Below are positions 1-32,704 of a stretch of 32,704 nucleotides of DNA, piece by piece. Below the pieces are notes generated by a model, which did no database searches, had not been told where the DNA came from, and saw only the letters and a program-made list of their open reading frames with translations. Position 1 is the stretch's first letter, and the number at the start of each line of letters is the position of its first letter. This stretch comes from Crocinitomix sp. (lineage in GTDB: Bacteria; Bacteroidota; Bacteroidia; Flavobacteriales_D; Crocinitomicaceae). The stretch lies in contig DQTE01000253.1 in NCBI GenBank assembly GCA_015662905.1, positions 1 to 32,704 on the forward strand, written 5' to 3'. The translations under genes were made by a program, and so were the position numbers.

Positions 1-92
1 CTGATTATCTTTTGTTTAACCTTCTTTCCATCTCTGATGTTTTCTACTAACTGTATGGCTATCTTAGGCGAGTTTTTACTGGTTTTTCTTCT
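1..92 (-). pseudogene. N-terminal fragment of an IS1634-like transposase (partial, window edge)
   Basis: Read on the minus strand, this open frame gives a lysine-rich peptide containing KTSKNSPKIAIQLVENIRDG and then GKKVKQKII. This resembles the N-terminus of IS1634/IS4-superfamily DDE transposases, where such a strand precedes the catalytic core. The frame continues past the left edge of the window. It is preceded in frame by a TAA stop at 93-95 and holds no ATG, so either the start codon is non-standard or the 5' end is frameshifted, possibly by one base in the A-run at 81-90. I therefore call it a probable decayed or shifted copy. The family assignment is from memory of the family's N-terminal pattern and rests on only about 30 residues. 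Confidence 0.4.
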
Positions 93-190
93 TTACCTGA
101 ATATCAGGCAATTAACTTTTTATAATCGTGGTGAATGTACCTGATATTAGACAGGTGTGCGAAGTCAGGAGGTTATAAAGTTTTAGATAA

Positions 191-211
191 AGTAGATTAA
201 CCTTATCTACT
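191..211. repeat. Perfect 7-bp inverted repeat
   Basis: AGTAGAT and ATCTACT face each other across a 7-nt loop. It lies between the transposase fragment and the terminator-like hairpin. Nothing is T-rich enough next to it to call a terminator. It may be part of an insertion-sequence end or simply chance in AT-rich DNA. Confidence 0.3.
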
Positions 212-238
212 AAAATATAAACAATCATAATATCATTT

Positions 239-266
239 AAGTGTTCAATTTTGTTGGGCACTTTTT
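239..266 (+). terminator. Probable intrinsic terminator
   Basis: AAGTGTTCAA pairs with TTGGGCACTT (10 pairs, two of them G-U) around a 5-nt loop, and the right arm runs into TTTTTCTGTTT. This is the standard form of a Rho-independent terminator on the plus strand. No plus-strand gene is visible upstream inside the window, so it either ends a transcript from left of the window, ends a small RNA, or insulates the TonB-receptor gene at 401. Confidence 0.5.
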
Positions 267-400
267 CTGTTTACTTTAAAATTTAGACTAATTTTATGGG
301 CACAATTTTTGATAGACACTGTCGTGTTAAAAAAGACTAATGTTATAAATTTTAATTTTACTGTACTTCTGACCAAATACAGAGTAACCTAAAAACACAA

Positions 401-2803
401 ATGATTCACCTAAAAATATTCAGTTTTACATTAGGGCTTATATTAAGTGTTAATTTGTGGAGTCAAGATTTAAAATTTGTAAATCAATCTACTCAAAAAG
501 TTATAGAAGGTGTTTTGGTGGAGTCTAATGGGGGGTTTTATGCTATATCTAACAAAGAAGGGATAGTAAACATTGATAAAATACGACCTGAAGAAAAAGT
601 TTTTATTTCGCACAAAAGTTTTGAATTAATTATTGTTTTTAAAAAAGACTTACCCAGTGATTTTATCATATATTTAGAACAAAAAGACCATTATTTACCA
701 GAAGTTAATGTAAGTACACCTCCATTAAGAGGTTACATAAATTTGAATGATGTTCCCCATCAGGTTACAGCCATTTCACATCAAGATATACTAATAGAAA
801 AACCCTCAACTTCAGCAGATATGTTGCAAAATTCTGGGCAAGTTTTAGTGCAAAAATCGCAAGGAGGAGGGGGTAGCCCAATGATGAGAGGTTTTGAGGC
901 TAATAAATTACTATTGGTTATTGATGGGGTAAGGATGAATAATGCAATTTATCGCTCTGGGCACCTTCAAAATTCAATTACAATTGACCCTTCAATTTTA
1001 GAGGAAACAGAAATTATTTTTGGACCAAACTCTGTGTTGTACGGTAGTGATGCTTTAGGAGGCATCATTCATTTTCATACACAAACCCCTACTTTAGCCG
1101 ATTCTACAAAATGGAAAACAAACTCAAACATATCAACCTTTTATGATTATCAGACAGGGCTAAATACGAATATCAATACAAGTGTAGGGCAAAAAAAATG
1201 GGGTGTTTTAACGTCTTTATCTGTAAGTAATTTTAAAGACTACGAAATGGGTAAAAATAGGTATCACGGATATGAAAATTGGGGGTTAGATACGACCTAT
1301 GCTGAGGTGATAAACAATAAAGACACGGTTGTTAGCAACGCAAATCCAAATTTACAAAAGCAAACAGGGTATTCTCAAATTGATTTTTTATCAAAACTAT
1401 ACTACCAACCTTCAAGTAGATTAAATTACACTTTAAATTTTCAGTATTCGGAATCCTCAAACATTAACAGATATGATAAGTTAAACGAGTATAGAAATGG
1501 AGTGTTAAGGTATGCTGAGTGGTACTATGGTCCTCAAAAAAGATTATTTACCTCTGCCAAAATAAATTTTAAACCACACAAACAATGGTTGAATGCAGGA
1601 ACAGTAATTTTGTCTTTTCAAAAAATTGATGAAGACCGAATTAGTAGAAATTTTAACACCTTAAACAGAGATTTTCAGTTAGAAGATGTTTACGTTTATG
1701 CTATAAATACGGATATGAGTATAATAATTGATTCAACCCAGTTTTTGTATTATGGCGTTGAAGTTCAACATAACATTGTAAACTCAATAGCCTTTTCGCA
1801 AGACATTTATTCTGATGAAACCAATCCTTTTCAAACCAGATATCCAGATGGGGGGAGTCAATACTTGTCTTCAGGGTTATACGTAGAGTACAAAAATCAT
1901 TTGTCAAAAAAAATCATTTTTAGCTCAGGTTTAAGGTATTCATTAGTGTATGCCAAATCAATGTTTGATGATACTTCTTTTATAAAATTACCTTTTAACC
2001 AAGTTCAATTTTTAACCTCTGCACCATCAGGTCATTTAGGATTAATTTATCAAGCCGATAAAAGAACATTGTTAAAATCATCAGTGTCCAGTGGATTTAG
2101 AGCCCCCAATGTAGATGATTACGGAAAAGTTTTTGAAAAAAAAGGAAATACCGTTGTGCCAACAAATCAATTAAAGGCGGAATATGCAATTAACGGGGAA
2201 TTGTCTGTTGAAAGAATTTTTGGAAAAAATACGCTCACTGTGGGAACGTCAGTTTATTATACATATTTATTTAATGCAATTGACAGGCAAGATGCTGTTT
2301 TAAATGGGTTAGATTCTATTTTGTATGATGGCGAGTGGACAAATGTGCAACAAAATGTAAACATCAATCGGGCTCAAATTTATGGGATAAGTACTTATTT
2401 TAAATGGACCATTATTAAATTTTTATCTTTAACGGGAACACTCAACTACACCAAAGGTATTGATTTGATACAATTAAAACCATTGTCGCATATTGCACCA
2501 GTATTTGGTAAACTTGAATTGAATTATAGAAATCAAATAATTAATACAGGCATTTATTCTTATTATAACTTTGCTAAAAAAGCCATAGATTATGGTGGGA
2601 TTACTGACAATTTAGATGAAGCAACAATTGACGGTACACCAGCATGGGCTACCTTAAATTTTAAATTTTCCTATATAAAATTTAAAACAATCACATTTCA
2701 TTTTAAAGCAACCAATTTGTTGGATATTCATTATAAACAATTTGCCTCTGCCATATCTGCTCCTGGCAGAAGTTTTATGTTAGGTTTTAAAGTTAGTTTA
2801 TAG
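401..2803 (+). CDS. TonB-dependent outer-membrane receptor, haem/haemoglobin type
   Basis: An 800-residue outer-membrane importer that takes up a large ligand using TonB energy. Seen: a signal peptide (about 1-22, ending WSQ); a carboxypeptidase-regulatory-like beta domain (about 23-95), common in Bacteroidota receptors; a plug domain (about 115-230) with GGGGSPMMRGFEANKLLLVI and DGVRMNNAIYRSGHLQN; then a beta-barrel to the C-terminus. The plug motif and the later SGFRAPNVDDYGKVFE are shared with HmuR-like haemin/haemoglobin receptors, so haem is the best guess for the ligand; the sequence alone does not prove it. It is a single gene with no HmuY-like haemophore or SusD partner beside it. Its stop codon directly abuts that of the opposing acetyltransferase gene. 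A possible metal-regulator half-site (AACCTAAA) lies about 8 bp before the ATG. Confidence 0.9.
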   Translation: MIHLKIFSFTLGLILSVNLWSQDLKFVNQSTQKVIEGVLVESNGGFYAISNKEGIVNIDKIRPEEKVFISHKSFELIIVFKKDLPSDFIIYLEQKDHYLPEVNVSTPPLRGYINLNDVPHQVTAISHQDILIEKPSTSADMLQNSGQVLVQKSQGGGGSPMMRGFEANKLLLVIDGVRMNNAIYRSGHLQNSITIDPSILEETEIIFGPNSVLYGSDALGGIIHFHTQTPTLADSTKWKTNSNISTFYDYQTGLNTNINTSVGQKKWGVLTSLSVSNFKDYEMGKNRYHGYENWGLDTTYAEVINNKDTVVSNANPNLQKQTGYSQIDFLSKLYYQPSSRLNYTLNFQYSESSNINRYDKLNEYRNGVLRYAEWYYGPQKRLFTSAKINFKPHKQWLNAGTVILSFQKIDEDRISRNFNTLNRDFQLEDVYVYAINTDMSIIIDSTQFLYYGVEVQHNIVNSIAFSQDIYSDETNPFQTRYPDGGSQYLSSGLYVEYKNHLSKKIIFSSGLRYSLVYAKSMFDDTSFIKLPFNQVQFLTSAPSGHLGLIYQADKRTLLKSSVSSGFRAPNVDDYGKVFEKKGNTVVPTNQLKAEYAINGELSVERIFGKNTLTVGTSVYYTYLFNAIDRQDAVLNGLDSILYDGEWTNVQQNVNINRAQIYGISTYFKWTIIKFLSLTGTLNYTKGIDLIQLKPLSHIAPVFGKLELNYRNQIINTGIYSYYNFAKKAIDYGGITDNLDEATIDGTPAWATLNFKFSYIKFKTITFHFKATNLLDIHYKQFASAISAPGRSFMLGFKVSL

Positions 2804-3286
2804 TTAATCGATTAACTTTTCCATAATAATCATATCAATCCATTTGTTGTTTACATACCCTATTTTGTGTTGTTTACCAACAACAGTATAACCAAACTTT
2901 TTAAAAAAATTAATGCTTGCTGTATTTGAAGCAAATATTTTTGCTGTAAGATGCTTGTAGTTAAACGCTTTTGCCTTATCAATTAAATAAGCATTTATTT
3001 TACCACCTATTCCTTGTTGTTTATGGTCTTTGTGAACATAAACTGAGGTTTCACAAGCAAATCTGTATCCGTAGCGGTCAGAATATTTTTTTATGATTCC
3101 CCAACCTTTAATGTTGTTATCTTCTTCAAAAACAAAAACACCTTCTCTATCGGTATATGTATTTAACCATTGTGCTATGTCTTGTTGATTTTTAGGTTTG
3201 TCCATACTTGCACTTCCTAAACTTATATAGCTATTATAGATGTTTGCTATCAGTTTGCTATCTTTTAGTTTTGCAGGTCTAATCAT
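2804..3286 (-). CDS. GNAT-family N-acetyltransferase, phosphinothricin-acetyltransferase-like
   Basis: A 160-residue single-domain acetyltransferase that would transfer acetyl from acetyl-CoA to a small amine or amino-acid-like substrate in the cytoplasm. Seen: the acetyl-CoA motif A at about 82-100 (YVHKDHKQQGIGGKIN, matching the Q/RxxGxG/A pattern), a preceding ACETSVYV strand, and the C-terminal NTASINFFKKFGYTVVG helix-strand typical of the Pat/Bar branch. That branch often acetylates phosphinothricin or methionine sulfoximine/sulfone, but the substrate here cannot be read from sequence. ATG at 3286 is clear. Its stop codon meets the receptor gene's stop with no base between, so any terminators must lie inside coding DNA. 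Confidence 0.85.
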   Translation of the reverse strand: MIRPAKLKDSKLIANIYNSYISLGSASMDKPKNQQDIAQWLNTYTDREGVFVFEEDNNIKGWGIIKKYSDRYGYRFACETSVYVHKDHKQQGIGGKINAYLIDKAKAFNYKHLTAKIFASNTASINFFKKFGYTVVGKQHKIGYVNNKWIDMIIMEKLID

Positions 3287-3290
3287 ACCA

Positions 3291-3298
3291 CAAAAGTA
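3291..3298 (-). promoter_or_regulatory. Bacteroidota -7 box before the acetyltransferase gene
   Basis: On the minus strand the sequence is TACTTTTG, a full match to TAnnTTTG, ending only 4 nt before the ATG. A TTTG -33 box at the right spacing was not found. If used, the transcript would be leaderless or nearly so. Confidence 0.4.
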
Positions 3299-3341
3299 AT
3301 AAATTATAATATACAGTTTACTTGTGCATAAAAGCTATGCC

Positions 3342-3557
3342 TTATATGTTTTTTATATTATCGTCAATAATTTTTTGAACGTTATAAGTAAGGTTAGTTT
3401 CTTCATTAATTTCTTTAAATTTAGCTTCTGCTGTTTTATCGTTTGGGTTTAAATCGGGATGATATTTTCGTGCTAATTTTTTGTAGGCTTTTTTTATGTC
3501 TTTATCAGTTGCGCTTTTACTAACTCCTAATATTTTATAATAGTCTATAAATGCCAT
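3342..3557 (-). pseudogene. Truncated DnaJ/CbpA-type J-domain gene
   Basis: This 71-residue ORF begins like a CbpA/DnaJ co-chaperone: [20 protein letters not shown], the HPD motif that triggers DnaK ATPase (about 33-35), and KFKEINE. Full-length relatives are about 300 residues and continue from the INEA segment into helix IV, a G/F linker and substrate-binding domains. Here the similarity stops at EINE and is replaced by about 19 unrelated residues and a stop, so the end of the J domain and all later domains are missing. It lies just downstream of hsp20, where Bacteroidota often carry an intact cbpA-like gene. It is most likely a remnant of a deletion; a very small functional J protein is possible but less likely because helix IV is lost. 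Confidence 0.7.
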
Positions 3558-3588
3558 TTTGTGTTGTTTTTGCTTTGTTTTTATTCAT

Positions 3589-3616
3589 AAAGACCTGCTT
3601 GAGTAAGCAGGTCTTT
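3589..3616 (-). terminator. Strong hairpin after hsp20, probable terminator
   Basis: AAAGACCTGCTT and AAGCAGGTCTTT form a perfect 12-bp stem with a 4-nt loop, 29 bp after the hsp20 stop and before the truncated J-domain gene. Both arms end in A/T runs, but there is no long U tract on either strand. Its position suggests it ends hsp20 mRNA and so separates hsp20 from the J-domain remnant. Confidence 0.55.
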
Positions 3617-3645
3617 AAAGTTAGTTATTTTATTTTGTTTGTAGC

Positions 3646-4080
3646 TTATTTTATTTTAATTTGTCTAGCTGGTTTTGGTTTTGCTTCTTCTTTTTTTGGA
3701 ATAACCACATTTAAAACACCATTTTCATACTTTGCAGAAATTTTTTCCTCATCTACTAACTCAGGTAGCGTAAATGTTCTTTTAAATGATTGGTAGTTAA
3801 ATTCACGTCTTGTGTATTTTTCACCCTCAACTTCATTTTCAACCTCTTTTTCAGAAGAAATGGTTAAAATGTTGTTGTCTAATTCAATGTTAAAATCATT
3901 TTTATCAAATCCTGGTACAGCAACACTTACCTGAAAATCATCTTCTGTTTCTTTAATGTTAACAGCAGGTAAAGTTGAGTTCATATCTGAATAGTTATCA
4001 GTTGACCAAGGGTCTAAATCGGCGTTAAAAAAATTGTTTAACAAGCCTGGTAATTGGTTTTTGTATCTTACTAATGTCAT
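3646..4080 (-). CDS. Small heat-shock protein, Hsp20/alpha-crystallin family
   Basis: A 144-residue ATP-independent holdase chaperone that binds unfolding proteins and forms large cytoplasmic oligomers. Seen: a short N-terminal arm (MTLVRYKNQLPGLLNNFF), the alpha-crystallin domain from about 38 to 130 (PAVNIKETEDDFQVSVAVPG through KYENGVLNVVIPK, which holds the conserved A/GxLxxxxPK element), and a C-terminal extension ending ARQIKIK, whose IKIK acts as the I-x-I oligomer anchor. The length is normal. It is followed by a strong hairpin and then a truncated J-domain gene. The 200 bp upstream (4081-4280) must hold its promoter, but I see no clear TTTG/TAnnTTTG pair there. Confidence 0.93.
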   Translation of the reverse strand: MTLVRYKNQLPGLLNNFFNADLDPWSTDNYSDMNSTLPAVNIKETEDDFQVSVAVPGFDKNDFNIELDNNILTISSEKEVENEVEGEKYTRREFNYQSFKRTFTLPELVDEEKISAKYENGVLNVVIPKKEEAKPKPARQIKIK

Positions 4081-4280
4081 AGCTTTAATTTTTTAAGGTT
4101 AATATTTAAAATTTATTTCAAATTCGCTTAACCTTTTTCAAATGATATGCCATTAGGTATTTTAGGTCATTTTGACTTGTATATGGGGTAATTTAATGAC
4201 TTTTTTACAGCCTTTTAAGGTTATAACTGACTTTTTTTCTTGTAAATGAAATGATGTAAAAAAATTAATATTTGTTTGGA

Positions 4281-5987
4281 TTAAAACGCAAATGTAACAC
4301 CGCCTAACACTTGAAATCCAAACACGGGGTAGTTATACCAAAGCATATACTTTTGATTGGCTATGTTGTTAAATTGTACAAATGCTGATACTCTTTTATT
4401 GTATCTGTACTCAAAGCCTAAATTGGCGTCAGCAATAAGTCCTAAATTAAAATTGTCTGTTTCATTTTGAGTGGCATCAGGATTTAATATCCCTTTCGGG
4501 CTTTTTCTACCATCCATAAATGTAAAATCGGCTTTAACATAGAATTTATCAAATAGATTATAATTACCTCTAAAAGTAAATTTAACCGTTGGCAAGTTCC
4601 AAGCGTATTTTTGATATACGGTTGAATAAATGTTGTATTCTCCAATGGCATCAAGTTTTAGTTTTTCATTTTTTTGGTAAGATATGCTACCCTTAAATCT
4701 TAAATCTGTAACTTCATCATAAATTACATTGAATTTGTACATATCAGAAAATATAGTATCATTAAAATAAAGTGGTAAGTCTGTCCATTTAATAGATTCA
4801 AATGCAAGGTCAAAACTTATTGTTTTTGATAATGTTCCTCTTATCCCTGCATAAAATTTAAATGTTTTTGTGTTTTTTAAATCTATTGCAGAGTTAATAA
4901 ATATATTTCCTCTGTTTAACGAGTAGTACGTATTTTGTGTTAATCCTCCATCTAATCCAATATAAGGAATAAACATTCCGTTCAACAAAATATAGCTAGC
5001 ATTTGCTACCACTATAGGTTTAAAAACAGTATTTGCACTTAAATCAAAGTTTAGGTCAAAACCAACCTCTGCTTTTAATTTATTATCAAATCTATAAGAC
5101 ATTATAGTTGGTCTAAAATGTACAATGTGATTTTTTTCTTGTTTTTGATAAGCCAATAATGAAGTGTCAGACTCTCCAAACTTATAGCTATTTAGTATTA
5201 AATCTGCATCTAAAGAGAATAGGTTACCTTGGTGTTTGTATTTCCAATTGGTATTAATTCCGAAATTTTGTTCACGTGCATTATTGGTTTCAGGTAATCC
5301 TTCTTTTAAAAATTCGTGAAAGTATTTATAATTTATGCCTGTGTTAAAAAGTAATCTGTTGCTATCTTTACGTACAATGTTTGAAAAATTAACAGCACCA
5401 CCGTATAGACCAACTCTGTTTTTTAGTGAATCTTTTGCAATGGTTGAGTCATTTTGTATACCGTAGTAATGGTAGCCGTGATTTAACCAATTTAATTGAC
5501 TTTCTATTTTAATGTTTGAGGTTGAAAAATTGCCAAATACTAATCCGTTTGTATTATCAAACTGCGATGGCGCATAACCTTTAATATTTCCAAAAGATGA
5601 TAAGTGTTTTAAGTGTACACCATAACTACTACTTCTGTTTCGTGTTGAATTATAGTATAGTTCACCTAAAGGCATTGTGTAATTTCCTAAACCTACTTTA
5701 ACATAGCCGGGGTATAACCTATTGAGTTTATCAACAATTTTAATTTTTGAAGGTTCAATACCTTGAATGGTAATTGAGGTCTCCATACTTTTATCAAGCA
5801 GTGGATATTCAATTGTTGGGGTAGGTATAACTGTGTCAATAACCGAAGGGTGTTCTGTAATTCTGTATGAAGGCGATATTTCTCTTTCAGCCTCAGACAC
5901 GTTAATAAATTCCTCTTCCTCTTGTCCAAACAATTGAACAGATGCTAGTGTAATGATTAAGGCGGTGGTGTATTTTAAGTTTATCAT
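4281..5987 (-). CDS. Outer-membrane beta-barrel protein, TonB-receptor-like, paired with the TPR protein
   Basis: A 568-residue secreted protein with a signal peptide (about 1-22, ending LFGQ), a short acidic segment, and then about 450 residues of alternating aromatic and polar beta strands ending in VTFAF. The terminal phenylalanine is the usual BAM signal of outer-membrane barrels. It has no plug domain, so it is shorter than a true TonB-dependent receptor; databases often label such proteins as TonB-dependent-receptor-like. It begins 1 nt after the stop of the 1024-residue TPR gene (TAATATG junction) and is preceded by an unusually good Shine-Dalgarno sequence inside that gene. The pairing suggests that the TPR protein helps assemble, or works with, this barrel in the outer membrane. 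Its substrate is unknown. Confidence 0.75.
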   Translation of the reverse strand: MINLKYTTALIITLASVQLFGQEEEEFINVSEAEREISPSYRITEHPSVIDTVIPTPTIEYPLLDKSMETSITIQGIEPSKIKIVDKLNRLYPGYVKVGLGNYTMPLGELYYNSTRNRSSSYGVHLKHLSSFGNIKGYAPSQFDNTNGLVFGNFSTSNIKIESQLNWLNHGYHYYGIQNDSTIAKDSLKNRVGLYGGAVNFSNIVRKDSNRLLFNTGINYKYFHEFLKEGLPETNNAREQNFGINTNWKYKHQGNLFSLDADLILNSYKFGESDTSLLAYQKQEKNHIVHFRPTIMSYRFDNKLKAEVGFDLNFDLSANTVFKPIVVANASYILLNGMFIPYIGLDGGLTQNTYYSLNRGNIFINSAIDLKNTKTFKFYAGIRGTLSKTISFDLAFESIKWTDLPLYFNDTIFSDMYKFNVIYDEVTDLRFKGSISYQKNEKLKLDAIGEYNIYSTVYQKYAWNLPTVKFTFRGNYNLFDKFYVKADFTFMDGRKSPKGILNPDATQNETDNFNLGLIADANLGFEYRYNKRVSAFVQFNNIANQKYMLWYNYPVFGFQVLGGVTFAF

Positions 5988-5988
5988 A

Positions 5989-8900
5989 TTAATTCCCTCC
6001 TTCGTTTATTTCAATTGTACTTTCAGTATTGTCTTGTACTTCTTTTTCTTTATTTTTTACTTCTTGCAAAACAGCCATTACTTCATTTGCTTCTTCTAAA
6101 ATACCGTCATCTTGAATGGTATATCCATTGATTACTGAGTTAAGGGTGTATTCCGCTTGAACATAGTCTTCTATTGCCATTGAATTTTTGGTTTGTAATA
6201 TTAGAGCTTTTGCAATCCAATAACCGTAGCTAGCATGTGATTTCATCATTTTTCTTACTTCCTCCTCAGAAGTTGAATAATCTTCTTGTAAATGGTAAAT
6301 TAACGCTACATTGAATTGAGATTCTGCTCCTATTTCTCCATCAGACTCACTTGAAACTATTTTAAAATGTGTAAGAGCATCTGTGTAATTGTTGTTAGAC
6401 ATATACGCTTTGGCTATTACATAGTGTGCTTCTGTTTTAACATAATCTAAAGCCTGTTCGTCTTTTAATACTTTTTCGGCAAAAGGTTTGGCACTTGTAA
6501 ATTCATTTATTAAAGCATAAGAACGCATTAAACCTATGCTTGCAATTAGCTTGTTTTGCGGATATGAGGCAGATTGAAGTAATTTTTGGTAATATTCTAT
6601 GGCTTTATTGTAGTTGCCTTTTTCATATTCATATTTTGATGCAAAAGCTGATGCCCTTTCGGTAAATCTATTTTGAGGTTTTTGTAGTAATTTTTCAAAT
6701 TCTACAATTGCGTTGCCATCTTCTTCTAAAATAATGTGAGCATTTCCTTTAAAGAAAAGTGCTTCTAACTCAAAAATAGGGTTAGGGAAATTGTTTAAGT
6801 ATTTTTCAAAGGCCTTAACAGCTTGTACGTATGAAGAGTCAGAATATAAATCGTAAGCGTTTTCAAAGTACAATGTATCTTTTGCACCTTCATCAAAATT
6901 GATATTATATTTATCCATTAATGCCGTATATTTTTCTGGTTGATTTAGGGCGGTATAAACATCTTTTAAACGGGCAAGAGCTTCTTTCTTTTTGGTTTGG
7001 TCATTAAACTCATCTAATATTTTTAAGAATTGTTTTTCGGCTTTTGCGTATTGTTTGTTTCTAAAATACAATATACCAATTTGAAATACAGCGTCTTTAA
7101 CTAAAGTGTGTTGAGGGTAATCTCTTACCAATTGTTTATAGTACTTTATAGCTTTATCATCATTTAATCCTTCCATGAGCCTGTAAGCTTCTCCAACTTC
7201 ATATAAAGCAGGAACGGTAAACGTAGATTTAGGATAATTGTTTACAATATCAAGCATTGATTTGGCTTTGTCTTCGTATTTTTCAAGATATCCATAAGAT
7301 TTACCAATTTGGTATTTAGCGTAGTCTTCTTGTCCGCCTTGCGTGTCAATGGCTTTGTTATAGAACTTTATGGCTTGTTCATCATTGGCGTTTTTGTAAT
7401 AACTATCCCCAATTCTTAAATAGGCGTCAGTTATTTTTTCTTTGTGTGTTTCTGAGTTATCTTGTGTAAATGTTCTGAAAGATTGTATGGCGTTTTCCCA
7501 GTCTTCTTGTTTAAAATAAGCATAGGCAATGTTGTAGTAGGCATCATTATGTTCTTTTAATAAATAGCTTCCCGACTCTTCTATAAACTTTCTATACCAG
7601 CTAATAGCATTAGGATAATCGGCTTTTGCAAAATATGCTTCTGCAATCCAATACATTGACTTGGCATTTAATGAGGGGTCTATAGGATATTTTTTAACCA
7701 ATTTGAAAACATCAATGGCTTTATCGTATGCGCCATTTTGGAAAAGTTCAACCCCATAGTTGTATGCCATCATTTGATAGGCAGACTTAATTCTAATGTT
7801 TTTGTTAGGTATTTCATCTATCAACTCAATGGCTGATTTATAATTTTTCATTGTAGTATAAACATTAATCAAATACTGATAAATATCTTTATTACGCTTT
7901 GAATTAGGATATTTTTTAAGGTAACGGTTTAAAGCCTCTACCGCTTCATCATAAGGGTTGTAGTCTAATTTGTAAGATAAAACGGCGTAATTATACAGGG
8001 CGTCTTGTTCTATTTCTTCATCAAAATCAAGGTTTGAGGCTAATTCAAAAGCATTACGAGCATAAAGGTGATTGTTTTGTTTTAAATAAGCCTGTCCGAT
8101 ATGATATAGAGCGGTTTGTCCAAGTTTATCTCTTTCTTTGGCAACCTTGTCAAACATTCTTATAGCATTTGAATAATCTCCACTCATAAAATAGGCATAT
8201 CCTAATTGATAATCCTCATCTCTTGTCGTAGCTGATTTTCGGTTATATTCCTCCAAAAAAGGAACTGCTTCATCATATTTTTTTACTTTATAAAAGGCAT
8301 CACCAATGAGCTGATTCATTCCCAAACTATATTTAGCATCTTTTTTATTCGCTAAATTTGGGGCATATTTAGTTACTTTTTCATAATTACCTTGTAAATA
8401 GTAAATTTGTGCAATGTAGTAGGGTACTGTTTTGCTAAAAGCAGGATTTTCATTTAGTTTTAAAAACCCATCAAGCGCCACTTGGTAATCTTTATTAGTG
8501 TATGCAATATGAGAATAATAGTACAAAGCAGGGTCTGAATACTTACTGCCTTTATCAATTACTTCATAAAAAGCATTTCTTGCAAGTGTTGATTGGTCTA
8601 ATCTAAAGTAGGCGTAACCTAATTTGAAGTTGTACTCATTTTTTTCTTCCTCAGACAAGTTGTACTTTTCCATTTTGGTAAACCATTCAACAGCCTTTTT
8701 ATATTTACGTTTTCTATAATAATGTCTTCCTAATTGAAAGTAAATGTTTTCTTTATAAATAGTTTCAGGGTAATCAGTAATGTATGTCAATAACAGTTTT
8801 TCTGCTTCATATTGATACAAATACAAAGCGTTTAAGGCGTAATAATATTTTGCTTTGATGTAAAACGGATGATTGACATCTGTCATTTGCTCAAAAAACA

Positions 8901-9063
8901 ATTCATATTCTTTTTGAGAGGCACTGTATTTTTGTTTTTCGAATAGTTCTTCTGCTCTGTAATAATTAGCGTATTCTGTAGTGTATTTTTCACTTTCTTG
9001 AGCTGTACCCAAAAAAGGCAGTACAAAAAAAATTGATATAACAAAGTATTTTAATCTACACAT
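5989..9063 (-). CDS. Large secreted tetratricopeptide-repeat protein
   Basis: A 1024-residue protein with a signal peptide (about 1-22, ending GTAQ) followed almost entirely by TPR-type helix pairs. Repeats recur about every 34-37 residues, with hallmarks such as ALYYYSHIAYTNKDYQVALD, AYFKQEDWENAIQSF and YYNIAYAY. The C-terminal tail (after about 1000) is charged and low in complexity (KNKEKEVQDNTES). TPR solenoids are protein-interaction scaffolds; the signal peptide places this one in the periplasm or on the inner face of the outer membrane. It is co-transcribed with the outer-membrane barrel downstream, a pairing I recall as common in Flavobacteriia. No enzyme motif is visible. The ATG at 9063 directly starts the signal peptide. 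Confidence 0.88.
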   Translation of the reverse strand: MCRLKYFVISIFFVLPFLGTAQESEKYTTEYANYYRAEELFEKQKYSASQKEYELFFEQMTDVNHPFYIKAKYYYALNALYLYQYEAEKLLLTYITDYPETIYKENIYFQLGRHYYRKRKYKKAVEWFTKMEKYNLSEEEKNEYNFKLGYAYFRLDQSTLARNAFYEVIDKGSKYSDPALYYYSHIAYTNKDYQVALDGFLKLNENPAFSKTVPYYIAQIYYLQGNYEKVTKYAPNLANKKDAKYSLGMNQLIGDAFYKVKKYDEAVPFLEEYNRKSATTRDEDYQLGYAYFMSGDYSNAIRMFDKVAKERDKLGQTALYHIGQAYLKQNNHLYARNAFELASNLDFDEEIEQDALYNYAVLSYKLDYNPYDEAVEALNRYLKKYPNSKRNKDIYQYLINVYTTMKNYKSAIELIDEIPNKNIRIKSAYQMMAYNYGVELFQNGAYDKAIDVFKLVKKYPIDPSLNAKSMYWIAEAYFAKADYPNAISWYRKFIEESGSYLLKEHNDAYYNIAYAYFKQEDWENAIQSFRTFTQDNSETHKEKITDAYLRIGDSYYKNANDEQAIKFYNKAIDTQGGQEDYAKYQIGKSYGYLEKYEDKAKSMLDIVNNYPKSTFTVPALYEVGEAYRLMEGLNDDKAIKYYKQLVRDYPQHTLVKDAVFQIGILYFRNKQYAKAEKQFLKILDEFNDQTKKKEALARLKDVYTALNQPEKYTALMDKYNINFDEGAKDTLYFENAYDLYSDSSYVQAVKAFEKYLNNFPNPIFELEALFFKGNAHIILEEDGNAIVEFEKLLQKPQNRFTERASAFASKYEYEKGNYNKAIEYYQKLLQSASYPQNKLIASIGLMRSYALINEFTSAKPFAEKVLKDEQALDYVKTEAHYVIAKAYMSNNNYTDALTHFKIVSSESDGEIGAESQFNVALIYHLQEDYSTSEEEVRKMMKSHASYGYWIAKALILQTKNSMAIEDYVQAEYTLNSVINGYTIQDDGILEEANEVMAVLQEVKNKEKEVQDNTESTIEINEGGN
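5996..6002 (-). promoter_or_regulatory. Strong Shine-Dalgarno site inside the end of the TPR gene
   Basis: The minus strand reads AAGGAGG, 8 nt before the ATG of the barrel gene, and at the same time encodes the last residues (EGGN) of the TPR protein. This is a near-perfect anti-SD match in a lineage that seldom uses SD sites. It supports coupled translation of the pair and fixes the barrel start at 5987. Confidence 0.65.
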
Positions 9064-9090
9064 TGGTTACAAGTATTATATGTTGTAATT

Positions 9091-9118
9091 AACCTAAAAT
9101 ATTGTTTGAGTTTAGGTT
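9091..9118. repeat. Inverted repeat of possible metal-regulator half-sites
   Basis: AACCTAAA and TTTAGGTT are separated by 12 nt, about 28-55 bp upstream of the TPR gene start. The two 8-mers are the same half-sites that form the palindromic operator at 27285-27302, but in outward-facing order. It may be a divergent pair of weak sites or a simple hairpin. The rest of the 289-bp gap (9064-9352) shows only an AT-rich promoter region. Confidence 0.3.
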
Positions 9119-9352
9119 GTTAATCTTACAAATTTAATGGGTAATAGTGTAGATTTTTTACATAGGCAACAAAGTTATAAACGGGTAGATGTTTAATTAG
9201 ATTTACACTTATAATCTAAGATAAATTAAATGGTTACAGAATGGGGCGTAAAAATATATAGACTGGTGGGTGTTTTTGTTGTGTTTAGCAGACTAAACTC
9301 ACAAATGCAACTTTTTTGTTACTTTTAGCCAAAGATTTATTGATAGTATAAC

Positions 9353-10159
9353 TTGAATATTGCAAAAAAATATTTTGACACCCTTGGCATTGTACCAACA
9401 ACTGACAAAGCTATAATTAAAAAGGCGTACAGAAAATTAGCGTTTAAATATCATCCTGATGTTAACGCTTCAAAAGAGGCTCATCTAAAATTTATTGAAA
9501 TAACAGAGGCTTATGAGATTTGTATTGGGGAAAAGCTAATTACAAACAAAGGTAATGTAAAAGCAAATAAAAGTCCTCAACAAGAAAGAGAGGAACGAAT
9601 GCAAAGAGCGAGAGAATTTTACAGACAAACTAAAATACGTGAGGAGATTGAAAACAGATTATTTTTTGAAAGTCTAATTTCGGGTAAAAAATGGAAGTTT
9701 TTAAAGTTCTTTAGTGTAGTAAGTGCGTTGTTTGCTGTGCTTGTTTTAATTGATTACCACTTACCTTCAAAAGATTTTAAAGGAGAATTTATGTCATATA
9801 GTTATGAAAATGGCTTTTTGAAGGCAAACATTAGTAATGAAACCTACTATTTGAAATCTCAATCAATTGTTTGGAGTGGTTTATCTAAGTATGTAGTTTT
9901 AAAAAGGAGTGTAATTTTTAATGATGTTAAAGAAATTGTTTTTATAAACAAAGATAATCGGTTTGTTAATCTTAAACCAGAGTGGACTTTTTTTGAACTA
10001 TATTGGTTGTTTGTTTTGTTGTTTTTATTGCCTTTATTTGTTGTAATATATAAAAGACCAACCGCTTTATTTACTTTTTTATATAGCATAAGTATTTACA
10101 TAATTCCACTTATCTTTATAATCGTTTTATTGACCAGAAATAGGTTTGGAATTTTTTAA
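9353..10159 (+). CDS. Membrane-anchored J-domain protein
   Basis: A 268-residue protein with an N-terminal J domain (about 5-58; HPD at 34-36; AYRKLAFKYHPDVN) that should stimulate a DnaK-type Hsp70, followed by a basic/glutamine-rich linker (70-100). A transmembrane helix follows (about 117-135), then a soluble 75-residue segment, and two further hydrophobic helices (about 213-233 and 238-260). The C-terminal part belongs to no family I recognise. The J domain is predicted to be cytoplasmic, so the protein would recruit DnaK to the inner membrane. The start is TTG at 9353: an in-frame TAG lies 9 nt upstream and there is no ATG before the J domain. The 3' end overlaps the opposing methyltransferase gene by 33 bp. 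Confidence 0.8.
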   Translation: MNIAKKYFDTLGIVPTTDKAIIKKAYRKLAFKYHPDVNASKEAHLKFIEITEAYEICIGEKLITNKGNVKANKSPQQEREERMQRAREFYRQTKIREEIENRLFFESLISGKKWKFLKFFSVVSALFAVLVLIDYHLPSKDFKGEFMSYSYENGFLKANISNETYYLKSQSIVWSGLSKYVVLKRSVIFNDVKEIVFINKDNRFVNLKPEWTFFELYWLFVLLFLLPLFVVIYKRPTALFTFLYSISIYIIPLIFIIVLLTRNRFGIF

Positions 10160-10684
10160 TTTGGCAAATATGTCCCATAATACCACACCTGTACAAACAG
10201 ATATGTTTAAAGAGTGTTTAGTCCCAATTTGAGGAATTTCCAAAACATAATCACAGGCATCAATAACTTTTTGCTGAACACCATCTACTTCATTACCCAT
10301 AACAATAGCATATTTTTGGTTGTAATTTGGGGTAAATTCATTGAGTTTTAAACTATTTTCAGCTTGTTCAATCGATAGGGTAACAATATTGTTGTGTTTT
10401 AACTTTTTTATTAATTCAACGGTGTCTTCAACATATTCCCATTCTACTGATTCTGTAGCTCCTAATGCTGTTTTGTGAATATCTCTGTGGGGTGGTTGAG
10501 CGGTTATGCCACAGAGATAAATTTTTTCTATTCTAAAAGCATCAGCACTTCTAAAAACAGAACCGATATTGTTTAAACTTCTTACGTTATCTAAAACAAT
10601 TATTAGGGGTGTTTTTTTAGCCTCTTTAAATTCTTTAACCGAAATCCTCCCTAATTCTTGAAGTTTAAGTTTTCTATTTTTCAT
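10127..10684 (-). CDS. TrmH/SpoU-family RNA 2'-O-methyltransferase
   Basis: A 185-residue SPOUT-class enzyme that uses S-adenosylmethionine to methylate a ribose 2'-OH in tRNA or rRNA. All three SpoU motifs are present: motif 1 NVRSLNNIGSVFRSADAF (about 33-50), motif 2 AIVMGNEVDGV (about 126-136) and motif 3 IPQIGTKHSLNISVCTGVVL (about 150-169), which forms the trefoil-knot SAM site. There is no separate RNA-binding domain, as in short TrmH/TrmL-like members; the exact target base is not readable. I start it at the internal ATG (10684) rather than the ORF-track start (10714), because homologues begin with MKNRKL-like sequence and the longer start would lie deep in the upstream lipoprotein gene. 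It overlaps that gene by 11 nt, which suggests coupling. Confidence 0.88.
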   Translation of the reverse strand: MKNRKLKLQELGRISVKEFKEAKKTPLIIVLDNVRSLNNIGSVFRSADAFRIEKIYLCGITAQPPHRDIHKTALGATESVEWEYVEDTVELIKKLKHNNIVTLSIEQAENSLKLNEFTPNYNQKYAIVMGNEVDGVQQKVIDACDYVLEIPQIGTKHSLNISVCTGVVLWDIFAKLKNSKPISGQ

Positions 10685-11102
10685 TGATTTTTTCAGATTC
10701 TTTAACCAACGCATCTACAACGGTTTTGATTGTAGAAGGAGGGTGTCCGGCATCAAAAGAATTTGACCTGTAAATTGAGTCTTTTGTAGCAATGGTTAGA
10801 CTTGCAAACATAGCTGCATCAATGTGCCTTTTGTTTGTTGGTGCTTCTAACGTGCTAATACCATTTAGGTCAATTTTAGAGGTTTCATTGACTAAAAATT
10901 TCCATAAAGTTTTGTCTGTTTTTATAGTTTTACTTTTTGAAGTACTCCCTTGTTGGGTAATTGTAGTTGTTTCCTTAGTAATTACGGTCTCTAACTTAAA
11001 ACCTCTTGTAACTACAGAGTACGTAAACGAAATATATTTATTTGTTTTACAACTTAAAGAGATAACGCCTAAAACAATTATAACTGGTATTAACTTTTTC
11101 AT
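10674..11102 (-). CDS. Small lipoprotein of unknown function
   Basis: A 142-residue protein starting MKKLIPVIIVLGVISLSC, a type II (lipoprotein) signal peptide whose lipobox LSC places the acylated cysteine at residue 18. The mature part has no recognisable domain; it is rich in threonine, serine and lysine at first (ITKETTTITQQGSTSKSKT) and ends in a helix-forming segment (PSTIKTVVDALVKESEKINE). It probably sits in the outer or inner membrane facing the periplasm. The ORF-track start (11129) adds nine residues before the obvious signal peptide, so I use the ATG at 11102. It lies 30 bp after tyrS and overlaps trmH by 11 nt, so the three are likely one transcript without obvious functional relation. 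Confidence 0.75.
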   Translation of the reverse strand: MKKLIPVIIVLGVISLSCKTNKYISFTYSVVTRGFKLETVITKETTTITQQGSTSKSKTIKTDKTLWKFLVNETSKIDLNGISTLEAPTNKRHIDAAMFASLTIATKDSIYRSNSFDAGHPPSTIKTVVDALVKESEKINEK

Positions 11103-11132
11103 ATTATTTCTTTTATAATTTAAAACCAAAAA

Positions 11133-12416
11133 TTATTCCACAATAATTAGATAGTTGTTTTTTTTGCCTTTTCCTAAAAGTACAAATTTATCATTTATCA
11201 GTGTATCGTTGGTTATTTTAAAATCGTCTTTAACTTTTAATTTATTGACAGAAATAGCGTTTCCTTTCAATTCTCTACGAGCTTCACCATTTGATTTTAA
11301 AAAACCTGTTTTTGCAGATAAAGCATCAATAATTCCAAGTCCGTTTTCAATGTCTGTTTTTGCTATTATAGCTTGTGGTACGCCACTAAAAATCTCTAAA
11401 AACTGCTTTTCGGTAAGTTGTTTTAAATCTTCCTCTGTTGATTTTCCAAATAAAATTTTAGTAGCAGCAATGGCAGTTTCTAACGCCTCTTGTCCGTGTA
11501 CCATTCTCGTAACCTCTTCTGCTAATTTTTTTTGTAATATAAATAGATGAGGTGCTTTATTGTGTTCGGCTTCAAGTAATTCTATTTCTTCTTTACTTAA
11601 AAATGTAAATGTTCGTATAAATTTTGGGGCATCTAAATCAGACACCTTAACCCAAAATTGATAAAACTCATAAGGAGATGTTCTATCAGCAGTTAACCAC
11701 ACAGCACCGCTTTCAGTTTTTCCAAATTTAGTACCATCTGCTTTAGTCATTAGAGGACAAGTAAAGGCGTAAGCATCTCCACCTTCAATTCTTCTTATTA
11801 GTTCGGTTCCTGTTGTGATGTTTCCCCATTGGTCGCTACCTCCCATTTGTAATTTACAGTCCATAGTTTTATATAAGTGCAAAAAATCATAGCCTTGTAA
11901 AAGCTGATAAGAAAATTCTGTAAAAGAAATTCCCGTTTCAATACGTTTTTTTACAGAATCTTTGGCACTCATATAATTTACAGTAAGGTGTTTGCCAACG
12001 TCACGAATAAAGTCAATAAAAGAATAATTTTTCATCCAATCGTAATTATTTACCAATTCAGCTCTGTTTGGTTTTGTGGTGTTAAAATCTAAAAAGCGAG
12101 ACAGTACATTTTTTACGCCTTCAATATTTTTATTAAGTGTAGTCTCATCTAACAAGTTTCTTTCGTCAGATTTACCTGATGGGTCACCAACCATACCCGT
12201 AGCACCACCAATTAATGCAATGGGTTTGTGTCCAGTTCTTTGCATATGTTTAAGAATCATAATTGGAATTAAAGAGCCAATATGTAATGAATCGGCCGTA
12301 GGGTCAAAACCTATATAACCTGTTACTAATTCTTTACTTAATAATTCTTCAGTACCAGGAATGATATCTTGTAACATTCCTCTCCATCTAAGTTCTTCTA
12401 TAAAGTTTGTTGGCAT
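11133..12416 (-). CDS. tyrS: Tyrosyl-tRNA synthetase
   Basis: A 427-residue class I aminoacyl-tRNA synthetase that charges tRNA-Tyr with tyrosine. Seen: the ATP-binding HIGH-type motif HIGS (45-48) in YIGFDPTADSLHIGSLIPIM; the tyrosine pocket (QMGGSDQWGNI, about 190-200); the KMSKS counterpart KFGKT (230-234), which is the standard variant of bacterial TyrS; and an S4 RNA-binding domain at the C-terminus (about 360-427). The length matches the E. coli type. It heads a minus-strand group with the lipoprotein and the methyltransferase, and is divergent from the MATE exporter gene. Confidence 0.97.
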   Translation of the reverse strand: MPTNFIEELRWRGMLQDIIPGTEELLSKELVTGYIGFDPTADSLHIGSLIPIMILKHMQRTGHKPIALIGGATGMVGDPSGKSDERNLLDETTLNKNIEGVKNVLSRFLDFNTTKPNRAELVNNYDWMKNYSFIDFIRDVGKHLTVNYMSAKDSVKKRIETGISFTEFSYQLLQGYDFLHLYKTMDCKLQMGGSDQWGNITTGTELIRRIEGGDAYAFTCPLMTKADGTKFGKTESGAVWLTADRTSPYEFYQFWVKVSDLDAPKFIRTFTFLSKEEIELLEAEHNKAPHLFILQKKLAEEVTRMVHGQEALETAIAATKILFGKSTEEDLKQLTEKQFLEIFSGVPQAIIAKTDIENGLGIIDALSAKTGFLKSNGEARRELKGNAISVNKLKVKDDFKITNDTLINDKFVLLGKGKKNNYLIIVE

Positions 12417-12437
12417 TATTCTTTTTTATTAGGTATG

Positions 12438-12445
12438 CAAAGATA
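12438..12445 (-). promoter_or_regulatory. -7 box of the tyrS promoter
   Basis: The minus strand reads TATCTTTG, matching TAnnTTTG, 21 nt before the tyrS ATG. No clear TTTG was found at -33, so the call rests on the -7 box and its position. Confidence 0.45.
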
Positions 12446-12478
12446 AAAAAACAAATAGAGTTATTGTAAGATTTATAA

Positions 12479-12508
12479 TTTTTAACTTATTTGACTTTAA
12501 ACAACTTC
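12479..12508 (+). repeat. End-only copy of the 155-bp repeat family
   Basis: These 30 bp (TTTTTAACTTA then TTTGACTTTAAACAACTTC) match the reverse complement of the left end of the repeats at 14941 and 22739, except for a 3-bp deletion. The match stops exactly at the terminal CTTC of the element, so it looks like a solo end left by deletion or partial insertion. It lies in the tyrS-MATE gap and supplies the TTTG used as the possible -33 box of the MATE gene. Confidence 0.65.
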
Positions 12509-12523
12509 ATAATAGTACTTTTG
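12490..12523 (+). promoter_or_regulatory. Probable promoter of the MATE gene
   Basis: TTTG at 12490-12493 and TACTTTTG at 12516-12523 match the -33 and -7 boxes of Bacteroidota promoters, spaced by 22 nt (optimum about 19). The -7 box ends 5 nt before the ATG, implying a leaderless or very short leader. The -33 element lies inside the end-only repeat copy. Confidence 0.45.
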
Positions 12524-12528
12524 TAGAA

Positions 12529-13863
12529 ATGCTCAACCTATCAACAAAAAACATATTAAAGGTTACTGTTCCTATAATGCTGGGAACCTTTATTCAAAAT
12601 ATAGTTTTAATAACAGACTCTATACTTGTTAATAAACTTGGAACCATAAACTTTGATGCGGCAAATAATGCAGGTTTACTATACGTTTGTTTTTTTATGT
12701 TGTTAAGAGGTATGGGGGATGGTACTCAAATCCAAATAGCAAAAGAATATGGTCAAAATAAATTAATTGACATTAAAAATACGCTAAGCAATTCATTTTT
12801 ATTACAGGTAATTTTAAGCAGTTTAATTTTTATTTTTCTGTTTTATTTTAAAGACGACTTTTTAAGTGCTATTGTAAAGTCTGATGAAATAAGACCTAAA
12901 ATGGCTCTGTTTTTAGAATACAGGAGTTGGGGTATTTTTTTTGCAAGTTTGCAGGTGTCTATTGTTGCGTTTTTTATTGGTGTTGGTAAAACAAGAATCA
13001 TTATTGTGTCCACTTTGTTGTTGGCCTTGAGTAATATATTTTTAGATTTTGGCTTAATTTTCGGAATGTTTGGTTTACCTGAAATGGGATTAAGAGGTGC
13101 TGCTTTAGCATCAACCATAGCAGAGGGAATAACATTTGTTTTTCTTTTTATCAATTTATTATATCATCCGGATTTTAAATTGTTTAAGTTTACCCTCTTT
13201 AAAGAAAGAATTTACACCTTGAAAACTAACTTGCTTTTAAAATTAAGCACACCTCTAATGATAAGAGGTTTTATAGCCCTTTGTACTTGGTTTGTTTTTT
13301 TTAGTTTAATAGAACAAATGGGCGAAATAGAATTGGAATCTGCTCACGTAGTCAGAAACTTATTTTTTTTAACCTTTATTCCTATATTTGGGTTTGGTTC
13401 TGCAACGCGTACTTATGTTGCATTTTATAATGGTAAAAAAGAAAATCACAATATTAAAAAAGCGCTTAAAAAGTTAATGATGCTTTCTGTTATGTTTTAC
13501 TTTGTTATTTTTCACGGTGCAGTTTTGTACCCAAAGCTTATGGTAAGATTAATCACTCAGAATGAAATAATCGTAGATATTTCAGCTCAAATATTAAATA
13601 TCGTTTTTTGGTCAATGCTTTTATACGCCGTTGTCAATGTAGTTTATAATGCTATATCTGCACTCGGCAAAACAATGTTGTCTTTATTAATTGAAACAAT
13701 TGCTATACTCTTATATCTTTATTCTACCTACTTGGTAATTATAAAATGGAATTGGTCAATAGTTAATATCTGGTATGTAGAGTTTGTTTATTTTATAACA
13801 CTTGGTTTGTTGTCTGTAATATATTTAAGGTACTATCAAAAAAACACTCTAAAAACAGAATAG
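12529..13863 (+). CDS. MATE-family multidrug/sodium antiporter
   Basis: A 444-residue inner-membrane exporter with about 12 hydrophobic helices in two similar halves, the MATE fold. Such proteins export cationic drugs or metabolites in exchange for Na+ or H+. Seen: the family-typical start LSTKNILKVTVPIMLGTFIQ, a helix with ITDSILVNKLGTINFDAANN, the GKTRIIIVSTLLLALSNIFLDF segment, and GSATRTYVAFYNGKKENHNI early in the second half. The substrate is unknown. It is divergent from tyrS and followed after 86 bp by fmt. Confidence 0.88.
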   Translation: MLNLSTKNILKVTVPIMLGTFIQNIVLITDSILVNKLGTINFDAANNAGLLYVCFFMLLRGMGDGTQIQIAKEYGQNKLIDIKNTLSNSFLLQVILSSLIFIFLFYFKDDFLSAIVKSDEIRPKMALFLEYRSWGIFFASLQVSIVAFFIGVGKTRIIIVSTLLLALSNIFLDFGLIFGMFGLPEMGLRGAALASTIAEGITFVFLFINLLYHPDFKLFKFTLFKERIYTLKTNLLLKLSTPLMIRGFIALCTWFVFFSLIEQMGEIELESAHVVRNLFFLTFIPIFGFGSATRTYVAFYNGKKENHNIKKALKKLMMLSVMFYFVIFHGAVLYPKLMVRLITQNEIIVDISAQILNIVFWSMLLYAVVNVVYNAISALGKTMLSLLIETIAILLYLYSTYLVIIKWNWSIVNIWYVEFVYFITLGLLSVIYLRYYQKNTLKTE

Positions 13864-13899
13864 CTGATTAGAAAAGTAGCCTAAATTTAATAATTAACA

Positions 13900-13907
13900 T
13901 ATATTTG
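13900..13907 (+). promoter_or_regulatory. -7 box before fmt
   Basis: TATATTTG matches TAnnTTTG and ends 42 nt before the fmt ATG. There is no TTTG at -33 (TAGC instead). It suggests that fmt has its own promoter and is not only read from the MATE gene. Confidence 0.35.
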
Positions 13908-13949
13908 CTTACTTAAATTAAAGTTCCAAAATGTTAACAATACAATTAA

Positions 13950-14903
13950 ATGGATAAAAAAGTAATTTTTATGGGTACACCCGATTTTGCGGTGGCATCT
14001 TTAAAACAACTTATTGATGACGGCATAAATGTAGTGGCTGTTGTAACCGCACCTGATAGACCATCTGGTAGAGGGCAAAAAATAAATATGTCTGCGGTTA
14101 AGAAATTTGCACTTACTCAAAATTTACCTATACTTCAACCCGAGAGGTTTAAAAACGAAACTTTTTTGAATGAACTTAAAAGTTATAAGGCTGATTTATT
14201 TGTAGTAGTAGCTTTCAGGATGTTGCCAGAGGTTGTTTGGTCAATGCCTCCCTTAGGAACTATTAATTTACACGGGTCTTTATTGCCTAACTATAGGGGA
14301 GCTGCTCCTATAAATTGGGCTGTTATCAACGGCGAAAAAGAAACAGGGGTAACTACGTTTTTTATTGAAAAAGAAATTGATACAGGTAACATTATTGATA
14401 AGGAAGCTATCTGTATTAAAGAAACTGATAACGCTGGAACAATTCACGACAAATTAATGGCTGTTGGTGCCAAGTTGCTGTCCAAAACAGTTAAAGATAT
14501 TTTGAATGGAACCGTAAACTCAGTGCCTCAAACAGATTTAGATTTGTCTGAAATAAAACACGCACCAAAGATTTTCAAACCTGATTGTAAAATAGATTGG
14601 TCTGAAGATACGATTTCAATTTTTAATAAAATTAGAGGGTTGTCTCCTTATCCAACAGCTTGGACAACGCTTGTGAATATTGAAGATAATACAAAAGAAA
14701 AAACCATAAAGTTATTTGAAGTGGACTATTTGGTAGATACCAAAAAACATAGCCATCAAATTAAAATTGAAAATAAAAAAGTGTTATTTGGCACATCAAA
14801 TGGTTGGATTGTTCTAAAAAACATTCAGCTTGAGGGAAAAAAAAAGATGACAATTGAGGCTTTAATGAATGGGTTTGATTTTGAAAACTATAAACTAAAA
14901 TAA
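13950..14903 (+). CDS. fmt: Methionyl-tRNA formyltransferase
   Basis: A 317-residue enzyme that formylates the amino group of Met-tRNA(fMet) with 10-formyl-tetrahydrofolate, needed for normal translation initiation. Seen: N-terminal Rossmann start VIFMGTPDFAVASLKQL; the catalytic segment TINLHGSLLPNYRGAAPINW with Asn106 and His108; the third catalytic residue Asp144 in EIDTGNIID; and a C-terminal OB-fold tRNA-binding domain from about 205, starting with WSEDTISIFNKIRGLSPYPT. Length and motif spacing are normal. A mobile repeat starts 37 bp after its stop. Confidence 0.97.
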   Translation: MDKKVIFMGTPDFAVASLKQLIDDGINVVAVVTAPDRPSGRGQKINMSAVKKFALTQNLPILQPERFKNETFLNELKSYKADLFVVVAFRMLPEVVWSMPPLGTINLHGSLLPNYRGAAPINWAVINGEKETGVTTFFIEKEIDTGNIIDKEAICIKETDNAGTIHDKLMAVGAKLLSKTVKDILNGTVNSVPQTDLDLSEIKHAPKIFKPDCKIDWSEDTISIFNKIRGLSPYPTAWTTLVNIEDNTKEKTIKLFEVDYLVDTKKHSHQIKIENKKVLFGTSNGWIVLKNIQLEGKKKMTIEALMNGFDFENYKLK

Positions 14904-14940
14904 AATGAGAAAGTCACTAATTATAAGGGTGTTTTTTCTT

Positions 14941-15101
14941 GAAGTTGTTTAAAGTCAAATAATAAGTTAAAAAATGATTCTTTTATCGTCTACCTTCGTT
15001 ATTTTTTCTAACCATAGCTTTGGCTATGCTTTTCAAAAATGCCTTGTCAATCAACAAAATAATTCATTTTCACATTTTATCATTCAACCCTAAACAACTT
15101 C
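14941..15101. mobile_element. Non-coding MITE-like or structured repeat, copy 1 (161 bp)
   Basis: This unit recurs at 22739-22891 with 11 substitutions over 153 aligned positions (about 93% identity) and one 8-bp tandem duplication (CATTTTCA) present only here. Its ends are a perfect 11-bp inverted repeat (GAAGTTGTTTA and TAAACAACTTC). Beyond these, self-complementarity continues: a central hairpin (CATAGC, TTTG, GCTATG) and weaker pairing between the flanks. No ORF of note is present. No clear target-site duplication flanks it. It sits 37 bp after fmt and just before an IS982-like remnant. I infer a MITE or a mobile structured-RNA element; the parent transposase is not identified. Confidence 0.75.
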
Positions 15102-15141
15102 ATTGCGTTTGGTGTTGTGGCACAATACGTCATTAAATTGA

Positions 15142-15357
15142 AAAAAGAAAAACCTAAAAAAACAATTTGAAAACATTTTAGTAAGAAAACTAAATGACGA
15201 ACTGAAAAATATGTGTCAAATTGAACATTCAAGACATAGAAGTGTCGGTAATTTTTTAACTAATTTAATTGCTGGATTAATTGCATATCACTTCTTTCCT
15301 AAAAAACCATCAATTAAATTTGAAACAAAAAAAACAAATCAATTAGTGCTTTTTTAG
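15142..15357 (+). pseudogene. C-terminal remnant of an IS982-family transposase
   Basis: The frame downstream of a TGA (15139-15141) reads KLNDELKNMCQIEHSRHRSV, then NFLTNLIAGLIAYHFFPKKP, ending at TAG 15355. The pattern LKN-x-QIEHxRHRS-x-NF followed by a hydrophobic segment and KKPSI is characteristic of the C-terminal end of IS982-type DDE transposases. All of the catalytic region is missing: only about 60 of roughly 290 residues remain, and the first 15 do not match well. There is no start codon before an internal ATG. It is a decayed leftover downstream of the repeat copy; the remaining sequence up to 15428 shows nothing recognisable. Confidence 0.7.
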
Positions 15358-15428
15358 ATCGAACTCAGGTTAAAAGTAAGTATTCTCAAAATTATACCTA
15401 GTTTAACTACGCTGTAAAGTCTTTGAAG

Positions 15429-16427
15429 TTACTTCAATACAAACTTGTTAACTCCAATTCTTACTCCCTCACACCAAAGTTCTGCTATGTAATTTCCTTT
15501 GGTAATTTCTTTAGTCAATTTATAGAAAATACAAACATTAATGGACTGTTTTTGATAATTGATTGATTTTTTATCTGAATACAATAGTGATTTACCATCT
15601 TCTGTTTTCAATATATTAGCTGTACTTGAATGTAATACTCCTCCCTGCGGTGTTATTATTCGCATATAAATTGTTTTATTACCCTGAGATGCTATTCTGT
15701 TTTCTGTTATATCAAAACAAGAACGTATATGTGAACATCTGCTAGCTTTTGTAACTGTTTTGTATGACCCCGAATTTTTTTGCTTAATGCCTTCGGTTAA
15801 AATAGAAGTTGCTGTTAATTTTGATCCTGCATTCACTTTATTAGCTAATTCCTCCGATTGAGATTTATACGCATCTCTTTCATTTGATACATTTGATAAA
15901 TCTATTTTGGTATTCTCTAAATTGGTTTGAAGAATCAAATTTTCTGTATGAAGAGAATCTATTGTCCTAACATAATCTTTCATAATGGCTCTTAAAGTAT
16001 TTGTTTCCTCTGTTAATTTTCTCACTTTTCGAGCATAATAACGTTTATTTCCTTTTTCTTTTTCTAACTCTTCTAAAATGGTTTGTATTTTGGCTTTTTG
16101 TTCAGCTATACTGTCATTCAAATCGGTATTTAAGTTTTCCATCTGCTCATAATCAGCTAACATCATTTGCAAACTCTCTTTCAAATCTTCTCCTTGAGCT
16201 AAACCTTGTTCATACATCATTTCATTCATATCACCAAGTTCGTTATTTAACTCCGTATTGGTAAATGTACATTCGTTAAGTGCTTTATTTTTTTTAGATA
16301 TTTCCCATCCTAAGTAACCTGCTCCTAAAAGTAGAAGTAGGATAATTAGAATATATAGCCCATCTTTTGATTTTTTTTCTTTTTTTACAGCTGTTACAGC
16401 TGATGTGTTTTCTTTTGACTCACTCAT
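15429..16427 (-). CDS. Membrane-anchored coiled-coil protein linked to an Mla-type transporter
   Basis: A 332-residue protein of unrecognised family. Residues 1-22 are charged and cytoplasmic, 23-42 form one hydrophobic helix (LYILIILLLLLGAGYLGW), and about 50-205 form a long glutamate/asparagine-rich coiled coil (for example LEELEKEKGNKRYYARKVRK). The C-terminal 120 residues look like a beta-sandwich domain (ASRCSHIRSCFDITENRIAS and VNVCIFYKLTKEITKGNYIAE style strands) in the periplasm. It is the last gene of the group mlaE, mlaF, this gene (10-bp gap after mlaF). In classical Mla systems that place is held by MlaD, also a single-helix periplasmic protein, but no MCE domain is visible here. 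A bridging role for lipid transport is only an inference from position and topology. Confidence 0.7.
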   Translation of the reverse strand: MSESKENTSAVTAVKKEKKSKDGLYILIILLLLLGAGYLGWEISKKNKALNECTFTNTELNNELGDMNEMMYEQGLAQGEDLKESLQMMLADYEQMENLNTDLNDSIAEQKAKIQTILEELEKEKGNKRYYARKVRKLTEETNTLRAIMKDYVRTIDSLHTENLILQTNLENTKIDLSNVSNERDAYKSQSEELANKVNAGSKLTATSILTEGIKQKNSGSYKTVTKASRCSHIRSCFDITENRIASQGNKTIYMRIITPQGGVLHSSTANILKTEDGKSLLYSDKKSINYQKQSINVCIFYKLTKEITKGNYIAELWCEGVRIGVNKFVLK

Positions 16428-16437
16428 AATATTATTA

Positions 16438-17199
16438 TTAACTATTTACAAATTTCTCTCTTAAGTTACGCATAAATTTTGAAGCGTAAACGAAATCAAC
16501 AACTTCTTTATTGTCTGTTTTCATAATTGATTCCTTATTGCCTTGCCACCAATTTCGTCCTTTATTGATAAAAATGATGTGATCTCCTATTTCAAGAACA
16601 GAGTTCATATCGTGAGTAATTACAACGGTTGTCATATTATACTCGTAAGTTATTTCTTGAATTAGGTTATCAATCATAATAGATGTTTTAGGGTCTAAAC
16701 CAGAGTTTGGCTCATCACAAAACAAATATTTTGGATTCATAGCGATGGCTCTTGCAATTGCAATACGTTTTTGCATTCCTCCAGACGCCTCTGCTGGCAA
16801 CAAATTGTCTTTATTAATTATGTCCACTCTGTTTAAACAAAAATGAGCCCTTTCTTCTCGCTCTTCTCTACTCATTTTTGTAAACATTTTTAAAGGAAAC
16901 ATTACATTTTCTAACACGGTCAATGAATCAAATAACGCACTCCCCTGAAATAACATACCTATTTCTTGACGAATTAATTTTCGGTCTTTTCGTTCCATCT
17001 CTGAAAAATCTCTATCATCATAGACAACATGACCTGTATCTACTTCATGTAAGCCAACAATACATTTTGTTAAAACAGATTTTCCTTGTCCAGACCCTCC
17101 AATAATTAAATTTACTTTTCCGGTTTCAAACTTAGCTGAAACGTCAAATAAAATTTGAGTATCTCCAAATGATTTGTTTATATTTTTAACCTCAATCAT
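16438..17199 (-). CDS. ABC transporter ATP-binding protein, MlaF-like
   Basis: A 253-residue ATPase that would drive an MlaE-type permease moving phospholipids between the membranes. Seen: Walker A GGSGQGKS (34-41), Q-loop LFQGSALFDSLTV (glutamine at about 85), an ABC signature EASGGMQKR (about 137-145, with SGGM instead of LSGGQ, as is common in MlaF proteins), Walker B YLFCDEPNSGLDP (158-170) and switch histidine THDM (196). The ATG overlaps the stop of mlaE by one base (TAATG), so the pair is translationally coupled. The family is clear; the lipid substrate is inferred from MlaF homology. Confidence 0.9.
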   Translation of the reverse strand: MIEVKNINKSFGDTQILFDVSAKFETGKVNLIIGGSGQGKSVLTKCIVGLHEVDTGHVVYDDRDFSEMERKDRKLIRQEIGMLFQGSALFDSLTVLENVMFPLKMFTKMSREEREERAHFCLNRVDIINKDNLLPAEASGGMQKRIAIARAIAMNPKYLFCDEPNSGLDPKTSIMIDNLIQEITYEYNMTTVVITHDMNSVLEIGDHIIFINKGRNWWQGNKESIMKTDNKEVVDFVYASKFMRNLREKFVNS

Positions 17200-17945
17200 T
17201 ATATTAAGATTAATTGAGTAAGTATATAATTAGCCAATAAAATAGCTACAGATGATGCAACCACAGCCTTTGTTGATGCTCTACCTACTTCTAATGCACC
17301 TCCCTTTGTGTAATATCCATAATAACTGGCAATTGAAGTAATCAAAAATCCAAATACCATAGTTTTACCCAAAGCATAATATAAATCATTTTGGTCTTCT
17401 TCCCAAAAAGCTCTTATTCCAAGTAGATAAATTTCTGTTGAATATAGTCCTGAGGTTACACCTGCAAACCAACCACCAATTAAACTCAATACAATTGAAA
17501 TAATAATTACAAAAGGAAAAAATAAAGTTGTAGAAAGTATTTTGGGCAACATTAAATATCCAATTGAATTAACGCCCATTATTTCGAGGGCATCTATTTG
17601 TTCTGTTACTTTCATTGTGCCTATTTCAGAAGCAATATTTGAACCTACTTTACCTGCTATTATTAAAGATATAATGGTAGGTGAAAATTCTAAAATTGTT
17701 GACTGCCTTGTAATGTAACCAATGGTGTAATCTGGCAATAAAGGGCTTGACATATTTGAGGCGGTTTGAATGGTTATTACTCCTCCCATAAAAAAAGATA
17801 AAAATGCAATTAAAGGAATAGAATTAATAACAATTTCGACTGTTTCATTAAAAAAACGTTCCCAAAACACCCTACCCTTATCTGGTCTGGCAAAAACTGA
17901 CTTTAACATCAGTATATATCTTCCTATGTGTTCAAACAAATTCAT
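17199..17945 (-). CDS. MlaE-family ABC permease
   Basis: A 248-residue inner-membrane permease of the MlaE/Ttg2B/YrbE type, the membrane part of lipid ABC importers/exporters. Seen: an amphipathic N-terminal segment, then about five to six hydrophobic helices, with the family signature between them (VGSNIASEIGTMKVTEQIDA and LEIMGVNSIGYLMLPK) that contacts the ATPase. It is first in the group mlaE-mlaF-coiled coil. No gene for MlaD (MCE domain), MlaB or MlaC is nearby, so those components must be encoded elsewhere or replaced. Start at ATG 17945; no clear promoter boxes upstream. Confidence 0.92.
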   Translation of the reverse strand: MNLFEHIGRYILMLKSVFARPDKGRVFWERFFNETVEIVINSIPLIAFLSFFMGGVITIQTASNMSSPLLPDYTIGYITRQSTILEFSPTIISLIIAGKVGSNIASEIGTMKVTEQIDALEIMGVNSIGYLMLPKILSTTLFFPFVIIISIVLSLIGGWFAGVTSGLYSTEIYLLGIRAFWEEDQNDLYYALGKTMVFGFLITSIASYYGYYTKGGALEVGRASTKAVVASSVAILLANYILTQLILI

Positions 17946-18022
17946 TAATTCTGCTAAAATAATTAATATTTATCTAATTTAATAAAAGAAATTGATTTGT
18001 TTGTTTACATCCCATAGAATTT

Positions 18023-18781
18023 TTACTGTTCATAAAGTTTATAAATAACTGGTTTGCTAGGTGATGCGTCATTTTCAACACTTATAATTTGTAGATTTAA
18101 AAAGTATTCCCCGTCAGGAATTAAATTGTCGATAAAAACCAACTCTGTTATAGTTTTATGTAGCAAAGGTTTTTTTGGGTAATTCCAAAATTTACGGTGA
18201 GCTTTTAACTCTCCGTTGTCATTTTCTCTATCTACAGAGGGTAAATCAATTAACAAGTGTTCTATTCCAAATGAGTTAATGACTTCCACAGCTTTTTCTG
18301 TGATGTAAGGAGGATTAGTATGCGAATAATTTTTATTTTTTTTCTCGAACTCGTTTGGTAAAGTTCTTATAATAAGTGCCTTGTTTTGTTTTAATGTTTT
18401 TAATGAGTTTTCAATCATTAAGTCATCTATAATCAAGTCCTCCTCTTGCCAACGTTTATTGTAAAAAGGTTTTGGCGTAAGCGTAACTAAATTGGCTAAA
18501 AAATGAAACGTTTTTAAAGAGTCATTAATGCTATAGAATTTTTTTGATATATGACCAACATTTTCGGTATGCGTTCCATTGCCGTGTGGGTTTAATTGTA
18601 TGTTATTAAAATTTGTACTTCCTCCCTTGCTAACCTTACCAATAAACGTTTCTGTTTCAACTGGCCAAATTTTAACTGGCTCGCAATACCAAGCAGTAGC
18701 ACCTTTGTTTGGGCTAAGGGGCAACGAAATATCTATACCTTTAGTTAGGTCTATTAATTTATTATCAATTAATATCTTCAT
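18023..18781 (-). CDS. Cyclase-family metal-dependent hydrolase (kynurenine formamidase fold)
   Basis: A 252-residue protein of the cyclase family (PF04199), which includes bacterial kynurenine formamidase and isatin hydrolase. Those are Zn or Mn enzymes that cleave amide bonds in small cyclic or acyl substrates. Seen: LNPHGNGTHTENVGHISK (about 63-80), matching the metal motif HxGTHxDxPxH with one extra residue and Glu replacing Asp; the later strand-loop HLLIDLPSVDREND; and a C-terminal FLNLQIISVENDASPSKPVI. No kynurenine-pathway gene is nearby, so the substrate is unknown. Start at ATG 18781; it is divergent from the next gene across a 57-bp gap of AT-rich DNA. Confidence 0.78.
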   Translation of the reverse strand: MKILIDNKLIDLTKGIDISLPLSPNKGATAWYCEPVKIWPVETETFIGKVSKGGSTNFNNIQLNPHGNGTHTENVGHISKKFYSINDSLKTFHFLANLVTLTPKPFYNKRWQEEDLIIDDLMIENSLKTLKQNKALIIRTLPNEFEKKNKNYSHTNPPYITEKAVEVINSFGIEHLLIDLPSVDRENDNGELKAHRKFWNYPKKPLLHKTITELVFIDNLIPDGEYFLNLQIISVENDASPSKPVIYKLYEQ

Positions 18782-18859
18782 TATTTAAATTAAATTTAAG
18801 GTCTAAATTAAAACAAATTAACAACAAATAGCGTACAAATGACTACTTTTATGGCAAAT

Positions 18860-19276
18860 ATGAAAAAGCATAAACTATTATGGGAAGATGACTATGATTT
18901 TGACTTGATTGGAATTTGCTCATCTTATACTGATTATAGACTTTGCTGGACTATAAACAAAGCCTTATCAATACTTTTAAAAAAAAGTGATGACTATGCT
19001 TTGAAAAATAAAAAAGACGGAGAGTTTTTCTTTTCTTTTTACGAGTTTATAGACAAGGACACAAGAACGGAATACTATTTAATTAAAAATCAATCGTACA
19101 ACTACAAAAAATTAATACCAGAACAAGACAAAATAGATTATTTTTTAATTATTAAAAACAATTACAATAAAGATATAGATCAAATGGTATCTTCTTTAAA
19201 AAAAATTGAAAGCATATTGACAGCTTTTAAATTTGAAGTAGAAGATTTAAAATCAAAAGCCAATTTAATTTTTTAA
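18860..19276 (+). CDS. IPExxxVDY family protein
   Basis: A 138-residue small cytoplasmic protein of a family named for its motif; the copy here reads IPEQDKIDYF (about residues 85-94). The function of the family is not established. It begins KKHKLLWEDDYDFDLIGICS, followed by DYRLCWTINKAL, all conserved in flavobacterial members as I recall. I choose the third in-frame ATG (18860) because a -7-like box, TACTTTTA (18844-18851), overlaps the first codons of the longer ORF-track frame (start 18839) and because family members begin near this point. It is followed after 4 bp by pyruvate kinase, an arrangement that recurs in the class, so the two are probably co-transcribed. Confidence 0.8.
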   Translation: MKKHKLLWEDDYDFDLIGICSSYTDYRLCWTINKALSILLKKSDDYALKNKKDGEFFFSFYEFIDKDTRTEYYLIKNQSYNYKKLIPEQDKIDYFLIIKNNYNKDIDQMVSSLKKIESILTAFKFEVEDLKSKANLIF

Positions 19277-19280
19277 CACT

Positions 19281-20708
19281 ATGATTAACAAAAAGACAAA
19301 AATTGTGGCCACAATGGGGCCTGCTTCAACCAATTCAAAAGATGTACTGAAAGAGATGATATTAAGTGGTACTAATGTTTGCAGACTTAACTTCTCTCAT
19401 GGTACACATAAAAATCATTTAAACACCATTAAGATGGTTAGAGAGTTGAATGAAGAGTTGGGGGAAAATGTAGCTATTTTAGCAGACTTACAGGGCCCTA
19501 AAATTAGAATTGGAAAAGTGGAGGATAACAGTATTGAATTAATAGATGGTAAACCCTTAATTATTACAACTAAAGAATGCTTAGGAACTAAAGACAAAAT
19601 TTATTTAACCTATGAAACTTTTCCGCAAGATGTGGCGGTTGGTGATAAAGTGCTGTTGGATGACGGTAAATTACAATTAGAAGTTACGTCAACCAATAAA
19701 AAAGATGAAGTACACACCAGGGTTTTACATGGTGGTATTTTAAGTTCAAACAAGGGGGTAAATCTGCCAAATACAAAAATATCTTTACCTTGTTTAACGT
19801 CAAAAGACATGGAAGATTTGAATTTTGCCATTGAACAGCAGGTGGATTGGATAGGCTTATCATTTGTTCGTTCTGCTAGAGATATTATTGAGCTGAAACA
19901 TATTATTTCAAAAAAAGGTTGCCAAGCTAAAGTTATTGCTAAAATTGAAAAACCAGAAGCTGTTGATGATATTGATGATATAATTACTGCTACAGATGCC
20001 CTAATGGTAGCACGTGGTGATTTAGGTGTAGAGGTGCCTATGGAAACTGTACCTTCTTTACAAAAGATGATGATAAAAAAGTGCCGTGAACATGCCAAGC
20101 CTACCATTGTTGCAACTCAAATGATGGAAAGTATGATTACGAATTTCACACCTACAAGAGCAGAGGTAAATGATGTTGCAAACGCTGTATTAGATGGGGC
20201 TGATGCAGTAATGTTATCTGGAGAAACGTCTGTTGGCAACTATCCTGTAGAGGTAATTAAAGCTATGACTAAAATTGTTTGTGAAGTTGAAAAATCGGAT
20301 GATATTTATTATAAAGAAGAATTTCCTGAAAAAAATCAAGAACGATTTATTTCAGATTCCATTTGTTTTAACGCATCAAGATTGGCTCAAAGGGTAGAGG
20401 CTAAAGGAATTATTACTATGACTTTCTCAGGTTATACAGCCTACAAAATTTCATCTCAAAGACCAAAGGCAGATACTTTTGTTTTTACCGAAAATAAACA
20501 AATATTAACACAACTAAATTTGGTTTGGGGCGTTAAAGGTTATTTTTATGATAAAATGGTGAGTACAGACCACACTATTGCTGACTCAAAATATATTTTG
20601 AAGAAAAAACGTGTGCTAAAAAAGGGAGACTTAGTTGTGAACATAGCCTCAATCCCAATAGAAGAAAAAGGGCCTTCTAATATGGTTAAATTAAGTTATA
20701 TTGAATAA
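19281..20708 (+). CDS. pyk: Pyruvate kinase
   Basis: A 475-residue glycolytic enzyme converting phosphoenolpyruvate and ADP to pyruvate and ATP. Seen: N-terminal TKIVATMGPASTNSKDVLKE; the signature KIEKPEAVDDIDDIITATDA with the catalytic Lys; MVARGDLGVEVPME; and the conserved helix TRAEVNDVANAVLDGADAVM followed by LSGETSVGNYPVE. A C-terminal allosteric domain follows (about 350-475). The length is standard. It has no promoter of its own in the 4-bp gap and is probably read with the IPExxxVDY gene. Its stop lies 2 bp from the stop of the convergent gldH. Confidence 0.97.
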   Translation: MINKKTKIVATMGPASTNSKDVLKEMILSGTNVCRLNFSHGTHKNHLNTIKMVRELNEELGENVAILADLQGPKIRIGKVEDNSIELIDGKPLIITTKECLGTKDKIYLTYETFPQDVAVGDKVLLDDGKLQLEVTSTNKKDEVHTRVLHGGILSSNKGVNLPNTKISLPCLTSKDMEDLNFAIEQQVDWIGLSFVRSARDIIELKHIISKKGCQAKVIAKIEKPEAVDDIDDIITATDALMVARGDLGVEVPMETVPSLQKMMIKKCREHAKPTIVATQMMESMITNFTPTRAEVNDVANAVLDGADAVMLSGETSVGNYPVEVIKAMTKIVCEVEKSDDIYYKEEFPEKNQERFISDSICFNASRLAQRVEAKGIITMTFSGYTAYKISSQRPKADTFVFTENKQILTQLNLVWGVKGYFYDKMVSTDHTIADSKYILKKKRVLKKGDLVVNIASIPIEEKGPSNMVKLSYIE

Positions 20709-20710
20709 CG

Positions 20711-21190
20711 TTATTTTTCTATATCAAGATGCTTAACCGTAATTCCTAAATCAAGAATTTCAGGTAAACTATCCTCATACATGGCTTGTTCTAACTTAAA
20801 CGTATATTTTCCTTTATCAATTAAATATCCTTTAGTAATTAGAGCTGTGTTTTCTATGACCGTTCCACTTACTTCTCCGAGCCACTCTCCATTTGGTTTG
20901 GCTAAAAAGAATTCAAGTGTGTCTTTATCTTTATAACCATTTGGAAAATAAGAATACAAATACATAAAGATATTGCTGTAAGGATAATCAGTAGTCGTCC
21001 GCAAATTAATGAATATCTTTACAGGCACAGTATCCTCTGTCATATCAAAACTAAATACCTTAGCGTCCTCATAAGTCCAAACATTATTTTCTACAGGTTG
21101 AAACTCACTATATATTACATCAGAATCACAAGCAATAATGTTTACTAAAAAAAATACCCCAAAAATTATTTGATTAACTCTTTTTTTCAT
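20711..21190 (-). CDS. gldH: Gliding-motility lipoprotein GldH
   Basis: A 159-residue lipoprotein needed for gliding in Flavobacterium and relatives, where it stabilises the motility/type IX secretion machinery; its exact role is unclear. Seen: type II signal MKKRVNQIIFGVFFLVNIIAC with the acylated Cys at 21, then the conserved start DSDVIYSEFQPVENNVWTYE, and FSFDMTEDTVPVKIFINLRT. The ORF track starts it at 21427, but the first 79 residues are only the shifted frame of the ricT tail, so I start at ATG 21190, 17 nt inside ricT. Location directly after a PSP1/RicT gene is the usual context in Flavobacteriia. The presence of gldH suggests a gliding-type organism with a type IX secretion system. 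Confidence 0.85.
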   Translation of the reverse strand: MKKRVNQIIFGVFFLVNIIACDSDVIYSEFQPVENNVWTYEDAKVFSFDMTEDTVPVKIFINLRTTTDYPYSNIFMYLYSYFPNGYKDKDTLEFFLAKPNGEWLGEVSGTVIENTALITKGYLIDKGKYTFKLEQAMYEDSLPEILDLGITVKHLDIEK

Positions 21191-22517
21191 TATTCCTATT
21201 ATTTTTATTTCTATTTGAGTTATAACGCTTTTTCTTTTTAAATGTATTTGATTTGTTCTTGTTCTGTGCGTTCTTGTTTTGAGAGGTTTGTGATTGCCCC
21301 TTGTTTTGTTGTTTGTTTTTTTCTGTTTTGTTATTATTGTTTTTATTTTTATTATGGTTTTGCTGATTTGACCTATTTCTATTTTTGTTTGATTTTTTCT
21401 TTTTTTTGCGTTTAAACACATGTTCAAAACGGTTCAAGCTATCTTGCCCCACAACATTGGTATAGTCAGGCTCTTTAACCTCAACAATTTCCATAAATTC
21501 TTTTAAGTCAACAGGTTTTTTTCCTGCTTTATTCATCTTAATGATTTCATGAACCCGTTCTGGCTTCAAAGGTATAAAGCCACTACCTGCCCCTTCACTA
21601 TTATTTTCATATAGATACCACATTTGTTTTAAAAACACATCTGTTTTAATGTGAAAAGCACGACCTTTTTCGGTGTTTAATTTGATGTCTGTTCGCGGAA
21701 ACTCTTTTAGGGCTTCAATATATTGATCTAACTCAAAATTTAAACAGCATTTTAGTTTACCACATTGCCCTGCAAGTTTTTGTGGGTTTAGGGATAATTG
21801 TTGATAACGTGCAGATGCTGTTGAAACAGATCTAAAATCTGTCAACCAAGTAGAACAGCACAACTCTCTTCCACAAGAGCCAATGCCTCCTAATCTTGCC
21901 GCTTCTTGGCGAACTCCAATTTGGCGCATTTCTATTTTTACTCTAAAAAAATCAGCCAAATCTCTAATTAATTGCCTAAAGTCAACGCGTTCATCTGCCG
22001 TATAGTAGAACACTGATTTTGTTCCATCAGCTTGATATTCTACATCAGAAATTTTCATTTTAAGTCCCAAATCAGAAGCAATGTGCCTTGCTTTGAGCAT
22101 AGTTTCATCTTCCTTACCTCTTGATTCTTTCCATTTCTCTATATCATCAGACGTTGCTTTACGCAATATACTTTTTGCCTCATGAGCTTTAAAGTTGGAT
22201 GTTTTTTTACGAACCTGAATTCTTGCCAGTTCTCCTTTTACAGAAACCACCCCAACATCATAACCAGGGTTTGCATCAACTACCACTACGTCTCCAACAA
22301 CTAAGGGCAAGTTTTTTACATTTCTATAAAACTCTTTACGGCTATTTTTAAACCGTATTTCTAATATATCGTAAGGGCTTTGACCATTTGGTAACTTTAT
22401 ATTTGCTAACCAGTCAAACACCGCTAATTTTCCACATCCTCCAGTTCCGCAGGAACCGTTACTTTTACACCCATTAGGCACGCCATTTTTGTTTGAACCA
22501 CAATTTGAGCACCCCAT
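21174..22517 (-). CDS. RicT/PSP1-domain regulatory iron-sulphur complex subunit
   Basis: A 447-residue cytoplasmic protein of the PSP1/RicT (YaaT) family, part of an RNA-maturation complex known from Bacillus subtilis. Seen: a cysteine-rich N-terminus (MGCSNCGSNKNG and SCGTGGCGK); the PSP1 core with FKNSRKEFYRNV and later FRVKIEMRQIGVRQEAARLG; and the conserved cysteine pairs GSCGRELCCSTWL and GQCGKLKCCLNFEL that can bind an iron-sulphur cluster. After about 370 a long lysine/asparagine/glutamine tail follows (KKKKKSNKNRNRSNQQ), likely disordered and RNA-binding. Such tails occur in Bacteroidota members. It overlaps gldH by 17 nt. The function in this lineage is inferred from Bacillus. Confidence 0.88.
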   Translation of the reverse strand: MGCSNCGSNKNGVPNGCKSNGSCGTGGCGKLAVFDWLANIKLPNGQSPYDILEIRFKNSRKEFYRNVKNLPLVVGDVVVVDANPGYDVGVVSVKGELARIQVRKKTSNFKAHEAKSILRKATSDDIEKWKESRGKEDETMLKARHIASDLGLKMKISDVEYQADGTKSVFYYTADERVDFRQLIRDLADFFRVKIEMRQIGVRQEAARLGGIGSCGRELCCSTWLTDFRSVSTASARYQQLSLNPQKLAGQCGKLKCCLNFELDQYIEALKEFPRTDIKLNTEKGRAFHIKTDVFLKQMWYLYENNSEGAGSGFIPLKPERVHEIIKMNKAGKKPVDLKEFMEIVEVKEPDYTNVVGQDSLNRFEHVFKRKKKKKSNKNRNRSNQQNHNKNKNNNNKTEKNKQQNKGQSQTSQNKNAQNKNKSNTFKKKKRYNSNRNKNNRNNEKKS

Positions 22518-22738
22518 TTTATGTGTTTTGTTTTATTTGGACTGTAAAGTTACCAATTTTGTTTTAATATTAGCTACTTTATTAATTGAAGTTGTTTGTT
22601 TTTGTTTTTTTTATTCTGATTGATTTTCTGATTATTTGGTTTGTATTGTAATAGATGAAAAAAATTTAAACTCAAAAAAGAGATTGAATTTTATGAAAAC
22701 ATCTTATAATTATATAATTTTACCACATATAAAACGGT

Positions 22739-22891
22739 AAAGTTGTTTAAAGTCAAATAATAAGTTAAAAAATGATTCTTTTATCGTCTGCCTTCGTTAT
22801 TTTTTCTAACTATAACTTTAGTTATGCTTTTCAAAAACGCCTTATCAATCAACAAAATAACTCATTTTATCATTCAACCTTAAACATCTTC
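22739..22891. mobile_element. Non-coding MITE-like or structured repeat, copy 2 (153 bp)
   Basis: This is the second copy of the unit at 14941-15101, without the 8-bp duplication. The left terminus begins AAAGTTGTTTA and the right ends TTAAACATCTTC, so its inverted ends carry two mismatches relative to copy 1. The central hairpin reads TATAAC, TTTA, GTTATG; relative to copy 1 one G-C pair became A-T through changes in both arms, and another pair became T-G. It occupies the ricT/ABC gap (22518-22898) and stops 7 bp before the TTG start of the ABC gene. The rest of this gap (22518-22738) is AT-rich with no gene. Confidence 0.75.
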
Positions 22892-22898
22892 AATTAAT

Positions 22899-23840
22899 TT
22901 GCTTGAAATAAACAACATATCCCTTGCTTATTCCAACAACATAAACGTTGTGAAAAACATAAGGTTAACGCTAAAACAAGGTGAACGAATGGTAATTGTA
23001 GGTGCTAGTGGATGTGGAAAAACAACACTCTTAAAATCAATTGCCGGACTACACCCTATAAAAGAAGGCGGAATTTGGTTCAAACAAGAGCAAGTAAAAG
23101 ACCCTTTCGAACAATTAGTACCAGGTCACCCATTAATTAAATTAGTTAATCAAGACTTTGATTTAAATAGCCACCATTCGGTTGAAGAGAATATACGTAT
23201 TAAACTCTTAAAATATGATAGCGCATACAAACAAAACAGAATTGATGAACTTTTAAAATTAACTGAATTAACCCCTTTTAAAGATTTTAAAGCTAAAAAT
23301 TTATCAGGCGGGCAAAAACAACGTTTGGCTATTGCTCGTGCCTTAGCTGATGAACCAGAATTGTTGCTCTTAGATGAACCCTTTAATCAGTTAGACTATC
23401 ATTTAAAACGAAAGATTGAAAGTTATATATTAGATTATGTTGAACGACACCGTATTTCTTTAATTTTAGTGTCACACAATGGTGAAGAGTCTATGCGATG
23501 GGCAAACCAAATTGCTTTTATGCAAAATGGAAAAATTAAACGATTTGATACTCCTGCCAAATTTTACAATCATCCTACAAATAAATATGAAGCTAATTTT
23601 TTTGGCAAACTAAACACCATATTGATTGACCGTAAAGAATTATCTTTTAGACCTCATCATTTTTCATTAACGGCTAAAAGAGGGTATATAAAATTAGAAA
23701 CGAAATTAATTTCTAAAATAAATAATGGCTGGTATGTTGATTATCAATTCAAATATGGTAAGCGATTGTTTAGCATTTATAGTCAACACTCCTTAAAAGA
23801 TGTAAACATCATTTGGGTTAAGCCTATTTTATTCAAATAA
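22899..23840 (+). CDS. ABC transporter ATP-binding protein
   Basis: A 313-residue ATPase with all ABC motifs: Walker A GASGCGKT (35-42), Q-loop VNQDFDLN (glutamine 85), signature LSGGQ (135-139), Walker B ELLLLDEPF (154-162) and switch histidine VSHN (193). A C-terminal extension of about 75 residues (from about 240) includes the FFGKLNTI and FRPHHFSL strands, resembling the regulatory OB-like domain of FbpC/PotA-type importers. No permease or binding protein is adjacent, so the substrate is unknown. The start is TTG at 22899: no in-frame ATG precedes Met31, and residues 1-10 (MLEINNISLA) fit the family N-terminus. The repeat copy ends 7 bp upstream, so its native leader was probably altered or replaced. 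Confidence 0.85.
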   Translation: MLEINNISLAYSNNINVVKNIRLTLKQGERMVIVGASGCGKTTLLKSIAGLHPIKEGGIWFKQEQVKDPFEQLVPGHPLIKLVNQDFDLNSHHSVEENIRIKLLKYDSAYKQNRIDELLKLTELTPFKDFKAKNLSGGQKQRLAIARALADEPELLLLDEPFNQLDYHLKRKIESYILDYVERHRISLILVSHNGEESMRWANQIAFMQNGKIKRFDTPAKFYNHPTNKYEANFFGKLNTILIDRKELSFRPHHFSLTAKRGYIKLETKLISKINNGWYVDYQFKYGKRLFSIYSQHSLKDVNIIWVKPILFK

Positions 23841-23844
23841 TATA

Positions 23845-23852
23845 TATCTTTG
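23845..23852 (+). promoter_or_regulatory. -7 box of the purE-rsmG promoter
   Basis: TATCTTTG matches TAnnTTTG, 20 nt before the purE ATG and 4 bp after the ABC stop codon. A TTTG box at -33 was not found. It indicates a start site for purE separate from the ABC gene. Confidence 0.45.
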
Positions 23853-23872
23853 AAGCAAATAATATAGTAGAT

Positions 23873-24358
23873 ATGGCTGAAGTAGGAATAATAATGGGGT
23901 CTAAATCAGACTTACCGGTAATGCAAGATGCAGCAAATGTTCTAGAGCAATTAGGAATAAAATACGAAATGACTGTAGTATCGGCACACCGAACCCCCGA
24001 ACGCATGTTTGATTATGCACAAAATGCACAAAAAAAAGGATTAAAGGTAATTATTGCTGGTGCAGGTGGCGCTGCACATTTACCAGGAATGACAGCTGCT
24101 TTAACTGCTTTACCAGTAATTGGTGTACCTATTAAGTCCTCAAATTCTATTGATGGCTGGGATTCTATTTTATCTATTTTGCAAATGCCCGGTGGAATAC
24201 CTGTAGCTACAGTTGCCCTTAATGGTGCAAAAAATGCGGGTATTTTAGCCGCAAGTATTATTGGTGCTTCAAATCAATTGGTATATGATAAATTAACTGC
24301 TTATAAAGAAAACTTAAAAGAAAAAGTATTAAAAACTGCTAATGAAATGGAATCCTAA
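23873..24358 (+). CDS. purE: N5-carboxyaminoimidazole ribonucleotide mutase
   Basis: A 161-residue purine-biosynthesis enzyme that converts N5-CAIR to CAIR in the class I PurE pathway. Seen: the N-terminal phosphate loop VGIIMGSKSDLPVMQDAANV, the catalytic motif VVSAHRTPERMFDYA, and the second loop IIAGAGGAAHLPGMTAALT with GVP at about 85. The length is typical of octameric PurE. No purK is beside it. Its stop (TAA 24356-24358) directly abuts the ATG of rsmG, so both are read together. Confidence 0.96.
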   Translation: MAEVGIIMGSKSDLPVMQDAANVLEQLGIKYEMTVVSAHRTPERMFDYAQNAQKKGLKVIIAGAGGAAHLPGMTAALTALPVIGVPIKSSNSIDGWDSILSILQMPGGIPVATVALNGAKNAGILAASIIGASNQLVYDKLTAYKENLKEKVLKTANEMES

Positions 24359-24997
24359 ATGATGTACACTGTTGATTTAATCTATAAGTACTACCCCCGT
24401 TTAACTCAAATTCAAAAAGAACAATTTGCTAAATTGTTTGATTTATACAAAGATTGGAATAGCAAAATTAATGTTGTTAGCAGAAAAGATTTTGATTCTT
24501 TTTATTTAAAACATGTTTTACATTCTTTAGGCATTGCTGAATGTATTAACTTTAAAGATGGTAGTGAAGTTTTAGACGTAGGTACTGGAGGTGGTTTTCC
24601 GGGTATCCCTCTAGCCATTATGTTTCCTAACACCCATTTTTTATTAGTAGATGGTATTGGAAAAAAAATAAAAGTAGCAAATGGTGTCATAGAAGCTTTG
24701 GGTTTAAAAAATGTTAAAGCCAAACAAATAAGGGCTGAGGAAATTAAACATAAATTTGATTTTATTGTAAGTAGAGCTGTAACACAAATGCCTGTTTTTT
24801 TAACTTGGGTGAGAAAAAAAATAAAAAAACAAGATAAAAATGCCTATCCTAATGGCTTGTTATATCTAAAAGGTGGTGATTTGACCGATGAGCTTAAACC
24901 AATAAGAGAATATTACGAAATTGTAAACTTAAATCAGTTTTTTAAGGAAGATTTTTTTGAGACCAAGAAGGTAGTTTATATAGATTTATCACATTAA
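24359..24997 (+). CDS. rsmG: 16S rRNA (guanine527-N7)-methyltransferase
   Basis: A 212-residue class I SAM-dependent methyltransferase that modifies G527 of 16S rRNA in the decoding region; its loss is known elsewhere to give low-level streptomycin resistance. Seen: the N-terminal segment FAKLFDLYKDWNSKINVVSR followed by KHVLHSLGI; the SAM motif I VLDVGTGGGFPGIPLAIMFP; then LLVDGIGKKIKVANGVIEAL and the RAEE segment. The start could be either Met of the ATGATG pair. It follows purE without a gap. Confidence 0.95.
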   Translation: MMYTVDLIYKYYPRLTQIQKEQFAKLFDLYKDWNSKINVVSRKDFDSFYLKHVLHSLGIAECINFKDGSEVLDVGTGGGFPGIPLAIMFPNTHFLLVDGIGKKIKVANGVIEALGLKNVKAKQIRAEEIKHKFDFIVSRAVTQMPVFLTWVRKKIKKQDKNAYPNGLLYLKGGDLTDELKPIREYYEIVNLNQFFKEDFFETKKVVYIDLSH

Positions 24998-25031
24998 GGT
25001 TAAATTTTGGTACAATTTTTAAGGTGATAAA
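24985..25031. repeat. 13-bp imperfect inverted repeat at the rsmG stop
   Basis: TTTATCACATTAA (which contains the rsmG stop codon) and TTAAGGTGATAAA are complementary at 12 of 13 positions, with a 21-nt loop. No U tract follows. It could act as a processing or termination hairpin for the purE-rsmG transcript. Confidence 0.35.
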
Positions 25032-25088
25032 CACGTTATAAGTTCAATCAATTAATAATGAATGTATTAAAAATTAAATAATCAATAA

Positions 25089-25763
25089 ATGAAACTCTTA
25101 CCTATTATTTTAACGTTAATTTTTACTTTTAACTACGTTTATGCTCAGCAGGACACCACAAATTTTTCTTATTATTTTAAAAATAACACAGCTGATTATC
25201 AAAAAGTAAACGTTGTGCCTAAACGTTTTTATGGTATATACGAGCTTAAACCTAACAAACGAAATGAAATAAGAATTGCCGCTGGGGATTATTTCATAAT
25301 TGATTCAAGTGGTATTTACATTTCAAAAAACAACTTGATTAGTATTACAAAAGAAGAGGTGCGAGAAAACGGGAAATACAATGTAAAAAACGGATATCTT
25401 TTTGGAGTAAAAGCAAACGATTCAATTCCTGTAGTATTACAAAAGGACAAGTATTACTTTTTAATACCAGTAAAATCGTATCTGTATAGTACATCAAGTC
25501 ATGTAATGTATAAAATTAATTCATCATCTTTTATTATTTTTTCAAAAGAGGATAATGGATATTATTCAGTAATTAAAATTGATTTTAATGGCCACTCTTT
25601 AAAATTATCTGAGTTAGAGTTAAACTACAAACAAATTAACTCAATTAAACATGAATTTACTAAAGATGGTATTTATGACACTTATCTTTTAACTCCTAAA
25701 AAAAGTCACTGGGAATTAATTTTGAACACTTTTATACAGTATGATGAGTATATAAGAAAGTAA
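25089..25763 (+). CDS. Secreted protein of unknown function
   Basis: A 224-residue protein with a clear type I signal peptide (MKLLPIILTLIFTFNYVYAQ, cleavage near 20). The mature part is rich in tyrosine, lysine and asparagine and is predicted to be mainly beta strands. No cysteine lipobox, membrane helix or known domain is visible. It probably sits in the periplasm or outer membrane. It stands alone between rsmG and the convergent ZIP transporter (11-bp gap between stops) and I cannot assign a family. Confidence 0.7.
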   Translation: MKLLPIILTLIFTFNYVYAQQDTTNFSYYFKNNTADYQKVNVVPKRFYGIYELKPNKRNEIRIAAGDYFIIDSSGIYISKNNLISITKEEVRENGKYNVKNGYLFGVKANDSIPVVLQKDKYYFLIPVKSYLYSTSSHVMYKINSSSFIIFSKEDNGYYSVIKIDFNGHSLKLSELELNYKQINSIKHEFTKDGIYDTYLLTPKKSHWELILNTFIQYDEYIRK

Positions 25764-25774
25764 TTTATGTTTAT

Positions 25775-26587
25775 CTACCCTAAAGCAACATCTAGTACCA
25801 TCATCACTACAAAGCCAAGCATAAATCCAAGGGTTGCCAAATCGGTATTTTTATCTTTTTGGGTTTCAGGAATAACCTCCTCTACCACTACAAAAATCAT
25901 TGCGCCAGCTGCAAACGCAAGGGCATAAGGTAAAATTGGTGTAAATGTAAAAACCGCCCAAGCCCCTATAACTCCTGCTACTGGTTCAACAATGGCTGAT
26001 AATTGTCCGTAAAAGAAACTTTTTCTTCTACTCATACCTAATCTTCTCAGAGGCATTGATACAGCAAATCCTTCTGGAAAATTTTGAATTCCAATACCCA
26101 TTGCTAAAACTACAGCGGCTTCTATGCTTGCTCCCGGTAAATCAGCAGCAACAGCTCCAAATAAAACACCAACAGCCAAACCTTCTGGTATATTATGTAA
26201 AGTAATTGCCAAAACCAACAACAATGTTTTGTTTAATTTGGTTTTTACGCCTTCTGACTCAGACTCTTTAAAATTAATGTGTAAATGAGGTAATACTTTA
26301 TCTAAACCATACAGAAATAACGCGCCTAATATAAAACCAACGGCCGCTGGCACCCACCCACCATCCGACAATTCTATGGCTGGATTTAGTAAGCTCCAAA
26401 AACTTGCCGCCACCATTACTCCTCCGGTAAACCCCAACGCAACATCTAAAACTGTCCGGTTCATAGACTTAAAAAAGAAGACAAATGATGCGCCAAAAGC
26501 CGTAACCAACCAAGTGAAAACAGTAGCAATAAAAGCGCCTAAAACTGGGTCTGTGTTTTTAAAAAAATCAATGACATTATCCCACAT
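25775..26587 (-). CDS. ZIP-family divalent-metal transporter
   Basis: A 270-residue inner-membrane importer for Zn, Fe or Mn, close to the ZupT branch. Eight hydrophobic helices are visible. The binuclear metal site is spelled out by HNIPEGLAVGVLFGA in helix IV (about 130-145) and QNFPEGFAVSMPLRR in helix V, and by EEVIPETQ further on. The loop between helices III and IV has one short histidine cluster (LPHLHI), a usual metal-sensing/binding feature. Its ATG lies 1 nt after the stop of the DtxR-type regulator gene (TAATATG), so regulator and transporter form one operon controlled by the palindrome at 27285. The metal cannot be fixed from sequence; with this regulator Mn or Fe is likely. Confidence 0.92.
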   Translation of the reverse strand: MWDNVIDFFKNTDPVLGAFIATVFTWLVTAFGASFVFFFKSMNRTVLDVALGFTGGVMVAASFWSLLNPAIELSDGGWVPAAVGFILGALFLYGLDKVLPHLHINFKESESEGVKTKLNKTLLLVLAITLHNIPEGLAVGVLFGAVAADLPGASIEAAVVLAMGIGIQNFPEGFAVSMPLRRLGMSRRKSFFYGQLSAIVEPVAGVIGAWAVFTFTPILPYALAFAAGAMIFVVVEEVIPETQKDKNTDLATLGFMLGFVVMMVLDVALG

Positions 26588-26588
26588 A

Positions 26589-27263
26589 TTAATTTAGTTT
26601 TACATTAATATTTTTAATCACCTTTTTAGATAAAATTAGCGTTCTCTTATCCATTAATTCAATTTTTATTGAGTCATCAAAATCATAAATATCAACACAT
26701 TTTATTTTAGTGCCAATCCCAATGTTGTTTTTAGTTAAAAAAATCAATAGATTTTTATTGTCCGAACCTATATTTACAACCTCTGCAAATTGCCCTTGCT
26801 TAACCTGTTTTAAATTAATAACAAAATGTTGTTTAGGAAAAATTCCTTTTTCATTTGGAATTGGGTCTCCATGAGGGTCAAATTTAGGGTGCCCCAAAAA
26901 CTCGCTTAGCTTATTTGTTAGTTTAATTGATTTGATATGCTCCAATTGTTCGGCTATTTCGTGAACCTCATCCCATTCAAAATTTAACTTTTCAACTAAA
27001 AACGTCTCCCATAGCCTATGTTTTCTTATCACCTGAACAGCTATGGCATTACCATTTTCTGTTAGTTGACTCCCTTTATATTTTTTATATTCAATAAGTT
27101 CTTTTTCAGAGAGTTTTTTTATCATCTCACTCACTGATGAGGCTTTGGTTTTTAAATCATCTGCAATAAGATTTGTGTTGATAAGCGAACTTTTAGTTTT
27201 ATCAATTAGGTTATAAATTGATTTTAAATAATTTTCCTCACTTTGCGATAAATTATATTTCAT
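26589..27263 (-). CDS. DtxR/MntR-family metal-dependent transcriptional repressor
   Basis: A 224-residue repressor that binds Mn or Fe and then shuts off metal-uptake genes. Seen: an N-terminal winged helix (YLKSIYNLI and VSEMIKKLSEKELIEYKKYK); the dimerisation/metal-binding domain with RKHRLWETFLVEKLNFEW, EVHEIAEQLEHI and the marker FDPHGDPIPN; and a C-terminal FeoA/SH3-like domain (about 150-220). It lies directly before the ZIP gene (1-nt gap). A perfect 18-bp palindrome overlaps its promoter, so it probably represses its own operon when metal is plentiful. The usual name would be mntR, but Fe- and Mn-specific members cannot be told apart here. Confidence 0.92.
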   Translation of the reverse strand: MKYNLSQSEENYLKSIYNLIDKTKSSLINTNLIADDLKTKASSVSEMIKKLSEKELIEYKKYKGSQLTENGNAIAVQVIRKHRLWETFLVEKLNFEWDEVHEIAEQLEHIKSIKLTNKLSEFLGHPKFDPHGDPIPNEKGIFPKQHFVINLKQVKQGQFAEVVNIGSDNKNLLIFLTKNNIGIGTKIKCVDIYDFDDSIKIELMDKRTLILSKKVIKNINVKLN

Positions 27264-27267
27264 ACCG

Positions 27268-27275
27268 CAAATATA
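27268..27275 (-). promoter_or_regulatory. -7 box of the regulator-ZIP operon
   Basis: The minus strand reads TATATTTG, matching TAnnTTTG, 4 nt before the regulator ATG. The palindromic operator lies immediately upstream, between this box and the expected -33 position. Confidence 0.55.
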
Positions 27276-27284
27276 TAATATAAT

Positions 27285-27302
27285 TTTTAGGTTAACCTAA
27301 AA
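27285..27302. promoter_or_regulatory. Palindromic DtxR/MntR operator
   Basis: TTTTAGGTTAACCTAAAA is a perfect 18-bp palindrome in the 55-bp gap before the regulator gene. It resembles DtxR/IdeR-type boxes (TTAGGTTAGSCTAACCTAA) with the TTAGGTTA and TAACCTAA halves brought together. It covers the spacer of the promoter, so metal-loaded repressor would block RNA polymerase: classic autoregulation. Confidence 0.75.
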
Positions 27303-27318
27303 TTATATTAAATAATTA

Positions 27319-27975
27319 CTAAAAAAATTCTTCTACCGTTTCTACATTAAAATCGGTAAGGCTATTTATTACCTTATCTGCTAAACTTATTTTAGCATTA
27401 TAAGTATGCGTTTTTTCTGGGACAGCTATCACTTTCATTCTGGCGGCTTTTGCCGATATTACACCATTAAGTGAATCTTCAAATACTAAGCAGTTTGTGC
27501 ACTTTACGTTTAATTTATGTGCAGTGGTCATAAAAACAGCCGGATGTGGTTTGCCATACTTTTCAAATTCAGCGGAATGTGTGACATCAAAAAAAGTTCT
27601 TATCTCAAGTTTATCTAAAACCACATCAACTATTCTTTGGTAAGATGAAGTCGCTAAACCAATTTTAAACCCTTTACTTTTTAACTCTTCTAATAAATTG
27701 ATTACTCCAGGCAGAGATTTTCCTTGATGTTTAATTTCTCTAATCAAAATATTAACAATATCGTCTGTAACTTCATCTACGGTTTTGTTAGTCCATTGAT
27801 ACTTGTTATGCCATATTTTAACAACTTCATCAATTCTAAGCCCAACTGACTCTTCAAGACTCTTAGCTGTTACGTCTAAACCAACCTTGGCAAACCCCTC
27901 AATTTCGGCTATTTTCCATAAGGGCTCCGAATTAATCAAAACACCATCCATATCAAATATAATTGCTTTTTCCAT
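27319..27975 (-). CDS. HAD-superfamily phosphatase, HxpB/beta-phosphoglucomutase-like
   Basis: A 218-residue cytoplasmic hydrolase that removes phosphate from small sugar or polyol phosphates through an aspartyl-phosphate intermediate. Seen: motif I FDMDGVLINSEPLW with Asp8 and Asp10; a helical cap (about 20-85); motif II LATSSY; motif III KYGKPHPAVF with the conserved Lys; motif IV VFEDSLNGV. The IxSEPLW cap start is typical of the HxpB (YniC) branch, which hydrolyses 2-deoxyglucose-6-phosphate and hexitol phosphates. It lies upstream of the regulator gene, but the operator-promoter between them suggests separate control. Confidence 0.88.
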   Translation of the reverse strand: MEKAIIFDMDGVLINSEPLWKIAEIEGFAKVGLDVTAKSLEESVGLRIDEVVKIWHNKYQWTNKTVDEVTDDIVNILIREIKHQGKSLPGVINLLEELKSKGFKIGLATSSYQRIVDVVLDKLEIRTFFDVTHSAEFEKYGKPHPAVFMTTAHKLNVKCTNCLVFEDSLNGVISAKAARMKVIAVPEKTHTYNAKISLADKVINSLTDFNVETVEEFF

Positions 27976-28104
27976 TTTATCTTTTATAAATAAGATTTAT
28001 AGTTTTTTATATTCTACTTTTTTATATTTATTTTGTGTTTCACTCTATTTTAAAGAAGTTTTCATTACATCTAAAAAAACAATTTGAATTTTAATGTGAA
28101 TGAA

Positions 28105-28977
28105 TTACTTTAAGCCTCCTAAAGTCATGTAATATAAGTTGCCTCCCCCTAGTCCTTTTCTGTATTCGTCTGTCAAAAACCAAGAACGTTTACCTCTATA
28201 AGTAATTGCTTCTCTTTGTTTTAAAAAATAAAAATTGTACACCTGAATGTCGCCCTCCCAAAATCTATCGTTTTTAAAATTTGAAATAAGGTAAAGTTTA
28301 CCGTATGTTAGTACGGATAAAACTTTTGTTTTTGGATTATAATCTGCAGATGTTACAGAGCATAAGTGCCAAGCTGTACTACAAAAGTAAAATTGCCCTA
28401 TAAGTTTTGCTTTGTGCTTACCTTCTTTTGCAGGAATTTTGTATATTCTTGACAAACCTGTAAATGGTTTGCTTCTGCATTTTGTTAAAATATATAAAAA
28501 GCCTTCTTTATAAAAAATAGCCTCACTGTCAAAATTCAAATTATTTTTTTTGGGTGGAAATTCTTGTTGGTCTTCATACCAATAAGTTATTTTTTTTGGA
28601 ACAACTTTATTTTTTTCTATAAATCCTTTTTTAAGAATATAAATTTTTAGTTTTTTTCTTTTGTTTAAATTATTTCCAATATCGCCAATATAAATGTTGC
28701 CCTCTTCATCTTGTGTCATATCCTCCCAATCATAATTTTTCGTGTCCTCAACATCTATGGTTTTAATATGTTCTCCTCTTTTATTTAGAACATATATTTC
28801 GCTTTTATTACCGCTATCATTAATTGTAATAATGTATTTATTTTGGTAAAACACCAATCCTGATGTTTCGTACATTTTTTTAGGTAACTTAGCTATTTTA
28901 TAAAGTTTTATTTGTCCGTAGGACAACAATCCTATCTTCAAAAAAAATATTCCTAATATTAATTTATATTTAAACAT
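28105..28977 (-). CDS. Secreted beta-propeller-like protein of unknown function
   Basis: A 290-residue protein with a signal peptide (MFKYKLILGIFFLKIGLLSY, cleavage after about GQ) and a series of about 45-residue beta-sheet units resembling a propeller. Examples are KYIITINDSGNKSEIYVLN, DWEDMTQDEEGNIYIGDIGN and SEAIFYKEGFLYILTKCRSK. The DWEDMT and GDIGNN elements resemble extracellular esterase-like/SdiA-regulated-type propellers. Ligand or substrate is not known. The ORF-track start is TTG at 28986; I use the ATG three codons later (28977) because it begins the signal peptide directly. A -7 box (28994) lies just upstream. Confidence 0.72.
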   Translation of the reverse strand: MFKYKLILGIFFLKIGLLSYGQIKLYKIAKLPKKMYETSGLVFYQNKYIITINDSGNKSEIYVLNKRGEHIKTIDVEDTKNYDWEDMTQDEEGNIYIGDIGNNLNKRKKLKIYILKKGFIEKNKVVPKKITYWYEDQQEFPPKKNNLNFDSEAIFYKEGFLYILTKCRSKPFTGLSRIYKIPAKEGKHKAKLIGQFYFCSTAWHLCSVTSADYNPKTKVLSVLTYGKLYLISNFKNDRFWEGDIQVYNFYFLKQREAITYRGKRSWFLTDEYRKGLGGGNLYYMTLGGLK

Positions 28978-28993
28978 AACCTTCAATGATTGC

Positions 28994-29001
28994 CAAAGTT
29001 A
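28994..29001 (-). promoter_or_regulatory. -7 box before the propeller-like gene
   Basis: The minus strand reads TAACTTTG, matching TAnnTTTG, 16 nt before the ATG at 28977. This supports the ATG start over the upstream TTG, which would sit almost on the start site. No TTTG at -33 spacing. Confidence 0.4.
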
Positions 29002-29069
29002 TTCCAAAATAAACAAAGACGTGTAAAGATTAAAATAAATTATTAATTTTAAGCCGAAATAACTTAACA

Positions 29070-30356
29070 ATGGCATTAAATCCAAGTAGCAAAGGTTGGA
29101 TAAAAAAGTATTTTTCCTTAATTGACCAGCCTCAACTAAAACTAAAGACAAATAGCTTTCCAAATATAGAGCTTAGCCTTGATGAGCTTATTTACACCTA
29201 TTTGCAACCAACAGGTTTTTTGTATGGCCACCCTACAAACTTTTTATTTTTAAACGTTGAGTATTTTAAAAATTTAACACTTGAAGAAACTTTAAAAATT
29301 CTGTTACTTGAAGGATTGGTATTGGTCAACCTTTTAAAAGAAGAAAAAAATCAAATAAAAAATGTTGGAGTGTTATTAAATCAATTTATTGACTTTTATG
29401 AACATTCTAACCTAGAAAAAGCCAAAAAAGGTTGGTTAAACTTTTCAAAACTTGACACCTACGGAAAATTAGAGTCTATTATCAGCCAAAGAATTGAGTT
29501 AAAAAGCAACTTAACTTCAAAATTATTTATGTCTAACTTCTACAATGCGCTTATTTTACATGATTTAGTGTTGTATCAAGATTATCTTGATGGAAAACAA
29601 GAAGCATATATTACTGAAAAACGTTGTCAAGTAACATTAGATTTAGTTAAAGTAATTGCAATTGCTGCTTACGCCGATGGAGAAGTAACAGATGAAGAAA
29701 AGAGTTTGTTTAAATTATTTGTTAATTCGGTTGAGTTGAATAAATCACAAAAAAAAATTGCCGAAACTTTTTTTGAAACACCCAAAACTATAAATGATAT
29801 TAGTTTTGATGCTACCTTCTACAATGAAAAAAATAGTTGGCTACTTAAACGACATATTTTAGAAATTGCTATTTTAACTTTTTGGAGTGACAAAGCCGTA
29901 ACCGAAAAAGAAAAATATTTTTTAAAACTATTAACGGCTAAACTTAATTTAACAGATGAAGACACAGACAAATCCTACGTAGCTATACAAACCTTTGTAA
30001 TTAATAATAAAAATGATGTTTTATTTTTAAAGGGTAAAAATGACGTTGAGGTCATTTTAAGCAGGGCAACAAAGCGTTGGTCAAAAATTATTGTTAGAAA
30101 CAAAGACAAAATAGCTAACGAATTAAAACAAAGTAAAGAATTGGTAACTCTTATTAGGAAATCTACAGTTGAAGACCTGTCTAGTGAGGAAAAGGATAAA
30201 ATAAAAACGCAATTCTATGATTTAGCTAAAACCATTCCCTCGCTTACCTTATTTATGTTACCTGGTGGTGCTATTATTTTACCATTGGTATTAAAAATTA
30301 TCCCAAATTTAATCCCTTCAGCTTTTCAAGAAAACGTAGTTGATGAGGAAGAGTAG
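29070..30356 (+). CDS. LETM1-related biofilm-associated protein with TerB-like domains
   Basis: A 428-residue protein matching the flavobacterial type named LETM1-related biofilm-associated protein. The N-terminal 180 residues are helical with no known domain. Two acidic TerB-like motifs follow (AAYADGEVTDEEKSLFKLFV at about 200 and FWSDKAVTEKEKYFLKLLTA at about 285), each of which could bind divalent metal. The C-terminal 60 residues (KTIPSLTLFMLPGGAIILPL then KIIPNLIPSAFQE) carry the LETM1 signature, including a hydrophobic, possibly membrane-inserting segment. LETM1 proteins act in mitochondrial cation exchange; the bacterial role is not established. It is divergent from the propeller-like gene. 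Confidence 0.8.
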   Translation: MALNPSSKGWIKKYFSLIDQPQLKLKTNSFPNIELSLDELIYTYLQPTGFLYGHPTNFLFLNVEYFKNLTLEETLKILLLEGLVLVNLLKEEKNQIKNVGVLLNQFIDFYEHSNLEKAKKGWLNFSKLDTYGKLESIISQRIELKSNLTSKLFMSNFYNALILHDLVLYQDYLDGKQEAYITEKRCQVTLDLVKVIAIAAYADGEVTDEEKSLFKLFVNSVELNKSQKKIAETFFETPKTINDISFDATFYNEKNSWLLKRHILEIAILTFWSDKAVTEKEKYFLKLLTAKLNLTDEDTDKSYVAIQTFVINNKNDVLFLKGKNDVEVILSRATKRWSKIIVRNKDKIANELKQSKELVTLIRKSTVEDLSSEEKDKIKTQFYDLAKTIPSLTLFMLPGGAIILPLVLKIIPNLIPSAFQENVVDEEE

Positions 30357-30442
30357 AATTTTTAGGGGTTACTTTAAAAGTCAAAAAGCACATCCTATTA
30401 CCTAAAACTATTATTGATATTAAATTATTCAACAAGTCCTAT

Positions 30443-31060
30443 TTAAAACATATAACCAACACCAAAAAAAAGTTGGAAAGTATGCCCTTGCTGCTTTTCA
30501 ATACTGTCAAATCCTTTAGGGTAATAAACATAATTTGGTTGTAGTGATAAAACTAATTTTCTATTTTTAGTGTAATTCAAGTCTATACCCGCCTGAAATC
30601 CTATTAAACTTTTAAATGTAGTAATCGGTTGGTTCTCTATGGCCTCTCTGGTTTTGGATGTTACTAAAAAAGAAGGTACTACCCCTAAAGGAATAGACAT
30701 AGAAAAATTATACTCATGAATAGGCATCCATCCAATAGTAATGGGTATTTGAAAATAACCTGAATTAAAATTTACAAAAGGCACTATGGAATCAAAATCA
30801 ATAGATTTACTTAAATATGTGGTTTTAGAAAACAAAGTAGCCATAGAAACGTTAAAATGGTTGTTAAACAAATCATAATTTAATTTAATACCAGTACTAT
30901 AATTTAGCCCTTCTACACCAAATTGATACCATCTTAAATTGTTAACAGACTTTAAAGTGTTTAAATTAAATGATGTGACATAAGATAACCGCATAGGTTT
31001 ATCTATAGAAAAGCACAATATCGAATGTGAAATAAACAAAAAAGCAATTAATTTTTTCAT
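30443..31060 (-). CDS. Small outer-membrane beta-barrel protein
   Basis: A 205-residue protein with a signal peptide (about 1-18, ending CFS) and a chain of alternating strands (VSMATLFSKTTYL, YFQIPITIGWMP, SMSIPLGVVPSFLV, LIGFQAGIDLNYT) ending in GVGYMF, with a terminal Phe as in BAM substrates. This fits a porin-family/OmpA-like 8-strand barrel (PF13568 type). It stands alone between a convergent and a divergent gene. Its function is unknown. Confidence 0.75.
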   Translation of the reverse strand: MKKLIAFLFISHSILCFSIDKPMRLSYVTSFNLNTLKSVNNLRWYQFGVEGLNYSTGIKLNYDLFNNHFNVSMATLFSKTTYLSKSIDFDSIVPFVNFNSGYFQIPITIGWMPIHEYNFSMSIPLGVVPSFLVTSKTREAIENQPITTFKSLIGFQAGIDLNYTKNRKLVLSLQPNYVYYPKGFDSIEKQQGHTFQLFFGVGYMF

Positions 31061-31287
31061 TTGAAATAATTATTATTTTGGCAATAGTACAAATAATAAT
31101 TTAAAAATTAAGTTAATTACCTTTTCTTAAATCAAACTGATTAATCAATAAATCATACCTTTTAAGGTTTTTAAATCTGTAAAAAAACAAAAAGCAAAAT
31201 ACACTAAAGTGCTTTATTTATGATGAACACACACTTTCTTGAACAATGAAAAATAAATAATAATAAAAGGATATAATCAATTTTATT

Positions 31288-31318
31288 TTTGTTTTTAAAC
31301 AATTTATTATTATCTTTG
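31288..31318 (+). promoter_or_regulatory. Consensus Bacteroidota promoter of the PA-domain gene
   Basis: TTTG (31288-31291), a spacer of exactly 19 nt, then TATCTTTG (31311-31318): a full match to TTTG-N19-TAnnTTTG, with an AT-rich leader of about 28 nt before the ATG. This is the strongest promoter in the window. The rest of the 291-bp gap (31061-31287) shows only small AT-rich hairpins. Confidence 0.85.
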
Positions 31319-31351
31319 TGAAAATTAATTATTAACAAAAAAATAGAAATT

Positions 31352-32704
31352 ATGAAAAAATTATTACTTTCTTTAGGATTAGGTATTCTTTCATTTACTG
31401 GATTTACACAAGTTCAGTTCAATTTAACTGGTACCTGCCAATACCAAGGAAACTATGGTTTAACTTGGACAGACGATTCTTTCCATGATGGAACTGGAGG
31501 AACACAAACGTGGAACACTCCTAATATGTTAGACCCAACCAAAGCTGTTAGTGCTAATCTAGTGCTGGTTCAAGGTGCTGACCCAACGCCTCATGGTAAT
31601 TGTACTTTTGATATGGCCTGTAATGGTTCACCAGCTATTACTAATGGTGCTGCATTAGCGGGGAAAATTGCTGTAATTAGAAGAGGTGGTTGTGAGTTTG
31701 GTTCTAAAGCTTATGCGGCTCAGCAAGCAGGAGCAATTGCTTGTATTATTGTTAATGCTGTAGGTGACCCAATAGGTATGGCTGGTGGTGCAGACGGCAT
31801 GAATGTATTTATACCAACTATAATGGTTAGTGCAACAACTGGAGCTATTATTTGTGATGCCATTGCTGCTGGTTGTCCAGAAGCTTTTATAGGGAACATT
31901 GCAGGTTTTTACAATGACAACTTATCACTTGCTGCTGGAGATGTTTACAGACCAGGTAGAGCCATGGACATCTCTTGGGATTATACGGGTGCTGCGGACC
32001 ATGGATTTGGACCTGGTGCTATTGTTAACAATCTAGGAAATAATGATCAATTAGGAATTACAGTTACTTTAGATGTTTATGAAGTAGGTAATCCAACTGC
32101 AGTGTATTCAGTAATATCTGCACCATTTAATTTGGTAGGGGTAACAATAACAGGTGGTATTCCAACAGTAGATAATACTTTGGTTGATTTCTCTGCTGTA
32201 ACACCTGCTAGCTTTGTAAATAGTACAGCAACCAACCAAAACTATGAGCTTGTTTATACTGTAAATGCACCAAATGCTGACGCTACGCCAATAGATAATG
32301 AGGTAAGATCATTTTTTGGAATTTCTGATACAGAATATTCTCACGCTCAAATAGACCCTGCAAATGGTAAAGCATTAGCCTCTGCAGGGCGTGGGCCAAG
32401 AACTGATCCTGGTAACCAACCAACAACAGATCACTGGATGATGTGTAATCACTTTTCGCCTCAAACTAATAATGTTAAAGCTGTAGGTACTAAATTTCAA
32501 GCTTATTCATACGATCCGCTTGTGTCAACTGATTTAATAGGTAAAATTGTATCTTGTGTAGTTTATGAATGGGTTAACACTAAAGGAATTTATGACATGA
32601 CTGATCCTGGGTTTACCACAGATGTGGATACAAACTCATGGACAGAATTAACTAGAGTAGATTACTTTTATGGTGGAGACTATCAAGATTCAATCATCTC
32701 CGTA
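31352..32704 (+). CDS. Secreted protein with a protease-associated (PA) domain, 3' end outside the window
   Basis: The frame stays open for 451 codons to the window edge and is missing from the ORF track. Seen: a signal peptide (MKKLLLSLGLGILSFTGFTQ), a PA domain from about 65 to 175 (GKIAVIRRGGCEFGSKAYAA and QQAGAIACIIVNA), and then beta-rich segments such as VTLDVYEVGNP. PA domains often sit in secreted peptidases or hydrolases as a substrate-binding module; no catalytic motif is seen in the visible part. The context (gldH in the window, flavobacterial secreted protein) suggests type IX secretion with a C-terminal sorting domain beyond the edge; that is an inference. A strong promoter precedes it. 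Confidence 0.85.
   Translation, partial: MKKLLLSLGLGILSFTGFTQVQFNLTGTCQYQGNYGLTWTDDSFHDGTGGTQTWNTPNMLDPTKAVSANLVLVQGADPTPHGNCTFDMACNGSPAITNGAALAGKIAVIRRGGCEFGSKAYAAQQAGAIACIIVNAVGDPIGMAGGADGMNVFIPTIMVSATTGAIICDAIAAGCPEAFIGNIAGFYNDNLSLAAGDVYRPGRAMDISWDYTGAADHGFGPGAIVNNLGNNDQLGITVTLDVYEVGNPTAVYSVISAPFNLVGVTITGGIPTVDNTLVDFSAVTPASFVNSTATNQNYELVYTVNAPNADATPIDNEVRSFFGISDTEYSHAQIDPANGKALASAGRGPRTDPGNQPTTDHWMMCNHFSPQTNNVKAVGTKFQAYSYDPLVSTDLIGKIVSCVVYEWVNTKGIYDMTDPGFTTDVDTNSWTELTRVDYFYGGDYQDSIISV

Follow-up and report, generated by a model that had tools for sequence, protein, structure and literature searches.

A MITE-type foldback repeat of Crocinitomix and its relatives with variable ends and a conserved folded core

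The window analysed here, a 32,704-nt stretch that is contig 65 of a 2.97-Mb draft genome of Crocinitomix sp. (G000; 335 contigs), carries two copies of a non-coding repeat whose central hairpin differs by paired changes. The initial annotation took this covariation between two copies as a sign of selection on a folded molecule. The question is whether the repeat is a decaying relic or a mobile element in which a fold is maintained.

Copies in the window and in the Crocinitomix genome

Global alignment of the two copies showed 11 substitutions (10 transitions) and one 8-base gap; the second copy and its 11 differences were thus as counted before, and the double change from G-C to A-T in the ATAGC/GCTAT hairpin was real. 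The features of the repeat in the window are as follows.

14941..15101, minus (the strand of the conserved fold): full element, copy 1 (161 bp), from sequence matches
15087..15101, minus: terminal inverted repeat, 5′ end on the core strand, GAAGTTGTTTAGGGT, from the sequence
14941..14955, plus: terminal inverted repeat, 3′ end on the core strand, GAAGTTGTTTAAAGT as read on the plus strand, from the sequence
14973..15062, minus: conserved 90-nt core of copy 1, covariance model R2, 99.4 bits
15041..15045, minus: near-invariant AAGGC, 5′ side of the internal loop, conserved letters read directly in the sequence
15001..15040, minus: inner stem ATTTTT/AAAAAT (15035-15040 with 15001-15006) around the apical hairpin, strongly covarying between genomes
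15013..15028, minus: apical hairpin CATAGC-CAAA-GCTATG, the hairpin of the initial annotation, from the fold and R2
14997..15000, minus: near-invariant AACG, 3′ side of the internal loop, conserved letters read directly in the sequence
22739..22891, minus: full element, copy 2 (153 bp, with an 8-base deletion), from sequence matches
22771..22860, minus: core of copy 2, R2, 85.7 bits
12484..12508, minus: solo end of the same element, a decayed remnant, AACTTATTTGACTTTAAACAACTTC as read on the plus strand, from a sequence match

A search of the draft genome with the unit gave 43 matches (best besides itself, E 6.5e-71), 12 of which are full copies of about 149–161 bp, and many others retain both ends around an internal deletion. 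The inverted ends in this genome are GAAGTTGTTTAA. A 3-bp target duplication was found at 10 of the 14 testable copies compared to 1.5 expected; copy 1 in the window has lost it and is flanked by CTT and ATT. The longest ATG-initiated open reading frame (ORF) in the element encodes 39 amino acids, and the element holds no coding gene. The repeat unit is a non-autonomous DNA transposon of the miniature inverted-repeat transposable element (MITE) type.

The deleted forms that keep both ends measure 27–110 bp and their junctions are all different, showing that none of them has multiplied and that they represent decay in place. This lack of amplified deletion derivatives could reflect an activity that ended before the deletions arose. 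Among the 12 full copies, single changes in the stem kept pairing in 27 cases and broke it in 37. Transitions kept pairing 27 times and broke it 12 times (57% kept is expected by chance), all 25 transversions broke it, and only two both-sided changes were seen. The resident copies thus look close to neutral in their decay, so that two copies alone prove little and the evidence has to be sought between lineages.

Relatives, ends and partner insertion sequences

BLAST detected full or nearly full elements of 73–76% identity in three other genera, and a sequence-only profile added more distant relatives in which the ends differ and the centre is the same. One match of the sequence-only model (L071) proved to be coding sequence and was discarded as false. 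The 90-nt structured model R2 matched 29 of 399 genomes within the order and eight of 396 within the phylum (Bacteroidota), one of them with a core of 67% G+C. The search for further copies and relatives proposed in the initial annotation yielded both. Among complete genomes, G522 holds 49 copies, Saprospira grandis Lewin 45 and G617 30. Aquimarina sp. RZ0 (G816) holds about 350, judged from 346 + 354 ends, and the listed pairs of ends lie 162 bp apart; no longer partner element was found among the ends listed. The 162-bp copies in this 7-Mb genome (for example, L236–L278) are near-identical, pointing to a very recent burst.

A sequence pattern applied to one genome per species matched at least 119 stretches, including some in Bacillota, Campylobacterota, Beta- and Gammaproteobacteria (Pseudomonadota), Myxococcota, Desulfobacterota and Gordonia. 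Members of the family were found in at least six bacterial phyla. Among the matches listed, 99 of the 109 testable ones had inverted repeats beside them above the 99th percentile of random sites, and a reversed control pattern gave no match in eight genomes where the true pattern gave up to 47. Several isolates carry more than one copy: Endozoicomonas ascidiicola (47), Ottowia thiooxydans (seven), Variovorax (four), Lachnospiraceae A2 (three) and Gordonia hydrophobica (two). In the pattern-found set, the cores differ between phyla and their stems are compensated. The window copy had no match among phage and plasmid records, the sequence pattern had none among viral contigs, and an Endozoicomonas copy had none in Escherichia coli.

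Some variants of the layout were also observed. Plasmids of Cupriavidus and Mitsuaria (Burkholderiales) gave core-only matches of about 48 nt at 85–92% identity with different flanks. Campylobacterota (L242, L314, L266, L283 and L238) carry a version of about 260–280 bp in which two core hairpins stand head to head, joined by a CCCNNNGGG linker and enclosed by shared outer ends, for example TTAGACTTCTTTGCATAAC. Core variants also occur within repeats carrying AACCTGAGTTCGA (L184–L188 in G135, L105 and L111).

The ends vary between genomes while the length stays near 160 bp, full copies measuring about 150–163 bp. End types include GAAGTTGTTTAA, GAGCCTGTTTAAA, GAACTCATCTTGACTTTTT, TACGATTTGTG, TACCAATTTAG, TACGAATTACATT, AGGGTCTNTKA, CTAGTGCTGTAATTC, AAGTACTGTGACA and others. 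One genome (G099) has three unrelated end types around a nearly identical core, and comparison of L209 with L214 showed ends altered together on both arms. The 3-bp duplication was found at 24 of 25 Aquimarina copies compared to 12 expected and at nine of 11 copies in G216 and G135 compared to 3.9 expected; it was also seen in G581 and G522. The duplicated triplets are mostly TTA, TAA, ATT or AAT and occur with several end types, and a clear 3-bp duplication was absent for the end types CTAGTGCTG of G099 and CTAGTGT of Lachnospiraceae. The TA-flanked ends (TACCAAT and TACGAATT) had been considered IS630-like, and this assignment was dropped; the duplication in Aquimarina and G581 is 3 bp (TTA/TAA).

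Two decaying insertion sequences (IS) whose ends match those of local core elements were found. L221 (G621:C22:79572-80429) is an 858-bp IS5-type element with a DDE_Tnp_1 domain (PF01609) and L437 (G522:C1:3906769-3907681) is a 913-bp IS5-type element with DUF4096 (PF13340), the transposase frame being interrupted in both. The match extends over 13 bp in G621 and, allowing one mismatch at one of the ends, over about 19 bp in G522. Neither IS has the core, and similarity to the core elements stops at the terminal repeat. One transposase query revealed no IS with the element's ends in the genome of the window, and the G621 transposase, sought in 13 genomes, was found in G621 only, plus a fragment in G064.

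Fold and strand of the core

The hairpin noted in the initial annotation is real, but it is the minus strand that folds well, at −50.2 kcal/mol compared to −26.3 kcal/mol for the plus strand. The first alignment, made on the plus strand and hence on the wrong one, gave no predicted pair with RNAalifold. On the minus strand, the hairpin change has G-U intermediates in sister copies (own2 and own4).

Nearly all elements are about 160 bp long and have the layout AAGGC-stem-CRTAGC-hairpin-GYTAYG-stem-AACG. The conserved letters lie in the loops. AAGGC occupies the 5′ side and AACG, which is often extended to AACGAAG or AACGCAG, the 3′ side, and the tip has CRTAGC-GYTAYG; in the pattern-found set these letters are partly fixed by the pattern itself, but in the model-found set they are not. 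An alignment of 14 diverse cores (A2) showed both-sided changes in 16 of 29 pairs, with 52 compensated cells compared to at most 19 in slid controls. A larger alignment of 102 distinct rows (A3), which is fitted to the model with few gaps and includes 12 low-scoring opposite-strand matches, gave 687 both-sided cells compared to at most 293 in slid controls, and a covariation score of 0.597 compared to at most 0.203. The common fold is supported by this covariation across genera and phyla. The two-copy covariation proposed as a sign of selection is insignificant by itself, given the 27 kept and 37 broken changes in 12 copies; the evidence for selection lies between lineages.

The core strand had the lower RNA folding energy in 95 of 98 elements that are less than 75% identical to one another (mean −54 versus −41 kcal/mol; sign test, 1e-24), and with DNA parameters it also folded better in 92 of the 98. 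In the outer stem, G-U outnumbered A-C by 68 to 18, a count that refers to the set found by sequence pattern and not to the set found by the covariance model. Since a double-stranded DNA cruciform would show no such strand asymmetry, one strand, most likely as RNA, is the constrained form. It is the G-U asymmetry by itself that suggests an RNA step, DNA parameters favouring the same strand. At the second pair of the apical hairpin, the pattern-found loci have A-C (CATAGC/GCTACG) in 22 cases, G-C in 16 and A-U in nine but never G-U, and this A-C preference suggests a specific recognised geometry.

Overall, the original interpretation of the repeat as a MITE with a structured core or a mobile structured-RNA family is supported by inverted ends, 3-bp duplications, absence of a coding ORF, up to hundreds of copies and strong covariation, with 43 matches in place of two copies and compensation in excess of controls, although two copies were a weak basis for it and the opposite strand is the functional one.

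Explanations and known systems

Non-autonomous elements are usually regarded as remnants of insertion sequences, passive and tied to one lineage. In this family it is the interior that lasts, with a structure conserved across phyla, and the ends are what changes. Something in the interior must be under selection; a widely conserved partner probably recognises it. We give a probability of about 50% to the reading that the repeats form an old family of foldback non-autonomous transposons of about 160 bp, mobilised in trans by IS5-type elements, whose ends are swapped and whose fold is kept across phyla. IS5-type DDE transposases supplied in trans would recognise the short terminal repeats and make the 3-bp duplications, and these repeats would have been exchanged or have re-evolved many times to suit the available transposase. 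In the interior, one strand folds into a long hairpin with conserved internal loops, a fold retained through compensatory changes across phyla. The folded molecule may be RNA copied from the element, and the folded strand may help the element itself to spread, perhaps by contact with the transposition machinery or with a widely conserved RNA-binding protein: decay of resident copies is almost neutral, and it is the lineages still on the move that keep the fold. Most likely, the folded strand, probably RNA, is needed for efficient multiplication through a widely conserved partner. The fuller version, in which an ancient multi-phylum mobile structured RNA swaps ends to ride any IS5-type transposase and its folded RNA is required for multiplication, making it a selfish RNA gene carried inside a DNA transposon, is put forward tentatively.

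Other explanations of the fold were weighed. It might be required in the form of single-stranded DNA or of an extruded hairpin, in that a transposase or host protein would recognise the hairpin on a single DNA strand, as in IS200/IS605, REP and attC systems. The preference of DNA parameters for the core strand is consistent with this explanation, and the inverted core hairpins inside common ends in Campylobacterota are reminiscent of BIME pairs, but the IS5-type matching ends and the 3-bp duplications indicate a DDE transposase that works on ends in double-stranded form, and orientation showed no evident relation to the replication halves in the complete genomes G617 and G522, which leaves the explanation rather unlikely. 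That correction of imperfect palindromes by template switching would make any foldback element covary, with no selection on structure, would suit a near-palindromic element and the both-arm end change between L209 and L214. Such correction, however, would erase conserved unpaired loops and yield no one-strand G-U excess, whereas conserved loops and a G-U excess are both seen across phyla; we consider it improbable. Recent horizontal transfer combined with misbinned metagenome contigs could exaggerate the age and breadth of the family, and many pattern matches do come from metagenome bins. Given several copies in isolates and between-phylum core differences with compensated stems, this is the case in our view only with very low probability.

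A benefit to the host is also conceivable, the hairpin regulating or insulating neighbouring transcripts as a stabiliser, terminator or RNase III site. The copies are mainly intergenic (132, versus 16 overlapping ORFs), and known bacterial MITEs can affect mRNA stability (PMC3733652; PMC10969869). However, all four arrangements of neighbouring genes occur (tandem 44 and 38, divergent 28, convergent 22) without orientation preference, and resident copies lose the fold through broken pairs and many core-less deletions, making this explanation quite unlikely. The absence of orientation bias and the near-neutral decay of resident copies argue that the fold serves the life cycle of the element itself and not the host. 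Functions as attC sites, retron RNA, SRP RNA mimicry or self-cleaving ribozymes were also considered and were not supported. One core element, L253 of Lachnospiraceae bacterium A2, adjoins a cluster of seven tRNA genes.

No Rfam family matched above its curated score, either at the window element or at 18 loci whose elements come from several phyla, the searches otherwise giving noise, or unrelated tRNAs and a riboswitch. No description of a cross-phylum core was found in the bacterial MITE literature searched (ISfinder and subscription papers lay outside the search), and the family is apparently undescribed so far. It would supply annotation pipelines with a repeat or RNA family missing from Rfam, and the idea is directly testable, as the element is small, reaches about 350 copies in a named strain and makes clear structural predictions.

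Papers on bacterial MITEs describe narrow families with ends in common with a local IS, such as MITEAba12, which pairs with ISAba12 and has reported target duplications (PMC6382973), and MITECca01, which pairs with an IS982 element in Cardinium (PMC9769881). The present element resembles both in being short, non-coding, intergenic and multicopy and in having ends in common with an IS; however, each of those is restricted to a family or strain and has no reported cross-phylum interior, whereas here the interior is conserved across phyla and the ends vary. ERIC, NEMIS/Correia, RUP and Nezha are likewise small palindromic repeats whose transcripts can fold (PMC3733652), but they were described from particular groups and the present family is multi-phylum; the ERIC core sequence, sought as an exact match only, was found in none of 464 loci. 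REP/BIME sequences with RAYT transposases (PMC3733652) are similar in being structured, strand-specific, non-autonomous hairpins, and the Campylobacterota elements form inverted pairs as well. REPs, however, measure 20–40 bp and carry a GTAG or CGTC tag. The present unit has terminal repeats and 3-bp duplications, and its length of about 160 bp lies outside the REP/BIME range. The ends also match those of IS5-family elements (DUF4096/DDE_Tnp_1), over 13 bp in G621 and about 19 bp in G522; these partners carry a transposase without the core, whereas the present element has the core and no transposase.
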